From Rhizobiaceae bacterium (GTDB taxonomy: Bacteria; Pseudomonadota; Alphaproteobacteria; Rhizobiales; Rhizobiaceae), in the NCBI GenBank assembly GCA_019635795.1, contig JAHBYV010000009.1:84855-148854 (forward strand): DNA of 64,000 nucleotides. Direction: 5' to 3'. Below, one piece after another: positions 1 to 64,000 of the stretch (its first letter is position 1; each line of letters opens with the position of its first letter). The notes under the pieces were generated by a model, which was not told the DNA's origin, searched no databases, and was given only the letters and a program-made list of their open reading frames with translations. The translations under genes were made by a program, and so were the position numbers.

Positions 1-582
1 AGCGCTGGAATTGGCGCGGGCGACTGCCTTATCGCTCTTTCTGCCAGCGGCAGCACCCCTTACGCCGTGGAAGCCTTGCGGGTTGCGGAATCGCTGGGAG
101 CCAAGACCATCGCGATTGCCAATAATCCCCGAGCCATTCTGTTTAACCACGCCGATATTCCGGTGCTTGTCGAGACACCTGCCGAGGTGATCGCAGGGTC
201 CACGCGCATGGGTGCGGGAACAGCGCAGAAAATTGCGCTCAATATGATGTCCACGCTGATGGCCATTCATCTTGGCCATGTGCACGATGGCTATATGGTC
301 AATCTTCGTCCAGATAATCTGAAGCTCAAGGACCGCGCCGCGCGCATTGTCGCTGCGATAGCCGGTTGTACGCCAGATATGGCCGCCGAGCTTCTTTCGA
401 AAAGCGGTGGTTCGGTGAAAGCTGCAATCCTGATTGCTTCTGGCGCTCAGGACGCGGATGATGCCGAACGCCTGCTGCAAGGCACAGGCCAACGCTTGCG
501 GCCCGCACTTGCAATGATTGAGGGGAGCAAAAGCTCCAATCACGGCGGGGCGAAAACGCCCAAACAGGGAGAATGCAAATGA
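1..582 (+). CDS. murQ: N-acetylmuramic acid 6-phosphate etherase, C-terminal part (start lies off the left edge)
   Basis: The reading frame is open from base 1, so the gene starts to the left; about 193 residues are visible of the usual roughly 300. The segment LIALSASGSTPYAVEAL matches the end of a SIS sugar-phosphate binding domain, and GTAQKIALNMMSTL followed by LGHVHDGYMVNL is the signature stretch of MurQ etherases. MurQ cleaves the lactyl ether of MurNAc-6-phosphate to give GlcNAc-6-phosphate and lactate, a cytoplasmic step of cell-wall recycling. The C-terminal helical part (LLSKSGGSVKAAIL) resembles the UBA-like tail of the family. The stop overlaps the start of the ABC binding-protein gene, so the two are probably co-transcribed and the importer may feed an amino sugar to this pathway (inference). 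GckR-like regulators share the SIS fold but have no such companion transporter. Confidence 0.85.
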   Translation, partial: SAGIGAGDCLIALSASGSTPYAVEALRVAESLGAKTIAIANNPRAILFNHADIPVLVETPAEVIAGSTRMGAGTAQKIALNMMSTLMAIHLGHVHDGYMVNLRPDNLKLKDRAARIVAAIAGCTPDMAAELLSKSGGSVKAAILIASGAQDADDAERLLQGTGQRLRPALAMIEGSKSSNHGGAKTPKQGECK

Positions 583-1838
583 GAAACAAGCTATTCCTAG
601 CCCTTCTTATGGGCACGAGCGTTTTGGGGACAGCGGGCGGCGCATTCGCGCAGGACGCCACGCTGACCATCGAAAGCTGGCGCAATGACGATCTGCCGAT
701 ATGGCAGGACAAGCTGATCCCGGCCTTCGAGGCCGCAAATCCCGGCATCAAGGTAACATTCGCGCCATCCGCGCCAACCGAATACAACGCCGCGCTGAAC
801 GCCAAGCTTGACGCTGGATCAGCGGGAGACCTCATCACCTGCCGCCCCTTCGACGCTTCGCTGGAATTGTTCAACAAGGGCCACCTTGGCGACCTGACCG
901 ATCTTGCCGGCATGGAAAACTTCACAGATGTTGCGAAGTCGGCATGGCAGACGGACGATGGCAAGAGCACCTTCTGCGTACCGATGGCCTCCGTGATCCA
1001 CGGCTTCATCTACAACAAGGACGCATTTGACCAGCTCGGCATCACGCCGCCAGCGACTGAAGAGGAGTTTTTCGCCGCGCTTGAAAAGATCAAGGCTGAT
1101 GGCAACTACATCCCGATGGCCATGGGCACCAAGGACCTGTGGGAAGCAGCCACGATGGGCTACCAGAACATCGGGCCAAACTACTGGCATGGCGAAGAAG
1201 GCCGTCTGGCCCTGATCAAGGGCGAGCAAAAGCTGACTGATCCGCAGTGGGTCGGGCCATTCGAAACGCTGGCAAAGTGGAAGCACTATCTCGGCGACGG
1301 TTTCGAGGCGCAGACCTATCCAGACAGCCAGAACCTGTTCACGCTGGGTCGCGCCGCTATCTATCCCGCCGGTTCATGGGAAATCTCGGGCTTCAACACG
1401 CAGGCTCAATTCAAGATGGGCGCGTTCCCGCCACCGGTTAAAGCGGCAGGCGACACCTGCTACATCTCCGACCATAACGATATAGGCATTGGCATGAACG
1501 CCAAGACCAAGAACCCGGAAGCAGCGAAGAAATTCCTGTCATGGGTGGCTTCGCCGGAATTTGCATCCATCTATGCAAACGCGTTGCCGGGCTTCTTCAG
1601 CCTGTCTTCAACGCCGGTAAAGATGGAAGACCCGCTGGCGCAGGAATTCGTGTCCTGGCGCGACAAGTGCAAGTCAACCATTCGCTCGACTTACCAGATC
1701 CTTTCGCGCGGCACCCCGAACCTCGAAAACGAGACCTGGGTGAAATCAGCCAATGTTATCAACGGCACCGAAACGCCGCAGCAGGCTGGTGAAGAGCTCC
1801 AGAAGGGTCTGGACAGCTGGTACAAGCCGGCAAAGTAA
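573..1838 (+). CDS. Carbohydrate ABC transporter substrate-binding protein (family 1)
   Basis: A 421-residue periplasmic binding protein. The N-terminus is a Sec signal peptide: basic start, hydrophobic run LFLALLMGTSVLGTAG, likely cleavage after GGAFAQ. The mature part begins with TIESWRNDDLPIWQD, the usual opening of family 1 sugar-binding proteins, and contains the conserved hinge segment NDIGIGMNAKTKNPEAA near residue 310. It captures a sugar for the two permeases that follow. Its start overlaps the murQ end by 10 bases; an in-frame second ATG at 579 is an alternative start. A strong hairpin follows the stop, as is common after binding-protein genes that are expressed at higher level than their permeases. 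Substrate is unknown; an amino sugar is suggested only by the murQ neighbour. Confidence 0.88.
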   Translation: MQMRNKLFLALLMGTSVLGTAGGAFAQDATLTIESWRNDDLPIWQDKLIPAFEAANPGIKVTFAPSAPTEYNAALNAKLDAGSAGDLITCRPFDASLELFNKGHLGDLTDLAGMENFTDVAKSAWQTDDGKSTFCVPMASVIHGFIYNKDAFDQLGITPPATEEEFFAALEKIKADGNYIPMAMGTKDLWEAATMGYQNIGPNYWHGEEGRLALIKGEQKLTDPQWVGPFETLAKWKHYLGDGFEAQTYPDSQNLFTLGRAAIYPAGSWEISGFNTQAQFKMGAFPPPVKAAGDTCYISDHNDIGIGMNAKTKNPEAAKKFLSWVASPEFASIYANALPGFFSLSSTPVKMEDPLAQEFVSWRDKCKSTIRSTYQILSRGTPNLENETWVKSANVINGTETPQQAGEELQKGLDSWYKPAK

Positions 1839-1860
1839 CACGTATCCATTTAAGCCAAGT

Positions 1861-1886
1861 CCCGTCCGGCTATCTGGCCGGACGGG
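1861..1886 (+). terminator. Intergenic hairpin behind the binding-protein gene (attenuator or mRNA stabiliser)
   Basis: Perfect 10-bp stem CCCGTCCGGC / GCCGGACGGG with a 6-base loop, between the binding-protein stop and the first permease. No T-run follows, so it is more likely a 3' stabiliser or partial attenuator than a full terminator. Confidence 0.55.
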
Positions 1887-1924
1887 CATGACACGACTCA
1901 TTCGACAATCGGAAGCATCGCCGG

Positions 1925-2857
1925 ATGGTGACAGAGACAGCACGCTCCAAAAGCCCGATACGCTGGCACATTGCTGTGTTCCTGGCGCCCGCTGTGTTGA
2001 TCTATACGCTGGTGATGATCCTGCCGTTGTTCGGCACACTTCAGCTTTCGCTTTACCGCACGATTGACGGCGTTCGGCAATTTGTCGGCATCGACAATTT
2101 TCGCACGCTGTTTGGCGACCCGCGCTGGTCTGCGAGCTTCTGGAATGCGCTTGGCAATAATGTGTGGTTCTTCATCATTCATATGGTGGTGCAGAACCCC
2201 ATTGGCATTGCGCTGGCAGCCATCCTTTCGCACCCGAAACTGCGCTTCGCCGCCTTCTATCGTACGGCAATATTCATACCCACCGTGCTTTCCTTCGTTG
2301 TTGTCGGCTTTATCTGGAAGCTTATCCTTTCACCGCTCTGGGGTGTCGCGCCGTGGATGATGGATCTGGTAGGACTCAAGAGCTGGTTCACGCCGTGGCT
2401 CGGCAAGGAAGAATATGCGCTGACGACGCTCGGGCTGATCTCGGTGTGGCAGTTTGTCGGCATTCCCATGATGCTGATCTATGCCGCTTTGCTTTCCATT
2501 CCCGATGAGGTGATTGAAGCTGCCGAAATGGATGGCATTACCGGCATGTCGCAGTTCTGGAAGATCAAGCTGCCATTGATCCTGCCTGCGATCGGCATCA
2601 TTTCAATTCTGACATTCGTGGGTAATTTCAACGCGTTCGACCTTATCTATTCCGCTCAGGGCGCGATGGCCGGACCCAATTACGCCACCGACATTCTGGG
2701 CACATTCCTTTATCGAACATTCTTCGGCTTTCAGCTTCAGCTTGGCGACCCGAACATGGGCGCAACAATTGCCTCCATGATGTTCTTCATCATTCTGGCG
2801 GGCGTATGCGTCTACCTGTTCGCCATCCAGACGCGCCTGCGGCGCTATCAGTTCTAG
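1925..2857 (+). CDS. Sugar ABC transporter permease, MalF type
   Basis: A 310-residue inner-membrane protein with six expected membrane spans; the first is FLAPAVLIYTLVMILPLFG at residues 19-37. The cytoplasmic EAA loop that docks the ATPase is visible as EAAEMDGITGMSQFWKIKLP near residue 198. The order binding protein, MalF-like, MalG-like permease is that of CUT1 carbohydrate importers. It lies 86 bases behind the binding-protein stop, beyond the hairpin. It works as a heterodimer with the next gene product and the ATPase encoded at 4775. Confidence 0.9.
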   Translation: MVTETARSKSPIRWHIAVFLAPAVLIYTLVMILPLFGTLQLSLYRTIDGVRQFVGIDNFRTLFGDPRWSASFWNALGNNVWFFIIHMVVQNPIGIALAAILSHPKLRFAAFYRTAIFIPTVLSFVVVGFIWKLILSPLWGVAPWMMDLVGLKSWFTPWLGKEEYALTTLGLISVWQFVGIPMMLIYAALLSIPDEVIEAAEMDGITGMSQFWKIKLPLILPAIGIISILTFVGNFNAFDLIYSAQGAMAGPNYATDILGTFLYRTFFGFQLQLGDPNMGATIASMMFFIILAGVCVYLFAIQTRLRRYQF

Positions 2858-2867
2858 GGCGGGAAAC

Positions 2868-3707
2868 ATGAGCACGGCCACCCATTCCCCTGCCCGCACA
2901 TTTGCTGCACATGCGGTACTGATTGCCTATACGGCTATCGCTCTGTTTCCGGTGTTGCTGATTGTCATCAACTCGTTCAAGTCGCGTAACGCGATTTTCC
3001 GTTCGCCTCTGGCTTTGCCGACGCCGGAAAATTTTGACCTGATCGGCTATGCCACCGTGCTGAAGCAGGGTGATTTCTTCCTGTATTTCCAGAACAGCCT
3101 TATCGTGACAGTCGTTTCGCTTTTTCTGGTGTTGCTGTTCGGAGCTATGGCCGCGTTTGCGCTTTCGGAATATCGCTTCAAGGGCAACACGCTGATGGGG
3201 CTTTACCTGGCGCTCGGCATCATGATTCCGATCCGGCTAGGCACCGTTGCTATCCTGCAATTGATGGTCGCCAGCGGGCTGGTCAACACGCTGACGGCGC
3301 TGATCCTCGTCTATACGGCGCAGGGCCTGCCGCTGGCAGTTTTCATTCTATCGGAATTCATGAAGCAGGTTTCTGACGACCTGAAAAATGCCGGGCGCAT
3401 CGACGGCCTGTCCGAGTATCGCATATTCTTCCGGCTGGTGTTGCCGCTCGTTCGCCCTGCAATGGCAACGGTTGCGGTTTTCACCATGATCCCTATCTGG
3501 AACGATCTTTGGTTCCCGTTGATCCTCGCGCCCTCTGAGGAAACAAAGACCGTTACGCTCGGCGCGCAAATCTTCATCGGCCAGTATGTCACCAACTGGA
3601 ACGCTGTGCTCGCCGCGCTGTCACTGGCGATCCTGCCAGTGCTGGTTCTCTACGTCATTTTCTCGCGGCAACTGATCCGCGGCATTACTTCTGGAGCAGT
3701 GAAATGA
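2868..3707 (+). CDS. Sugar ABC transporter permease, MalG type
   Basis: A 279-residue membrane protein with about six spans, the first AVLIAYTAIALFPVLLIVIN. The segment VINSFKSRNAIFRSPLALP after span 1 is typical of MalG-like permeases, and NAGRIDGLSEYRIFFRLVLP near residue 170 is its EAA loop. It follows the first permease by 10 bases with gggaaac before the ATG, and its stop overlaps the next start (ATGA). It forms the membrane channel with the upstream permease. Confidence 0.9.
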   Translation: MSTATHSPARTFAAHAVLIAYTAIALFPVLLIVINSFKSRNAIFRSPLALPTPENFDLIGYATVLKQGDFFLYFQNSLIVTVVSLFLVLLFGAMAAFALSEYRFKGNTLMGLYLALGIMIPIRLGTVAILQLMVASGLVNTLTALILVYTAQGLPLAVFILSEFMKQVSDDLKNAGRIDGLSEYRIFFRLVLPLVRPAMATVAVFTMIPIWNDLWFPLILAPSEETKTVTLGAQIFIGQYVTNWNAVLAALSLAILPVLVLYVIFSRQLIRGITSGAVK

Positions 3708-4765
3708 GTTCGCTTAAGCCTCTGCGCGTCGTTGTTGCGGGCCTTGGCAATATGGGTCGCAGCCATGCGTTAGCATATGAAACAAATCCCGGTTTCGAGA
3801 TTGCCGCACTGGTGAACCGTTCAGACGTACCGCTTCCGCAGGAGCTGGAGCGCCATGCAATTCGCCGCTCGTTCGACGATGCTTTGCGTGAGGAAAAGCC
3901 CGACGTCGCGTCAATCAACACATATTCTGACAGCCATGCCGAATACGCAGTCAAGGCGCTGGAAGCAGGCTGCCATGTATTCGTGGAAAAGCCGCTCGCA
4001 ACCACCGTTGCCGATGCTGAACGCGTTGTGGCCGCCGCAAAGGCAAATGGCCGGAAGCTGGTTGTCGGCTATATCCTGCGCCACCACCCATCATGGGTGC
4101 GCTTGATTGCCGAAGCCCGCGCGCTGGGCGGCCCTTACGTGTTTCGCATGAACCTTAATCAGCAATCCAGCGGGTCTACCTGGGCCACCCACAAGCAGCT
4201 GATGCAAACGACACCGCCGATTGTCGATTGCGGTGTGCACTATGTCGATGTGATGTGCCAGATCACCGATGCAAAGCCAGTCGAGGTTCGTGGCATGGGA
4301 TTGCGGCTTTCCGACGAAATCGCGCCGGATATGTATAATTACGGCCATTTGCAGGTGTTGTTCGATGATGGGTCGGTCGGTTGGTATGAGGCCGGATGGG
4401 GGCCAATGATTTCTGAAACCGCTTTCTTTGTGAAAGACGTGATTTCTCCAAATGGCTGCGTTTCCATCGTCATGGACGAAAGCGCCAAATCTGACGACAT
4501 CGACACTCACACCAAAACGTCGCGGCTACGCATTCACCATGCAAAGACCGGCGAAGATGGCAAGTTTGCCGCGCCTGACCAAATGCTTTCGATGGAGGGC
4601 GAACCGGGCCATCAGGAGCTTTGCGACATGGAACAGGCATTTTTGCTGAAGGCCATTCGCGACGATGTGGATTTGACGCGTCACATGTCCGACGCCGTGA
4701 AGTCTCTTGCTGTGTGTCTGGCAGCAGATGAAAGTGTGCGCACCGGGCGCGCGATAAAGCTGTAG
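3704..4765 (+). CDS. Gfo/Idh/MocA family NAD(P)-dependent oxidoreductase
   Basis: A 353-residue protein. The Rossmann motif GLGNMGRSHA is at residues 12-21, and VEKPLATTVADAE near residue 93 is the EKP motif with the catalytic lysine of this family. The C-terminal part carries the alpha/beta dimer and substrate domain, including a conserved DCGVHYVDVM segment with the expected histidine. Family members oxidise or reduce sugars and cyclitols with NAD(P). Being translationally coupled (ATGA) to the permease and followed by the ATPase gene, it probably acts on the imported sugar. The exact substrate cannot be read from the sequence. Confidence 0.87.
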   Translation: MSSLKPLRVVVAGLGNMGRSHALAYETNPGFEIAALVNRSDVPLPQELERHAIRRSFDDALREEKPDVASINTYSDSHAEYAVKALEAGCHVFVEKPLATTVADAERVVAAAKANGRKLVVGYILRHHPSWVRLIAEARALGGPYVFRMNLNQQSSGSTWATHKQLMQTTPPIVDCGVHYVDVMCQITDAKPVEVRGMGLRLSDEIAPDMYNYGHLQVLFDDGSVGWYEAGWGPMISETAFFVKDVISPNGCVSIVMDESAKSDDIDTHTKTSRLRIHHAKTGEDGKFAAPDQMLSMEGEPGHQELCDMEQAFLLKAIRDDVDLTRHMSDAVKSLAVCLAADESVRTGRAIKL

Positions 4766-4774
4766 GGGGCTGCG

Positions 4775-5776
4775 TTGGGTTCGCTTTCCATTCAGAATGT
4801 AAAAAAGTCATTCGGCAAGGTCGATGTTCTCAAGGGCATAGACCTTGACGTTAAGGACGGCGAATTCGTTGTCTTTGTCGGGCCTTCCGGCTGTGGCAAG
4901 TCCACGCTGCTGCGCATTATTGCCGGGCTTGAGGACGCAACTTCGGGCACGGTGCAGATCGACGGCAAACCGGTAAACGATGTGCCTCCTGCCAAACGCG
5001 GCATTGCTATGGTTTTTCAGACCTATGCGCTTTATCCGCACCTGACCGTAAAGAACAATATGGGGCTGGGGCTGAAGCAGGCCGGTGAAGCTGCCGCCGA
5101 GATCGAAAGACGCATCGGCGTTGCCTCAACCATGCTTTCGCTGGAACCCTATCTTGAACGTCGCCCGGCTGAACTTTCCGGTGGCCAGCGCCAGCGTGTC
5201 GCCATAGGGCGCGCTGTCGTGCGCGAGCCCAAGCTGTTTCTGTTCGATGAGCCGCTCTCCAATCTCGATGCAGCGCTGCGAGTCAACACACGGCTGGAAA
5301 TAGCAGAGCTTCACCGGCGGCTGGGCGCAACGATGATTTATGTTACGCACGATCAGGTTGAGGCCATGACGCTGGCTGACAAGATTGTGGTCTTGAACGC
5401 CGGGCGCATTGAGCAGGTTGGCGCGCCGATGGAACTTTACAACAATCCAGCCAACACATTCGTGGCAGGATTCATCGGCTCTCCGAAGATGAACTTCATC
5501 GACGGGGCGCGTTTGGGCGACACGGCAAAAACAATCGGGGTTCGGCCCGAACACATACTTGTCGATCCCAACAAGGGCGACTGGAAAGGCGTTGTGATCC
5601 ATGCCGAACATCTTGGCGCGGACACAAACCTTTACCTCGACACTGAAAAAGCCGGTCGCATTACCGTTCGGCTGTTCGGGGAATATGCAGCCGAGCCGGG
5701 AACCACGCTTTATGCAACTCCCGTCAACGCGCGCACTTACCGGTTTGACGAGGCCGGTCGCGCGATTGCCAGATAA
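4775..5776 (+). CDS. Sugar ABC transporter ATP-binding protein (MalK/UgpC/MsmK type)
   Basis: A 333-residue ATPase starting at TTG 4775 behind gtaggggg. Walker A is GPSGCGKST (residues 37-45), the Q-loop is [11 protein letters not shown], the ABC signature [14 protein letters not shown] is near residue 132, Walker B is [13 protein letters not shown], and the H-loop is [15 protein letters not shown]. The tail from about residue 235 carries the regulatory TOBE region (IGVRPEHI), rather short compared with 360-residue relatives. It energises the importer encoded upstream. The stop is 9 bases before the convergent end of the next gene. Confidence 0.9.
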
Positions 5777-5784
5777 TTTGACAG

Positions 5785-6726
5785 TCAATACCCCGCAGTG
5801 CGGTCTACGAGGTTGCGCAGCGGCCTGCCCTCTTCCAGCCCGCGCATCTGCTCCAGCATGGGGCCGACAAGATGTGCAGGGTCCGAGGTCGCTGCCGCGT
5901 GCGGCGTGATGAAAACTTTCGGATTGCCCCAGAACGGGCTGGTCCTGGGAAGCGGCTCCACCTCGAACACATCCAGACTGGCTTCCTTGAGCGTCCCGTC
6001 CTCCAGCGCGCGCAATATGTCCGCATCCCGATGCAGCCTGCCGCGACCGGCACTGACGAGAACCGCGCCTCCAAGCGCATTTGTCCGGCGCAATTCGCGC
6101 AACAATTCGTAATTGATGATGCCGCGCGTCTGGTCGGTCAGCGGCAATAGCACCACCAGAATGTCCGTGGCGTTGAGGAAGGAAATAAGGCCGCTTTCCC
6201 CGTGCCATGTGTTAATCCCATCCAGATTGCGCGGTGTGCGGCTCCAGCCATTGACATGGAAGCCAAGAGCCTTGAGCGCTCTGGCCGCAGCGCCGCCCAG
6301 CTCACCAATTCCCATAATTCCGACCGCAACGTCGCTTGAGGTACGCTGCGCGCGGTCATGCCAGACCTTGCGCTGCTGTTGGGCGCGGTAAGCAGCGCCT
6401 TGCCTATGGTGATCCATCACCCGCCAGACAATGTATTCAACCATGTGCTGCGTCAGGTTGGGGTCCACAATGCGAACAATCGGCACATCCGGCAGTGTCT
6501 GGTCGGCCAGAATATGGTCCACGCCCGCCCCGATCGAGAAAATGGCTTTCAGGTTCGGCAGGCCAGCCAGAACATTCGGCTTTTGCTTCCACACAACGGC
6601 ATAATTGATAGAGGGATCGTTCGGGCCATCTGATTCCAGAACGACCTCGCGCTCTTGCGCCAGCAATTCCTGCCAACGATGCGGATTAAACCCGGTTACG
6701 GAAAGGAGAACGCGGCTTTCTGACAT
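5785..6726 (-). CDS. ghrA: Glyoxylate/hydroxypyruvate reductase A (D-isomer 2-hydroxyacid dehydrogenase)
   Basis: A 313-residue cytoplasmic dehydrogenase. The NAD(P)-binding motif GIMGIGELGGAAARAL lies near residue 138; the conserved arginine and histidine regions appear as VSAGRGRLH and VFITPHAAATSDP, the latter with the catalytic His near residue 274. The N-terminal half lacks the usual catalytic-domain insertions and fits the GhrA branch, which reduces glyoxylate and hydroxypyruvate. Transcribed from its own start at 6726, convergent with the sugar importer. The exact substrate (glyoxylate, hydroxypyruvate or another 2-keto acid) is inferred from the family only. Confidence 0.75.
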   Translation of the reverse strand: MSESRVLLSVTGFNPHRWQELLAQEREVVLESDGPNDPSINYAVVWKQKPNVLAGLPNLKAIFSIGAGVDHILADQTLPDVPIVRIVDPNLTQHMVEYIVWRVMDHHRQGAAYRAQQQRKVWHDRAQRTSSDVAVGIMGIGELGGAAARALKALGFHVNGWSRTPRNLDGINTWHGESGLISFLNATDILVVLLPLTDQTRGIINYELLRELRRTNALGGAVLVSAGRGRLHRDADILRALEDGTLKEASLDVFEVEPLPRTSPFWGNPKVFITPHAAATSDPAHLVGPMLEQMRGLEEGRPLRNLVDRTAGY

Positions 6727-6761
6727 GGCGAATTGATACCCATGGCCGCTCGCATTCGCAA

Positions 6762-8390
6762 CTATTGGCTTACGACACCTTCGCTGGCCGTCTCCATCCT
6801 GAATGCCGCCGAGATTAGCGCACGCGTATAATCCGTTTTCGGCTCTTCAAATATCTGGCGCGATGGTCCCTGCTCGACCACCTTACCGTTGCGCATGACG
6901 ATGACATCATTCGCCAAAGCCCGCACAACTTTCAGATCGTGACTGATGAACAGATACGCAAGATTATGCTTTTCCTGAAGGCTGCGCAGAAGATCGACCA
7001 CTTGCGCCTGCACACTCATATCCAGCGCTGAGGTCGGCTCGTCCAGCATGACGAAGCGTGGTTTCAGCACCATGGCACGCGCAATGGCAATGCGCTGGCG
7101 CTGTCCGCCTGAAAATTCGTGCGGGTAGCGGAAGCGCGTTTCGGGGTCGAGGCCAACCTCTTTCAGCACGTCCACGACAAGTTCGTCACGATCATCGAAA
7201 CCAAGTTCAGGCTGGTGGATTTTCAGACCTTCTTCAATGATCTCGGCAACCGACATGCGCGGGCTCAACGAGCCGTAAGGGTCCTGAAAAACGATCTGCA
7301 ACTCATGGCGCAGGGGGCGCATATCCGAGTAGCTGAGCTTGTCTATCTCCCGACCGTTAAAATCGATCCGCCCCATCGAAGTAATCATGCGCGCGAGCGC
7401 AAGGCCAAGCGTGGTCTTGCCTGATCCCGATTCCCCCACGACGCCCAGCGTCTGCCCTGCCTTCACCTGAACGTCGATGCCATCGACAGCCTTTACATGG
7501 TCAACCACGCGCCGGAAAAACCCCTGCCGGATGGGGAACCAGACCTTTATGTCATCGCCGGACATGACAACCGGAGCATTCGGGTCAGAAGCTGGCGGAT
7601 TGCCCTTCGGCTCTGCGGATAAGAGACGTTTCGTATAGGAATGTTGCGGGTTCTCGAAGAGTTCGCGGGTCGGCCCATGCTCGACAATGCGGCCCTGCGT
7701 CATAACACAGACGCGATCAGCAATCTTGCGCACAATGCCAAGGTCATGCGTGATGAAAAGCATCGACATGCTCTTCTCGCGCTTGAGCTTGGCCAGAAGC
7801 TCCAGAATTTGCGCCTGCACAGTAACGTCGAGCGCCGTCGTCGGCTCATCGGCAATCAGCAGCTTGGGTTCATTTGCCAGCGCCATTGCGATCATGACGC
7901 GCTGGCGCTGCCCGCCCGACAATTGATGCGGATAGGCATAAAGGCGCTTTTCGGGGTCGCGGATTCCAACTTCCCTGAAAAGCTCCAACGTGCGTGCCAG
8001 CGCCTGCGCGTCACTCATGCCCTTGTGCAGCTTCAAGACCTCCATCACCTGCTGAGAGATTGTGTGCAGAGGGTTGAGCGAGGTCATCGGCTCCTGAAAG
8101 ATCATCGTGATGTCGTTGCCGCGAACGGCCCGCAGCTCCGGCTCACTGCATCTCAGCAGGTCCTTGCCTTCAAACACGATTGATCCGTTTGGGTGGCTGG
8201 CGGGCGGATACGGCAGCAATTTCAGGACCGAAAGCGCCGACACCGATTTGCCCGAGCCGGATTCCCCGACAAGCGCGACCGTCTCGCCCTTGCCAATGTC
8301 AAACGATACGTGATCGACCGCCGTTGTCGTGCGCCCGCCCTGCGTGAACGTGACCGATAAATCCTTGATGGAAATCAGCAGCTCACTCAT
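6762..8390 (-). CDS. yejF: Peptide ABC transporter ATP-binding protein with two ATPase domains (YejF)
   Basis: A 542-residue fused double ATPase. Domain 1 has Walker A GESGSGKSV (about residue 41) and signature [15 protein letters not shown]; domain 2 has Walker A GESGSGKTT (about residue 330) and signature FSGGQRQRIAIARAM, each with a Walker B DEPT(T/S)ALD. This tandem arrangement is that of YejF, which powers the YejABEF microcin/peptide importer. The start overlaps the yejE stop (ATGA). It is the last gene of the operon running from 14,380 down to here. In Brucella and Sinorhizobium this transporter has been linked to tolerance and uptake of antimicrobial peptides. Confidence 0.93.
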   Translation of the reverse strand: MSELLISIKDLSVTFTQGGRTTTAVDHVSFDIGKGETVALVGESGSGKSVSALSVLKLLPYPPASHPNGSIVFEGKDLLRCSEPELRAVRGNDITMIFQEPMTSLNPLHTISQQVMEVLKLHKGMSDAQALARTLELFREVGIRDPEKRLYAYPHQLSGGQRQRVMIAMALANEPKLLIADEPTTALDVTVQAQILELLAKLKREKSMSMLFITHDLGIVRKIADRVCVMTQGRIVEHGPTRELFENPQHSYTKRLLSAEPKGNPPASDPNAPVVMSGDDIKVWFPIRQGFFRRVVDHVKAVDGIDVQVKAGQTLGVVGESGSGKTTLGLALARMITSMGRIDFNGREIDKLSYSDMRPLRHELQIVFQDPYGSLSPRMSVAEIIEEGLKIHQPELGFDDRDELVVDVLKEVGLDPETRFRYPHEFSGGQRQRIAIARAMVLKPRFVMLDEPTSALDMSVQAQVVDLLRSLQEKHNLAYLFISHDLKVVRALANDVIVMRNGKVVEQGPSRQIFEEPKTDYTRALISAAFRMETASEGVVSQ

Positions 8391-9523
8391 TTGAACGTCT
8401 TTCGCGGATCGAACGCGTCACGCGTGGCCTCGCCAATGAAAATAAGGAGCGAGAGCATCATCGCCATAACGAAGAACCCCGTCAGGCCGAGCCACGGTGC
8501 ATTGAGATTGCGCTGCCCCTGTTTCAGCAATTCGCCCAGCGAAGCAGAACCCGGCGGCAGGCCAAAGCCGAGGTAGTCCAGCGAGGTCAGGGTCGTGATC
8601 GAGGAGTTCAGGATGAACGGCAGGAATGTGAGCGTTGCGACCATCGCATTCGGCAGAAGGTGGCGAACCATGATTGTTGCATTCGGCACGCCGAGGGCAC
8701 GCGCCGCACTCACATACTCAAAGTTCCGCGCCCGCAGGAATTCCGCTCGCACGATGCCCACAAACGAAACCCATGAAAACAGCATCATCAGGCCAAGCAG
8801 GATGAAGAACCCCGGCGGAAGAATCGCGGCAACGATCATCAGCAGGTAAAGCGTTGGCATGGCCGACCAGATTTCAATGAAGCGCTGCATGGTCAGATCT
8901 GTCCAGCCGCCGAAATAGCCCTGAACAGCGCCGGCTGAAACGCCGATTATCGCTGAACCAATCGTGAGCAGAAGACCGAACAGCACCGAGATGCGGAAGC
9001 CATAAATGACGCGGGCGAGAACGTCGCGTGTCTGGTCATCCGTGCCGAGCCAGTTCCAGTTGCCTATCGTGCAATTCGGGTCGTCCACGCCCATCTGATA
9101 GCGCTGGCAGCGCACCTCCTTCGGATACATCCACGAGGGCTTTGCAGGGGCCGCTTCCGGTATCTCATTGTTCGGCGTGCGGTAGGAATAGCGGATCGGC
9201 GGCCAGATCATCCAGCCATTCGAATTGATCTCATCCTGAATGACGGGGTCGCGGTAGTCAGTCACGGCGAGAAACCCGCCGAACTTCTCTTCCGGATAGC
9301 TTACGACGGCCGGAAACAGAATTTCCCCCTTGTAGAAGGCCAATACCGGACGATCATTGGCAATAAACTCGGCAAACATCGACAAAACGAAGAGCACGAG
9401 GAATATCCACAATGACCAGTAGCCACGCCGGTTAGCCTTGAAGCTTTCCCAGCGCCTCTGATTGAGCGGTGACAGGAACGGTCTCTTGCGCGGCGTGATC
9501 GTGGCTTCTGCGAGCGCCATCAC
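8387..9523 (-). CDS. yejE: Peptide ABC transporter permease YejE
   Basis: A 378-residue inner-membrane permease. After a basic N-terminus ([19 protein letters not shown]) comes the first span, then a long periplasmic insert with [17 protein letters not shown] and [19 protein letters not shown], the diagnostic oligopeptide-permease C segment. The DppC-like EAA loop is [20 protein letters not shown] near residue 277. Its start overlaps the yejB stop by 4 bases and its stop overlaps yejF. A second ATG one codon in is equally possible. Confidence 0.93.
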
Positions 9524-10614
9524 ACATCCCTCCGCTCAAAATCGATGCGGGGGTCGATCCATGTGTAGATCATGTCCGACAGGAGGTTCACCAGAAGTCC
9601 CATCAGCGAGAATATATAGAGCGTGGCGAACACCACCGGATAGTCGCGGTTCAGCACGGACTGCCAACCGAGCAGGCCGAGTCCATCGAGCGAAAAGATG
9701 TTCTCTATGAGCAAGGAGCCGCTGAAGAAGGCGGAGATGAACGCGCCCGGAAAACCCGCGATAACGATCAGCATGGCGTTGCGGAACACGTGGCCATAAA
9801 GCACCCGCCCTTCGGACAGTCCCTTGGCGCGCGCCGTCACCACATATTGCTTGCGAATTTCGTCAAGGAACGAGTTCTTCGTCAGCAGTGTCGTTACCGC
9901 GAAGGCCGATAGCACAAGGGCCGTTAAAGGCAGCGTTATGTGCCACAGATAATCGACAATCTTGCCGCCAAGCGACAGTTGATCGAAATTGTCTGATGTC
10001 AAACCCTGCAACGGGAACCAGTCAAAGAACGATCCGCCGGCAAACAGAACCATCAGCAATATGCCGAACAGGAAGCCTGGAATCGCATAGGCGACAATCA
10101 CAATCGCGCTGGTCCATATGTCGAAACGCGAGCCGTCTTTCACCGCCTTGCGTATTCCGAGCGGTATTGAAATGAGATTGGAGAGGATGGTGATCCAGAG
10201 GCCTATGGTGATTGAAACCGGCATTTTCTCCAGAATGAGATCGAGCACCGCTATGTCGCGGAAATAGCTCTCGCCAAAATCGAAGCGCGCATAGTCCCAC
10301 AGCATCTTGCCGAAGCGCTCAAGCGGCGGTTTGTCGAAGCCGAATTGTTGCTCCAGCTTGGCGATGAACTCGGGGTCCAGCCCTTGCGCGCCGCGATATT
10401 TCGAGCTTTCGCCGCCGGCCTCAAAGCTGCCGCCTGCACCGGCATCCGCGCCGCCGCCAGACAAGCGATCATCTGCACCCTGCCCGCTGATGCGCGCTAT
10501 GACCTGTTCGACAGGCCCGCCGGGCGCAAACTGAATAACCGCAAAAGAAATTGCCATGATCCCGAAAATGGTCGGTATCATCAGCAAAAGACGGCGAAGG
10601 ACATAGGCCGCCAT
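9520..10614 (-). CDS. yejB: Peptide ABC transporter permease YejB
   Basis: A 364-residue permease opening with [19 protein letters not shown], the typical first span of DppB/YejB proteins, followed by [16 protein letters not shown] periplasmic segment around residues 45-85 is rich in Gly, Ala and Asp and carries [10 protein letters not shown], as in YejB. The EAA loop is [21 protein letters not shown] near residue 243. Starts 38 bases after the preceding binding-protein gene and overlaps yejE by 4 bases. Confidence 0.93.
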
Positions 10615-10652
10615 CCGTTCAACGCGCCCCGTACTGTGTCAACGGAGATGGT

Positions 10653-12512
10653 TCAAGATTTCCCAATCGCCTTAGCCTTCGCCTCATCAAACCACCAAAG
10701 CGTTTCGACCGGAAAGCCATAATCAGGCTTCGGCTCCTTGAAGCCGAACATATCCCAATAGGCGGCACGGTGATTCGCCAGATAGTATGTTGGAATCCAG
10801 TCCAGCCGCGCGCGCAAGACCCGATCAAGCGCATTGAGCGCCGTAACAAGCTCCAGGCGGCTCTTTGCCCGCCCGGCAACCTCAACAAGCGCATCTATGG
10901 CCGGATTTTCCGTGCCGGGATAGTTGCGCGTTCCGGGCCGTTGCGCAGCGCGCGAGTGATACAGGGAAACAAGGGAATCATAGCTTGGCGTTGCGCCAAC
11001 ACTGACGGCGAGCATGTTCACATCAAAATCGAACTCGCTTTGCCTTGCCTCATACTGGGTCGCATCCACGAGGCGGATTGAAGCATCAACCCCGATAGAT
11101 TTCAGATTCTCCACCCATTTCGCGTAGAGACGCGCTAATCCCTCGTCATTGGCCAAAAACTCGGCGGAAAGCCGTGCACCCTTGTCATTAACGACAAAAT
11201 TGCCCTCGCGCTTCCAGCCAGCCTCAGCGAGCAGTTTTGAAGCCTGACCCAGCATTTTGCGGTCCCGTCCCGATCCGTCCGAAACAGTTTGCAATATCGC
11301 TTCGCCGAACACCTCAGGCGGCAAATCTGAGCGCAGCGGCTCCAGAAGCGCCAACTCCCCAGCGGACGGTTCTCCCGTTGCCTTGAAGTCGGAATGCTCG
11401 AAAGTGGACTGCGAGCGGTCATACGACCCATAAAACAATGTGCGCTTTGACCACTCAAAATCAAAGCAGAGCGCTATCGCACGCCTTACCCGCACATCGC
11501 GAAACTGCGGTCGGCGCTGGTTGAGCGCGACGGCCTGCATTTGCGGCCATTCCTCGCCAGAAAACTCACGCTTCACAACCCGCCCATCCTTGATTGCGGG
11601 GAAGTTATATTCCGTCGCCCAGACTCGTGAGGTGAATTCCTGCCTGAAGGTGGTGTCCCCCTTCTTGAAAGCCTCGAATGCGGCCTGACGCTCCTGATAG
11701 AAATCGATACGAATGCGGTCGAAATTGTGCAGCCCCTTGCGAACTGCCAAATCACGTCCCCAATAATCCTCAACGCGTTCCAGAACGATACTGCGCCCGG
11801 CTGAGACCCTACCCACCCGGTAGGGTCCAGACCCCAGCGGCGGGGTCAATGTGGACGCCTCGAAGTCATTGGCCGTGTAAAAAGCCTCGGAAACGATTGG
11901 CATAACGACAATGGACAATATCGTTTGCGCCGACTGGTTTCCGTTAAAATCCAGTCGCAGGGTCGACCGGTCGAGCGCGACGGCCGCTGTTAATTCACGC
12001 AGCGGAAGCAACAGGTCGGGATGGCCTTTTTCCTTATAAAGGTTGAAGGAAAAGGCTGCATCCTCTGCCGTCAGAGGCGTTCCGTCGTGCCAACGCGCCG
12101 CATCGCGCAGTTTGAACACATAGCTGTTGCGGTCTTTCGAGATTGTGACGTTTTGCGCCAGCAGGCCATAGACAGCATCGGGCTCATCCAATGCGCGCAC
12201 CATGAGCGTGTCGAAACACAACTCGATGCGGGGCGGTGACTCGCCCTTCAGAGCCAGCGCATTGAGCGTGTTGAAGGTGAAGGGCGTCTGGTTGTAAATC
12301 CAGTTTGGCGGCTGAAAATTGATCTGGCCGCCTTTCGGAGCGTCTGGGTTCACATAGTCGAAATACCGGAAATCTGGCCCATACTTCAGCTCCCCAAAGG
12401 CGGACAATCCATGCACCGGCACGTCTGACGCAATCTGCGCAAATGCCATGCGGGGCAAAATTGCCAGCGCGCCCGCACCTGCCATAATGGCTCGGCGAGT
12501 TAAGTGCGCCAT
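10653..12512 (-). CDS. yejA2: Peptide ABC transporter substrate-binding protein, second copy (YejA2), with twin-arginine-like signal
   Basis: A 619-residue binding protein of the oligopeptide (family 5) class. The start at 12,512 overlaps the stop of the preceding copy (ATGA); an upstream in-frame ATG at 12,572 would add 20 residues inside that gene and is less likely. The N-terminus MAHLTRRAIMAGAGALAILP has a TRRAIM motif before the hydrophobic stretch, which looks like a twin-arginine signal, while the first copy has a plain Sec signal. YVNPDAPKGGQINFQPP and the family 5 core (ARWHDGTPLTAEDAAFSF) are clear. It delivers peptides to YejB/YejE. The two copies share architecture but are well diverged, so an old duplication. 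Confidence 0.88.
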   Translation of the reverse strand: MAHLTRRAIMAGAGALAILPRMAFAQIASDVPVHGLSAFGELKYGPDFRYFDYVNPDAPKGGQINFQPPNWIYNQTPFTFNTLNALALKGESPPRIELCFDTLMVRALDEPDAVYGLLAQNVTISKDRNSYVFKLRDAARWHDGTPLTAEDAAFSFNLYKEKGHPDLLLPLRELTAAVALDRSTLRLDFNGNQSAQTILSIVVMPIVSEAFYTANDFEASTLTPPLGSGPYRVGRVSAGRSIVLERVEDYWGRDLAVRKGLHNFDRIRIDFYQERQAAFEAFKKGDTTFRQEFTSRVWATEYNFPAIKDGRVVKREFSGEEWPQMQAVALNQRRPQFRDVRVRRAIALCFDFEWSKRTLFYGSYDRSQSTFEHSDFKATGEPSAGELALLEPLRSDLPPEVFGEAILQTVSDGSGRDRKMLGQASKLLAEAGWKREGNFVVNDKGARLSAEFLANDEGLARLYAKWVENLKSIGVDASIRLVDATQYEARQSEFDFDVNMLAVSVGATPSYDSLVSLYHSRAAQRPGTRNYPGTENPAIDALVEVAGRAKSRLELVTALNALDRVLRARLDWIPTYYLANHRAAYWDMFGFKEPKPDYGFPVETLWWFDEAKAKAIGKS

Positions 12513-14380
12513 CAGTTTATGCTCTTGTGACGGGCCGATAGCGCCTGTTCCTTTTGCGGATCGATCCACCACGATTCCGTGTCCGCGCCAAGATATTCAG
12601 GCTGCTTGTCCGGCATTCCGAATTTGTTCCAGTAAGCGAGCCAGCGCTCACCCCGATTATATTGAGGTATGACGTAGTAATTCCACAGCAGAACGCGATC
12701 CAAAGCATGGGTTGCGGCCAGCAGGTCCTCGCGATCCGTTGCAAAGATCACCCGTTCAACCAATTCATCGACCACCGGGTTCTTGATACCAGACAGATTG
12801 CGCGAACCCGGCGTTTCGGCTGCTTTGGACGACCAGAAATCGCGTTGCTCATTTCCCGGAGATTCCGACTGCGCAAGCACAGTGCTGATCATATCGAAAT
12901 CGAAATTGTTGACGCGATTCACATACTGGCTGGGGTCAACGATCCGAAGTGTGGCATCAATCCCGATTTTCTTCAGCACATTGATATAAGGCAGCGAGAT
13001 AATCTCATCCGTCGAGCTGTTGCCCAGGATTTCGAGCCTGAACTGTTCGCCCGTCTGCTCGCTGATCATCTTGCCGCCCTTGATGCTCCAGCCTGCTTGC
13101 CCGAAAAGCTCAACTGCCGCCTGCAGGTTGGCGCGTTCGGCCTTCGGCGTGTCGTAAACGGGCAGATCATAGGCTTCAGTGAATAGCTCAGGCGGCAGCT
13201 TGTCGCGATACGCTTCGAGTATCTCAAGCTCCTTCCCTTCAGGAACTCCGCTGGAAGCCAACTCGCCGCCAACGAAGAAGCTCTTGGTGCGCTTATAGGA
13301 ATTGAAGAAGGATGTGCGATTAAGCGTCTCGAAATCGAACGCAAGCGTCAACGCCTTGCGCACATTCACATCCTGAAATTCCGGCCTGCGCGTATTGATT
13401 ACAAAGCCCTGGAATTTGGCGCGTGACTGGCTCGGGAAGGCCTTCTTTATGACGTCTCCTGACAGAGCGGCAGGGAAATTGTAACCGGTCGCCCAACGGC
13501 GCGACACGTTCTCTTCGCGAATATCCTCAAGCCCGCCCTTGGTGAAGGCTTGCCATTCGGCGTTGTCGTCCAGGAAATAGCTGTAACGTCGGCGATCATA
13601 ATTCTCGCGTCCGACTTTCACTCCGAGTTTCGCGGCCCAATAGTCTGGCACACGCTCCCAGATGATTTCCTTGCCTGTTTTGAAGCTCGCAATCTTGTAG
13701 GCCGCAGAACCCAGAGGCGATTCAAGAGTAGGCCGCGTTATATCTCGCTTGTTGCCCTTGGAGTCCTTGCCTTCCCACCAATGCTTGGGCAGCACGACAA
13801 GATCGCCCATGATTTTCGGAAGCTCGCGATTCCCTTTCTGGTCGAATCGGAATTCGACTTCCCTGTCATTGACCGCAACCGCTTCCGTGACATTCTCATA
13901 GTACCGGGCATACATCGGGCTGTTTTCTTTCAGCACCTTGAACGACCAGATCACGTCATCAACCGTTATCGGCTTGCCATCATGCCATCGGGCTGCGGAA
14001 TTCAGCCGATAGGTTGCGGACGAATAGTCAGCGGGAAACTTATAGGCCTCCGCGACCAGCGCGTGGCTCACACCCGGCTCGTCTGTAGATTGCTCCATCA
14101 ACGTGTCGTAAAGCAATCCGCCGCCGAAAGGCGACAAGCCCGCCGCCGGGGTGCCGCGCACTATATAGGGATTAAAACTATCGAACGTGCCTGGCACAGT
14201 CTGATTAAGCTGCCCGCCTTTCGGCGCGTCAGGGTTCACATAATCATAGCGCTTGAAGTCCTGACCGTATTTTGAATCGCCCATCAGGGACGAACTTGTA
14301 TGCCACTCCTGAGCCGCAGCTGCCTGTGCGGCGAGCACAATAGCCAACGCGCCCGCAATCGTTCTTAGTCGGATCAGCAT
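12512..14380 (-). CDS. yejA1: Peptide ABC transporter substrate-binding protein, first copy (YejA1)
   Basis: About 622 residues. I place the start at ATG 14,380 (MLIRLRTIAGALAIVLAAQA), behind acggga; in-frame ATGs at 14,395 and 14,410 are alternatives. A Sec signal ends near AAAAQ. YGQDFKRYDYVNPDAPKGGQ and AARWHDGKPITVDDVIWSFK are typical for YejA-like family 5 binding proteins. First gene of the yejA1-A2-B-E-F unit. A promoter should lie between it and the terminator at 14,457-14,485; I could not identify a convincing -35/-10 pair. Confidence 0.88.
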   Translation of the reverse strand: MLIRLRTIAGALAIVLAAQAAAAQEWHTSSSLMGDSKYGQDFKRYDYVNPDAPKGGQLNQTVPGTFDSFNPYIVRGTPAAGLSPFGGGLLYDTLMEQSTDEPGVSHALVAEAYKFPADYSSATYRLNSAARWHDGKPITVDDVIWSFKVLKENSPMYARYYENVTEAVAVNDREVEFRFDQKGNRELPKIMGDLVVLPKHWWEGKDSKGNKRDITRPTLESPLGSAAYKIASFKTGKEIIWERVPDYWAAKLGVKVGRENYDRRRYSYFLDDNAEWQAFTKGGLEDIREENVSRRWATGYNFPAALSGDVIKKAFPSQSRAKFQGFVINTRRPEFQDVNVRKALTLAFDFETLNRTSFFNSYKRTKSFFVGGELASSGVPEGKELEILEAYRDKLPPELFTEAYDLPVYDTPKAERANLQAAVELFGQAGWSIKGGKMISEQTGEQFRLEILGNSSTDEIISLPYINVLKKIGIDATLRIVDPSQYVNRVNNFDFDMISTVLAQSESPGNEQRDFWSSKAAETPGSRNLSGIKNPVVDELVERVIFATDREDLLAATHALDRVLLWNYYVIPQYNRGERWLAYWNKFGMPDKQPEYLGADTESWWIDPQKEQALSARHKSIN

Positions 14381-14456
14381 CGTGGTTCCCGTCATCCGGC
14401 ACGTCCTCATTTATTCTGTTTTCGGGAAATGGTGCCCGCGCCGCAAGAGCGACAAT

Positions 14457-14485
14457 AAAAAAAGCCGGGCTGAACCCGGCTTTTT
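14457..14485 (-). terminator. Intrinsic terminator behind the cytochrome gene
   Basis: GCCGGG/CCCGGC stem with a 5-base loop, flanked by an A-run on one side and a T-run on the other, so the stem extends through A-T pairs and can act in both directions. On the - strand it ends the cytochrome transcript before yejA1. Confidence 0.88.
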
Positions 14486-14510
14486 CGTGATCTGCGATCT
14501 AAAATTTTCG

Positions 14511-15209
14511 TTAGTTGGCCGGTTTTGCCGGTTCGCCAGCAGGGGCGGTCCCTTCTGCGGGCGCAGCGGCAGGCCGTTCGGCCGGCGTAGCAGCCGGTGC
14601 TGCGGCAGGCTGTTCGGCTGGAGCTGCGGCCGGTTCTGCGGCTGGAGCGGCAGCGCCTGCTTCAGGCAGCGGAACCGGATTGTCGGAAAGCGTACGCAGG
14701 TAGGCAATCAGATCTGCACGTTCCTGGGTCTTTTTCACCCCGGCAAATCCCATCGCCGTGCCTTTGACCAGGCCCTTGGGGCTCAAGAGGAAGTGGTCGA
14801 GGTTCTCATACGTCCACTTTTCTTCACCACCCTTGGCGAATTCCTTCATCGCGCCCGAATAAGCGAAGCCCTCATGAGAGGCGACCGGACGGTCCAAAAT
14901 TCCCCAAAGGTTCGGGCCAGTCTTGTTGGCGCCGCCTTTTTCGACAGTGTGGCAAGCCATACACTTCTTGTGGGACTTTTCGCCGCTTTCGACGCTTGCG
15001 CTGGCCAGCAGCGGCAACACTGATTCGACAGCAGGCGCGCCGCCGCCACCGCCGGCAGGTTCGCCGCCTTCGGCAGCTTCAATGCCATAGCCCGGCTTTT
15101 CCGGAACAGGCGACGCAAAAATAGCGTCCGACAGAATGCCGAGCGTCAGGACGACGAACACCGTGGCGAGCAATGCCCCGATGATCTTGTTAAATTCAAA
15201 AGAGTTCAT
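14511..15209 (-). CDS. Membrane-anchored cytochrome c (CycM-like)
   Basis: A 232-residue protein. An uncleaved N-terminal span (IIGALLATVFVVLTLGILSD, residues 9-28) anchors it, with the haem domain in the periplasm. The haem site is KKCMACHT near residue 82 and the Met ligand region is KGTAMGFAG. ANKTGPNLWGILDRPVAS is the class I cytochrome c signature. The C-terminus is an unusual low-complexity Ala/Pro/Glu tail (roughly residues 178-232). Such anchored cytochromes carry electrons from the bc1 complex to cytochrome oxidase in rhizobia and Brucella. Transcribed away from kdsB, with a terminator just behind. Confidence 0.82.
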   Translation of the reverse strand: MNSFEFNKIIGALLATVFVVLTLGILSDAIFASPVPEKPGYGIEAAEGGEPAGGGGGAPAVESVLPLLASASVESGEKSHKKCMACHTVEKGGANKTGPNLWGILDRPVASHEGFAYSGAMKEFAKGGEEKWTYENLDHFLLSPKGLVKGTAMGFAGVKKTQERADLIAYLRTLSDNPVPLPEAGAAAPAAEPAAAPAEQPAAAPAATPAERPAAAPAEGTAPAGEPAKPAN

Positions 15210-15414
15210 CCGCCCTAAGCTCCCTTTGCGGCCGGTCCACCTTCTTATTGTGGACCGCGTACTGGTGCAAAAAACCTTTTACCATTCTGCATCCCCGGCA
15301 GATGGCGATCATTTTTCGTCTAGGTCTTTTGACCCGGTGTTGCAACACCTATAAGGGCGCTGCCAGTGAGACTTTTTGCCACTTTTCCGCAAACATCGTA
15401 AGGCAGGCGCCGCA

Positions 15415-16146
15415 ATGACCGTCCTTATACTCATTCCAGCCCGCATGGCTTCAACCAGACTGCCGGGAAAACCGCTTGCTGACATAGCGGGGAAGCCCAT
15501 GATCGTGCACGTCGCAAAGCGCGCAGCCGAAAGCGGCCTTGGGCGTGTGGTGGTCGCAACCGACACGCAAGATGTTGTGGATGCAGTGCGCGCAAGCGGT
15601 TTTGAAGCCATCATGACCCGTCCAGATCACGAATCAGGTTCCGACCGCATATTCGAGGCGCTTGGCATCGTCGATCCGAAAGGCGATGTGGAAACCATAC
15701 TGAATGTGCAGGGCGATCTGCCAACGATAGACCCTGCCACCATTCAGGCCGTGTTCCGCCCTTTCGAAGACAGATCGGTGGATATTGCCACGCTCGGCGT
15801 CGAAATCACGGATGAAGAGGAAAAGACCAACCCTAATGTGGTGAAAATAGTCGGTTCGCCACTTTCACCATCCCGGTTGCGCGCCCTTTATTTCACCCGC
15901 GCGACGGCACCATGGGGGGAAGGACCGCTTCATCACCATATCGGCCTTTATGCCTACCGACGCGCGGCGCTGGAACGCTTTGTCACGCTGAAGCCATCTT
16001 CACTTGAGCGGCGTGAAAAACTGGAGCAATTACGCGCATTGGAAGCCCAGATGCGCATTGATGCGGAGATCGTGGACACTGTGCCCCTCGGCGTGGATAC
16101 GCCACAGGATTTGCAGCGCGCACGAGAAATTCTTTCGAAAGCTTGA
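15415..16146 (+). CDS. kdsB: 3-deoxy-manno-octulosonate cytidylyltransferase
   Basis: A 243-residue cytoplasmic enzyme that couples CTP and Kdo to CMP-Kdo for lipopolysaccharide core synthesis. The N-terminus [20 protein letters not shown] contains the CTP-binding signature, and [15 protein letters not shown] carries the metal-binding aspartate. [16 protein letters not shown] and [15 protein letters not shown] are further family blocks. ATG 15,415 follows aaggcagg; a TTG at 15,376 would add 13 residues with no clear ribosome site. Followed after 4 bases by pheA, so the two probably share a transcript. Confidence 0.92.
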
Positions 16147-16150
16147 GATC

Positions 16151-17017
16151 ATGAACGCAGCCAGAACCAACCGAATATCCTTCCAGGGTGAGCCCGGAGC
16201 AAATTCCGACACTGCGTGCCGGGATATGTTTCCCGACATGCAGCCTCTTCCCTGCGCGACGTTCGAGGATGCGTTCAATGCTGTGGAAACCGGCAAGGCC
16301 GATCTGGCCATGATCCCGATTGAGAACACCATCGCGGGCCGCGTTGCTGACATTCATCACCTGCTACCGGAATCGCGTCTGCATATTGTAGGCGAATATT
16401 TCCTGCCCATCCATTTCCAGCTCATGGTTCTGCCGGGTGTTGAGCGCAAGGAGATCAAAACGGTTCACAGCCATATTCATGCGCTCGGCCAATGCCGCAA
16501 GTACATTCGCAAGAATGGCTGGAAAGGCGTGATTGCCGGGGACACCGCAGGGGCCGCCAAACAGGTGAGCGAGATCGGCGACCGCAGTATGGCTGCGCTT
16601 TCGCCCCGCCTTGCTGCGCAGCTTTACGGTCTCGATATTCTGGAAGAGAACGTCGAGGACGCCGACACGAACGTTACCCGCTTTGTGGTTCTCACCAAGA
16701 ACAAGGCGTGGGTAGAGCGCCCGACACCGGACACCAAAATGATGACAACATTCATATTTCGGGTCCGCAACGTGCCTGCCGCGCTTTATAAGGCAATGGG
16801 TGGCTTCGCGACCAATGGCGTGAACATGACCAAGCTGGAAAGCTATCAGCTTGGCGCATTCACCGCCACGCAGTTCTATGCCGATATTGAAGGCCATCCG
16901 GACGATCCGAGCGTGAAAAACGCGCTGGAAGAGTTGCGCTTTTTTACGCGGGAATTGCGGATTGTCGGCGTTTATCCAGCCAGCGAATCCCGTGAAAACT
17001 GGAAGCTGGCGGATTGA
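16151..17017 (+). CDS. pheA: Prephenate dehydratase
   Basis: A 288-residue enzyme making phenylpyruvate from prephenate on the way to phenylalanine. The catalytic domain shows ISFQGEPGANSDTA at the start, MIPIENTIAGRVADIHHLL, and NVTRFVVLT with the TRF motif whose threonine is essential. The C-terminal ACT domain (about residues 195-280) has VPAALYKAMGGFATNGVNMT and KLESYQLG, the region that binds phenylalanine for feedback control; ESYQ replaces the ESRP common in enteric enzymes, as is usual in alphaproteobacteria. Start ATG 16,151 lies 4 bases behind kdsB. No chorismate mutase domain is fused. The stop faces the nudC stop with one base between. Confidence 0.93.
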   Translation: MNAARTNRISFQGEPGANSDTACRDMFPDMQPLPCATFEDAFNAVETGKADLAMIPIENTIAGRVADIHHLLPESRLHIVGEYFLPIHFQLMVLPGVERKEIKTVHSHIHALGQCRKYIRKNGWKGVIAGDTAGAAKQVSEIGDRSMAALSPRLAAQLYGLDILEENVEDADTNVTRFVVLTKNKAWVERPTPDTKMMTTFIFRVRNVPAALYKAMGGFATNGVNMTKLESYQLGAFTATQFYADIEGHPDDPSVKNALEELRFFTRELRIVGVYPASESRENWKLAD

Positions 17018-17018
17018 A

Positions 17019-17960
17019 TCAATCGAGCTGCGCCCAGTTGCGGATCAAGTGGCGGGCTATCGACGCTGGAAATGGCAAAACCACCCCCTCGGGATGGCGA
17101 TTCTCGTGGGCCGCGCGCACCTCTTCGCGCGTAAACCAGCGGCACGCTTCGAGTTCCGCGAAATCGGCCTGAATGTCGTCATTCAACGCTTCGCCATAAC
17201 AGCCAATCATAAGCGAATAGGGAAACGGCCAGGGCTGGCTGGCGAAATATTGAACCCGTCCCAGCCTTATCCCGCTTTCTTCCAGCGTTTCCCGGCGAAC
17301 GGCATTCTCAATCGTCTCGCCGGGTTCCACAAAACCGGCCAATGCCGAGAACATTCCGGGCGCAAAATGCCTGCCCCGCCCCATCAGGCAGCGGTCATTA
17401 TGCACGGTAAGCATGATTACGACGGGATCGGTACGCGGAAAATGCTCCGTATTGCAGGCGGAACAAACCCGCTTGTACCCGCCCGCCTTCAATTCTGTAG
17501 GCGAACCGCAGCGCGAACAAAAGCGGTGGTTCTGGCTCCACGCCAGCAGGGCGGCGCCTTGTGCAAGAGCGCCCAGTGGTTCGTGAGGCAAAAGGCCCTG
17601 CAAATTGATAGAGCGATAATCAATTGCCTTGATGTTTTCGGGTAAGGTTTCAGGGTCAATCTGACTTGGTGCGGCAATCACGGGGCCTTGCGCATCGCGC
17701 CCCAACAGAACCGCGTTCTCAAGCTCGGCACCGAGCGCCAGCGCCTGCTGCGGAGAGAACCATGGATTGAAGCCAGAATCGGCTAACTCCATGCACAGCC
17801 GCGAATTCGTAATAACAAACAGCCGGGCTGCGGAATCGTGCAAAGCGACTGAAACTGCGTCGTCCGCGCGCTGCTCCGCCTGACGCCAAATGCGGTTTCC
17901 CGAAAAGCCCATAGCAGCGCTGTGCTCAGGAAAGGGGGCGTCGAAAAGCTTGAAATTCAT
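17019..17960 (-). CDS. nudC: NAD(+) diphosphatase / RNA deNADding hydrolase
   Basis: A 313-residue Nudix hydrolase. A four-cysteine zinc site (CSRCGS ... CSACNT) precedes the Nudix box GFVEPGETIENAVRRETLEE, and the SQPWPFPYSLM motif behind it is the NudC hallmark for NAD(H). The enzyme hydrolyses NADH/NAD and removes NAD caps from RNA. ATG 17,960 (MNFKLFDAPF) gives the usual length; an in-frame ATG at 18,020 is possible. Convergent with pheA and directly behind the HIT gene. Confidence 0.92.
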   Translation of the reverse strand: MNFKLFDAPFPEHSAAMGFSGNRIWRQAEQRADDAVSVALHDSAARLFVITNSRLCMELADSGFNPWFSPQQALALGAELENAVLLGRDAQGPVIAAPSQIDPETLPENIKAIDYRSINLQGLLPHEPLGALAQGAALLAWSQNHRFCSRCGSPTELKAGGYKRVCSACNTEHFPRTDPVVIMLTVHNDRCLMGRGRHFAPGMFSALAGFVEPGETIENAVRRETLEESGIRLGRVQYFASQPWPFPYSLMIGCYGEALNDDIQADFAELEACRWFTREEVRAAHENRHPEGVVLPFPASIARHLIRNWAQLD

Positions 17961-18033
17961 GAAGGATGCCGGTGGGTCATTGCGGAAGGACGGGCAAGTT
18001 ATGCCGCTTCCCTTCCGCATCGCAATGGCGAAA

Positions 18034-18453
18034 TTACAATGCGCGCTTCAACTTTTCCTTGATTTCATGCATTTCCGTGCGGCCGTAAGGGTCGCGCTGG
18101 CCAAATCCCCACACGGGACCGGGCCAGCCGGGATCACCTTCGTTGCGGGCAATCACATGAATATGAAGCTGGCGCACCATATTGCCCAGCGCGGCGACAT
18201 TGATCTTCGTACAACCTGTGACCTGCTTCAAACCCTGGGCGACCAGATTGGTTTCGAAGGTCAGCATTGCCTGATCCAGCGGGGTTAGTTCATGCAATTC
18301 TTCAATGCCTGGTCGCTGGGGAACAAGGATAATCCAGGGCCACCGCCGATCGTTCATCAGCCGCATTTCACACAGGCCCAGCCAGAATAGCGGCTCGGTA
18401 TCGGCTTCCAGCCGGCGATCCAGCTCGAAACCACCTTCCAGAACGGTCGGCAT
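18034..18453 (-). CDS. HIT family protein
   Basis: A 139-residue histidine-triad protein with the motif QLHIHVIAR in its C-terminal half, a variant of HxHxHxx in which the first histidine position is Q. RWPWIILVPQRPGIEELHEL is the conserved substrate-pocket strand. HIT proteins hydrolyse nucleoside phosphoramidates or dinucleoside polyphosphates; the substrate here is unknown. Start taken at ATG 18,453 behind gagaaacg; ATG 18,468 is the alternative. Probably co-transcribed with nudC. Confidence 0.8.
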   Translation of the reverse strand: MPTVLEGGFELDRRLEADTEPLFWLGLCEMRLMNDRRWPWIILVPQRPGIEELHELTPLDQAMLTFETNLVAQGLKQVTGCTKINVAALGNMVRQLHIHVIARNEGDPGWPGPVWGFGQRDPYGRTEMHEIKEKLKRAL

Positions 18454-18583
18454 TCGACGTTTCTCCATTTTTCTACACGCTATGGTGAGTTTTGGTTTGC
18501 GGCAAGTTGTATTTTACCCATCGCTGAAATGCGGCATCATTGAAGGGCTTGCAATTCGCCGCGCGATTGCCGATATGGAATGC

Positions 18584-18680
18584 GGGAGGTTGGTGGTGGA
18601 CGAGCCACTCGCCAACCGGGTCAGGTCCGGAAGGAAGCAGCCCTAACGAGCCACGGCACGGGTCATCGTGCCAGCCTCCC
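18584..18680 (+). ncRNA. ffs: Signal recognition particle RNA (small bacterial type, 4.5S)
   Basis: About 97 bases with a closing stem GGGAGG/CCTCCC. The conserved Ffh-binding helix is present: GGTCAGGTCCGGAAGGAAGC, with the GGAA tetraloop and asymmetric loop bases. It scaffolds Ffh for co-translational targeting of membrane proteins. It lies just upstream of dnaX on the same strand, the usual ffs-dnaX-ybaB-recR neighbourhood. Confidence 0.93.
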
Positions 18681-18841
18681 ACCTCATTTCTCTCTTGCGT
18701 CAACGTTGACGGTGACATGCTTGCCGCGCGAAACTCGCTTGAAGAGAAATGGAATCGGCAGCCAGACGCTGCGAAAGGACCGGATTTGCGGCGCGATTTG
18801 CACGATAACCGCAAACATGCAGGCAAGGAGCGTTGCGGCGC

Positions 18842-20644
18842 ATGAGCGGGGAGTTCGAATCACCTTCAACGACGCCTCAGGCCGGCTATCGCGTTCTGGC
18901 ACGAAAATATCGTCCGCGCGATTTTACGGGCCTCGTCGGCCAGGAGCCGATGGTGCGAACGCTCACCAATGCCTTTGCAACAGGCCGCATCGCACAGGCG
19001 TGGATGCTGACCGGCGTTCGCGGCGTCGGCAAAACGACGACGGCGCGCATTCTTGCACGCGCTCTGAACTACAAGACCGCCGAAATTGACGCCCCCTCCG
19101 TCGATATGTCGACCGAGGGCGAACACTGCCGCGCCATCATGGAAGGCAGGCACGTCGACGTTATTGAGATGGACGCGGCTTCGCATACCGGCATTGATGA
19201 CATTCGCGATATTATCGACCGCGTGCGCTACGCTCCGGTTTCGGCGCGCTACAAGGTTTACATCATCGACGAAGTTCACATGCTCTCCACGCAAGCCTTC
19301 AACGGCCTGCTAAAAACGCTTGAAGAACCGCCGCCGCATGTGAAATTCATCTTCGCAACGACGGAAATTCGCAAAGTTCCGATCACAGTCCTTTCGCGCT
19401 GCCAGCGATTTGACCTGCGGCGAATCGATGCCGCGTTGATTGCGGAACATCTGGGTCGCATTGCCGGAATGGAAGGCGTTCAGATCGAAGAGGAAGCGTT
19501 GGCCATGGTTGCGCGGGCGGCCGAGGGTTCGATGCGCGACGCACAGTCCATTCTCGATCAGGCCATTGCGCATGGCGGCGGGACAGTGACCGCTCAGGCC
19601 GTGCGCACAATGCTTGGACTTGCCGACCGTGCACGAGTCGTTGACCTGTTTGAAGTGCTGATGAAAGGCGACGTTGCCGCAGCGCTGGCTGGCTTTCGCG
19701 CTCAATATGACACCGGCGCCGATCCGGTAGCGATTTTGACCGATCTCGCGGAATTCACCCATCTCGTAACGCGGCTCCGCTTCGTTCCTTCGGCCATTCA
19801 GGACGCGTCCCTGACGGAGACAGAGAGACAGCGCGGCGGTGCTTTTTCCGAGACCCTTTCGGTGCGTGTGCTTTCGCGCGCCTGGCAGATGCTGCTGAAG
19901 GCTATTTCAGAAGTTCAGTCCAGCAACCGGCCCGCAATGGCAGCGGAGATGGCGCTGATCCGCATTGCGCACGCCGCGGATTTGCCGACGCTGGACGATG
20001 CGCTGAAAATGCTTGAGAGCAATGGCGAAACGGCCCCACGACCGCCTGCGCCGCCGTCTGGAACATCTTCGGGAAATGGAGCCTCAGCCGTCTCCACTTC
20101 CGCAATCTCTTCATCGGTTGTGCCCTCTTCGAACGGAGGCGGGGCGCAAACAATGCGCCTCGTTGAGACCCAAACACACCTCCAGCCCACCACTGCAGCG
20201 GAACAGCAGAGCCAAACCGTATCGATCAAATCATTGGCCGACATCGTTTCGCTTGCCGAATCGCACCGCGACATGATGCTCAAGGTTGCTGTGCGGCGAT
20301 ACGTGCGACTTGTGCGACTGGAACCCGGCCAACTGGTTATTTCGCTGGTGGAAGGCGCAGATCGGGGCTTGCTGAACGAACTTGCAAGCAAGCTCAAGGC
20401 ATGGACGGGCCGTATGTGGATGGTTTCGCTTTCGCAGCAAGCGGGCGGGCCCACACTTGCCGAGGAAGAGCACACGAAACGCGAGACGGCCATTATGGAT
20501 GCGCGCAGCGATCCGGTTGTTTCGGCAATTCTTTCGCGTTTTCCGGGCGCTCGCATTATTGACGTCAGAATTCCAGATTCACCGGAACTCGACAGCGAGG
20601 GTGACCCCGCCCCCGATATTGATGACGATGACGACCAGATCTGA
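18842..20644 (+). CDS. dnaX: DNA polymerase III subunit gamma/tau
   Basis: About 600 residues, start ATG 18,842 behind aaggag; a TTG at 18,833 is less likely. Clamp-loader ATPase: Walker [10 protein letters not shown] near residue 62, Walker [11 protein letters not shown], sensor [20 protein letters not shown]. The four-cysteine zinc module of E. coli DnaX is almost gone: only one cysteine (EGEHCRAIM, about residue 96) is left, as in other alphaproteobacteria. A low-complexity linker (Pro/Ser-rich, about residues 400-445) leads to the tau-type C-terminal domain that binds the polymerase. Ends with a run of acidic residues. Followed after 17 bases by ybaB. Confidence 0.93.
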
Positions 20645-20661
20645 AAATAGAGGATAATTCC

Positions 20662-20985
20662 ATGAAAGATCTCTTGGGCCTGATGAGCAAGGCCAAAGAA
20701 ATGCAGGCAAAGATGCAGGCCATGCAGGAAGAGATGGTTGCTATGGAGGCCACTGGCCAATCTGGTGGCGGACTGGTGAGCGTTACCCTTTCAGGCAAGT
20801 TCGACATAAAATCGATCAAGATCGATCCCTCACTCGTCAAGGAAGGCGAAGGCGAGATCCTTGAAGACCTGATTCTTGCCGCGCACAACGACGCCAAAGC
20901 CAAGATCGAGCAGGCAATTCAGCAGAAAACACAGGAAATGACCGCTGGCTTGCCGCTGCCACCGGGAATGAAGCTGCCTTTTTAG
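20662..20985 (+). CDS. ybaB: YbaB/EbfC family nucleoid-associated protein
   Basis: A 107-residue DNA-binding protein. The N-terminus [18 protein letters not shown] is an amphipathic helix, then [20 protein letters not shown] is the conserved beta sheet, and [17 protein letters not shown] the long C-terminal helix. The small dimer binds DNA without strong sequence preference. Seventeen bases behind dnaX, in the classic dnaX-ybaB-recR order that is here interrupted by the next gene. Confidence 0.92.
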
Positions 20986-21040
20986 GCAGCAGGTTTCTGC
21001 TTGTGCGGCTACACACCTGTCACTCCGTCTGGTGGCAGGT
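20973..21040 (+). terminator. Hairpins behind ybaB (possible terminator)
   Basis: Two hairpins follow one another. GCTGCC/GGCAGC (20,973-20,990) contains the ybaB stop in its loop, and ACCTGTCAC/GTGGCAGGT (21,015-21,040) has a 9-bp stem with one G-T pair. Neither has a clean T-run directly behind, though T-rich DNA follows near 21,065-21,085. Confidence 0.35.
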
Positions 21041-21258
21041 CGACAAATTTGAGGCACTGCGGCCATTTTTCTTCGATTTTTTTACAGATTTGGCCAGCAA
21101 CCAAGGCTTTGAAATTAAACAGTTTTATTAGTATTTTCTAATTTTAATGACAATCATTAAGAACCAGTTAACCACTTTTGCGCCATGGTTTCGCCAGAAA
21201 CGTCCGCATTCTGATCGCCAGCGAAATCAGCAGTCAGGGGACCAATGAGGCGCTTTTC

Positions 21259-22191
21259 GTGACACCTTCAAGAAGAATATTGGCTGCCTTGGCGGCAATC
21301 AGTGCTTTGGCCCTTTCAGGTTGCAGTCAGAGCGCTGATGGACTCGGCGACGGCTTGAACTCCTCTGCGACATACAACGCTGTCCCCACCTCAAAAGAGG
21401 TCGCCCTCGCTAAATCAGGCACCAAATCTCTTGCCTATCGCGCTTCAGAGCAGGACCGGGAATGCCTTGCGCGGGCAATGTTTTTTGAAAGCAATCGCTC
21501 GAGCCGGGAAGGTCTGCTGGCCGTCGGTTCGGTGGTCATGAACAGGCTTCACTCCGGCAAATGGGGTAACGATATTTGTGGTGTTGTCGGCGCAGAGCGT
21601 CAGTTTGCGCCCGGTGTTCTGAGCCGGCCTATGAACTCGAAAGCTCTGCCGGACGTGATTGAAACTGCGGATGCCGTTTTGAAAGGCGAGCGCCACCCGA
21701 AAGTCCCACCTAACGTGATGTTCTTCCACACTGCGGGCAGGAAGTTTCCGTACAAAAACATGCACTACACCACCGTTGCGGGCGGCAATGCGTTCTACGA
21801 GAAGCGTGATCGTCGCCGAATGCAAAGGGAAGGCTCCCCCTCCGATGCGTCTGTGATGATGGCTCAGGCGGAGCCACAAGCTGCGGCATCGACCATGACC
21901 GCTCTTGCGCCCCAAAGCTCGACCTTGCAGCAGGGCGAGATAATGCTGGCCATGAACATCAGCGCCGTTCCCACACCACGCCCTGGCACGGCTATGGACA
22001 ACCCGCTTCCGGGCGTTACCGGCGCGAGCGATGCGGTGGATACGCAGCGCTATGGCAATGGCGGAACAATGGCCGCGGCCGAAATGCAGCCGGACTTTGA
22101 CACGGCAAACGCTCCTGCGGCCGCTTTCACCGCCAGCCCCGAACAAGCAACAGCAATAGGCGCCATGCTCATTGCGCAGCGTTCTGATTGA
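21259..22191 (+). CDS. SleB-type cell wall hydrolase, probable lipoprotein
   Basis: A GTG start at 21,259 gives 310 residues and a good lipoprotein signal: basic TPSRRI, hydrophobic LAALAAISALALS, then the lipobox cysteine (LSGC). A TTG at 21,178 would add 27 residues without improving it. The hydrolase domain (about residues 65-185) shows CLARAMFFESNRSSREGLLA with the catalytic Glu, VGSVVMNRL, and HPKVPPNVMFFHTAG, as in SleB/CwlJ spore-cortex hydrolases, which also occur in non-sporulating alphaproteobacteria. The C-terminal 110 residues are low-complexity and rich in Ala, Met, Gln. It probably cuts peptidoglycan; unusual for sitting between ybaB and recR. Confidence 0.8.
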   Translation: MTPSRRILAALAAISALALSGCSQSADGLGDGLNSSATYNAVPTSKEVALAKSGTKSLAYRASEQDRECLARAMFFESNRSSREGLLAVGSVVMNRLHSGKWGNDICGVVGAERQFAPGVLSRPMNSKALPDVIETADAVLKGERHPKVPPNVMFFHTAGRKFPYKNMHYTTVAGGNAFYEKRDRRRMQREGSPSDASVMMAQAEPQAAASTMTALAPQSSTLQQGEIMLAMNISAVPTPRPGTAMDNPLPGVTGASDAVDTQRYGNGGTMAAAEMQPDFDTANAPAAAFTASPEQATAIGAMLIAQRSD

Positions 22192-22236
22192 AACGCTGCT
22201 CTGTTCGCCTTGCGGCAATGATTCTATACCGACTTC

Positions 22237-22842
22237 ATGTCGAAGCGAATCGCCGGTCCTGAAATTGAACGCCTGATCCAGTTGCTGGCCAAAGTGCCTG
22301 GGCTGGGTCCTCGCTCGGCGCGCCGCGCCGCGCTTCATCTCATAAAGAAAAAAGACCAGCTTCTTGGTCCGCTTGCCGGTGCAATGGCCGAAGCGCACGC
22401 CAGGGTGCGCCTGTGCTCGGTATGCGGGAATGTGGACACGTCAGATCCTTGCATGATCTGTACAGACCCGCGCCGCGATCCAGCGACCATCATCGTTGTC
22501 GAGGATGTTTCGGACCTGTGGGCGCTTGAGCGCGCGGGCGCTATGAACGCTCGCTATCACGTTCTGGGCGGCGTGCTCTCTCCTCTCGACGGGATAGGAC
22601 CCGATCAGCTCAACATCAAACCGCTTGTGGACAGAATAGCCGCTGGCGGCGTTGTCGAGGTCGTGTTGGCTGTGAATGCAACTGTCGAGGGCCAGACAAC
22701 CGCACACTATCTCACCGACCAGCTTTCCGAGTCTGGCGTCAGGATCACGCGACTTGCACATGGAGTGCCGGTAGGCGGGGAACTCGACTATCTGGACGAG
22801 GGAACGCTGACCGCCGCGCTTAAATCCAGAACTGCCTTTTGA
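22237..22842 (+). CDS. recR: Recombination mediator RecR
   Basis: A 201-residue protein. The helix-hairpin-helix [20 protein letters not shown] is at residues 17-36; the zinc finger is [16 protein letters not shown] near residue 58; the toprim domain follows with [17 protein letters not shown]. RecR with RecO/RecF loads RecA onto gapped DNA. Normally directly behind ybaB, here separated by the hydrolase lipoprotein gene. The following transglycosylase starts 7 bases after the stop. Confidence 0.95.
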
Positions 22843-22849
22843 GGTCGCC

Positions 22850-24079
22850 ATGCTGCGTAGCGCGATTGTCGCATTCTTTCTTGCAATGACCGCCCTGCCC
22901 GCGCTCGCGCAATCGAATCTCGATGACCAGTTCCGCAACTGGCTGGAAAATGACGTGTGGCCGCAGGCAAAATCGGCAGGCATATCGCGCGGGACATTCC
23001 AAGGCGCTTTCAAAGATGTTCAGCCGAACCCGAAGCTGCCCGATATCATTTTGCCCGGTGCGAAGCCTGAAACACCAAAGGCCCAGCATCAGGCTGAGTT
23101 CAACGCGCCATCCAGATACTTTGCGGAAAAGACGGTTGGTGCCGTGAGCGCGGGGGGCAGGTCACGGGCTAAACGTCTCGGAAAGCTTCTCGCTTCGATC
23201 GAAAAGCGGTATGGCGTACCGGCTGGAATCGTGCTGGCGATCTGGGGCCGGGAATCCGGTTTTGGCGCTGCCAAAATGCCCTATGACGCGTTTGAGGTGC
23301 TTGGCACAAAAGCCTGGCTTGCGCGCCGGAAGGATATGTTTCGTGCGGAATTGATTGCAGCCCTGCAACTTGTCGAAAAAGGCGTTGCCAGCAGGCAGGC
23401 AATGCGTTCCTCATGGGCAGGCGCGCTCGGCCAGCCGCAATTTCTTCCAACCTCGGTGCACAAACACGGCGTCGATTTTGACCGCGATGGCAAGATCGAC
23501 ATCTGGAAATCCGAACCTGACACGCTGGCTTCCATAGCCAAATATCTTGCCGACTATGGCTGGGAAGCGGGACGCGAGTGGGGCTACGAAGTCCGTCTCC
23601 CGCAAGACCTCTCCTGTGCGCTGGAAGGGCCGGATCAGGGACGCAAAATTTCCGATTGGATTTCGCTTGGCGTGTCGCGCGTAAGCGCAAAGCCATTTCC
23701 GGACAAGGAATTGGCGAAGGAAGGCTTTCTTCTGATGCCTGCGGGTCGCAACGGGCCGGCCTTTATCGTCAGCAGGAATTTCTATGTGCTGAAAGAATAT
23801 AATGAGAGCGACCTGTACGCGCTTTTCATTGGACATGCCGCAGACCGGATTGCGGGAAGCGATAAAAGCTTTTCAGGCAAATGGGGCAAGGTGGACACGC
23901 TGTATCGTTCAGACATTGCGCAGATGCAGCGCAATCTGGAAGCTCAGGGATATGATGTTGGCGGAGCCGATGGGCTTCCGGGCTTCAAGACCCGCCGGTC
24001 AATTGGCAAGTGGCAGGAAAAGCAAGGCATGGCTGCAACCTGCTTCCCCTCGGCAGAGTTGGTGAAGCGGTTGCGCTAA
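22850..24079 (+). CDS. Lytic murein transglycosylase (MltB family) with peptidoglycan-binding domain
   Basis: A 409-residue exported enzyme. Signal peptide: [20 protein letters not shown]. The SLT-like catalytic domain has the segment [14 protein letters not shown] with the catalytic glutamate near residue 129, then [35 protein letters not shown] and [12 protein letters not shown], all typical for MltB. The last 60 residues ([18 protein letters not shown]) are a PG_binding_1 domain. It cleaves the glycan strand to 1,6-anhydroMurNAc ends. Its stop overlaps the convergent flavoprotein gene by 4 bases. Confidence 0.9.
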
Positions 24080-25065
24080 ATCTCGTCGCGCACTTGCGCA
24101 ATAATCGAATACGATCGCTTGCGCGCCTCATGATTAAATATCTGGGCCGTGATAATGAGTTCGTCGGCGCCTGTTCTCTGGATAAAATCACGCAGGCCCT
24201 GCCGCACCTTATCCGGCGAGCCAACGACGGCGCACGACAAGACGCTATCCAGCATCGCCTTCGCCTGCAGATCAAGGCTCTCGGCATATCCGGCCAACGG
24301 CGGAGGAAGCTTGCCGGGCCGGCCCGACCGCAGGTTCACGAAGGATTGCTGCTGAGACGTGAACAACAACTCCGCTTCTTCATCTGAGGGTGCGGCAACC
24401 ACGTTCACGCCAAGCATTGCGTGCGGCTTTTGCAAATGATCCGACGGCTGGAACCGCTCGCGATACACATCAAGAGCCTCAGCCATCTGGGATGGCGCGA
24501 AGTGGGACGCGAACGCGTATGGCAGGCCAAGCAGCGCGGCAAGATGCGCGCCATAGGTTGAAGAACCCAATATCCATACCGGCACATTGCGCCCTTCCCC
24601 CGGCACCGCGCGCACACGTTGCCCCTCTGTCGCCGGCGCGAAGTAATTGATGAGCTCTACAACATCTTGCGGAAAGTCGTTTGCCGCCGCTTCCAGATTG
24701 CGACGCAAGGCGCGGGCGGTCAGCATATCCGTGCCGGGCGCACGGCCAAGGCCCAGATCAATGCGCCCGGGAAAGAGAGCATCCAGCGTGCCGAACTGTT
24801 CGGCAACGACAAGCGGCGAATGGTTGGGCAACATGATGCCGCCTGCGCCAACGCGAATGGTTTTCGTTCCCGCTGCAACATGGCCGATTGCAACAGCAGT
24901 CGCTGCGCTGGCAATGCCCCGCATATTGTGATGCTCGGCCAACCAGTATCGGTTGAAGCCCAATGTTTCCGCATGTCTCGCAAGGTCGAGCGTGTTTGCA
25001 AGAGATTGCGCAACGTCGCTGCCTTCCGGCACTGGCGAGAGGTCGAGAACGGAAAACGGTATCAT
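24076..25065 (-). CDS. LLM class flavin-dependent oxidoreductase (bacterial luciferase-like)
   Basis: A 329-residue TIM-barrel protein. [16 protein letters not shown] at the start, [41 protein letters not shown] and [15 protein letters not shown] are the blocks of the luciferase-like monooxygenase subgroup annotated as MsnO8/YhbW-like. FMNH2-dependent oxidation is the family role; the substrate is unknown. The start overlaps the stop of the preceding homologous gene (ATGA), so they form a two-gene unit. Confidence 0.85.
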
Positions 25066-26099
25066 TTCTTCGGAATTTCCTTTCGAACGATGGGCGCAAC
25101 CCTGGTGCCGAAAAGCTCGATGGCCTTCATCAATTTCGAATGCGGTAGCTCGCCAATCGCCATCTGGATCATGAAGCGGTCATTCCTGAACAAGCGGTGG
25201 GTCGCGATGATTTTCTCGGCCACCGCTTCAGGGTCCCCAACGAACAGATGTCCATCCGGCCCGATGCTGCGGTCGAAATGCGCCCGGTTCGTCGGCCCCC
25301 AGCCGCGCTCGCGCCCGATACGGTTCATGACTTCAGCCTGCGGTCCGTAGAAATCATCAGCAGCCTGCGCGGTCGTTTCGCCAACAAAGCCGTGAACATT
25401 AATACTGGTCGGCAGTTTCGACACATCATGACCGGCCCGTTGAGCGGCCTCTCTGTAAAGCTCGAAGAAGGGTGCGAAACGTGCCGGTTCCCCGCCTATG
25501 ATCGCCAGCGCGAGCGGCAAGCCAAGTTGCGCAGCTCGGACAACGGATTGCGGTGTGCCACCAACTGCAATCCATACAGGCAGGGGATTTTGCACCGGAC
25601 GCGGATACACGCCACGATTATTAATCGGCGCCGTCAATCTGCTGCCGGACCAATTTACCCGCTCGCTTTCCCGGATACGCAACAGCAGGTCCAGCTTTTC
25701 GGCGAAAAGATCGTCGTAATCTTCCAGATTATAGCCAAAGAGCGGGAAGGACTCGATAAACGATCCTCTTCCAGCCATGATTTCAGCGCGACCATGGGAC
25801 AGGAGGTCTAGCGTTGCAAATTGCTGGAACACCCGCACGGGATCATCTGACGACAGAACCGTAACAGCGCTGGACAAACGAATGTTGCGGGTTCGCTGCG
25901 ACGCAGCCGCCAGGGCTACGGCTGGCGCTGAGGCGGCATAATCCGGACGGTGATGTTCACCCAGCCCGAATACGTCCAGCCCGACCTGATCGGCCAGCTC
26001 AATTTCCTCCATGAGATTGCTCAGCCGCTTTTCGGGGCTAACCGAATCAGGACCGCTGGTCAGGCTGACATCAGCAAAGGTGTGAAGGCCGAGTTCCAT
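25062..26099 (-). CDS. LLM class flavin-dependent oxidoreductase, upstream partner
   Basis: A 345-residue relative of the next protein. [12 protein letters not shown] at the start, [40 protein letters not shown] and [20 protein letters not shown] mark it as a luciferase-like monooxygenase. It is only distantly similar to its partner, so the two may be unequal subunits or act on different compounds. It is the first gene of the pair; the 214 bases to its right (26,100-26,313) hold the presumed divergent promoters, with no recognised motif apart from an inverted GAACAGT/ACTGTTC near 26,166-26,201. Confidence 0.85.
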
Positions 26100-26313
26100 A
26101 TGTCGTGCTCCCGTAGGTTTACCCTAGATAGAAACCCGGCGCGCCCGTTACCAGCGTCATTTTTCGAACAGTGCATCGCCCATTTTGGTGCAAAACTGTT
26201 CTGCACTTGCAACATGGCAGCTTTGCAATGCGAGAAACTGGACATTTTGGTCTTGAACTATCGTCCCCGGTGAGTATGTAAGGCACGGAATTTCTTCTCA
26301 GGACGATCGAAAA

Positions 26314-26733
26314 TTGGCAATTTACAGGGACCTCTCGTTCATCGAGCGGCGCGATGCAGCCATAGCTGCGAAGCAGGCGCTTCTCGAAAAGTATAAATCC
26401 AAGCCTTCTGCTGACGATCCTCGCGTTCAGGCGCGGGCTGCGGAACGGCGCGCTATTCTGGAAGCACGTCAGAAGCGTGAAGCCGAAAAGGCTCGGCTGA
26501 AGGCTGAACGTCTCGCGCGCGAAGCAGAAGAAAAGGCTCGCCGTGAGGCTGAGGAAGAGGCAGCGAGGCTGAAAGCCGAGGCTGAAGCAGCAGAGCTGGC
26601 TCGGATTCAGGCGGAAGAAGAAGAAGAGCGGCTTGCTGCTGCACTTCAGCTTGAAGCGGCACAAAAGGCCAAGCGCGATGCTCGCTATGCAGCGCGCAAG
26701 GCTCGCGGTCGCCGCGCTCCTCCCGGACGCTGA
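26314..26733 (+). CDS. DUF6481 family highly charged protein
   Basis: A 139-residue protein starting at TTG 26,314 with aggac in front. The first 30 residues (YRDLSFIERRDAAIAAKQAL) are the conserved part of the family; the rest is almost only Glu, Ala, Arg and Lys, predicted as one long single helix or coiled coil, ending in a basic tail (RKARGRRAPPGR). Function unknown. The basic tail could touch nucleic acid, which is only a guess. No partner gene: it converges on the guanidinium exporter gene. Confidence 0.72.
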   Translation: MAIYRDLSFIERRDAAIAAKQALLEKYKSKPSADDPRVQARAAERRAILEARQKREAEKARLKAERLAREAEEKARREAEEEAARLKAEAEAAELARIQAEEEEERLAAALQLEAAQKAKRDARYAARKARGRRAPPGR

Positions 26734-26754
26734 CACTCAATACTAAACGAATGT

Positions 26755-26781
26755 ACCGCCGTGGCCCAACGCCGCGGCGGT
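26755..26781. terminator. Hairpin between the DUF6481 gene and the convergent exporter gene
   Basis: A 7-bp stem ACCGCCG/CGGCGGT with a 13-base loop in the short space between two convergent genes. T-runs are weak on both sides, so this is a possible bidirectional terminator only. Confidence 0.4.
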
Positions 26782-26797
26782 TAATTGCGTTTTGCGA

Positions 26798-27124
26798 TCA
26801 GCTTGCCAGCTTCAAGCCGATGATGCCCGCAACGATCAGGCCGATGCTTGCAACGCGCATCGCCGTTGCCGGTTCACCAAGGAGCGCAACACCCAGTATC
26901 GCTGTGCCCACGGCACCAATGCCGGTCCACACCGCATAGCCAGTGCCAACCGGCAATGTTTTAAGTGCCAGCCCCAGCAACACGATACTCGCCAACATGC
27001 TGCAGGCAGTCCAGACAGTTGGCCAAAGACGCGTGAAGCCATCGGTGTATTTCAGGCCGATCGCCCAACCGATTTCAAACAATCCTGCAATGAGAAGATA
27101 AATCCAGGCCAAGTGACCCTCCAT
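26798..27124 (-). CDS. gdx: Guanidinium exporter of the SMR family (SugE/Gdx)
   Basis: A 108-residue protein with four membrane spans: [19 protein letters not shown] with the essential Glu in span 1, then [39 protein letters not shown] and [25 protein letters not shown] and [15 protein letters not shown] are the SugE/Gdx signatures that separate these guanidinium exporters from EmrE-type drug pumps. ATG 27,124 gives the normal length; the upstream in-frame ATG at 27,178 lies inside the riboswitch. Expression is expected to rise when guanidine binds the leader RNA. Confidence 0.9.
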
Positions 27125-27132
27125 TGTGATGG

Positions 27133-27176
27133 CGGGTCGTCCCGTCGTGACTATGCCAAGGCAGGGCCGTCCCTGC
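27133..27176 (-). promoter_or_regulatory. Guanidine-II riboswitch (mini-ykkC)
   Basis: On the - strand, two short hairpins each carry the diagnostic ACGR loop. The first, 27,176-27,161, is GCAGGG-ACGG-CCCTGC. The second, 27,144-27,133, is CGGG-ACGA-CCCG. A 16-base linker separates them, and the start codon of the exporter follows 8 bases behind the second. This is the known layout of the guanidine-II class, which turns on guanidinium exporters. The short distance to the ATG points to control of translation. Confidence 0.93.
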
Positions 27177-27223
27177 ATCCAACATTTAGCGCCTCAGAGA
27201 GCCGGTTTCAACCGTACTCAGGC

Positions 27224-28471
27224 TCAGTTCTCATCCACGACACGCAACCGCAGCGAACCATTCGGCGACTCGACGGAGCGCGACCGCGCAGGCGAGCTAT
27301 CACTTTCGTCCGGCAACTGTTGGCCATCCGCGCCAAACTCCAGCGCCTCAATCTTTTGCCCGCGCTTTGTCAGCTTGTTCGAGGAAACAAGTATTTCGTC
27401 GATATCCCGCGCGGCCTGTCCGAAATGTGTCTGGAGCTTGCGGACACGTTCATCCAGACGAGATACGTCTTCCATCAGGCGCAGGACCTCGCCTTGAATC
27501 AGATGTGCCTGTTCGCGCATTCGCGCATCTTTGAGAATTGACTGAATGACCTGTATCGAAAGCATAAGCAGCGAGGGCGAAACAATGACGACACGCGCGC
27601 GGTGCGCCCGTTGGACCAACGCTTCAAAGTTTTCATGAATCTCCGCAAATATCGACTCGGACGGCACAAACATGAATGCCGTATCCTGCGTTTCGCCCCT
27701 TAGCAGATATTTCTCCGCAATATCCCGAATGTGGACCTCGACATCCCGCCGGAACGCCTGCATCGCCTGACGTTGCATGTCTGCACCCTCGGCAGCCCGG
27801 ATTGCATTCCACGCCTCAAGCGGGAACTTGGCGTCGATCACCAGCGAAGGCGAGCCGTTCGGCATCTTGACCAGGCAGTCCGGCCGGCTTCCATTGCTAA
27901 GGGTCGGCTGAAACTGGTAAGCGCCTGTCGGCAACCCGTCTGCCACAATGGCTTCCATTCGCGATTGGCCGAACGCACCACGCGTTTGCTTGTTCGACAG
28001 GATCGCCTGCAACTGCACAACCTGCCCGGCAAGCGATTGAATATTGTTCTGCGCCGTATCAATGACAGCGAGCCGCTCCTGCAGCTTTGCAAGGTTTTCG
28101 TGGGTTGAGCGCGTTTGTTCGGCCATCGTTTGCCCGAGCCGACCAGTCATGGCGTCGAGGCGCTGGCTGAGTGATTGGGTAAGTTCGGCCTGCCTTGCGC
28201 CAAAGACTTCTGCCACCGTGCCAAGCCTGCCCTGCATTTCGGCCTGCGCCTGCAAAATTCCCGCCATGCGGCTTTCCATGTCTCTTGCGTGCTCGGCCGC
28301 TTGCGCGGCTGCCTCCGCCCGGGCCCGCGCCGACCGCCAAAGCCCCGCACAAAGCAACAGCAGAAGGGCAACAAAAGCCAGGCCCGCCACGAACAGGACC
28401 TGCCCAAGCGTAAGCAGGGAGGAACCAATCTGGATAACAGGCAGGGAAAGAATGTCTGACACTTCATTCAT
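27224..28471 (-). CDS. rmuC: DNA recombination protein RmuC
   Basis: A 415-residue protein. One N-terminal membrane span (LGQVLFVAGLAFVALLLLLC), a coiled-coil region to about residue 165, then the RmuC nuclease-like domain: KQTRGAFGQSRMEAIVADGL, RPDCLVKMPNGSPSLVIDAK, and HIRDIAEKYLLRGETQDTA with FMFVPSESIFAEIHENF. RmuC limits inversions at short inverted repeats; the nuclease role is inferred in the literature. The C-terminal 50 residues are poorly conserved. Divergent from def. Confidence 0.93.
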   Translation of the reverse strand: MNEVSDILSLPVIQIGSSLLTLGQVLFVAGLAFVALLLLLCAGLWRSARARAEAAAQAAEHARDMESRMAGILQAQAEMQGRLGTVAEVFGARQAELTQSLSQRLDAMTGRLGQTMAEQTRSTHENLAKLQERLAVIDTAQNNIQSLAGQVVQLQAILSNKQTRGAFGQSRMEAIVADGLPTGAYQFQPTLSNGSRPDCLVKMPNGSPSLVIDAKFPLEAWNAIRAAEGADMQRQAMQAFRRDVEVHIRDIAEKYLLRGETQDTAFMFVPSESIFAEIHENFEALVQRAHRARVVIVSPSLLMLSIQVIQSILKDARMREQAHLIQGEVLRLMEDVSRLDERVRKLQTHFGQAARDIDEILVSSNKLTKRGQKIEALEFGADGQQLPDESDSSPARSRSVESPNGSLRLRVVDEN

Positions 28472-28573
28472 GCGTTCAGCATAGACGATTCGAAATGCAA
28501 TACCAGATCAAACCATGAACATTTCACGCGCAGACCTGTTGACGCTGGCCTTGTCAGGTCTTAGTTGAAGCGC

Positions 28574-29095
28574 ATGTCGATCAAGCCGCTTGTAATTCTT
28601 CCCGATCCGCTCTTGCGCCAGGTTTCCGAACCCGTGGCGAATATAGATTCGCGCATCAAGGATCTGGCGCGCGATATGTTCGAGACAATGTATGATGCGC
28701 CCGGCATCGGGCTTGCGGCGATTCAGGTGGGCGTGCCGCTTCGGCTGCTTGTGATCGACCTTGCAAGGGAAGATGAACCCAAGCAGCCGCAAGTGTTCAT
28801 CAACCCGCAGATTGTCGAATCGTCAGATGAACGGTCTGTCTATGAGGAAGGGTGCCTCTCCATTCCCGACTATTATGCGGAGGTGGAGCGACCGGCGAAT
28901 GTGCGCGTCCAGTTCATCGATGGAAACGGGAAGGATCAGGAGATCCTCGCTGATGGTTTGCTGGCGACCTGCCTGCAACACGAAATCGACCATTTGAACG
29001 GGGTGCTGTTTATCGACCACATTTCCAAGCTCAAGCGCGATATGGTGGTGAAGAAGTTCAAGAAGCTCGCGCGGGACCGCGCCCCGGCGGTCTGA
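28574..29095 (+). CDS. def: Peptide deformylase
   Basis: A 173-residue metalloenzyme that removes the formyl group from new proteins. The three motifs are present: [18 protein letters not shown] (metal-binding Cys) and QHEIDHLNG (two metal-binding His and the catalytic Glu). The start is ATG 28,574 ([15 protein letters not shown]); a TTG at 28,565 is less likely. Thirteen bases before fmt, the usual pair for formyl-methionine turnover. Confidence 0.95.
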
Positions 29096-29108
29096 CGAAA
29101 GAGCGCCA

Positions 29109-30038
29109 ATGCCTTTGCGCATAATCTTTATGGGAACGCCGGATTTTTCCGTACCCACCTTGCGGGCATTGGCCCAGGCGGGTCATGAAATCGTTGCAGC
29201 TTACACACAGCCGCCGCGACCCGCAGGCAGGCGAGGGCTCGAAACCGTTCCTTCTCCAGTTCAGGCCGAGGCCGAACGCATGGGCATTCCTGTTCGTTCG
29301 CCGCTGACACTCAAGGATGCAGCCGGCCAGGAAACGTTCAGGGCGCTGGGCGCAGATGTTGCTGTGGTTGTGGCTTACGGGCTGCTGCTGCCGGAAGCAA
29401 TTTTGAATGGAACACGTCTTGGCTGCTTTAATGGCCACGCTTCCTTGTTGCCGCGCTGGCGCGGTGCCGCCCCCATTCAGCGCGCCATCATGGCTGGTGA
29501 TCGGGAAACCGGCATAATGGTTATGAAGATGGAGCGCGGCCTCGACACTGGTCCCGTCGCGCTTGAGGCGCGCGTCGAGATCGGTTCCGACATGACCGCC
29601 GGTGAGTTACACGACAGGCTGATGACGGTTGGCGCGGACCTTATGGTTCAAGCTATGGCGCAGCTTGAGAACAACGCCATTGTGCTGACGCCCCAGTCTC
29701 AGGACGGCGTTTTGTATGCACACAAGATCGAAAAGGCCGAAACGCGCATCGACTGGTCCAGACCGGCTGATGAGGTTCACAATCACATTCGTGGATTGTC
29801 GCCCTTCCCGGGAAGCTGGTACGAATTTGGTCCAAAAGCTGAGCGCGTGAAAGTTCTTCGCTCAACACACGGCATTGGCAATGGCGCGCCGGGAACGGTG
29901 CTTGATGAAAACCTCACGATCGCATGTGGGAACGGTGCGGTTCGGTTGGTCGAAGTACAACGAGCGGGAGGAAAGCCCCTGCCTGCGCAGGAATTTCTGC
30001 GTGGGGCAAAAATTGAAAAAGGAATGATCTTTCAATGA
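29109..30038 (+). CDS. fmt: Methionyl-tRNA formyltransferase
   Basis: A 309-residue enzyme that formylates initiator Met-tRNA using 10-formyl-THF. [17 protein letters not shown] at the start, the active-site block [19 protein letters not shown] near residue 105, and [16 protein letters not shown] are all intact. The C-terminal OB-like tRNA domain starts near residue 205 ([20 protein letters not shown]). The stop overlaps the acetyltransferase start by 4 bases. Confidence 0.95.
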
Positions 30039-30544
30039 GCATGATGTCGATTCGCTCCGCAACGTCGCGAGACCGTGACGCTATTCGTCAGGTTGAAGAA
30101 CACGCATTTGGTCAGGCCACAGAGGCTGGTCTGGTCGATGCACTGGTCGCTAACGCGGACTGCGTGCTGGAACTTGTTGCTGTAGAAGAAGGCGTGGTCG
30201 TCGGTCACATTCTGTTCTCGCGCCTGCATGTTGAGAACGGCGGCGTTCGCACCCCGGCCGTAGCGCTTGCACCATTGGCCGTTGAGCCTTCATTTCATGG
30301 AACGGGCATTGGTGGAGCGCTGGTGCGTGAGGCTCATTTGCGCTTGAAGGCAGCAGGCGAAAGCCTATCCATCGTGCTCGGCGAGCCCGACTATTATGGC
30401 CGCTTTGGCTACAGCCACGCACGGGCGGCAGGTTTTGAAAGCGAATATCAGTGCGAGGCCCTGCAAGCTCTCGCATGGGGCGATGCGCCGGAACAAGGCA
30501 AGCTGATTTACGCTGAGCCGTTCGGGTCGCAGATCGCAGCCTGA
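30035..30544 (+). CDS. GNAT family N-acetyltransferase
   Basis: A 169-residue protein of the YhbS type. The acetyl-CoA binding loop is seen in [20 protein letters not shown] near residue 87, followed by [20 protein letters not shown], a block common in this subfamily. The acceptor is unknown. Translationally coupled to fmt (ATGA) and 4 bases before truA, so it is part of the def-fmt-truA unit. Confidence 0.85.
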
Positions 30545-30548
30545 TCCC

Positions 30549-31298
30549 GTGTTCCGCTATCGAATCGATATTGAGTATGACGGTTTTGCCTACGCCGGAT
30601 GGCAAAGGCAGGCGGACCAGCACACCGTCCAGGCCGCGATTGAGCAGGCGGTGCAGGCCTTTTCCGGCGAGCAATGTTCCCTGCGAGGTGCGGGTCGCAC
30701 AGACGCGGGCGTTCACGCCACCGGTCAGGTCGCCCATCTCGACCTCTCACGCGAGTGGAAGGCCGACAAGGTGCGAGATGCAATCAATGCACATCTGCGG
30801 CTGCGAGGCGAACGTGTCTCCATTCTGGCCGCAAGCGCGGTCGGACCGGACTTTGACGCGCGATTTTCCGCGCGCTCCAGACATTACATCTACCGCATTC
30901 TGAACAGACGGTCCCCGCCAGCGCTCGAACTCGGCAAAGTGTGGTGGGTGCCGAAGAGCCTTGATCCAGAGGCTATGCACGAAGCCGCACAACCTTTGCT
31001 TGGCAAGCACGACTTTACAACCTTTCGGTCCGCACAATGCCAGGCCAACAGCCCGTTGCGCACGCTCGACCGGCTGGACGTTATTCGGACAGGCGATCTG
31101 ATCGAAATTCACGCCTCAGCGCGGTCATTTCTTCACAATCAGGTTCGCTCAATGGTGGGCTCGCTCAAGCGCGTTGGCGAAGGCGGCTGGCCGGTGGATG
31201 GCGTGAAAATGGCGCTGGAAGCTTGCGACCGTTCAGCCTGTGCAGGCATTGCACCGCCGGAGGGTCTGTATCTCGTTCGCGTCGATTACGACGACTGA
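30549..31298 (+). CDS. truA: tRNA pseudouridine(38-40) synthase
   Basis: A 249-residue enzyme, GTG start at 30,549. The catalytic aspartate is in [15 protein letters not shown] near residue 53. [20 protein letters not shown] at the start and [17 protein letters not shown] in the C-terminal half are standard TruA blocks. It modifies U38-U40 in the anticodon arm of tRNAs. Last gene of the def operon. Confidence 0.95.
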
Positions 31299-31305
31299 CC
31301 TTCGG

Positions 31306-31890
31306 CTATAGTCCAAACAACTGCACGAGCATCACGACTGTCAGTATTGTGACGACGAACATCGCCACAAAGACACCCGTTGCAAGAGCCGCGCCCTTTC
31401 CAATTGCGGCGTTGGTCAATCGCCAGATCAGCACAAGCGTCACGATATAGACAATCTGCCAGAGCGGCTCCATCGACTTGTCGAAGTCGGGCGCGAAGAG
31501 ACGCAGCAAAGACACCGGCAGCATGAACCATGCAATCACCACTGACGCCCAGTTGGTGGAAACCACATAGGCTATAAAGCGGTCGGCTATGCCTATCGTG
31601 CGGGCCGCAAGCGCGAGCAGCATCAGGGGAACAATCCAGGCCGACAGCTCAATGACGCCATTCGCCAACGTGACGTAGGAGCGCGACCATCCATTCCCAG
31701 AAGTTGATATATAGTCGCTTGCAGATGCCAGCCAGCTAAGCAGAAGCGGCGGAAAGGCGAGTGGAATCGCGGCGAACGAGTTCCAGAACCCGTCAACGGA
31801 AAGGTCCATGTGCTTTAGCCCGTCGGGCTTGCCAAACATCATGCGAACCGCGCCGTATAGCGCGTTGCGCACATAGCCTGTTTCGGACAT
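31306..31890 (-). CDS. Membrane protein of unknown function (five predicted spans)
   Basis: A 194-residue hydrophobic protein with about five membrane spans: WNSFAAIPLAFPPLLLSWLA, IELSAWIVPLMLLALAA, WASVVIAWFMLPVSLL, WQIVYIVTLVLIWRL and TGVFVAMFVVTILTVVMLVQ. I see no family motif; the overall pattern resembles Yip1-type proteins, a weak likeness. The start ATG 31,890 lies one base behind the dapE stop, so it is likely co-transcribed with dapD-DUF805-dapE. A TTG three codons earlier is possible. Confidence 0.7.
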   Translation of the reverse strand: MSETGYVRNALYGAVRMMFGKPDGLKHMDLSVDGFWNSFAAIPLAFPPLLLSWLASASDYISTSGNGWSRSYVTLANGVIELSAWIVPLMLLALAARTIGIADRFIAYVVSTNWASVVIAWFMLPVSLLRLFAPDFDKSMEPLWQIVYIVTLVLIWRLTNAAIGKGAALATGVFVAMFVVTILTVVMLVQLFGL

Positions 31891-31891
31891 T

Positions 31892-33079
31892 TCACTCAAA
31901 CCAGTCGGATAGAAAGCGTTGGTAAATCTGTGTCAGCGTCTCAAGATCGGCGAGGTCAACACGCTCATCAACCATGTGCATGGTTTTGCCAACCAGCCCG
32001 AACTCAACCACGGGACAATAATCCTTGATGAAACGCGCGTCGGACGTGCCGCCAGATGTGGAAAGCGCCGGGCGCTTGCCTACCACCGCCTCGACGGATT
32101 TTGACAGCGTTTCGAGAAGCTTGTCATCGCGCGTCAGGAATACATGGCTTGGGCGATCTCTCCACACCAGATCGAAGCTGATCGGCTCCTTGCGGCCAGC
32201 GCGATATTTCGTTCGGCTCGCCGCACGGTCGAGCCTGTTGTGCACTTCCGCTTGCAAGCTTTCCGCGGTCCACGTGTCGTTGAAGCGTATATTGAACGCG
32301 GCGCTCGCCCGCGCAGGCGTGACATTTACAGCCGGATTGCCAACATCAACGGTCGTTACTTCCAGATTGGTTGGCTGAAAATCCTTGGTGCCATTGTCGA
32401 ACGGCGGAACCAGCAGCGCGTCGAGCAAAGTCAGCATGCCACGCACCGGGTTGTCGGCCAGGTGCGGATAGGCTGCATGGCCCTGCACCCCGTTCACGGT
32501 AAGAATACCGGAGATTGATCCGCGCCGACCGATCTTGATCATTTCGCCAAGTGTGTCGGGATTGGTAGGCTCGCCGACGATCGCGGCGTCCCAATTTTCC
32601 CCGCGACCCGCGGCCCATTCGAGGAGCTTTATCGTTCCATTGATCGACGGCCCTTCCTCGTCGCCGGTAATGACCAGAGACACGGAGCCTTTCGGCTTTC
32701 CACTTTTCTCCACATGGCGCGCAAGCGCTGCAATGAAGCACGCAATGCCGCCCTTCATATCGACAGCGCCGCGGCCATACATCTGCCCGTCGCTGATTGC
32801 CGCGGAGAACGGCGGATGCGTCCAGGCGCTCTCATCACCCACAGGCACAACATCCGTATGTCCGGCAAACATGAGATGCGGCCCGTTGCCCGATAGCCGC
32901 GCGTAGAGATTCTCAACGTCCGGCGTGCCCTCCTCCCGGAACAACGGACGGTCGATGGTAAAGCCCATTGGACGCAACATCGCTTCCAACGCCGTCAGTG
33001 CGCCCCCCTCAGCGGGCGTTACGGAAGGACATCTGATTAGTGTCGCCAGATTTTCTGCGGGGTCGGTGGGCAGTTTCAT
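31892..33079 (-). CDS. dapE: Succinyl-diaminopimelate desuccinylase
   Basis: A 395-residue di-zinc hydrolase of the M20 family that releases LL-diaminopimelate in lysine and cell-wall synthesis. Metal ligands are visible: His74 in [11 protein letters not shown], Asp107 in [10 protein letters not shown], and the catalytic Glu pair in [25 protein letters not shown] near residue 345 and [13 protein letters not shown] near the end complete the site. Transcribed with dapD and a DUF805 gene. Confidence 0.95.
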
Positions 33080-33088
33080 GGTGCCGTA

Positions 33089-33490
33089 TCACCTGCGAGC
33101 TTTCGGCGGCGGCATATCGCGCACCGAGCCATATTTGTTTGGACCCTTCGTGCCGGGATATATGCTCAGGATGAAGTAGCCGATAATGGAAATCATCGGC
33201 ACGGCAATCAGAACCGAGAAAAATGGCGGAACGTTCATGTCCTGCAATCGCTTGGCGCTGAGCGCAATCATTGGCCAGAGCGTGACGATGAAGAGCAGAA
33301 GAATAAGCTGGTCCAGACCGGGTGTCTGCCACGGGTCAGTCGCGCCAACGGGCATATGCACCAGCACCCGGCGATAAACCATGAGACTCGAAAGCACCGA
33401 GATCAGCATGGTTGCCAGAAAATAAGGCAAGCGGGTGAGCCTGCCCGCCGGCTTCAGGAACAGCCAGATATAGTCAATGCGGTTTTTCAA
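33089..33490 (-). CDS. DUF805 domain membrane protein
   Basis: A 133-residue inner-membrane protein with four hydrophobic spans ([56 protein letters not shown]). [16 protein letters not shown] is the DUF805 signature near the third span. Function unknown. Its start overlaps the dapD stop (ATGA), so it is made with the lysine/DAP enzymes, a conserved arrangement in this order; the meaning is unclear. Confidence 0.85.
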
Positions 33491-34341
33491 TCGCGCAGCA
33501 ATTCGTTGATAGAGGTCTTGGAACGTGTCTTTTCGTCAACGCGCTTGACGATGACGGCACAATAAAGGCTGGGGCCGGGATTGCCATTCGGCAGCGGATT
33601 ACCAGGCATTGTTCCAGCAACGACAACCGAATGAGGCGGAACCTCGCCATAAAAAATCTCGCCGGTTGCGCGATCAACGATCTTGGTGGACTTGCCGATG
33701 AAAACACCCATCCCGAGCACAGAGCCTTCGCGAACGATGCAGCCTTCGACGACTTCAGAACGCGCGCCGATGAAACAATTGTCTTCAATGATTGTAGGAC
33801 CGGCCTGCATTGGCTCCAGCACACCGCCAATGCCCACGCCGCCGGAGAGATGGACGTTCTTGCCAATCTGGGCGCATGAACCAACCGTCACCCATGTATC
33901 CACCATCGTTCCCGAATCGACATAGGCACCAAGGTTCACAAAAGATGGCATCAGCACAACGCCGGGAGCCACATAGGCCGAGCGGCGCACGATGCAATTC
34001 GGCACGGCGCGAAAACCAGCCTTCTCGAACTCCATCGCGCCCCATCCGTCGAACTTCGATGGAACCTTGTCCCACCAAACCGAATCGCCGGGTCCGCCTT
34101 TGATGACATCCATGGGCGCCAGGCGGAAGGACAGAAGCACCGCCTTTTTGAGCCATTGGTTCACGGTCCACTGGCCGTCGCTCCCGCGTTCGGCCACGCG
34201 CGCCACGCCCTTGTCGAGCAAATCAAGCGAGGTCTCGACGGCTTCACGCACCTCGCCACGTGTAGAGGTCGAGATTGACTCGCGATCGTCAAACGCCTTC
34301 TCGATTGCTTTTTCGAGGGCAGCTAGATCGTGTTTCAACAT
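33487..34341 (-). CDS. dapD: 2,3,4,5-tetrahydropyridine-2,6-dicarboxylate N-succinyltransferase
   Basis: A 284-residue left-handed beta-helix enzyme that succinylates tetrahydrodipicolinate. The hexapeptide repeats run from about residue 120 ([20 protein letters not shown]) through [20 protein letters not shown] to residue 220. The active-site segment [20 protein letters not shown] is complete. First gene of dapD-DUF805-dapE; promoter expected in 34,342-34,478, shared with the divergent LOG gene. Confidence 0.95.
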
Positions 34342-34478
34342 GGATTGCTCCGTTACGCGGTGTTAAGGGCTGTTCTGGACAGTGGTTTGGAAAACGCGGC
34401 GAACCTATGCCAAGGATTCGGGTGGGTCAATCGCACATGCAACGTAGTTTGCCGCAACAATGTTTGAGGAATTAGTGC

Positions 34479-35321
34479 ATGAATCAGGACAAAGCCGGCT
34501 GGACACCTCTTCCCCACTCGGATGAGGATCTGGAACGCGCCAAAAGCGTGCCCGATACCCCGCAAACACGAGCGCCAACATATCGCCTCGCCTGGACCGA
34601 TGAAGACTTCATGACACGGCGCGATTTACGACCCGTGCGCCTTCAACTTGAATTGCTCAAGACTGAAATGACATTGGCCGAGCGGGGAATCCGTTCCACC
34701 GTTGTGATGTTTGGGGGCGCGCGCCTGCCTGCGCCCGGCGAGGATGCCTGGGCTGCGAAAAACGAACAGCAGCGTGAAAACCTGCTCAACAATGCCAAGT
34801 ATTATGAGGAAGCGCGCCTGTTTGCGCAGCTTTGCTCCAAGCATTCGGCCGCATCCTACTACCGCGAATTTGTCGTGGTGACCGGTGGTGGGCCGGGCGT
34901 TATGGAGGCAGGCAATCGCGGAGCTGCCGAGGTCGGCGCGCCTTCCATCGGCCTCAACATCGTGCTGCCGCACGAACAGGCACCCAACATCTATGTGACA
35001 CCCGATCTCTGCTTCAATTTCCACTATTTCGCTATTCGCAAGATGCACTTCGTGATGCGCGCAAAGGCTGTTGTGGTGTTTCCGGGCGGTTTTGGAACCC
35101 TCGACGAATTTTTTGAGACATTGACCTTGATTCAGACAGGTCGAATGGAGCGGGTTCCGGTCATTCTCTTCGGCAAGGATTTCTGGAAGCACGCGCTCAA
35201 CCTGGATTACCTGGCAGAGCAAGGCACTATTTCGCCGGGCGATCAGGACATCATTGACTATGCAGAAACGGCCGACGACGCGTGGAATATCATCTCGAAG
35301 TTCTACGAACTGGAATCGTGA
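34479..35321 (+). CDS. LOG family protein (TIGR00730 Rossmann fold)
   Basis: A 280-residue protein. VVTGGGPGVMEAGNRGA near residue 130 and VVFPGGFGTLDEFFETL near residue 200 (PGGxGTxxE) define the LOG fold, whose characterised members release the base from nucleoside 5'-monophosphates (cytokinin activation in plants). It is a longer type with about 70 extra N-terminal residues. Its end overlaps the convergent nucleotidase gene by 19 bases. The real substrate in this bacterium is unknown. Confidence 0.85.
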   Translation: MNQDKAGWTPLPHSDEDLERAKSVPDTPQTRAPTYRLAWTDEDFMTRRDLRPVRLQLELLKTEMTLAERGIRSTVVMFGGARLPAPGEDAWAAKNEQQRENLLNNAKYYEEARLFAQLCSKHSAASYYREFVVVTGGGPGVMEAGNRGAAEVGAPSIGLNIVLPHEQAPNIYVTPDLCFNFHYFAIRKMHFVMRAKAVVVFPGGFGTLDEFFETLTLIQTGRMERVPVILFGKDFWKHALNLDYLAEQGTISPGDQDIIDYAETADDAWNIISKFYELES

Positions 35322-36013
35322 AGGATCGTATTGAGGAAAGACGACAAATCGTCGGTCACGAAATCCACATCGTCGTCAAAAGCCGGGTCGCGTTCCCATA
35401 TTTCGGAGAATGTCGGCTCAAAATTGCGCGGCACTATCAAAACTGTGGTCATGCCCATGGCCTTGGGCTGTTGAAGATTGCGCGCCAGATCTTCAAACAT
35501 GACTGCATTGCTGCCATTGATGCGGTGGAGCTGCACGAATTTTTCATAGGCATATCGCGCGGGCTTGGGTGACATGTCTGCCGCAACGATGTCAAAAATA
35601 TCGTCGAAATGGTCGAGAATTCCGAGTTGCCGCGCCGTGCGTTCCGCGTGACGGCGGTCACCATTCGTGAGAATGAACTTGCGACCCGGCAATTGATGGA
35701 TGGCCGTACCCAGAACAGGATCGGGAACCAGCCACGAATAATCGATATCGTGAACCTTCTCCAGAAAGTCATCGGGATCGATCTTGTGCCGCGCCATCAA
35801 CCCGTTCAGCGTCGTGCCGTACTCCTTATAGAGGTCCTTCTGCAGCTTTCGCGCTTCTTCGCGCGAAATGCTGAGCAGCTCGGATACATATCCCGTCATC
35901 TTTACATCAATCTGCGAGAAAAGATTGGTGTGGTGCGGGTACAGCGTATTGTCGAGGTCAAATACCCAGTCGGTTACATGCGCGAATCGGGCGGGATCGG
36001 GTTTCATTGTCAT
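35303..36013 (-). CDS. HAD superfamily pyrimidine 5'-nucleotidase
   Basis: About 236 residues from ATG 36,013; ATGs at 36,007 and 36,073 are alternatives. HAD motif I is VFDLDNTLYPH with both aspartates, motif II is KFILTNGDRRHAE, and motif IV is AVMFEDLARNL. The cap is inserted after motif I (VSELLSISREEARKLQKDLY), as in SDT1/PYP5-type 5'-nucleotidases. It dephosphorylates nucleotides or sugar phosphates. It may share nucleotide chemistry with the convergent LOG gene, which is only an inference. Confidence 0.82.
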   Translation of the reverse strand: MTMKPDPARFAHVTDWVFDLDNTLYPHHTNLFSQIDVKMTGYVSELLSISREEARKLQKDLYKEYGTTLNGLMARHKIDPDDFLEKVHDIDYSWLVPDPVLGTAIHQLPGRKFILTNGDRRHAERTARQLGILDHFDDIFDIVAADMSPKPARYAYEKFVQLHRINGSNAVMFEDLARNLQQPKAMGMTTVLIVPRNFEPTFSEIWERDPAFDDDVDFVTDDLSSFLNTILHDSSS

Positions 36014-36144
36014 TGAACCTGAATACGGCATGTTGCGCGCAGTTTGAAGGGCATATTCGTCAACAGCGTGCACCCTTGCCCGTCGTCAATCATTGATTGT
36101 GTCGGGATCTGTTCATCGCTTGCAGCAGATTGTAAGTGACCGTC

Positions 36145-37050
36145 ATGGAACTCTGGATACCCATCACCATTGCTGCCGCATTTCTTCAAAATCTGAGGAC
36201 AGCCGCACAAAAGAAACTTCAAGGATCGCTCGGGACGACGGGCGCAAGCTTTGTGCGCTTCGGGTTCGGGTTTCCGATCGCGATTGCCTATGTTCTGGCC
36301 CTGCATTTCATCGGAGGCAGGCCGTTCCCGGAACTGTCCTGGAGTTTCCCGGTCTGGGCGTTGGTGGGCGGCGTTGCACAAATTGCAGCAACCATTGTGC
36401 TGGTTCACATGTTCACGCTCCGCAATTTTGCAGTCGGCACCGCCTACTCCAAAACAGAGCCGGTTCAGGCGGCATTGTTCGCGTTTGTGGTTTTGGGTGA
36501 ACGGCTCACTCCCGCATCAATCTGGGCAATCATCATCGGCGTCGTCGGCGTGATGTTGATATCGGTCGCACGCGCACCGTTATCATGGCGTAGCCTCGCG
36601 ACTGCACTGCTCGGAAAAACAGCCCTGACTGGTATTTTATCGGGAGCGCTTTTTGGCATATCGGCTGTGGCCTATCGCTCGGCCTCTCTCTCGCTTGGCG
36701 GCGAGGACCGCATCATGCAGGCAGCCATGTCGCTGGCGGTGGCAACCACGCTGCAAACCATCATCATGGTCATCTGGATGGCGATACGTGATCCCGGAGA
36801 ATTTGGCAGGGTAGCGCGCGCCTGGCGCGCTTCCTCAATCATCGGACTTGCGAGCGTTGTTGGCTCGGCATGTTGGTTCACCGCAATGGCGCTACAGCAC
36901 GTTGCTTATGTGCGGGCGCTCGGCCAGATCGAATTGATCTTCACCTTCGCCACATCGATCTTCGTGTTCAAGGAACGGATCAATGTGTTTGAAGCGGCAG
37001 GATGCGTCCTGATCGTCGGCGGCATATTGCTGCTGCTATCGAGCGCTTAA
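36145..37050 (+). CDS. EamA/DMT family transporter
   Basis: About 301 residues with ten expected membrane spans in two EamA repeats. [20 protein letters not shown] opens the first span, and [20 protein letters not shown] with [20 protein letters not shown] are the conserved end of repeat 1; [20 protein letters not shown] is the matching end of repeat 2. The first half resembles transporters for small metabolites with no clear substrate. An upstream GTG at 36,136 is possible. The stop overlaps the argB stop by 4 bases. Confidence 0.83.
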
Positions 37051-37943
37051 GGAACGATAAGCGTACCCGCGCCATGCTCGGTGAACAATTCCAGAAGAAC
37101 CGAATGCGGTGTCTTGCCGTTCAGGATAACGACGCCTTCGACGCCACGCTCAATTGCCTCAATGCAGGTCTCGACCTTCGGGATCATGCCACCGGAGATC
37201 GTTCCGTCCTTTATAAGCGTGCGTGCCTGTGAAACCGTCAGCTCATCAATGAGCTTCTTGTCCTTGTCCAACACGCCCGGAACGTCCGTGAGGAACAATA
37301 GCCGCGTGGCGTTCAGCGCACCTGCAATCGCACCGGCAAAGGTGTCGGCGTTGATATTGTAGGTATGGCCATCACGACCGGGCGCGACGGGTGCAAGCAC
37401 CGGAATCATTTCCGACCGCGCGAGAAGGTCAAGAAGTGTGCGATCAACCTCAACCGGCTCACCGACAAATCCCAGATCGACAACCTTTTCTATGTTGGAA
37501 TCGGGATCAACCATCGTCTTTTTGGCCTTTTCGGCAAAGACCATGTTGCCATCCTTGCCGCACAGGCCGATTGCCCACTCGCCTTCAGCGTTGATGAGGG
37601 CCACAATTTCCTTGTTGATCGAACCGGCAAGCACCATTTCGACGATTTCGACTGTTCGCTGATCGGTGACGCGCAGGCCGCCTTCGAACTTCGACTCGAT
37701 GCCCATGCGGTTCAGCATTGCTCCGATCTGTGGGCCGCCGCCATGCACGACGATGGGGTTCACGCCCGATTGCTTCAGCAGAGCTATATCGCGCGCGAAA
37801 GCCTTGCCCAGCGCATTGTCGCCCATCGCATGGCCGCCATATTTCACAACCACCGTCTTGTTTTCATAGCGCTGCATGTAGGGAAGAGCGCGGGACAAAA
37901 GGTCGGCCTGTGCCTCGGCAGTGTGTTGAATTTCGGCGGTCAT
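37047..37943 (-). CDS. argB: Acetylglutamate kinase
   Basis: A 298-residue enzyme for the second step of arginine synthesis. [20 protein letters not shown] with the phosphate-binding lysine, [20 protein letters not shown], and [13 protein letters not shown] are the kinase motifs. The N-terminal helix ([17 protein letters not shown]) fits the hexameric, arginine-inhibited type. Transcribed 36 bases behind engB, probably in one unit with yidC. Confidence 0.95.
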
Positions 37944-37979
37944 CGTTCGTCCATCATGTAACAGCGAATGGATATTGCT

Positions 37980-38633
37980 CTAGCGCCCTTCCACGGTGGC
38001 GGCAATCGCCTCTCGCAACTCTTCAATACCTGCGTTTTTCTCTGAAGATGTTGAGAGAATGTGAGGATAGGCCGCAGGGCGCTTTTTAATACGCTCGGCA
38101 GTTTCCGATATGAGGCGCGGAACACCGGTTGCCTTTATCTTATCAGTCTTTGTCAAAACGATCTGATACGACACGGCCGCTTTGTCGAGCAGCGATAAAA
38201 CCTCTTCATCATTGGCCTTGATACCGTGTCGCGCATCAATCAACACGTAAACACGCTTCAGCGTGGCGCGTCCGCGCAAATAGTCGAATACGAGCCGCGT
38301 CCACCTGTCCACCTGCTCCTTCGGCGCTTGCGCATAGCCGTAACCGGGCATGTCGACCAGCGCGAGGGGAGGCAGATCAGCCCCCTCGCCCGAATAGCCG
38401 TCCGGCACGAAGTAGTTCAGCTCCTGTGTGCGGCCCGGCGTGTTTGACGTGCGCGCAAGGCCCTTCTGGCCAACCAGAGCGTTTATGAGCGACGACTTAC
38501 CGACATTCGAACGACCCGCGAACGCCACTTCCGCCGGACCTTCCGGCGGCAGATAGCGCATATCCGGAACGCCCCTGATGAAAATCCAGGGCCGCCCGAA
38601 ATAAGGCTGCGCGCTTGCCGATGGGTTGCTCAC
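37980..38633 (-). CDS. engB: Ribosome biogenesis GTPase YihA/YsxC (EngB)
   Basis: About 217 residues. I choose GTG 38,633 because aggag lies 8 bases in front of it and it starts behind the yidC stop; an ATG at 38,726 would overlap yidC by 59 bases. G motifs: [33 protein letters not shown], and LTKTDK. It helps assemble the large ribosomal subunit. In the yidC-engB-argB order typical for the order. Confidence 0.92.
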
Positions 38634-38667
38634 AATCTGCGCTCCTGTTGCCGTGTGAAACCGCTGC

Positions 38668-40467
38668 CTATTCGGCAGTCTTCGGCTTCTTGCGGAACAG
38701 ACCCACCAGATTGTCCCAAAGCTCAATCTTCGCGCCCTGACGCTTCATGATGACGCCCTGCTGGACGATCGACAGGAAGTTGTTCCACGCCCAGTAGATA
38801 ACGAGACCAGCCGGGAACGATGCAAGCATGAAGGTGAAGATTACCGGCATCCAGTTGAAGATCATGGCCTGCGCCGGATCGGGCGGAGTCGGGTTCATGC
38901 GCATTTGCAGGAACATGGTTACGCCCATGATGATCGGCCACACGCCAATCATGAGGAAGGCCGGAACCGCGAATGGCAGAAGCCCGAACAGGTTGAATAT
39001 CGATGTCGGATCTGGCGCCGCAAGGTCCTGTATCCAGCCATAGAACGGCGCATGGCGCATTTCGATGGTGATGTAGAGAACCTTATACAGCGCGAAGAAT
39101 ACCGGGATCTGCACCAGCACCGGCCAGCAACCCGCGAGCGGATTGATTTTCTCGGTCTTGTACAGCTCCATCATGGCCTGCTGCTGCTTCATCTTGTCAT
39201 CCGCATATTTCTCGCGGATTTCCAGCATCTTCGGCTGCACCAACTTCATCTTTGCCATCGACTTGTAGGACTTGTTGGCCAGCGGATAGAAAATCAGCTT
39301 GACCACAACGGTCGTTGCAAGAATTGCGAGGCCGAAATTGCCCAGCATCTTGTAGAGAAAATCGATGAGCTGGAACATTGGCTTGGTGATGAAGTAGAAC
39401 CAGCCCCAGTCGATCATGAGGTCGAATTGGCGGATGTTGCGGTCCTTCTCGTAATTATTGATGGTCGCGACTTCCTTAGCGCCAGCAAAAACGAGATTTT
39501 CAAGCGTTGCGGACTGACCCGGCGCAATCGTAAAGCCATCGGTCAGGAAATCAGCCTGAAAGCGCGGACGCCCATCGTCAAAATATGAGAATGCTGGCTG
39601 GAATGCCTGCTTGCCGGAAGGAACGAGCGCCACAGCCCAGTATTTATCCGTGATGCCGAGCCAGCCGTCTTCCGATTTGCCCGGTTTGATCTGCTTGTCG
39701 TCCTCAATCTTGCTGTAGGTTATCTCTTGCAGCCCCTCTTCGCCCGTGACGCCGATCAAGCCTTCATGCAGAACATAGATCGAGGCGTGCTCCGGCTTTC
39801 CGAAGCGCGTGACCCGGCCATAACCCGAAAGCGTAACCGGTTGGCCGGAATCGTTGGTCACCGTATCGGTGACAGTAAACATGTACTCCGAATCAACGGA
39901 GATCGTGCGCTTGAAAGTGAGCCCCTTGTCGTTGACAAAGGTGAGCGTGATCGGCTTGGCGGGGGTCAGTTCTGTTCCGTCTGCAGTCCAGACCGTGTCT
40001 GGTCCCGGCAATGCGCCGACGTCACCTGCCCCGGTGAAGCCCAGCTCCGCGAAATAGCCCTTGGGGAGTGACTGCGGGCTCAGCAGATCAATTATAGGAG
40101 AATTCGGCTCGACCGTCTCGCGGTAGTCCTTGAGCTTCAGATCATCCAGACGACCGCCGACCAGATTGATTGACCCGGACAGGCTGGGAGTTTCGATCTT
40201 CACGCGCTGCCCCGCCGCACCCAGTGCCTGCGCGCGGTTTGCCGCTGTTGCATCAACCGGCCCGCCGGGAATGGCGCCCTGAGGCGCGGCGGTGGGGATG
40301 TCGTTGCCCGGCTGAGCGGCCTGCTGCGCGGCCTGTTCGCGCTGCGTTTCCACTTGCTGCTGCTGGCGCTGGGCCTCGATGCGCGGGTTCATGTAGAACA
40401 CTTGCCACAGCGTCAGGATCAGCACCGACAATGCGATGGTGATGAAGAAGTTGCGGTTATTTTCCAT
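38668..40467 (-). CDS. yidC: Membrane protein insertase YidC
   Basis: A 599-residue inner-membrane protein. Span 1 ([20 protein letters not shown]) is followed by a long Gln/Ala-rich linker and the periplasmic P1 domain (about residues 80-350). The conserved core with five spans begins near [40 protein letters not shown] and [20 protein letters not shown] are the core signatures. The C-terminus is basic with [17 protein letters not shown]. It inserts membrane proteins alone or with Sec. Part of the rpmH-rnpA-yidC-engB cluster. Confidence 0.95.
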
Positions 40468-40488
40468 GGGAAGCCCTTGGGTGGTCGG

Positions 40489-40824
40489 CTATTTGCGGCG
40501 CAGTCGCCGTGAAAGCTCGACCTTGATGGTTTCGAACGGCACCGCAATGACGTCTTTGCGGGCCACGATCACATAGTCCATGCCTGGCACCATGTCAGTG
40601 GCGGCATGAACGCGCAGGGCCTCTTTAAGCCGCCTGCGAATGCGGTTGCGCTGAACGGCATTGCCGTTCTTCTTCGTAACCGTGAAGCCGACGCGTGCCG
40701 GCTCCATATCGCCACGGGCGCGTGTTTCCATGAGAAATAGCGGGCCGCCACGCCTTTGGCCCTCCCGCACTTTCAGGAACTCCGCCCGCTTGCGAAGTCG
40801 TCCATAGGGACGTTTTTCGGCCAT
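40489..40824 (-). CDS. rnpA: Ribonuclease P protein component
   Basis: A 111-residue basic protein that assists the RNase P RNA in maturing tRNA 5' ends. [20 protein letters not shown] is the RNP-box signature at about residues 47-66. [17 protein letters not shown] is the usual N-terminal block. It sits 17 bases behind rpmH, the universal order. The fit to the family is complete. Confidence 0.95.
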
Positions 40825-40841
40825 GCGGCCTGCCCGCCGCC

Positions 40842-40976
40842 CTAGGCGGACAAACGCTTGCGGCCACGGTTACGACGGGCAGCTACGACCTGACGGCCGC
40901 TCTTTGTTGCCATGCGTGCGCGGAATCCGTGACGGCGCTTGCGAACGAGCTTTGATGGTTGGTAAGTGCGCTTCAT
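40842..40976 (-). CDS. rpmH: 50S ribosomal protein L34
   Basis: A 44-residue protein, [20 protein letters not shown] at the start and GRKRLSA at the end, matching bL34 over its full length. ATG at 40,976, stop TAG at 40,842. It is the first gene of the rpmH-rnpA-yidC cluster; the promoter should lie in 40,977-41,170, where no motif stood out to me. Confidence 0.95.
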
Positions 40977-41206
40977 TTATTTTAATACCGCGGTGTGCGG
41001 CCCTTCTTGGTTCTGTTCTTGAACAGGAGCTGGCTCAAGCCCTTCCGGCACAACAAAAAATGCGCCGGGATGTCGGCCCGAACGTGCGGCGGCTTATATT
41101 TGTACCGGAACGGGGAGTCAACCGAGCCAGACGCGCTGGCCAAACTTTGCATTTGCGCTGACGTGCACTATTCTTATTGTGTTTGATGAACACAGGGCTT
41201 GGGGTC

Positions 41207-42694
41207 ATGAGCGAAACCGGACCGGTTGAGCCTGACATTTCAGCGCAAAATGAGCGCGCAATTTCGCCGGCACGCGGGCTATCCACCAAGTTGCTGCTGA
41301 TAACGATTGCGTGTGTGTTGCTGGTGGAAGTGCTGATCTTCCTGCCCTCTGTCGCCAATTTCCGCCTTCGTTGGCTTGATGACCGGCTTCACACTGCTGC
41401 CGCCATGTCCACCTTGTTGATGGAAGTCGAGCCAGGGAGCCTGCCCCAGGGCGTGCAGGATGATGTTTTGCGGGCGATTGGTGTGAAAGCAATCGCCATG
41501 CGGGACGGCGAGGCCTCACGGCTTCTGGCTTCGACACGTATGCCGCCAGATGTAGATGAGCATGTCGATCTGGCTAATACTGGCCAGTTCAGCGCAATCG
41601 GTTCAGCAATTCGCACCCTGTTTTCAGAGCAGCGTGAGTTTCTGCGGGTTTTTGGACCGGTGGGGGAAAGCAATCGCGGCTATGAGATTGTGATGTCGGA
41701 TCGGCCCTTGCGCAACGCCATGCTGACCTATGCGCGAAATGTTGCCGGAATCTCGCTGCTTATAACCCTGATCACAGCCGGGCTGGTTTATGCCCTGATT
41801 GATCGCATGATGGTTCGCCCGATAAGAGGTATGACGCGTTCCATGCTTCGCTTCGCGGAAGCTCCGGATGATCCGGCTCGCATTATCCGACCTGCCCCGC
41901 GTGAAGACGAGATTGGCGTTGCGGAACTGGAGCTCTCGCGTATGCAGGAGCGTCTGCAAAAGGTGCTTGGCGAACAGAAGCATCTGGCGGACCTCGGTCT
42001 GGCGGTTTCGAAGATCAATCACGATATGCGCAACATCCTGGCATCGGCCCAGCTTCTCTCGGACAGGCTGTTGCAGGTGCGTGACCCTGCAGTGCAAGCA
42101 TTTGCGCCCAAGCTGCTGCGCGCGCTGGATCGTGCAGTTGCCTATTCGGAAGGTGTCCTGGCCTATGGCAAGACACAGGAGCCGCCCCCGTCAAGACGGC
42201 GCGTGCGCCTGCATCATCTTGTTGAAGAGGTTCACGAGCTGCTTGGCGTTCCGCCTGCAAGCGACATTGAGTTCATCAACACCATAGACCCCGGCTTTGA
42301 AATTGATGCGGATTCCGAGCAATTGTTCCGGGTACTCTCGAACCTGTGCCGCAACGCCGTGCAGGCAATGATGTCTGACAAGGAATCATCGGTGGTGAGG
42401 CGACTCACGCTTTCCGCTGAACGCGAAGGGTCAGTGAGTCGTGTGCTGATTGAAGATACCGGCCCCGGATTGCCCCAAAAGGCGCGAGAGAATCTCTTCA
42501 CCGCCTTTCGCGGCTCGGCCCGCAGCGGTGGAACGGGTCTTGGCCTCGCTGTCGCGCACGAGCTGGTGCGCGCGCATGGTGGATCGCTTGAACTGGTTGA
42601 AAGCGTTGGCGGACGCACTGTTTTTGCAGTTACAATACCGGATCAACCAATAAAGCTTGAGGACGCTCGGCGCATTGTCCGTCGCCCTGCCTGA
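41207..42694 (+). CDS. Sensor histidine kinase with HAMP domain
   Basis: About 495 residues from ATG 41,207; ATGs at 41,177 and 41,186 are alternatives. Two membrane spans (LLLITIACVLLVEVLIFLP near residue 32 and AGISLLITLITAGLVYALI near residue 185) enclose a periplasmic sensor domain of about 130 residues. HAMP follows (RPIRGMTRSMLRFAEAPDDP). The phospho-acceptor His is in VSKINHDMRNILA, the N box in LSNLCRNAVQAM, the G boxes in DTGPGLP and GGTGLGLAVAHELV. No response regulator lies next to it, so it is an orphan kinase. The tRNA and the mobile element follow. Confidence 0.88.
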   Translation: MSETGPVEPDISAQNERAISPARGLSTKLLLITIACVLLVEVLIFLPSVANFRLRWLDDRLHTAAAMSTLLMEVEPGSLPQGVQDDVLRAIGVKAIAMRDGEASRLLASTRMPPDVDEHVDLANTGQFSAIGSAIRTLFSEQREFLRVFGPVGESNRGYEIVMSDRPLRNAMLTYARNVAGISLLITLITAGLVYALIDRMMVRPIRGMTRSMLRFAEAPDDPARIIRPAPREDEIGVAELELSRMQERLQKVLGEQKHLADLGLAVSKINHDMRNILASAQLLSDRLLQVRDPAVQAFAPKLLRALDRAVAYSEGVLAYGKTQEPPPSRRRVRLHHLVEEVHELLGVPPASDIEFINTIDPGFEIDADSEQLFRVLSNLCRNAVQAMMSDKESSVVRRLTLSAEREGSVSRVLIEDTGPGLPQKARENLFTAFRGSARSGGTGLGLAVAHELVRAHGGSLELVESVGGRTVFAVTIPDQPIKLEDARRIVRRPA

Positions 42695-42817
42695 ACGCAG
42701 TACTCCACAGAGCAGAAAAAACTTTAGCCGAACCCGCTTGCAATTTGTCGGGAGCATCGCTAGTTAGCAGCGCACTCGCGGTGGTCACCCACCTTCGAGG
42801 TGCCGCAAACGGCACAG

Positions 42818-42894
42818 GCGCCCGTAGCTCAGCTGGATAGAGCACCAGACTACGAATCTGGGGGTCAGAGGTTCGAATCCTTTCGGGCGCGCCA
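42818..42894 (+). tRNA. tRNA-Arg (anticodon ACG)
   Basis: Seventy-seven bases with encoded CCA. The acceptor stem GCGCCCG pairs with CGGGCGC, the anticodon arm is CCAGA-CTACGAA-TCTGG, and the T arm contains GGTTCGAATCC. The 3' end of such a tRNA is a standard target for tyrosine integrases, and foreign DNA with higher G+C begins directly behind it. Confidence 0.97.
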
Positions 42895-42922
42895 ATTATT
42901 TCAAAGACTTAGCAAAATCACA

Positions 42923-42954
42923 CCGTTTCAAAATGCCGGCTTGAAACGGTTTTT
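42923..42954 (+). terminator. Intrinsic terminator behind tRNA-Arg
   Basis: A 9-bp stem CCGTTTCAA/TTGAAACGG with a 9-base loop, followed by five T. GAAACGGTTTT is then repeated once more directly behind, which may be leftover or integrase-binding DNA at the element end. Confidence 0.75.
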
Positions 42955-42966
42955 GAAACGGTTTTG

Positions 42967-43002
42967 GCAAATCGGATAGCGTAGCGTGACGTAGCGATTT
43001 GC
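42967..43002. repeat. Inverted repeat with GTAGCG copies near the element end
   Basis: GCAAATCG (42,967-42,974) and CGATTTGC (42,995-43,002) form an 8-bp inverted repeat around a 20-base centre that holds repeated GTAGCG-like units. It lies about 75 bases behind the tRNA, where arm-type integrase or excisionase sites are expected. No gene lies in 42,895-43,172. Confidence 0.4.
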
Positions 43003-43116
43003 AGCGAAGTCAGGGCGGGAGGGTATCACGACAACCTTCATAGCGGCCAACCGATAGCGATTATGTCCCTTACCCAAGTCAATCACCGATAGAGTTGAGA
43101 GTGCGGACGGGTTTGC

Positions 43117-43165
43117 CGTGACGGGTTGAAGGCTGGGAGAGAGGCTTCCGGCGCCCGTCGCGGAG
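43117..43165 (+). promoter_or_regulatory. Structured leader A1 in front of the ArdC gene
   Basis: GTGACGGG (43,118-43,125) pairs with CCCGTCGC (43,154-43,161) with one G-U pair; the loop holds GGGAGAGAGGC. CGGAG at the 3' edge is the ribosome site, 8 bases before the ATG at 43,173. Two further close copies are at 44,947 and 48,241 and a diverged one at 50,742. Confidence 0.75.
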
Positions 43166-43172
43166 AATCGCA

Positions 43173-44135
43173 ATGTCCAGACATGATCGCGGCGTTCGCA
43201 CCGGCTCGGATCGGGCGAACCTTTATGACGAGATCACCACCAAAATCATCGCCGAACTGGAGGCCGGTCGCGTGCCGTGGGTGCAGCCCTGGGGTACGTC
43301 GGCGGCCAAGGCACCGCTCGGCCTGCCAAAAAACGCCACGACCTCCCGCACCTACAGCGGCATCAACGTGCTCATCCTTTGGGGCGCCGTCATTGAGCAC
43401 GGCTTTCCCTGCCAGGGCTGGCTCACATTTCGCCAGGCCCTCTCGCTTGGGGGCAATGTCCGCAAAGGCGAGCGCGGCACCACAGTCGTCTATGCCGACC
43501 GCTTCACCCCGGAAGACGAGAAGCGTCGTGCCCGCGAGACTGGCGACGAGGCCCATGCCATCCCGTTTCTGAAGCGGTACACGGTATTCAACGTGGCGCA
43601 GTGCGACGGGCTGCCCGACGACATCGCGACGGTCGCACCGCCGCCACCGCCCGGCCTGATCGAGCCGAGGGTCGAGGCGCTGATAAGGGCGACGGGCGTC
43701 GACTTCCGCATCGGCGGCAACCGGGCCTTCTACGTCCCGTCCCAGGACTATGTGATGGTCCCGCCGCCGCAGGCGTATTTCGAGCCGATCAACTGGCACC
43801 GCACGGCGCTGCACGAGTTAGGTCACGCCAGTGGCCATCACAGCCGGCTGAACCGTGACTTGTCCGGCTCGTTCGGGACCAGGCTCTATTCGGTCGAAGA
43901 AATCACAGCCGAACTGATCGCGGCGTACAGTTGCGCTGCCCTCGGTATTGTGCCGACCGTGCGTCACGCGATTTATATCGGGGCGTGGCTTGAAGCGCTT
44001 CGCGAAGATTCGCGCGCCATCGTGCGTGCCGCCTCGCAGGCGAGCAAGGCGGCCGACTGGCTGCTGTCCTTCCTGCCGAACGACGAGCAGCTGCCAGCCG
44101 CGCCCGAGACCGCCATCGATAGGAGGGCGGCATGA
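43173..44135 (+). CDS. ardC: ArdC-like antirestriction protein (DUF1738, zincin-like metallopeptidase domain)
   Basis: A 320-residue protein. The N-terminal half is the ArdC ssDNA-binding domain: LYDEITTKIIAELEAGRVPW, TSRTYSGINVLIL, and QALSLGGNVRKGERGTTVVY. The C-terminal half has a zinc site HELGH (residues 214-218) and the third ligand region YSVEEITAELIAAY. ArdC protects incoming DNA from type I and some type II restriction in the recipient. It is the first gene of the element after the tRNA, a fitting place for an early-entry function, and sits behind leader A1. Its stop overlaps the DUF2958 start (ATGA). Confidence 0.88.
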   Translation: MSRHDRGVRTGSDRANLYDEITTKIIAELEAGRVPWVQPWGTSAAKAPLGLPKNATTSRTYSGINVLILWGAVIEHGFPCQGWLTFRQALSLGGNVRKGERGTTVVYADRFTPEDEKRRARETGDEAHAIPFLKRYTVFNVAQCDGLPDDIATVAPPPPPGLIEPRVEALIRATGVDFRIGGNRAFYVPSQDYVMVPPPQAYFEPINWHRTALHELGHASGHHSRLNRDLSGSFGTRLYSVEEITAELIAAYSCAALGIVPTVRHAIYIGAWLEALREDSRAIVRAASQASKAADWLLSFLPNDEQLPAAPETAIDRRAA

Positions 44136-44503
44136 TCCTCCTGACGGACGAGCTGCGCGCGCAGCTTCTCGCCAATGGCCGCCAGCGCGACACAGATCAT
44201 GTGCCGGTCGTCAAATTCTTCAACCCGCTTGGCGCTGGCGTCTGGCTGGCGACCGAACTCGATGCCGACGGCGACATCCTCTTTGGTCTGGCCGATCTCG
44301 GCGAGCCGGAGCTTGGCTATTTCTCGCTCGAGGAGATGGCCTCGGTGAGCCTGCCTTTCGGACTTGGTATCGAGCGCGACATTCTCTTTTCCGGCGACTT
44401 TCCGATCTCGGTCTGGGCTGAGGCCGCACGGGAAGCCGGCAGCATCCGCCGCGCCGAGCGGATCATCTATGCCGCGGCGCGTGCCCGACGGGAGGGCACC
44501 TGA
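44132..44503 (+). CDS. DUF2958 domain protein
   Basis: A 123-residue acidic cytoplasmic protein. ILLTDELRAQLLANGR at the start, then PVVKFFNPLGAGVWLATELD and LFGLADLGEPELGYFSLEEM are the DUF2958 blocks. Function unknown; the family is found almost only on mobile elements beside ardC and parB genes. Translationally coupled to ardC (ATGA). Confidence 0.85.
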   Translation: MILLTDELRAQLLANGRQRDTDHVPVVKFFNPLGAGVWLATELDADGDILFGLADLGEPELGYFSLEEMASVSLPFGLGIERDILFSGDFPISVWAEAAREAGSIRRAERIIYAAARARREGT

Positions 44504-44554
44504 TGCACTTTCGCCGCAGGCATAGACCCAGCCCACCTGACGACGGAGGACAGC

Positions 44555-44899
44555 GTGATGATGCCTCCTGATCGTCTGTGCTCACTGCTGGCGCGCATGG
44601 AAGACGCGCTTGCAGTTGCGCGGCGCAATCTCGCGCTTGCCGAACGCGCACTGAGCAATCGCGCCGAAGGCGAGACCATTCGTTTGCGCCCGAAATCCCG
44701 GCACTACCACCGGCGCATGAGCCGCTGGACAGGCGCCGACGAAGCAGAATATCAACGGGTGCTCGATCGCCTCATGGCGGTCGCGGGGCCGGATCTTGAC
44801 CGGCTCCGGCGCAAGATCGACCGGCAGGAGGCGGCGATCCTCACGCTGCGCCGGAAATACCGGGTGAATGCGGAGCGACCGCAGCGCTTCGACTGGTAG
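44555..44899 (+). CDS. Hypothetical small basic protein
   Basis: A 114-residue protein starting at ATG 44,555 (or 44,558) behind gagga. It is rich in Arg and Leu: LLARMEDALAVARRNLALAE looks like an amphipathic helix, and the C-terminal half (LDRLRRKIDRQEAAILTLRR) like a coiled coil. I recognise no domain. It lies between the DUF2958 gene and leader A2 and may be co-transcribed with ardC-DUF2958. Confidence 0.6.
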   Translation: MMMPPDRLCSLLARMEDALAVARRNLALAERALSNRAEGETIRLRPKSRHYHRRMSRWTGADEAEYQRVLDRLMAVAGPDLDRLRRKIDRQEAAILTLRRKYRVNAERPQRFDW

Positions 44900-44946
44900 C
44901 GTCGTGCGCGCGGCTTGGTCGAGAGTGAGAGAGGGGTTGGGGATTT

Positions 44947-44995
44947 CGTGACGGGTTGGAAGGTCGAGAGAGGGTCTCGGCCGCCCGTCACGGAG
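44947..44995 (+). promoter_or_regulatory. Structured leader A2 in front of the ParB-domain gene
   Basis: A perfect 9-bp outer stem CGTGACGGG (44,947-44,955) / CCCGTCACG (44,984-44,992), with an inner hairpin CGAGA/TCTCG. CGGAG closes it and serves as ribosome site, 8 bases before the ATG at 45,004. The T-A pair here replaces the T-G pair of A1 and A3, which supports a paired RNA or single-strand DNA structure. Confidence 0.78.
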
Positions 44996-45003
44996 AAACC
45001 ACC

Positions 45004-47160
45004 ATGGCCAAAGCTGCCAGGAAGTCGAAGAAGCCCGCGACCGCGATGATCGTCTTCTCGCGCTCGCGTGACATTCCCTTCAATCGCATCCGCCTCTCGG
45101 ACAGCAATGTCCGCGAAACCGACGTCGAGGCCGGTCTCGACGATCTCACCCACGACATCGACCGTCGCGAGGACATCGTGCAGGGCATCAATGTCCGCGC
45201 CATCCTCGACGCCGACGGCAACGAGACCGGCGATTTCGAGACCCCGGCCGGCGGTCGGCGCTTCCGGGCGATCGCGCGTCTGGTCGAGGCCGGACGCTTT
45301 CCCGCCGATGGCCTCGTTCCCTGCCTCGTCAAGAAGGCCGACGCCAAGACCTCGGCCGTCGACGACTCGCTCGCGGAAAACATGCTCCGGCTCGGCCTGC
45401 ATCCGCTCGACCAGTTCCGGGCGTTCAAGCGCATGTTCGACGACGGCATGACGAAGGAGGAGATCGCCGACGCCTATCGCACCACACCGCGCTACATCAC
45501 GCAGCGTATGCGCCTGGCTTCGGTCTCGCCGGCTCTTCTGGAAGTCTATGCGCGCAACGGCATGCCACTGGCGATGCTGGAGGCATTCACCGTCAATCCC
45601 GACCATGCCCGCCAGGAACAGGTCTGGGAGGCTGTCCAGCGCTCCTACAATGTCCAGCCTTGGCAGGTCCGCCAGCTCCTGACCGAGACCACCGTTCCAA
45701 CCGATGACAAGCGCGTGCGCTTCGTCGGCGTGGACGCCTATGAGCAGGCCGGCGGCGCGATGCTGCGCGACCTCTTCTCCGAGGACGATGGCGGCTGGCT
45801 CGAAGACGTTGCGCTTCTCGACCGCCTGGTTTCGGAGAAGTTGAAGGCCATTGCCGATGACGTGGCGGCCGAAGGCTGGAAGTGGATCGCTGTCGATACC
45901 AACCATCCCTACGGTTACGACAACGGCCTTCGCGAGATCACCGGCAGCTTCGCCGATCTCACCGACGAGGAGCGCGCCGCGCGCGAGGCATTGCGCAACG
46001 AGTACGACGATCTTGAATCGGAATATTCCGAGCATGACGAACTGCCCGACGAGATCGATCGGCGCCTCGGCGAGATCGAGGCCGCTCTGGAAGGCTTCGA
46101 GAAGCGCCCCATCATCTATGATCCTGCCGAGATCGCCCGCGCCGGTGTCTTCATCAGCATCGACCGCGACGGCGAGCCTGTCATCGAGCGTGGCTATGTC
46201 CGGCCCGAGGACGAGCCGGTGGCCGATGCCGGGGACGGCGAGAACGAAAACGCTGCCGCCGCCGGAAATGACGGTGAGGTGCAGCGCGCCGTCGTCACGA
46301 TCGGCGGCCAGCCGGTCGAAACCGAAGACGACGATGACGACGATGGCGTGAAGCCGCTGCCCGAGCGGCTCGTCATCAAGCTGACCGCCCATCGCACCGT
46401 CGCGCTTCAGGAAGCGCTCGCCAATAATCCGCACGTCGCGATGACGGCGCTACTGCACCGTATGGTGATGGAGCGCTATTATTTCTCCGCGCCGACCGGG
46501 TGCCTGGAGGTCTCCGTGCGCCAGCGTTACTTCCCTTCGCAGGGCGCGGATCTCAGCGACAGCCCTTCAGCCAAGGCCATTGGTGAGCGGTTCGACGCAT
46601 GGAAGACTGACCTGCCTTCCGACGAAGCGGCGCTCTGGGACTGGATCGCCGCGCTTGACGAGGCGAGCCGCATGGCGCTGCTTGCCCATTGCGTCAGCTA
46701 CGGCGTCAATGCGCTCTACGAGCGCCCGAACCCATATAGCGGTTCCGGTATCTCGCAGCATGGCCTTGATCGCCGCCTTGCCGGAGCCGACCGGATCGCC
46801 CGCGCCACCGGCATGGACATGGTGCTCGATGCGGGATGGCGGCCCACGGTCGAGAACTATCTCGGTCGTGTGACCAAGACCCAGATCCTCGCGGCGGTGC
46901 GCGAGGGCGCAGGCGAACGGGCGGCCCAGCTCATCGACCATCTGAAGAAGGGCGACATGGCCAAGGAAGCCGAGCGCCTGTTGGCCGATACCGGCTGGCT
47001 GCCCGAACCGCTTCGCCTGGTCGATCTCGATGGTGATGCGGCCGCCGACACCGATGGCGAGGTCGAGGCTTTGCCCGACTTCCTCGCCGGCGACGGTGAC
47101 GACGAGGAAGCAGCGGCTGAAGAAGAGGAAGACCGGCTGCACCTCGTCGCTGCGGAATGA
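45004..47160 (+). CDS. Large ParB/RepB/Spo0J domain protein
   Basis: A 718-residue protein starting at ATG 45,004 right behind leader A2 (an in-frame start at 44,956 lies inside that leader). The ParB N domain covers about residues 18-130: IPFNRIRLSDSNVRETDV, GRRFRAIARLVEAGRFP, and ENMLRLGLHPLDQFRAFK; an HTH follows with MTKEEIADAYRTTPRYITQR. The long rest has an acidic centre (residues 395-455) and a C-terminal domain of unknown role. Such large ParB-like proteins with a nuclease-type N domain are common on alphaproteobacterial plasmids and ICEs. parA is 16 kb away, so true partition with it is uncertain. Confidence 0.85.
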   Translation: MAKAARKSKKPATAMIVFSRSRDIPFNRIRLSDSNVRETDVEAGLDDLTHDIDRREDIVQGINVRAILDADGNETGDFETPAGGRRFRAIARLVEAGRFPADGLVPCLVKKADAKTSAVDDSLAENMLRLGLHPLDQFRAFKRMFDDGMTKEEIADAYRTTPRYITQRMRLASVSPALLEVYARNGMPLAMLEAFTVNPDHARQEQVWEAVQRSYNVQPWQVRQLLTETTVPTDDKRVRFVGVDAYEQAGGAMLRDLFSEDDGGWLEDVALLDRLVSEKLKAIADDVAAEGWKWIAVDTNHPYGYDNGLREITGSFADLTDEERAAREALRNEYDDLESEYSEHDELPDEIDRRLGEIEAALEGFEKRPIIYDPAEIARAGVFISIDRDGEPVIERGYVRPEDEPVADAGDGENENAAAAGNDGEVQRAVVTIGGQPVETEDDDDDDGVKPLPERLVIKLTAHRTVALQEALANNPHVAMTALLHRMVMERYYFSAPTGCLEVSVRQRYFPSQGADLSDSPSAKAIGERFDAWKTDLPSDEAALWDWIAALDEASRMALLAHCVSYGVNALYERPNPYSGSGISQHGLDRRLAGADRIARATGMDMVLDAGWRPTVENYLGRVTKTQILAAVREGAGERAAQLIDHLKKGDMAKEAERLLADTGWLPEPLRLVDLDGDAAADTDGEVEALPDFLAGDGDDEEAAAEEEEDRLHLVAAE

Positions 47161-47165
47161 CCGCA

Positions 47166-47198
47166 TACGGGGCGGCGCAGGCCGCCCGTACCGTTTTT
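47166..47198 (+). terminator. Terminator behind the ParB-domain gene
   Basis: GGCGGC/GCCGCC with a GCAG loop, extended by TAC/GTA after one bulged base, then CCGTTTTT. It starts 5 bases after the stop codon. Confidence 0.82.
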
Positions 47199-47204
47199 CA
47201 ACTC

Positions 47205-47230
47205 GCCCGGCCATCGCGCCGGGCATTTTT
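47205..47230 (+). terminator. Second hairpin with T-run, just in front of the next gene
   Basis: GCCCGGC/GCCGGGC with a 6-base loop, followed by ATTTTTT and then the ribosome site ggagg of the gene at 47,244. It may be a second terminator or an attenuator for that gene. Confidence 0.7.
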
Positions 47231-47243
47231 TATGGAGGTCGTC

Positions 47244-47549
47244 ATGGCTGACCATATCGACATCGACTTCATCTTTCAGGCCGACCGCGAAAATCCCCCG
47301 GCTGAGCGGTCGCTGCCCTGGGAGGAGACGCGCGACGGTATCACTGTTGTCGTCGAGCCCAAGCCGCATTGGGCTGAGGACTTGCGGGCCTTCCGCCTCA
47401 ATGCCCGCGAATATTGCTACTATGCCGACTGGAGCCGGTACGGTGCGCGCGCCCGGTTCTATGGCCATATCGATACCTGTGGCGATGACCTGTTGCTGAA
47501 GGCCCGCGCCCTGATCGTCCGCGAGATCGCCGAGGGGCATTGGAGCTGA
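47244..47549 (+). CDS. Hypothetical protein, 101 residues
   Basis: ATG 47,244 follows ggaggtcgtc; ATG 47,232 would add four residues. A compact acidic-neutral protein with many aromatic residues (AREYCYYADWSRYGARARFY) and a C-terminal helix. I recognise no family. It has its own terminator in front and no coupled neighbour, so it is an independent unit in the early region of the element. An anti-defence role is possible but rests only on position. Confidence 0.6.
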   Translation: MADHIDIDFIFQADRENPPAERSLPWEETRDGITVVVEPKPHWAEDLRAFRLNAREYCYYADWSRYGARARFYGHIDTCGDDLLLKARALIVREIAEGHWS

Positions 47550-47931
47550 CCATATCCCCAGTCGCGTGTCAGTTTCACCAGCATCCGCCGTTCTTGCCAT
47601 ACCGTGTGGAGCTGGATTCCGACCCCGGCCTGGAACACGTCGATCCGGTGAGACCGGCATGGGGGAAAGGCTGGCGGGGCGCGGCACCTACGACGGGATT
47701 TCGGCATCCTGTCAGAGGCAGAACACCACCCCCGCTTCCATTCGCTGACCTTGGTCTGAGCCGTTTCCTTGTCAATCAACCCACGAGGGGGGTCGGCTTA
47801 CGCGAGCGTGCCGCCCTCGCGGATTCGGACGAGCCGAACGCGCGAGGGTGATTGCAGACCCGTTCAGACACTTCGGGCGCCTGTCGCGCGGGGGATGGTC
47901 CCCCGCCCCCCAAAGACAGGAGCCGGAACCC
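47550..47931. other. Gene-poor stretch with a long hairpin
   Basis: No reading frame here convinced me. The clearest structure is a hairpin at 47,814-47,848: CCCTCGCG/CGCGAGGG outside and TTCGG/CCGAA inside, with a 5-base loop. It ends 31 bases before leader B1. A TTGTCA at 47,769 could be a -35 box, but I see no matching -10. Confidence 0.4.
47880..47920 (+). promoter_or_regulatory. Structured leader B1 in front of a 54-residue gene
   Basis: Outer stem CCTGTC (47,880-47,885) / GACAGG (47,915-47,920); inner hairpin GCGGGGGA-TGG-TCCCCCGC (47,888-47,906). GACAGGAG contains the ribosome site, so pairing would cover it. The copy in front of ssb (58,701-58,741) has the same plan with other stem bases. 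Confidence 0.65.
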
Positions 47932-48096
47932 ATGTCCTATGCAGATGCCACCGCCTTCGCCGCCAGCCTCGCCACCACGCTGATGGTCCCGATTGTCGTG
48001 TTCCAGGCCGGAGATGGAACCCACGGCGCCATGCCCGCCAACGAATTCGACGGCGACGACGAGATGGTGGAACTGGAACTCGACCCATGGAGCTGA
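47932..48096 (+). CDS. Hypothetical small protein, 54 residues
   Basis: ATG 47,932 behind aggagccgg. The N-terminal part (MSYADATAFAASLATTLMVP) could be an amphipathic helix; the tail is acidic (DGDDEMVELELDPWS). No family recognised. The gene is framed by leader B1 and a hairpin at the stop codon, which supports it as real despite its size. Confidence 0.55.
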   Translation: MSYADATAFAASLATTLMVPIVVFQAGDGTHGAMPANEFDGDDEMVELELDPWS

Positions 48097-48113
48097 GGCG
48101 CGAAAGCGCCTCA
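48094..48113 (+). terminator. GNRA-loop hairpin at the stop codon
   Basis: TGAGGCGC-GAAA-GCGCCTCA: an 8-bp perfect stem with a GAAA loop that begins with the stop codon itself. No T-run follows, so it may mark a processed 3' end. Confidence 0.6.
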
Positions 48114-48240
48114 TTCCCGCCGGCCCGGAACGCGCAAGATGCATCCGGGTCTTCCGCCATGCGACGGTCGGCCCATCGCCAGAAACAGCGCCGGAAGCGG
48201 ACGCCTTCGGCAGATGAGAGGAAGAGGTCGGGCCTTTGGC

Positions 48241-48289
48241 CGTGACGGGTTGGATGCTGAGAGAAAGGCTCTCGGCGCCCGTCGCGGAG
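48241..48289 (+). promoter_or_regulatory. Structured leader A3 in front of an unknown gene
   Basis: CGTGACGGG (48,241-48,249) pairs with CCCGTCGCG (48,278-48,286); the inner hairpin is GAGAG/CTCTC. CGGAG is the ribosome site, 8 bases before ATG 48,298. Spacing and loop length match A1 and A2 closely. Confidence 0.77.
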
Positions 48290-48297
48290 CGATCCAG

Positions 48298-48855
48298 ATG
48301 ACCCATACCAGCCAATCCACCTTCGCCCCGATCGGGCGGATTCTTGCAGATCGGGTGCTGCCCGAATGTCAGCGGGCGCAGAAGTTGCCATTGCGCATTT
48401 CCTGCCTTGGCGCCGTCAGCTATGCCGGAGCCACGGATGCCGATTATCGCGACCGCAGCGTCTTGCTCGGCGAGGCTGCATCGCCGGAAGGCGCCATCGC
48501 TCTTGCCGGGCTCTGCGTTTCGCGCGGTGATATCGGCCGTGGCGACGACACCGGGTTGTGCTTCGAGCCGCGCCTTATTGTCATTCAGGACCGCGCGCTC
48601 GGCCTGGTCCTCGCCGGTGAAATCCGTGCCGGGATCATTCTCTGGGAGCAGCCGGTTGCCAGCGACAGCGAGGCCTGCCGCATCGTCATCGACGCCAGCC
48701 GGCAGCGCGGCCTGGCATTCGCTGCCTCCGGGCGGGGCGATCATGCGTCGGCCAGCGCCCTGCGGTTCCGGGCGGCACTGCTGGAAGCCCGGCTGGTCGA
48801 TCCGCTTTGGCGCGAGACCGCCGCCGAGCTGCTCCATCTGCCGCAAGCAGCCTGA
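48298..48855 (+). CDS. Hypothetical protein, 185 residues
   Basis: The start at 48,298 is set by leader A3; in-frame starts further left lie in or before that leader. Neutral soluble protein with no membrane span. Short blocks such as PLRISCLGAVSYAGATDADY and RGLAFAASGRGDHASASALR look well folded, but I recognise no family. Ends 22 bases before a terminator. As it shares its leader type with ardC and the ParB-domain gene, it is probably expressed together with them. Confidence 0.6.
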   Translation: MTHTSQSTFAPIGRILADRVLPECQRAQKLPLRISCLGAVSYAGATDADYRDRSVLLGEAASPEGAIALAGLCVSRGDIGRGDDTGLCFEPRLIVIQDRALGLVLAGEIRAGIILWEQPVASDSEACRIVIDASRQRGLAFAASGRGDHASASALRFRAALLEARLVDPLWRETAAELLHLPQAA

Positions 48856-48876
48856 TCCCTTTTTCTTTCTTCAATC

Positions 48877-48899
48877 AGCCCGGCCTTGCGCCGGGCTTT
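48877..48899 (+). terminator. Terminator between two unknown genes
   Basis: AGCCCGGC/GCCGGGCT, 8-bp stem, 5-base loop CTTGC, followed by TTT. A pyrimidine-rich run (TCCCTTTTTCTTTCTT) precedes it. Confidence 0.7.
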
Positions 48900-48918
48900 G
48901 CCGTTTCAGGAGCCTGTC

Positions 48919-49335
48919 ATGGCCGACTACTTCACCCATTTCTCCTGTCTGCTCGATGTCGGCACGCCGGATAATGCCGCTCATGCCCTCGATCTCTACA
49001 ACACCCTGTCCGACGCGAACGCCGACGAAGAACCGCCTTCGGACAGCTTCCTCCTCTCGATCCAGCCCGAACATGGCGGTACACAGCTCTGGATGCGCGA
49101 TGACGTCACCGGAGATCCCGAGCACGTCGTCCAATTCGTCAAACGCTGCGCCGCAGTATTCGGCCTGACCGGCCGCTGGGGGTTTCAATACGCCAACACC
49201 TGCTCGAAGCCGCGCGTCGACGGCTTCGGCGGTGGTGCACATGTTCTTGATCTGGCCACCGGGGAAACCGTCGCCTGGACCTATACCGACGGCTGGCTCG
49301 CCGAGGTGCTGTATGGAGGTGATCCCGATGCCTGA
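48919..49335 (+). CDS. Hypothetical protein, 138 residues
   Basis: ATG 48,919 behind caggagcc. An acidic soluble protein. YFTHFSCLLDVGTPDNAAHA at the start and WGFQYANTCSKPRVDGFGGG with AHVLDLATGETVAWTYTDGW near the end suggest a mixed alpha/beta fold. Similar genes without known function are frequent on alphaproteobacterial elements, from memory. Its stop overlaps the next start by 8 bases. Confidence 0.6.
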   Translation: MADYFTHFSCLLDVGTPDNAAHALDLYNTLSDANADEEPPSDSFLLSIQPEHGGTQLWMRDDVTGDPEHVVQFVKRCAAVFGLTGRWGFQYANTCSKPRVDGFGGGAHVLDLATGETVAWTYTDGWLAEVLYGGDPDA

Positions 49336-49972
49336 GATCATCGAAACCACGGTCTATCGGCTCGATGAACTTTCCGATGCCGCAAAGGACAAAGCCCGTG
49401 CCTGGTATCGTGAGGGCGGCTTCGACTACGACTGGTATGATGCGGTCTATGAAGATTTCCAGCGCATCGCGGACATTCTCGGCATCTGCTTTAAGACCAG
49501 TGCCGTGCGGCTTATGGGCGGCGGATCGCGGCAGGAGCCGCGCATCTGGTTTCGGGGCTTCTGGTCGCAAGGTGATGGAGCCTGCTGGGAGGGGTTCTAC
49601 TCCTACCGGAAAAACGCCTCCGCCGAGATCCGATCCTATGCGCCGCAGGACGTAAAGCTGCATGAGATCGCCGATGCGTTGCTGGCGATCCAGCGCTGCA
49701 ATTTCTACCAGCTTCGCGCCGAGGCCAGCCATCGTGGGCATTATTATCACGAATACTGCATGTCGATCTCGGTCGAGCGCGATAGTCCGACATATCAGGA
49801 CATGACCGTCGATGCCGAGGAGGTCGTCATCGAGGCGCTGCGCGATCTGGCGCGCTGGCTTTATCGTCAGCTGGAGCGTGAATACGAATACCTGACTTCG
49901 GACGAGGCGGTGGACGAGTCGATCGTTGCCAACGAATACACCTTCACGGCGGCGGGCCGCCGTTTCGGTTGA
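49328..49972 (+). CDS. Hypothetical protein, 214 residues, phage/ICE type
   Basis: ATG 49,328 behind tatggaggtg. TVYRLDELSDAAKDKARAWY at the start is a block I know from poorly named phage and plasmid proteins, some labelled antitoxin without proof. Rich in Tyr and Glu; no membrane span. Overlaps the previous gene by 8 bases, so the two are probably translated together. Convergent with vapC 6 bases away. Function unknown. Confidence 0.62.
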   Translation: MPEIIETTVYRLDELSDAAKDKARAWYREGGFDYDWYDAVYEDFQRIADILGICFKTSAVRLMGGGSRQEPRIWFRGFWSQGDGACWEGFYSYRKNASAEIRSYAPQDVKLHEIADALLAIQRCNFYQLRAEASHRGHYYHEYCMSISVERDSPTYQDMTVDAEEVVIEALRDLARWLYRQLEREYEYLTSDEAVDESIVANEYTFTAAGRRFG

Positions 49973-49978
49973 TCGCGG

Positions 49979-50368
49979 TCAGGGTTCGCGAATGCCCGCA
50001 TATCCGGCGGCCTTCGCCGCCTTGACCAGCTTGCGGTCGAAGCTCGCGAAACCCTCGCAATGCGCCGCGCGGCCGAGATGCAGCGCATCCGCGAAATCCA
50101 TTCCCGTCTCGGCAAGGCCGAGGGCGGCGGCGACGATTGCACCGTCCTCGACCGTCACGGTCGGCAGGCCGGCGAAAACCCGTAGCGCGTGGGCGATTTC
50201 TGCCGGGCGATATTCATAGGTGCTGCGCAGCACCCATTCGGTTTCGAGGATCACCGTGACGCCGGCAAAGACCGGCTGCCTGTCGATCAGGTCGCGGGCG
50301 CGCGGCGATTGTTTCGGATGGTCACCGGTCAGGTAGCGGACGACCAGATTGGTATCAATCGCGAGCAT
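49979..50368 (-). CDS. vapC: PIN domain toxin (VapC family ribonuclease)
   Basis: A 129-residue PIN nuclease. The four acidic residues are visible: Asp in MLAIDTNLVVRYL, Glu in VILETEWVLRSTY, and the pair in GMDFADALHLGRA and ASFDRKLVKAA. Start ATG 50,368, overlapping the antitoxin stop by 14 bases. VapC toxins cut tRNA or rRNA when their antitoxin decays. The pair would select for keeping the element in the cell. Confidence 0.88.
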   Translation of the reverse strand: MLAIDTNLVVRYLTGDHPKQSPRARDLIDRQPVFAGVTVILETEWVLRSTYEYRPAEIAHALRVFAGLPTVTVEDGAIVAAALGLAETGMDFADALHLGRAAHCEGFASFDRKLVKAAKAAGYAGIREP

Positions 50369-50630
50369 GGCGGCGCTTTGCCTCGGCCAGCACGCCGGCA
50401 TCCATCTCCTCAAGCGTCTTTGGCTTGCCCTTCCAGGCCAGCACGCCGAACACGTCTTCCGGTCGCGTCTCGGCGAAGGCTGGGACTGGCTTCAGCAGCA
50501 CGCCCTCCGGCGTCTCCTCGACCACGAGCCGCGTTCCTGCCCCCCATTCCCGCCGCTGGCGGATGGCGCTGGGAAGGATGACCTGTCCCTTGGTGGAGAC
50601 GGTGGTGGTGAGCTTATCCGCGTTGGCCAT
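50355..50630 (-). CDS. vapB: AbrB/MazE-type antitoxin (VapB)
   Basis: A 91-residue protein. The swapped-hairpin DNA-binding domain TTTVSTKGQVILPSAIRQRR is at residues 8-27, and the C-terminal part (FGVLAWKGKPKTLEEMDAGV) should wrap the toxin. It likely represses its own promoter in the 50,631-50,741 region. Partner of the overlapping vapC gene. Confidence 0.88.
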   Translation of the reverse strand: MANADKLTTTVSTKGQVILPSAIRQRREWGAGTRLVVEETPEGVLLKPVPAFAETRPEDVFGVLAWKGKPKTLEEMDAGVLAEAKRRHARD

Positions 50631-50741
50631 CGGCCCTAACCTTTTATGGCGTAAGACAAACGTAAGATAACCGCTTGCGCGCCATCATTCAAGCAGTGAC
50701 CGACGGCGGCCGTGCTTCCGGGTAGAGGGAGAGGAAGGCCG

Positions 50742-50796
50742 GGACGGGTTCGAGCCTGTGCGATCGAGAGAGCGCTGCGCGGGCTCGATCCTGTCC
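50742..50796 (+). promoter_or_regulatory. Structured leader A4 (diverged) in front of the methylase-helicase gene
   Basis: A 16-base arm at 50,742-50,757 (GGACGGGTTCGAGCCT) pairs with 50,781-50,796 with one G-U pair and few mismatches. The loop keeps CGAGAGAGCG, like the GAGAG loops of A1-A3. The ATG at 50,818 follows after cccgaggtttttccc, so here the ribosome site is outside the stem. Confidence 0.6.
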
Positions 50797-50817
50797 TGCT
50801 CTCCCGAGGTTTTTCCC

Positions 50818-53800
50818 ATGAACATGATTTCCGTATCCGCAGCGGCATCCGCGACAGTGCCGGTTCCGCTTGCCTCCGACGCTGACATCCCTGCCTCCGT
50901 CTTCGCCGCAGCACAGATCCTTCTTCCTCATCTCGAACGTGGTCAGCGCATCGACGCAGCCACATTGCGCGGCGCAATGGAGATTGCCTTTGGCGCATCC
51001 GATGCCACTGGCGCCTGGAACTGGAAGACAGCCTATGACGCCTGTGAGGCGGCAACCGTTCTTTTCCTGCGCAAATACGGCAAGGCGCTTTTCCGTAAAT
51101 CCGCCTCTCCGGCAACGGTGCTGCCACAGTTCGCCAAGATTGCCGGTCTCCTGCCGACGCATACGTGCCGCTCTGAAGAGGCGCAGTCCTTCCAGCAATT
51201 CTCGACCCCGATTCCGCTCGGCCTGGCGGCCGTGACGGCGGCGGCGATCACGCCGGCAGACTGTGTGCTGGAACCGTCGGCAGGGACCGGGCTCCTCGCC
51301 ATCCTGGCCGAGATCACAGGCGGCTCACTCGTTCTCAATGAACTCGCCCAGACTCGCACCGGTCTCCTGTCTCTCCTCTTCCCGGCCCTGTCCATCTCCC
51401 GCTTCGATGCCGCCCAGATCGACGATCATCTCGAAGCCAGCCTTCTGCCGTCCGTCGTGCTGATGAACCCGCCGTTCTCGGTCATGGCCAATGTCGAGAG
51501 CCGTGTGGCCGACGCCGCCTTCCGCCATATCGCCTCGGCGCTGGCGCGTCTTGCGCCCGGCGGCCGCCTCGTCGCGATTACAGGAGCGAACTTCGCACCC
51601 GACGCGCCGGCCTGGACCTCGGCCTATACGCGTCTGCAGGAGCGCGGCCGCGTCGTCTTCTCCACCGCGATTGACGGCTCGGTCTATGCCAAGCACGGCA
51701 CGACCTATCCGACACGACTCACCGTCATCGATAAGCTCCCAGCTGACGATCCTGCCGCATTCCCTGCCGCGCCCGGCGTCGCGCCCGATGTCGCCACGCT
51801 GCTCGGATGGCTCGCCGAGCATCTGCCCACCCGGCTCCCCGTCGATCCGGCCGTCGCCGTGCCCCCGGCTGCGCCAGCCGCCGCCCGCAGCGTGCGGGGC
51901 TATCTCACCCGCGCCGCCAAGGCCGCTCCCGCCCCAGCGATGGCCGAACCGGAAGGCGCGCCCCTCGACTACGAGACCGTCGATTGGTCGCCCGCGGAGG
52001 GCGGCCGCATCTCCGACGCTATCTATGAAGAATACGGATTGCAGGCGATCCGTATTCGCGGCTCTCAGGCGCATCCCACCATGCTGGTGCAGTCGGCGGC
52101 GATGGCCTCCGTAGCGCCGCCGAAGCCGGCCTATCGCCCGCATCTTCCGGGCGCGATCCATGCCCTCCTGTCGGATGCGCAGTTGGAGACCGTAATCTAC
52201 GCCGGCGAGGCCCATGCCGATTATCTCGCCGGTTCGTGGACGGTGGACGAGACCTTCGATCTCGTCTCCGCCGCACGCGAAGATGCGAAGAATGCCGTGC
52301 GTTTCCGGCGTGGCTTCTTCATCGGCGATGGCACCGGCGTCGGCAAGGGCAGGCAATCGGCCGCGATCATTCTCGACAACTGGCTCCAGGGCCGCCGCAA
52401 GGCGATCTGGATCTCCAAGTCCGACAAGCTCCTGGAGGACGCCCAACGCGACTGGTCGGCGCTCGGGATGGAGCGTCTGCTGGTCACGCCGCTGTCGCGA
52501 TTCCCGCAGGGCAAGCCGGTCACGCTGCCGGAAGGCGTCCTATTTACAACCTATGCCACGCTACGTTCCGACGACCGTGGAGAAAGGGTTTCCAGGGTCA
52601 AGCAGATCGTCCAATGGTTGGGCTCCGACTTCGATGGAGTGATCATTTTCGACGAGGCGCACGCGATGCAGAACGCCGCCGGCGGCAAAGGTGAACGAGG
52701 GGACGTCGCTGCGTCCCAACAGGGCCGCGCCGGCCTGCGCCTTCAGCACGCCTTGCCGAATGCCCGAGTCGTCTATGTCTCGGCAACCGGCGCCACGACC
52801 GTCCATAACCTCGCCTATGCGCAGCGGCTCGGCCTGTGGGGCGGCGAGGATTTTCCGTTTTCCACGCGGGCCGAGTTCGTGGAGGCGATCGAGGCCGGCG
52901 GTGTTGCGGCGATGGAGGTTCTGGCCCGCGACCTTCGCGCGCTCGGTCTTTATACCGCCCGCTCGCTCTCCTTCGACGGCGTGGAATACGAGCTGGTCGA
53001 GCACTCGCTGACGCCCGAGCAGACCCGCATCTACGACGCCTATGCCGGCGCATTCGCCGTCATCCATAATAATCTCGATGCAGCGATGGAGGCGGCCAAC
53101 ATCACCGGCAGTGCCGGCACTCTGAACAAGCAGGCGAAATCCGCCGCCCGTTCCGCGTTCGAATCGGCCAAGCAGCGGTTCTTCGGCCATCTGCTCACCA
53201 GCATGAAGACCCCGACGCTGATCCGGTCCATCGACGCCGATCTGGAGGCAGGCCATGCCGCCGTGATCCAGATCGTCTCGACCGGCGAGGCGCTGATGGA
53301 GCGCCGCCTGGCCGACCTGCCGACCGAGGAATGGAACGACGTACGCATGGACATTACTCCGCGTGAGTACGTCCTGTCGTATCTGGAAACCAGCTTCCCG
53401 GTGCAGCTCTACGAGCCCTTCACCGACTCAGAGGGTAATCTGTCCTCGCGTCCGGTGTTCCGCGACGGCCAACCCGTCGAAAGTCGTGAGGCGGTTGCAC
53501 GCCGCACCGCACTGATCGAAAAGCTGGCCAGCCTGCCGCCGGTTCCGGGCGCGCTCGACCAGATCGTCCAGTATTTCGGGTGCGATCTCGTCGCGGAGGT
53601 GACTGGCCGCTCGCGCCGCATCATCCGCAAGCCGGGCACCGGTGACATCGGCGACCGGCTCGTGGTCGAGAACCGCGCAGCAGCAGCCAATCTCGCCGAG
53701 ACGCAGGCGTTCATGGACGACCAGAAACGCATCCTGATCTTCTCGGATGCAGGCGGAACCGGCCGCAGTTACCACGCGGAGCTATCGGCGCGGAATACGC

Positions 53801-55164
53801 GGCTGCGCGTGCATTACCTGCTCGAGCCGGGCTGGAAGGCCGACGCCGCCATCCAGGGCCTCGGTCGCACGCATCGCACGAACCAGGCGCAGCCGCCGCT
53901 CTTCCGGCCCATCGCGACCGACGTCAAGGCCGAGAAGCGTTTTCTCTCCACCATCGCCCGACGTCTCGATACACTCGGCGCGATCACGCGCGGTCAGCGC
54001 CAGACTGGCGGACAGGGCCTCTTCCGACCCGAGGACAATCTGGAGAGCCATTATGCCCGCGACGCGCTGCGCCAGCTCTATCTCCTTCTGGTCCGCGGCA
54101 AGGTCGAAGGCTGCTCGCTCGACCGCTTCGAATCCGCCACCGGCCTGAAGCTGATGGATTCGACCGGCATCAAGGACGATCTGCCGCCGATCACCACCTT
54201 TCTCAACCGGCTGCTGGCGCTGACCATCGAGCTTCAAGGCATCCTGTTTGCCGCCTTCGAACAGTTGCTGAACGCCAGGATCGAGGGCGCGATCGCCAGC
54301 GGCAGCTACGATGTCGGGCTGGAGACGCTGACGGCGGAACGCTTCATCGTCACCGATCGCCAGACCATCTATACCCATCCGGGCACCGGCGCGGAAACCC
54401 GGTTGCTGACGATCACGCAGCGCGAACGCAATCGTCCGGTTACGCTGGACGATGCGCTTAGCTATCTCGACGACCGCCAAGCGAAGCTCCTCATCAACGA
54501 GCGTTCGGGCCGCGCCGCCGTCCAGATCCCGACCACCAGTATCATGCTGGACGATGGCGAGATCGAGCGGCGCGTACGGCTGATCCGGCCGATGGACAGC
54601 CACAACATCCCAGTCAGGATGATGGGTGAGACCCATTGGGTTGAAGCCGACGAGCACTCCTTCTCAGCAGCCTGGAATGCAGAAATCGCGGAGGTGCCGG
54701 AATTCTCCGACAGCACGATCCATATCGTCACCGGCTTGCTGCTGCCGATCTGGAAACGGCTTCCGCACGAATCCTCGCGCGTCTATCGCCTCCAGACCGA
54801 CGAAGGCGAGCGCATCATCGGTCGCAAGGTCTCGCCGGCCTGGGCGGCCAACGCGGTAACGACCGGCGCCAGTTCGCTGACGCCGGATGCCGCCTTCACC
54901 GCACTGATGGATGGCCGCACCGTCCTCGATCTTGCCGAGGGGTTGCAGCTTCGCCGCTCCCGCGTCATGGGCGTCAGCCGCATCGAACTGTCTGGTTTCA
55001 CCGACACAATGCGCGAACGCCTCACGGCCTACGGGCTGTTTCATGAGATCATCTCGTGGAAGCTGCGCATGTTCGTGCCGGTCGATGCCAATGGCCCTGT
55101 GGTTCTCGGCAAACTGCTCGACCGCTGGCCAGTGCAGCGCATCGGTGAACGGGAGGCAGCGTAA
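50818..55164 (+). CDS. Giant DNA methyltransferase-helicase of the strawberry notch family
   Basis: A 1448-residue protein. An N6-adenine methyltransferase-like domain comes first: motif I EPSAGTGLLA (from residue 152) and catalytic motif IV NPPFS (from residue 217). An SF2 helicase core follows: Walker A GDGTGVGKGR (residues 503-512), DEAH box IIFDEAHAMQ (612-615), motif III VSATGATTVHNL, and the conserved arginines QGLGRTHRTNQ from residue 1013. The last 400 residues are the strawberry-notch C-terminal domain. Family members sit on many alphaproteobacterial ICEs and phages; role unproven, probably handling or modifying incoming DNA. Start ATG 50,818 behind gaggttttt. The stop overlaps the toprim gene start. 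Confidence 0.87.
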   Translation: MNMISVSAAASATVPVPLASDADIPASVFAAAQILLPHLERGQRIDAATLRGAMEIAFGASDATGAWNWKTAYDACEAATVLFLRKYGKALFRKSASPATVLPQFAKIAGLLPTHTCRSEEAQSFQQFSTPIPLGLAAVTAAAITPADCVLEPSAGTGLLAILAEITGGSLVLNELAQTRTGLLSLLFPALSISRFDAAQIDDHLEASLLPSVVLMNPPFSVMANVESRVADAAFRHIASALARLAPGGRLVAITGANFAPDAPAWTSAYTRLQERGRVVFSTAIDGSVYAKHGTTYPTRLTVIDKLPADDPAAFPAAPGVAPDVATLLGWLAEHLPTRLPVDPAVAVPPAAPAAARSVRGYLTRAAKAAPAPAMAEPEGAPLDYETVDWSPAEGGRISDAIYEEYGLQAIRIRGSQAHPTMLVQSAAMASVAPPKPAYRPHLPGAIHALLSDAQLETVIYAGEAHADYLAGSWTVDETFDLVSAAREDAKNAVRFRRGFFIGDGTGVGKGRQSAAIILDNWLQGRRKAIWISKSDKLLEDAQRDWSALGMERLLVTPLSRFPQGKPVTLPEGVLFTTYATLRSDDRGERVSRVKQIVQWLGSDFDGVIIFDEAHAMQNAAGGKGERGDVAASQQGRAGLRLQHALPNARVVYVSATGATTVHNLAYAQRLGLWGGEDFPFSTRAEFVEAIEAGGVAAMEVLARDLRALGLYTARSLSFDGVEYELVEHSLTPEQTRIYDAYAGAFAVIHNNLDAAMEAANITGSAGTLNKQAKSAARSAFESAKQRFFGHLLTSMKTPTLIRSIDADLEAGHAAVIQIVSTGEALMERRLADLPTEEWNDVRMDITPREYVLSYLETSFPVQLYEPFTDSEGNLSSRPVFRDGQPVESREAVARRTALIEKLASLPPVPGALDQIVQYFGCDLVAEVTGRSRRIIRKPGTGDIGDRLVVENRAAAANLAETQAFMDDQKRILIFSDAGGTGRSYHAELSARNTRLRVHYLLEPGWKADAAIQGLGRTHRTNQAQPPLFRPIATDVKAEKRFLSTIARRLDTLGAITRGQRQTGGQGLFRPEDNLESHYARDALRQLYLLLVRGKVEGCSLDRFESATGLKLMDSTGIKDDLPPITTFLNRLLALTIELQGILFAAFEQLLNARIEGAIASGSYDVGLETLTAERFIVTDRQTIYTHPGTGAETRLLTITQRERNRPVTLDDALSYLDDRQAKLLINERSGRAAVQIPTTSIMLDDGEIERRVRLIRPMDSHNIPVRMMGETHWVEADEHSFSAAWNAEIAEVPEFSDSTIHIVTGLLLPIWKRLPHESSRVYRLQTDEGERIIGRKVSPAWAANAVTTGASSLTPDAAFTALMDGRTVLDLAEGLQLRRSRVMGVSRIELSGFTDTMRERLTAYGLFHEIISWKLRMFVPVDANGPVVLGKLLDRWPVQRIGEREAA

Positions 55165-56210
55165 TGGCCCGTCATGATGCTTCCGAACTGGCAAGCCGTC
55201 TCGGTCGCAATGCCGAGGCGGTCTGCCGCCACTACCTGTCGTCCGGCCGCCGCGCCGGACGATACTGGGTCGTCGGCGACGTTCAGAACAGCCCCGGCCG
55301 TTCGATGTTCGTGCGCCTGACCGGGCCGGAATCCGGCAAGGGCGCTGCGGGCAAATGGACCGATTCCGCGACCGGAGAGCATGGCGATCTTCTCGACGTC
55401 ATCCGCGAGACGCTCGGCCTGACCGACTTCAAGGACGTCGCCGAGGAAGCGCGCCGCTTCCTTTCGCTCCCACATCCCGAACCTGAAAAGGCGAGAACGC
55501 CGACGGGCAGGACGTCAAGCAGAGCGTCGTCGGGATCACCTGAAGCGGCGCGGCGGCTCTTTGCCATGTCACAGCCGATCGGCGGCACACTCGCAGAAGC
55601 GTATTTCCGCAATCGCGGCATTACGGCTTTGCACGGAACCGCCAGCCTGCGCTTTCATCCCCGGTGCTATTACAGACCTGATGATCATGCGCCCCGGCAG
55701 ATGCTGCCCGCGATTGTTGCCGCCGTGACCGATCTGGCGGGGCGGCAGACCGGAGCGCACCGCACCTGGCTCGCCCCCGACGGCGCAGCGAAAGCGGATG
55801 TCGAAACCCCGCGGCGGGCGATGGGCGACCTTCTCTGGCACGGCGTCCGCTTCGGGGTGACCGGTGAGGTGCTCGTCGCCGGCGAAGGGATCGAGACCGT
55901 GCTGTCGCCCCGTCAGGTTCTGCCCCATATGCCGATGATGGCGGCACTCTCGGCCGCACATCTCGCCGCCATCCTGTTCCCGCCAGCGCTGCGCAGGCTC
56001 TATGTCCTCAGAGATCGCGATCCGGCCGGGGACAACGCGCGAGACAGCCTGATTGCCAGAGCCGCGAGTGCCGGGATCGAGGTCGTGGCATTGTCGCCGG
56101 TGCGCGGGGACTTCAACGAGGATCTCCGCGAATCCGGCGCCGATGCCTTGCGGGTGGCGCTCGCCGGTCAGCTTCATCCTGATGACAGAGCGCGTTTTCT
56201 GGAGGCGTGA
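55164..56210 (+). CDS. Toprim domain protein (DUF7146, primase-like)
   Basis: A 348-residue protein. The N-terminal part (YWVVGDVQNSPGRSMFVRL, GKWTDSATGEHGDLLDVI) resembles the CHC2-like region of phage P4-type primases but lacks the zinc cysteines. The central DUF7146 block is EAYFRNRGITALHGTASLRF. The toprim part has VAGEGIETVLS with its Glu and YVLRDRDPAGDNARDSL with the DxD pair near residue 277. Probably makes or processes primers on element DNA. Coupled to the methylase-helicase gene by a one-base overlap. Confidence 0.82.
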   Translation: MARHDASELASRLGRNAEAVCRHYLSSGRRAGRYWVVGDVQNSPGRSMFVRLTGPESGKGAAGKWTDSATGEHGDLLDVIRETLGLTDFKDVAEEARRFLSLPHPEPEKARTPTGRTSSRASSGSPEAARRLFAMSQPIGGTLAEAYFRNRGITALHGTASLRFHPRCYYRPDDHAPRQMLPAIVAAVTDLAGRQTGAHRTWLAPDGAAKADVETPRRAMGDLLWHGVRFGVTGEVLVAGEGIETVLSPRQVLPHMPMMAALSAAHLAAILFPPALRRLYVLRDRDPAGDNARDSLIARAASAGIEVVALSPVRGDFNEDLRESGADALRVALAGQLHPDDRARFLEA

Positions 56211-56353
56211 GGGGATCGGCGAAAAAGGAGGCGTGTTGCGCTCCGCCTCCACCTTTCGTCCCCAGGGATTACCTTGCGCTGCCTGTCGGAGAGGCCACGC
56301 CCACGGCCTTCTCAAAGGGCGATCGGCCCACAAACGATCCGGGCAGGCAATGG

Positions 56354-56453
56354 CCGGGTTCGGGCTATTTTCCGCCGGCGGCTGCGCCACCTTTGCATCG
56401 CGACAGACAAAATAGCCCGCACCCGGTCATCGAGCCCTCGCGGGAGCGCGAGG
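56354..56453 (+). promoter_or_regulatory. Long inverted repeat and second hairpin in the leader of the DUF2493 gene
   Basis: Arms 56,354-56,371 and 56,409-56,426 match at 17 of 18 positions (core GGGCTATTTT / AAAATAGCCC) around a 37-base loop. A second hairpin CCTCGCG-GGAG-CGCGAGG follows at 56,436-56,453. The 323 bases between the toprim stop and the next start hold no other gene. Confidence 0.6.
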
Positions 56454-56533
56454 ATGCCAGCCCGGCCCGCCCGTGGGCTTTCGACGCCTGCGAAGGCCGC
56501 GATGGGCGCGGCTCCAGACGAAGGAAGCTCCCG

Positions 56534-57469
56534 ATGATGCACGAAGACGACGATACGGGTTTCGGGCTGGTTCACACCTCTTCCCCCACCGATCATGTCC
56601 TCACCGAACTCCAGCTTTACGGCTGGCGTCCGTTTCAGGATGAAGCGGACCCGAGGCCGCTTCCCGAAGGCAACGCCGTCGCCGGCGCCGTCGCGGATAT
56701 CTTCGACGCCCTGATCGCCACGCTCGGCGATACCCGCCTCGAACCCGACCTTGACGAATTGCTCTGGTCGACCGTCAATGTCTTCCATCGCGCCACCGGC
56801 CGGGTAGAGCGCAACCTGGATGATAACGAGCTGGCGCAGCGCCGTCTTCAGCGGGAACAGGACGGCAGCGAGGTGAAGTCCGTCGAGCTGGAACGCCTGA
56901 CGGCAGAAGGGCAGACATTCATCGAACGGCGCAACAGCATGGAACTCTTCCGCGACATCGCCGCCGAACAGTTCGAGCGCCACACCGGCACCGCCTGGCG
57001 CCCTCGCACCGGCTCAATGGTCAACTATCGCAATCTCACCGCCGCGATGATCGACAGCCGCGACTTCCTGGCCGCGAAGCGCCGGGCCGAGACCGAGGTG
57101 ATGCTGCCCCCCGGTCCCAAGGTCGCCCTGACCGGCGGTCTCGACTACAATGACCACAACCTCATCTGGGCGAAGCTCGATCAGGTTCGCGCAAAGCACG
57201 CCGACATGGTGCTGCTGCATGGCGGTTCGCCCAAGGGCGCCGAATTGATCGCCGCGAAATGGGCGGACAATCGCAAGGTGCCGCAGGTCGCCTTCAAGCC
57301 TGACTGGACGAAGCATGGCAAGTCCGCGCCCTTCAAGCGCAACGACGCGCTGCTCGACGTCCTGCCCGTCGGCGTTCTCGTTTTTCCGGGGTCGGGTATT
57401 CAGGAAAACCTTGGCGACAAGGCCCGCAAGCTCGGCATCCCCGTCATGAAGTTCGACGGCGGCGCGTAA
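56534..57469 (+). CDS. DUF2493 (SLOG-type, YspA-like) protein
   Basis: A 311-residue protein; start ATG 56,534 or 56,537 behind aaggaagc. The open frame runs further left to 56,207, but this part crosses the inverted repeat and looks non-coding. The N-terminal half is helical and charged (VERNLDDNELAQRRLQREQD). The C-terminal third is the SLOG Rossmann-like fold: KVALTGGLDYNDHNLIWAKL near residue 195, MVLLHGGSPKGAELIAAKWA, and VLVFPGSGIQENLGDKARKL. SLOG domains bind nucleotide-derived ligands and occur in defence and stress systems. Confidence 0.82.
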   Translation: MMHEDDDTGFGLVHTSSPTDHVLTELQLYGWRPFQDEADPRPLPEGNAVAGAVADIFDALIATLGDTRLEPDLDELLWSTVNVFHRATGRVERNLDDNELAQRRLQREQDGSEVKSVELERLTAEGQTFIERRNSMELFRDIAAEQFERHTGTAWRPRTGSMVNYRNLTAAMIDSRDFLAAKRRAETEVMLPPGPKVALTGGLDYNDHNLIWAKLDQVRAKHADMVLLHGGSPKGAELIAAKWADNRKVPQVAFKPDWTKHGKSAPFKRNDALLDVLPVGVLVFPGSGIQENLGDKARKLGIPVMKFDGGA

Positions 57470-57477
57470 GCGCCGCC
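57458..57477 (+). terminator. GNRA-loop hairpin containing the stop codon
   Basis: GGCGGCGC-GTAA-GCGCCGCC, 8-bp perfect stem. The TAA stop of the DUF2493 gene is in the loop. No T-run follows. Confidence 0.6.
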
Positions 57478-57631
57478 ACCTGGCGGCTGTTCCAGTCGCC
57501 GATACTTGACTACTGGAGAGGTCAATGGCTCTTATGGACCATCCTTGCAGAACCGGAACAGTAGCATAGTCGCAGGCGGAGCGTATCCACAGGCAGCCTG
57601 CCGTGACCCTCAACCGTTTCTGGAGGTTTCC

Positions 57632-58048
57632 ATGACGCTGATCCTGCTTGCTATCTCGCTGACGATCATGCTTTGCATCATTGCCTACAATCTCGCGATC
57701 TACGCGCTGCCCGTCATGGTTGCGATCTCGGCCGCGCAGTATGCGTGGGCCGGCGGCGCCGGAATATTCATGAGCGGCTTTGCGGGCGCAGGAGCCGCTT
57801 TGCTGTCGATTGCGCTGGTGATCGGCATTCTCGGCTTCGCGAAGAGCCCGACCTTGCGCGTGATTGCGCTCGCGATGTTCGCGATCCCTGCCGCCATCGC
57901 CGGATATGCCCTCATGCATGGCGTCACGAAGAACGCAATCGACTCGACGGTAGTACTCAATCTGCTCGGCGGAGCAGGCGGCCTGTTCATCGGTATCGCC
58001 GCTATGGTCAATCTGAACGCGCTTGGTGTCTCTGTCTTCTCTCGTTGA
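57632..58048 (+). CDS. Small integral membrane protein of unknown function
   Basis: A 138-residue protein from ATG 57,632 behind ctggaggt. About four membrane spans: LILLAISLTIMLCIIAYNLA, GAGAALLSIALVIGILGF, VIALAMFAIPAAIAGYAL and GGAGGLFIGIAAMVNLNALG. Small membrane proteins of this kind often stand near SSB on such elements. Entry exclusion or immunity are possible roles, not shown here. Confidence 0.65.
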   Translation: MTLILLAISLTIMLCIIAYNLAIYALPVMVAISAAQYAWAGGAGIFMSGFAGAGAALLSIALVIGILGFAKSPTLRVIALAMFAIPAAIAGYALMHGVTKNAIDSTVVLNLLGGAGGLFIGIAAMVNLNALGVSVFSR

Positions 58049-58406
58049 TTCGGCAACTGCGGGCCATCATTCCCACGATGAAAGCCGGTGGCCTGTGCCG
58101 CCGGGTTCTGTCTTTCCTGCCAAAAATTGGCATGTGACGTCAGTTCTGCCGTTATGCCGTCGCTTCCGGCCTGCTTCATCCCGACCGTGGAGGCTCGGAC
58201 ACGGAATGCCTCTCGCGCCCGTAACGGTCATTGTCTGGTTGCCGGTCCAAATAGCGATGAATGCGGCCCACGATTACCTTCATCACCTTTCCCAGCTCCG
58301 CCTGACCGGTCGTCCGCAAATTAAGCGAATACGGTGAGGTTCCATATCTGGTAGCCCGATAAGCTTGTCCGGTTTCTTCCCCGCCAACCTCCAGTAGGAC
58401 AGATGC

Positions 58407-58547
58407 ATGTGGCTTAAAGAGGAGAACGGCAGGCGCCGCCTATCCGTGCGTTATGAGCGGACCCGACGGTTTGTTGTTGACGGCAAGGATGGTTCTGCTG
58501 TGCGCCTCGGTTCGTACCCGTCTCAGCGGCGCCATCCCTCCGACTGA
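58407..58547 (+). CDS. Possible small basic protein, 46 residues
   Basis: ATG 58,407 with aggac 8 bases in front. The product is basic and hydrophilic (KEENGRRRLSVRYERTRRFV, then DGKDGSAVRLGSYPSQRR). Regular codon use and the ribosome site favour it; isolation and size argue against it. No family recognised. Confidence 0.3.
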   Translation: MWLKEENGRRRLSVRYERTRRFVVDGKDGSAVRLGSYPSQRRHPSD

Positions 58548-58700
58548 CTGATCCCCTAAGTCCGTGCGGTTTCCGGCCGCAACCCACGCGGCTCCGGACC
58601 GTGTTGCCGCGCAAGCGCGACTGCCCGCTCCACTCCGGGCCTTATGGGCGAGCTGCCAGCGAGCAGGCAGTTGCAGGCGTCTCCCGCCGGCCTTGGCCGG

Positions 58701-58741
58701 GTCTCGTCGGAGGGATGGTCCCTCCGAGAAGCAACGGAGAC
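58701..58741 (+). promoter_or_regulatory. Structured leader B2 in front of ssb
   Basis: Outer stem GTCTC (58,701-58,705) / GAGAC (58,737-58,741); inner hairpin TCGGAGGGA-TGG-TCCCTCCGA (58,707-58,727). The ribosome site CGGAG overlaps the closing strand, 7 bases before ATG 58,747. It has the same plan and the same central GGATGGTCC as leader B1, with compensating changes in the stems. Confidence 0.66.
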
Positions 58742-58746
58742 TTACA

Positions 58747-59151
58747 ATGCAGAACATCGTCATTCTCGCCGGCAACATCGGTCAGGACCCTGAAACCCGT
58801 ACCACTCAGGGAGGCACCAGCATCACCCACTTCACCCTGGCCACTTCACGTCCCCGCTACTCGGACGGCAAGGTTGTCCGCGACGAGAACGGCTACCGGG
58901 TTCAGGATACTGAATGGCACCGGATCACCTGCTTCAACGGTCTCGGCAAGACGGTCCAGCAATACTGCGAGAAAGGCATGAAGGTTCTGGTTCGCGGGCG
59001 CATCCACTACACGAAGTGGACGGACCAGCAGGGCAACGACCGCTACGGGTGTGAGATCATCGCCGAGACGGTTGATTTCCTGAGCCGGGCGAAGCAGACT
59101 GAAAACAACGACGGTAGACAGTCCGACTACGACGACGAAATACCGTTCTAG
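58747..59151 (+). CDS. ssb: Single-stranded DNA-binding protein
   Basis: A 134-residue OB-fold protein. MQNIVILAGNIGQDPETRTT at the start, THFTLATSRPRYSDGKVVRD, TEWHRITCFNGLGKTVQQYC and KVLVRGRIHYTKWTDQQGND are the SSB core. The C-terminal tip DYDDEIPF keeps the acidic docking peptide for partner proteins. The linker is very short compared with chromosomal SSBs, as is common on plasmids. It protects the transferred strand on entry. Behind leader B2, with its own terminator. Confidence 0.93.
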   Translation: MQNIVILAGNIGQDPETRTTQGGTSITHFTLATSRPRYSDGKVVRDENGYRVQDTEWHRITCFNGLGKTVQQYCEKGMKVLVRGRIHYTKWTDQQGNDRYGCEIIAETVDFLSRAKQTENNDGRQSDYDDEIPF

Positions 59152-59167
59152 CCGGAAGAGATGGAAA

Positions 59168-59205
59168 CCCGGCGGCGTAAGCCGCCGGGCCTCCCTCATG
59201 TTTTT
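59168..59205 (+). terminator. Terminator behind ssb
   Basis: CCCGGCGGC-GTAA-GCCGCCGGG, 9-bp perfect stem with a GNRA loop, followed after 11 bases by TTTTT. Confidence 0.75.
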
Positions 59206-59223
59206 CCGCATATTTACTCAGGT

Positions 59224-59664
59224 CTACTCGCAGGAGATCGATATGATCTCGCGTGAATCATCGTCGTAGAAAACGTTCATCCGTTCACGACCGAGATTCG
59301 ACGTTACCGCGCATATCGAGCACGTCATCCGCCATGTTGCGTCAGCCGGCCTTTCAGGGAGCGCATCAAGCTGTTTGCCGATAAAGCCCTGAAACTCCGA
59401 AGCTCGGCACCTGTCTCCAAAATAATATATCCGCGGACCATCCGCCGTCTCGGTGATCCAGACGCCGGGAAGGCGCGGATGATTGCGGATCGTCGAATTC
59501 TCCGGCGCCCAATAGGTGAAAGGCGGCAACGGATCGGCTTCCACAATCACCTTCGGTTCAGATTGCTGAGCCGGCGTCGTGGTTGTCCCCTGGGACAAGG
59601 CGACTCCCGACGCCGCAACCATGGTCATAAAGAAGATAGCGGACAGAGCGGCGACAAACTGCAA
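59224..59664 (-). CDS. Hypothetical exported protein with four cysteines
   Basis: About 146 residues from a TTG at 59,664 (after gagag); the frame is open up to 59,880, but that upstream part is Arg/Pro-rich and unlikely. The N-terminus (VAALSAIFFMTMVAASGVAL) looks like a signal peptide with cleavage near SQG. The mature part has four Cys (GDRCRASEF, TCSIC, SISCE), suited to two disulfides in the periplasm. No family recognised. It runs opposite to its neighbours and is probably cargo. Confidence 0.5.
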   Translation of the reverse strand: MQFVAALSAIFFMTMVAASGVALSQGTTTTPAQQSEPKVIVEADPLPPFTYWAPENSTIRNHPRLPGVWITETADGPRIYYFGDRCRASEFQGFIGKQLDALPERPADATWRMTCSICAVTSNLGRERMNVFYDDDSREIISISCE

Positions 59665-59942
59665 TTGAGATACTCTCGCACTATTGTTGGGGATTCCCAG
59701 CGTCCAGTTTTGATCGTCAAACGACAAGCTATCCCGTGAAGGCGGCAACAAGACGGCTGGATAGGCGAGTTGTGGTGGACGGCAATCATCACGGGACCAA
59801 CGTCGATGAACTGGCCCCCTTCGCCTCGTAAGGAGTGATGCCGGGCCACCATCGGCGCGGCGCTCGGCAAGCCGAATCACTCGGGGGTCTCTTACGCTTG
59901 CATGATTGCCTCAGCGAGCGATTATGGCTCGATTCTTTTGTA

Positions 59943-59967
59943 AACTACGGCTATTATAGCCGTAGTT
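59943..59967. promoter_or_regulatory. Perfect 25-bp palindrome in front of the XRE regulator gene (likely operator)
   Basis: AACTACGGCTAT (59,943-59,954), one central T, then ATAGCCGTAGTT (59,956-59,967). It lies 38 bases before the start of the XRE gene. No T-run follows on either strand, so it fits a dimeric repressor site rather than a terminator. Confidence 0.75.
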
Positions 59968-60005
59968 CTGGCGCGAGACTCAGTGCCGGTGGGAGGTGAT
60001 CTTGT

Positions 60006-60251
60006 ATGATCACCGCCCATCAAACTCGGGCCGCGCGCGCATTGCTGGGTTGGACACAGGAGACGCTCGCAGACAGGGCCACCGTATCGCTGACCGCGCT
60101 CAAGCGCATGGAGTCGGTCAATGGGGAGCGCGTCTTCGAGAGTACTGCCGACAGGGTTCGCAGGGCGTTGGAAGCGGCAGGCATTGTCTTCATCAATTCC
60201 GACCGGCATATCGGAGTGATGCTGGATGTCCCGAACACTGTGCGTCGCTGA
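60006..60251 (+). CDS. XRE family helix-turn-helix regulator (QseC-like position)
   Basis: An 81-residue regulator with a strong ribosome site (gggaggtgatcttgtATG). The HTH is in TRAARALLGWTQETLADRAT with recognition helix VSLTALKRMES. The tail (RRALEAAGIVFINS) is typical for this small XRE family. It probably binds the palindrome at 59,943-59,967 and controls itself. In ICEMlSymR7A the small regulator QseC stands beside qseM and represses it; here the gene is also beside a QseM-like gene, though in the same direction, so the equivalence is an inference. Confidence 0.78.
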   Translation: MITAHQTRAARALLGWTQETLADRATVSLTALKRMESVNGERVFESTADRVRRALEAAGIVFINSDRHIGVMLDVPNTVRR

Positions 60252-60379
60252 CGCCATGTCCCCAAACCGGACGCGATGCCGCATGCGTGCGCGCTATGGT
60301 GAATCGTCGTTTACCAATCACGTCATTGTGATATTGTGCGCGCCATCGCACCAGACGTCGCAATTGGGGAAAGGACGCA

Positions 60380-60643
60380 ATGGCGACGCTATCCTTTCGT
60401 GATGAAGCACCCAACGGCGATTTTCTCACCGATTACGACCGCATGCATGTGAAACTCTATTGTCGTCTGCTCGATGCCGAGGCGGACGGTGCTGACTGGC
60501 AGGAAGCCGTCGAAATCCTGTTCGGCATCGACCCCGACACCGAGCCCGAGCGCGCGCGCCGGATACACGATACGCACCTCGCCCGCGCCCACTGGATGAC
60601 TGAACACGGCTACAAGATTCTGCGCCTCGGCCGCCTGAACTGA
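60380..60643 (+). CDS. DUF2285 small protein, QseM-like antiactivator
   Basis: An 87-residue protein, ATG 60,380 behind aaaggacg. LTDYDRMHVKLYCRLLDAEA, EAVEILFGIDPDTEPERARR and HLARAHWMTEHGYKILRLGR form one DUF2285 domain. The same pattern (DA...LFG...GY.LLR) is visible in the C-terminal domain of the FseA-like protein encoded just downstream. In ICEMlSymR7A, QseM binds and blocks TraR and FseA, keeping excision off. An imperfect ATCAC/GTGAT repeat at 60,317-60,332 in front may be a regulator site. Confidence 0.72.
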   Translation: MATLSFRDEAPNGDFLTDYDRMHVKLYCRLLDAEADGADWQEAVEILFGIDPDTEPERARRIHDTHLARAHWMTEHGYKILRLGRLN

Positions 60644-60768
60644 AGTTTCGTAGCCCATCGCATTGCTGACAAGGCAAGACGGTTTGCGGCCTGAGGCACT
60701 TCCGCGGCGCGCAACCCGGCCGGATCATCTTCCCGTTTGACCTGCGTTCGTAGCCTGGGAGGAATATC

Positions 60769-61540
60769 ATGAGACCCGACACGTCGCGCTGGCGGATAGA
60801 GTCCGCTTATCGGTTCATGGACGAGGCAGGCGTCGATCATCTCGCCTGGGAGTGTCTACGGCGGAACGGCGACTATCAGCAAGACTATCGTGACCTGCGG
60901 CGTGCAGACCGCCTTGGCAAGCCGCTCCCCGAAACGATGGAGAGCCGCTGGGGGTTGCGATTTCGCGGCCCGGCCACGTCTGACGGCAGGCGACCAACCG
61001 ATCTTCTGGAGTGAGACTGCCGACACCGCTATTCTGCGGCTGGCGGGCAACTTGGCGCCTGCCCGGGAGGGAGCCGTCACCCTGCGCGCCTTCCTTGCCG
61101 GTGAGAAGAGGATCACGCCAGACGAACTCCATCTCCTCCTGCGCGAGATCGGTACTGGTCTGCACCTGGTCGCCGATCCCGCGATTCGGCCCGACGATCC
61201 GATATCGGTTGCTATCGCGCTTGACCGCGACGGTCTCGATCGCATTGCCGCGCTCGACCGCCTGCTGCGCCACCTGGCCGGCTACCGCGTTCCGCCCGAT
61301 CAGCGCATGACCGCCCAACAGCGAAGGCGGCTCAAGGCGATGCTGCGCGCTGTCGACGCCCGCCAGCATCGCGCCAGCCAGCGCGAGATCGCACAGGTCC
61401 TGTTCGGCGTCGAGCGCATCGCCAAGGAGCACTGGCAATCCTCGCCACTCCGCGACACCGTACGCGATCTCATCCGTGACGGCACCGCCATGATCGCCGG
61501 CGGTTATCTCAAGCTTCTGCGTTTCCGCCGCCGCCTCTGA
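60769..61540 (+). CDS. fseA: FseA-like excision activator, split by a +1 frameshift (DUF6499 part + DUF2285 part)
   Basis: Frame 1 starts at ATG 60,769 behind gggaggaa and ends at TGA 61,012-61,014: 81 residues with the DUF6499-type start SRWRIESAYRFMDEAGVDHL. Frame +1 is open from 60,890 to 61,540 without a ribosome site near its first GTG; its useful part begins near DQPIFWSETAD and carries the DUF2285 domain (LKAMLRAVDARQHRASQREI, VLFGVERIAKEHW). A +1 slip just before the first stop would join them into one protein of about 256 residues. In ICEMlSymR7A the activator FseA is made exactly this way from msi172/msi171 and switches on the excisionase gene. Here the next gene is an excisionase candidate. 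Confidence 0.75.
60985..61014 (+). other. Candidate +1 programmed frameshift site
   Basis: Frame 1 reads GAT CTT CTG GAG TGA at the end. A slip of one base at CTT (61,003-61,005) would continue with TGG AGT GAG in the +1 frame. GGCAGG at 60,985-60,990 is a possible upstream Shine-Dalgarno-like stimulator. The exact slip codon is inferred. Confidence 0.55.
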
Positions 61541-61673
61541 CCCCGCCCCGGTCAGGGTGGGGTTATTCGATACCCCCTGAAATCCCCCACTCCCTGCGCC
61601 CCGCTTCTTCGCCACCGTGACCCCTGACCGCCGCTCCCCCCGAGCGGCATCCCCCAGAGCCACGGAGGCATCC

Positions 61674-61955
61674 ATGTACCCCAATCCCGCTCTCCTGCCG
61701 CCGCGCTTTCTGCGCACGAGGGAAGCCGCAGACTTTCTCGGCCTCTCGCCCCGCACGCTGGAAAAGCACCGGACCTATGGCACCGGACCACTTTTCCGCA
61801 AGCTTGGCGGCCGCGTCGTCTATGCGATCGACGAACTCGAAGCCTGGGCCGAGCGTGGCACCGTCGCCTCGACCTCCGATCCGCGCGGCAGCGTGCTGCC
61901 CGCCCTGCCGGGCAACAGGCAGCACTATCCCGCGCCTAGTCGCTCGGCGCGTTGA
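61674..61955 (+). CDS. AlpA/MerR-type winged-helix protein, candidate excisionase (RdfS-like)
   Basis: A 93-residue protein; ATG 61,674 behind cacggaggc. FLRTREAADFLGLSPRTLEK is the HTH and HRTYGTGPLFRKLGGRVVYA the wing of the AlpA/excisionase fold. It follows the FseA-like gene and precedes repA. In the ICEMlSym type, FseA activates rdfS, whose product directs the integrase to excise the element. The 133-base leader is very G+C-rich and contains an imperfect repeat (TCAGGG...CCCTGA) near 61,549-61,582 that might bind the activator. It could instead be a plain regulator. Confidence 0.7.
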   Translation: MYPNPALLPPRFLRTREAADFLGLSPRTLEKHRTYGTGPLFRKLGGRVVYAIDELEAWAERGTVASTSDPRGSVLPALPGNRQHYPAPSRSAR

Positions 61956-61967
61956 GGGCTGTCAGGC

Positions 61968-63146
61968 ATGTCCCGACGCCTTCCTATCTCGGAGCGCGCG
62001 CGCCTCGACCCTTTCGTCATCGCGACGGGCGACGCCAGCCCGCGCGACCAGCGCGACCTCATGGAGCGCCCATTCTTCTCGCTGTCTAAGTCGCGCCGCA
62101 CCGTGCCGATCCTCTACGAAGCCGGCGCCGTGCGCGTCGAGGTCTTTGCCGTCCCCGAGCATGGCATGGCTACGATCTGGGACGCGGATATCCTCATCTG
62201 GGCGGCGGGTCAGATCGTCGAGGCCGAGAACCTCCGCCTTGCGACCTCCCGCTTCCTGCGCTTCACGCCCTACCACCTCCTGACGGCTATCGGCCGCGAA
62301 ACCGGCGCCAGCGACTACAAGCTGCTCAAGGCCGCGCTGACGCGGCTGCAATCGACCTCGATCCGCACGACGATTCGCAATGGCGAGCATTGGCGGCGGC
62401 ATCAATTCTCCTGGGTCAACGAATGGGAGGAACTCACCCGCCTCGACGGCCGGGTCGAGGGCATGGAGTTGGTCCTGCCCGATTGGTTCTATCGGGGCGT
62501 CGTCGACCGCTCGCTCGTCCTTGCAATCGACCCGGCCTATTTCCGGCTGAAGGGCGGGATCGAACGCTGGCTCTATCGCGTCGCCCGCAAGCATGCCGGC
62601 CGCCAGCGGCATGGCTGGGTTTTCGACCTCCACCACCTTCATGAGAAATCCGGTAGCCTCGCGCGCGTCTCCGATTTTGCGCTCCAGATCCGCCGCATCG
62701 CCATGCGCCAGCCGCTGCCCGGCTATCACCTGGGCATCGAGCGCGACGGTCGCCGTGAAATATTGCGCATCCTGCCCGCGCCGTCATCGGCCGGGCCTGT
62801 GGATAGTGCTGTGGATGCAATCGGGAGATCACACGCACGACCCTTCGGGAGATCACACGCAAGTCCTTCGGGAGATCACACGCAAAGGCGCCAGCTAACG
62901 CTTTGGCCCGACACGACGATTCCCGGCCTTAACTTAGAGTCTAACAATAATACTAACTTTTATGAGCGCGCGCGCGATGTGGAAAACCTCATTCGCGACA
63001 CGGCCCGAAGTCTCGGCATCGCCGGAAAGAAGGGCACGCCGGCCGGGCCATCCGCTGCGAATCCGTCAACGGCGCCCGACGGCACCGGCTTCGCTGAAAC
63101 CGTCGCCCCACGGCTCCCCCTCGATCGGCTGGGAGAACGCCGATGA
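61968..63146 (+). CDS. repA: Replication initiator protein A
   Basis: A 392-residue protein of the RepA (RPA) family found on alphaproteobacterial plasmids and ICEs. RDLMERPFFSLSKSRRTVPI at the start, FLRFTPYHLLTAIGRETGAS, and RLKGGIERWLYRVARKHAGR are the conserved blocks of the two winged-helix domains (residues 25-265). From about residue 275 the protein turns into a loose linker (GRSHARPFGRSHASPSGDHT), and the DNA there holds iterons. Start ATG 61,968, 12 bases behind the previous stop. Probably initiates element replication after excision. Overlaps parA by 4 bases. Confidence 0.85.
   Translation: MSRRLPISERARLDPFVIATGDASPRDQRDLMERPFFSLSKSRRTVPILYEAGAVRVEVFAVPEHGMATIWDADILIWAAGQIVEAENLRLATSRFLRFTPYHLLTAIGRETGASDYKLLKAALTRLQSTSIRTTIRNGEHWRRHQFSWVNEWEELTRLDGRVEGMELVLPDWFYRGVVDRSLVLAIDPAYFRLKGGIERWLYRVARKHAGRQRHGWVFDLHHLHEKSGSLARVSDFALQIRRIAMRQPLPGYHLGIERDGRREILRILPAPSSAGPVDSAVDAIGRSHARPFGRSHASPSGDHTQRRQLTLWPDTTIPGLNLESNNNTNFYERARDVENLIRDTARSLGIAGKKGTPAGPSAANPSTAPDGTGFAETVAPRLPLDRLGERR
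62798..62986. other. Candidate replication origin inside repA (DnaA boxes, iterons, AT-rich region)
   Basis: Two DnaA-box-like sites, TGTGGATAG (62,798-62,806) and TGTGGATGC (62,810-62,818), are followed by three identical 17-bp repeats TCGGGAGATCACACGCA at 62,821, 62,845 and 62,868 (spacing 24 and 23). Then 34 bases at 62,929-62,962 have only 7 G or C, in DNA otherwise well above 60 percent G+C. A third DnaA-like site TGTGGAAAA is at 62,978-62,986. All lie in the coding region for the RepA linker. Confidence 0.78.
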
Positions 63147-63796
63147 TCGTCGCCTTCCTCAATCAGAAGGGTGGTGTCGGCAAGACGACGCTTGCACTCC
63201 ATCTCGCCGGCGAGATGGCGTCACGCGGAAGCCGCGTCACCCTGATCGACGCCGACCCGCAAGGATCGGCTCTCGACTGGTCGCAGCAACGCGCGCGCGA
63301 GGGCCTGCCTCGCCTGTTCGGCGTCGTCGGCCTGGCGCGCGACACGCTGCATCGCGAAGCGCCGGAAATCGCCGGCGGCGTCGATCATGTCGTCATAGAC
63401 GGCCCGCCGCGTGTTGCCGGCCTGATGCGCTCGGCGCTGCTCGCCGCCGACCTCGTGCTGATCCCGGTGCAGCCGTCTCCGCTCGACGGATGGGCTTCGG
63501 CCGAGATGCTGGCGCTTCTGGCGGAAGCGCGCATCTACCAGCCGCAGCTCGCCGCCCGCTTCGTCCTCAATCGCTGCGGCGCGCGCACCGTCATCGCACG
63601 CGAGACGGCCGAGACGCTGGCTGACCACGATCCTCCGGTGCTCGCCACCACCATCGGCCAGCGCGTCGTCTTCGCCAACGCCGCGCAGACCGGACGGCTC
63701 ACATCCGACATCGACCGCCATTCGCCGGCAACGCGCGAGATCGCGGCGCTGGCCACCGAGATCGCGCGCCTCGGCGTCGGGAGGACCGCGCCATGA
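63143..63796 (+). CDS. parA: ParA family partition ATPase
   Basis: A 217-residue small ParA without an N-terminal HTH. The deviant Walker A is NQKGGVGKTTLALH with the signature lysine, Walker A' is LIDADPQGSALDW, and Walker B is HVVIDGPPRV. Joined by ATGA overlaps to repA in front and a methyltransferase behind. It should help copies of the element segregate, or position it. No ParB gene is adjacent; the ParB-domain protein of 45,004 might be the partner. Confidence 0.92.
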   Translation: MIVAFLNQKGGVGKTTLALHLAGEMASRGSRVTLIDADPQGSALDWSQQRAREGLPRLFGVVGLARDTLHREAPEIAGGVDHVVIDGPPRVAGLMRSALLAADLVLIPVQPSPLDGWASAEMLALLAEARIYQPQLAARFVLNRCGARTVIARETAETLADHDPPVLATTIGQRVVFANAAQTGRLTSDIDRHSPATREIAALATEIARLGVGRTAP

Positions 63797-64000
63797 TTGT
63801 GCTCCCCGAAATCATACTGTCCGGCGACTGCCGGGACCGCATGCCATCGCACGGTCCGTTCGACATGATCCTCGCCGATCCCCCTTACGGCGACACGTCG
63901 CTCGCATGGGACCGGCGGGTCGAGGGCTGGCTAGTGCTCGCACGCGCGGCGCTTGCGCCAACCGGCTCGATGTGGGTCTTCGGCTCGCTGCGCAGCTTCA
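63793..64000 (+). CDS. DNA methyltransferase, N-terminal part (cut by the right edge)
   Basis: Sixty-nine residues visible. The catalytic motif IV DPPYGDTSLAWD is near residue 29, after LSGDCRDRMPSHGPFDMILA, the usual opening of N6-adenine/N4-cytosine methyltransferases of the beta class. ATG 63,793 overlaps the parA stop (ATGA). It may protect the element from restriction; no restriction enzyme gene is visible. Confidence 0.8.
   Translation, partial: MIVLPEIILSGDCRDRMPSHGPFDMILADPPYGDTSLAWDRRVEGWLVLARAALAPTGSMWVFGSLRSF

Follow-up and report, generated by a model that had tools for sequence, protein, structure and literature searches.

At positions 60,769 to 61,540 of the window (the whole stretch of DNA analysed, 64,000 nucleotides), the two halves of a putative excision activator lie in overlapping reading frames that are offset by one base. 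The locus therefore raises the question whether both frames are read as one protein and, if so, at which codon and on which signal ribosomes would change frame.

Results

Two overlapping frames encode the halves of an FseA-like protein

The coding part of the locus consists of three features:

60757..60762, + strand: ribosome-binding site GGGAGG of ORF1, with a 6 nt spacer to the ATG (seen in the sequence)
60769..61014, + strand: fseA ORF1, frame 0, DUF6499 (PF20109) with an AWECLRRN motif (open reading frame; Pfam E 3.7e-20)
60962..61540, + strand: fseA ORF2 as read after the shift, +1 frame, DUF2285 (PF10074) (Pfam E 9.1e-35, single-frame homology, substitution pattern)

A preliminary description of this DNA had reported an 81-codon frame with a strong ribosome site that ends at 61,014, and a +1 frame from 60,890 to 61,540 that holds DUF2285 but lacks a ribosome site of its own. 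Our analysis bears this out. ORF1 comprises 81 codons, its PF20109 match represents the full DUF6499 domain, and the E-values of both domains are far beyond chance. The +1 frame is open from 60800, contains a GTG at 60890 and ends with the stop codon 61538-61540; an SD-like sequence was absent at all four of its ATG, GTG or TTG codons between 60800 and 61200 (60890, 60902, 60914 and 61052). Judged from its sequence, the DUF2285 domain of ORF2 is a DNA-binding domain. A positively charged DUF2285 surface is among the criteria for FseA, and residues 109-216 of ORF2 carry a net charge of +12 as computed from the sequence.

The layout corresponds to that of FseA (msi172-msi171) from ICEMlSymR7A of Mesorhizobium japonicum R7A, in which the DUF6499 and DUF2285 halves overlap and are joined by a +1 shift (excerpts of PMC10359603 and PMC5882170); our comparison was made with these published descriptions rather than with the R7A sequence. 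The features that characterize FseA proteins were found here: a DUF6499 domain with an AWEFLRRN-like motif (AWECLRRN), a C-terminal DUF2285 domain and overlapping frames in a +1 relation, while conservation of the slip site was judged on a site defined within our own set of loci. The gene is thus very probably an orthologue of fseA, that is, an excision activator in two overlapping frames that needs a +1 slip. The +1 split of fseA as such is already known. About 61% of 4709 FseA homologues carry a conserved +1 site (Jowsey 2023, PMC10359603, in excerpt), so the arrangement is widespread and not special to this host. The contribution made here is the position of the slip and a quantified codon-level signal.

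A weak match (phmmer E 0.0036) also places the C-terminal domain in one DUF2285 family with RovC of Yersinia (PDB 6xz5). RovC is listed as a distant structural relative of FseA in an excerpt of PMC10359603; its described role, unlike that of FseA, is to activate a type VI secretion system rather than excision.

The split is shared by independent genomes

A sequencing error or a dead gene might account for the two frames, and damaged copies or errors do exist among the relatives, two of which (L036 and L081) carry further interruptions. However, the frames are equal in three genomes. Compared with the window, Nitratireductor indicus C115 (L003) showed 0 mismatches in 6111 compared bases and Aquamicrobium defluvii (L004) a single one in 6111 bases, located in fseA. 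Since the split is common to independent genomes, an assembly or sequencing error is excluded; the preliminary description had allowed for resequencing that restores one frame, a possibility that the copies in N. indicus and A. defluvii remove. In the genome contig collection, 11 distinct loci with ORF2 relatives were detected. The slip region is present in nine of them (L003-L011), all nine with CGA TTT C at the same place, including L011, the most distant of the nine at 48% protein identity; L012 and L013 lack the N domain. The host's genus group comprised three genomes in the searched collection, the host's own included.

The chromosomal truA protein of the host is only 71% identical to that of the Aquamicrobium genome. 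As positions 57890-64000 of the window are identical or nearly so in L003 and L004 despite this divergence, the region appears to have moved recently between genera.

A wider survey for PF20109 gave matches in 17 of 289 genomes of the class, 27 of 299 of the phylum and 86 of 397 of the order, these sets being partly overlapping. With 80 further stretches, 171 loci were obtained, three of them without the N domain and six without a downstream C domain, which left 162 pairs of N and C domains. The C half lies in the +1 frame in 139 of the 162 pairs, in one frame with the N half in 22 and in the +2 frame in one (the interrupted L081). A 90% identity filter reduced the pairs to a non-redundant set of 112 split, 16 single-frame and one other; it also removed repeat fetches, namely the window's own gene (L001, L019 and L064) and L003, which is identical to it. 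The codon tables omit six of the 162 pairs for lack of the WG motif (three split, three single-frame), and those three split genes were checked for TTT-Y. Seven PF20109 matches (G760:C36, G727:C64, two of G508, one of G490 and two of G464) and six weaker ORF2 matches stand outside these counts, and the plasmid sample comprises six of 33 records found.

In all six plasmid records, from Paracoccus denitrificans, Sinorhizobium medicae, Haematobacter massiliensis, Mesorhizobium loti NZP2037, Indioceanicola profundi and Novosphingobium resinovorum, TTT-C follows WGL and the +1 frame stays open for 173-193 codons. The +1 frame of a Shinella record is free of stops as far as it was read. In other classes of the phylum, the loci were single-frame in 6/6 cases (six of the eight places found); the published survey, however, extends the +1 site to beta- and gamma-proteobacteria (PMC10359603, in excerpt). 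On a DUF2285 tree (FastTree, 154 rows, some supports weak), the single-frame forms fell into seven pure groups, with seven changes between single-frame and split forms versus a mean of 20.0 (minimum 16) in 200 shuffles; the direction of change is not given by the tree. The host genome itself contains a second DUF6499-DUF2285 gene, which is single-frame (L002/L172, G000:C12:85818-86501, 31% identity to ORF2).

With the +1 relation in 139/162 pairs, in six plasmids and in the Shinella record, and with substitutions that favour third positions of the expected frame before and after the site (see below), we consider an error or a dead gene extremely improbable.

Predicted position of the slip

60958..60964, + strand: predicted slip site CGA TTT C, where TTT 60961-60963 would re-pair as TTC 60962-60964 (frame-specific substitutions, codon bias, profile alignment, stop positions)

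The slip had been placed at CTT-C, 61,003-61,006, just before the stop. Our data point to a different site: it is most likely CGA-TTT-C at 60958-60964, 42 bases upstream. An alignment of both frames to single-frame homologues had been proposed as a check, and with a profile of 21 such proteins (pieces searched apart) both halves align: the match of ORF1 covers residues 8-64, that of ORF2 starts at base 60959, and the two join at model position 69. ORF1 follows the single-frame homologues up to R64; its residues up to the slip are part of FseA and the remainder is a tail of the non-shifted product.

Substitutions in seven relatives (L005-L011) revealed the frame in use on either side. Upstream of the slip, 149 of 284 substitutions fell on third positions of frame 0 and 74 on those of the +1 frame. 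From the slip to the 0-frame stop, the pattern is reversed, with 42 of 79 at third positions of the +1 frame and 13 at those of frame 0. Moreover, in four of the seven relatives (L006, L008, L009 and L011) the 0-frame stop comes before CTT-C 61003. The substitution pattern and these early stops together indicate that ribosomes are in the +1 frame by about 60964. When 108 split genes were aligned on TTT and 42 bases around it were inspected, +1-frame stops occurred only at -5 (4/108) and 0-frame stops only from +9 on.

In favour of a slip at CTT-C 61003-61006, adjoining the 0-frame stop, CTT-Y is a slippery tetramer in prfB (PMC5009743, in excerpt), and CTTC stands at an equal distance from TTT in 27 of the 112 split relatives. 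But frame 0 has already ended by that distance in 49 of the 112, the close relatives L006, L008, L009 and L011 among them, and for bases 60964-61011 both the substitution pattern and the alignment to single-frame proteins follow the +1 frame rather than frame 0. Given the profile alignment, the third-position substitutions and the early 0-frame stops, we rejected this site and assign it next to no probability. Nor does the slip generally lie just before the stop: the 0-frame stop ends 6 to 714 nt (median 57) after the start of TTT in the 112 split relatives. It follows TTT directly in one of them, a sense codon being next in the other 111. As the stop rarely adjoins TTT, the mechanism would be independent of an A-site stop codon, unlike that of prfB.

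In five relatives (L024, L033, L047, L048 and L150), frame 0 stays open for about 650-730 nt past the WG motif, so that their non-shifted product would be more than 200 residues longer and overlap the DUF2285 frame.

A codon-level signal at the predicted slip site

Codon choice around the slip departs strongly from the genes' own codon use. The Phe codon at the site is TTT in 108/108 split genes (30.5 expected), with TTT one codon later in the remaining four of the 112. The Arg codon before it is CGA in 65 of 75 (7.0 expected), the Gly codon is GGG in 80 of 112 (14.0 expected) and the Leu codon is TTG in 60 of 103 (12.8 expected). None of 20000 simulations reached any of these four counts, a certainty that is overstated since loci were treated as independent apart from the 90% filter. 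Control codons within the WExLRR motif of the split genes were unbiased (TTG 11/101, 13.0 expected; CGA 6 and 13 of 102, 10.0 expected for each), which guards against shared ancestry as the cause. Single-frame genes were near expectation, in small numbers (GGG 3/15, 2.3 expected; TTG 3/14, 2.7; CGA 0/4, 0.3; TTT 2/3, 1.7).

TTT is followed by C in 106 and by T in six of the 112 split genes, and TTT-Y lies within the overlap in 137 of 139 split loci. One exception is L036, whose interrupted +1 frame breaks the overlap test; the other is L043. This locus has TGT-C in place of TTT-C or TTT-Y and, for want of TTT, its shift, if real, must work differently.

The codon signal also bears on whether ORF1 and ORF2 might be separate proteins that assemble, with ORF2 translated from its own start or by re-initiation. 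Annotation treats them as two genes in all four annotated records read, the authors of an Azorhizobium study give both parts start and end codons of their own (PMC9601964, in excerpt), and 67 of 112 relatives have some +1-frame ATG, GTG or TTG before the conserved Pro codon. However, a start with an SD-like sequence is found in only nine of the 112 (three with ATG) and 45 have no start at all, while L025, L044, L085 and L095 have a +1 frame that is open no earlier than 2 nt before TTT. Separate translation would, moreover, leave TTT in 108/108 genes and the biases towards CGA and GGG unexplained, and we regard it as very improbable.

A literature search found no text that gives the letters of the fseA site; the original 2015 papers defining the site lay outside its coverage and may print the motif.

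Candidate stimulators of the shift

60950..60955, + strand: SD-like GGGGGT, whose last G stands 6 nt ahead of the slip codon (GGG bias, anti-SD duplex energy)

Over the five codons before the slip, duplexes with the anti-SD had a mean energy of -8.78 kcal/mol versus -6.26 kcal/mol in synonymous resamples, and the energy was lower in 91 of the 112 split genes. Single-frame genes showed no gain in the same test (-5.79 vs -5.99, n = 19); the window's own stretch reached -9.6. Across the 112 loci, with mean z-scores of -0.06 and 0.09, RNA downstream of the slip was no more structured than shuffled sequence; the window itself had -1.40 and 0.11, and a control stretch had -0.26. In prfB, the SD-like G-run upstream of the shift has a spacing of 3 nt. 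As the run found here ends 6 nt from the slip codon and not 3, its help is uncertain.

The anticodon of tRNA-Phe is GAA, and CGA is read by an inosine anticodon through an inosine-adenine wobble. In yeast Ty3, a +1 shift takes place without re-pairing, as the incoming tRNA enters in the +1 frame. Applied to our locus, the shift would happen one step earlier, with CGA in the P site and tRNA-Phe entering at the +1 UUC, and would yield the same protein. The SD-like run would then be 3 nt away, which is the prfB spacing, and the excess of CGA among the Arg codons would fit. On the other hand, an Arg codon is missing at the CGA position in 37 of the 112 split genes, yet TTT followed by C or T is present in 112/112, and this is the part that allows re-pairing. 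We therefore consider a shift without re-pairing unlikely and favour re-pairing of the P-site tRNA-Phe from UUU to UUC.

Two known systems resemble such a slide of tRNA-Phe. The +1 shift of prfB (release factor 2) is also made by the P-site tRNA, and its E-site codon is proposed to matter (PMC5009743, in excerpt). There, CUU stands beside UGA; here, UUU-C is combined with a distant, variable stop. According to a review, UUU_U is a far poorer shift site than CUU_U when placed in the prfB context. UUU-Y +1 shift sites such as the influenza A cassette UCC_UUU_CGU (PMC5009743, in excerpt) likewise have UUU followed by a pyrimidine, often as CGN, and four split relatives (L018, L139, L140 and L142) have TCC TTT CGC. 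Unlike our locus with its SD-like run, the cassette belongs to an unrelated gene and host.

The surrounding module

fseA is embedded in a module with the gene order QseC-like, QseM-like, fseA, RdfS-like, repA, parA:

60006..60251, + strand: QseC-like small XRE/HTH regulator (HTH_3 E 2.1e-4, under the Pfam cut-off; named from its position beside the QseM-like gene only)
60380..60643, + strand: predicted QseM-like antiactivator, a lone DUF2285 protein (7uqt_A E 5.9e-19; PF10074 E 0.0015, under the Pfam cut-off)
61559..61586, + strand: candidate FseA box GGGGTT - 16 nt - AATCCC (inverted repeat, 5/6 pairs, 115 nt before the rdfS start)
61674..61955, + strand: RdfS-like winged HTH recombination directionality factor, the expected target of FseA (8dgl_A RdfS E 5.4e-11; HTH_17 E 9.9e-9)
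61968..63146, + strand: replication initiator protein A (PF10134 E 7.4e-81)
63143..63796, + strand: ParA-family ATPase (PF13614 E 1.4e-21)

QseM-like and RdfS-like genes also belong to the module of ICEMlSymR7A (excerpts of PMC10359603 and PMC5882170). The order differs: here the qseC-like, qseM-like, fseA and rdfS-like genes stand in line on one strand, whereas R7A has traR upstream of traI2, msi172-msi171 and qseM-qseC, and the inferred ancestor had divergent qseC and qseM (PMC5882170, in excerpt). No LuxR-type gene was found among the window genes scanned for domains, and the ORFs at 59224-59880 (- strand) and 57506-58048 had no Pfam match up to E 1. The QseM-like protein is acidic (net charge -6), the ORF2 domain basic (+12). 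In its alignment with 7uqt, judged by eye, an Asp in helix 1 and the R-x-x-W pair look conserved and may correspond to the residues named in PMC10359603 (in excerpt). Lone DUF2285 genes precede 89 of 139 split loci at a distance of up to 700 nt, in the same orientation, versus 0 of 22 single-frame loci; this difference may be due to relatedness. The plasmids of Haematobacter massiliensis and Indioceanicola profundi carry, in this order and annotated separately, a lone DUF2285, DUF6499, DUF2285, HTH and repA.

The published FseA box is a pair of inverted hexamers, separated by 15-16 bp, that precedes rdfS; one hexamer is 62-67 nt from the rdfS start (PMC10359603, in excerpt). The window's copy is weak, being an imperfect repeat overlapped by other repeats, and with its different distance from rdfS, whose start was chosen by the GGAGG at 61664-61668, it is a candidate only. 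Nevertheless, a motif search assigned an rdfS-like gene to 94 of the 162 pairs (the other 68 were unused), and of the 75 non-redundant split loci among these, 47 had a repeat of at least 5/6 pairs 110-124 nt before the rdfS start, versus 11.9 after shuffling (maximum 18 in 200 shuffles). Other 15-nt bins held 22 (30-44), 13 (45-59), 2 (60-74), 4 (75-89) and 13 (90-104) of the 75.

The element is probably an integrative and conjugative element. In relatives, conjugation genes lie downstream: TraG and Trb genes in both L174/L175 and L177, the latter with a relaxase (DUF3363) as well. The contig ends at the window's end, and the rest of the element lies beyond it. A tRNA-Arg(ACG) gene at 42818-42894 of the window, with ardC just downstream, looks like the left end of the element. 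This tRNA would presumably also read the CGA of the slip site, a link between insertion site and slip site that is possibly chance. In R7A, the element is inserted in a tRNA-Phe gene (PMC10359603, in excerpt). A second copy of the 3' end of tRNA-Arg (attR) was absent from the host's own assembly at up to 2 mismatches of 34, the window copy being the only one, which leaves the far end of the element unplaced.

Discussion

The preliminary description holds as to the split, the domains and the +1 relation: an FseA-type activator that needs a +1 frameshift agrees with the domains, the QseM-like and RdfS-like neighbours and the 139 of 162 pairs in the +1 relation. Its placement of the slip at CTT-C 61003-61006, just before the stop, does not.

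We propose that most ribosomes would read ORF1 to its stop and make the DUF6499 half only. A minority would stall at CGA-UUU-C, where the P-site tRNA-Phe would slide from UUU to UUC (60961-60964), and would then translate the +1 frame as far as 61540. By codon count, the resulting DUF6499-DUF2285 activator would have about 256 residues. The SD-like GGGGGU, six bases upstream, and the weak pairing of CGA in the E site would probably favour the slide. The completed FseA would bind the box ahead of the RdfS-like gene, switch this gene on and start excision, and the QseM-like protein encoded upstream would block FseA by occupying its DUF6499 half. We infer the roles of GGGGGU and CGA and the activation of rdfS, and, by analogy with R7A, frameshifting in cells, its efficiency, the activity of FseA and its binding by QseM.

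A broader reading is possible but doubtful. An SD-like UGG-GGG-U(UR), a poorly paired CGA and UUU-Y may jointly form a three-part nucleotide-level recoding signal conserved across mobile elements of Alphaproteobacteria that works without a downstream structure or, as a rule, a stop codon, and the abundant DUF6499 product may serve as a decoy for QseM. If the decoy idea were true, one slip site would set the ratio of activator to anti-antiactivator.

The codon signal provides a sequence rule for finding fseA genes, which annotators split, and the placed slip site allows the driving forces of bacterial +1 shifts at sense codons to be tested clearly. The fseA gene of this host adds a well-supported example to those known of a translational brake on horizontal gene transfer, and almost the same DNA occurs in other genera.
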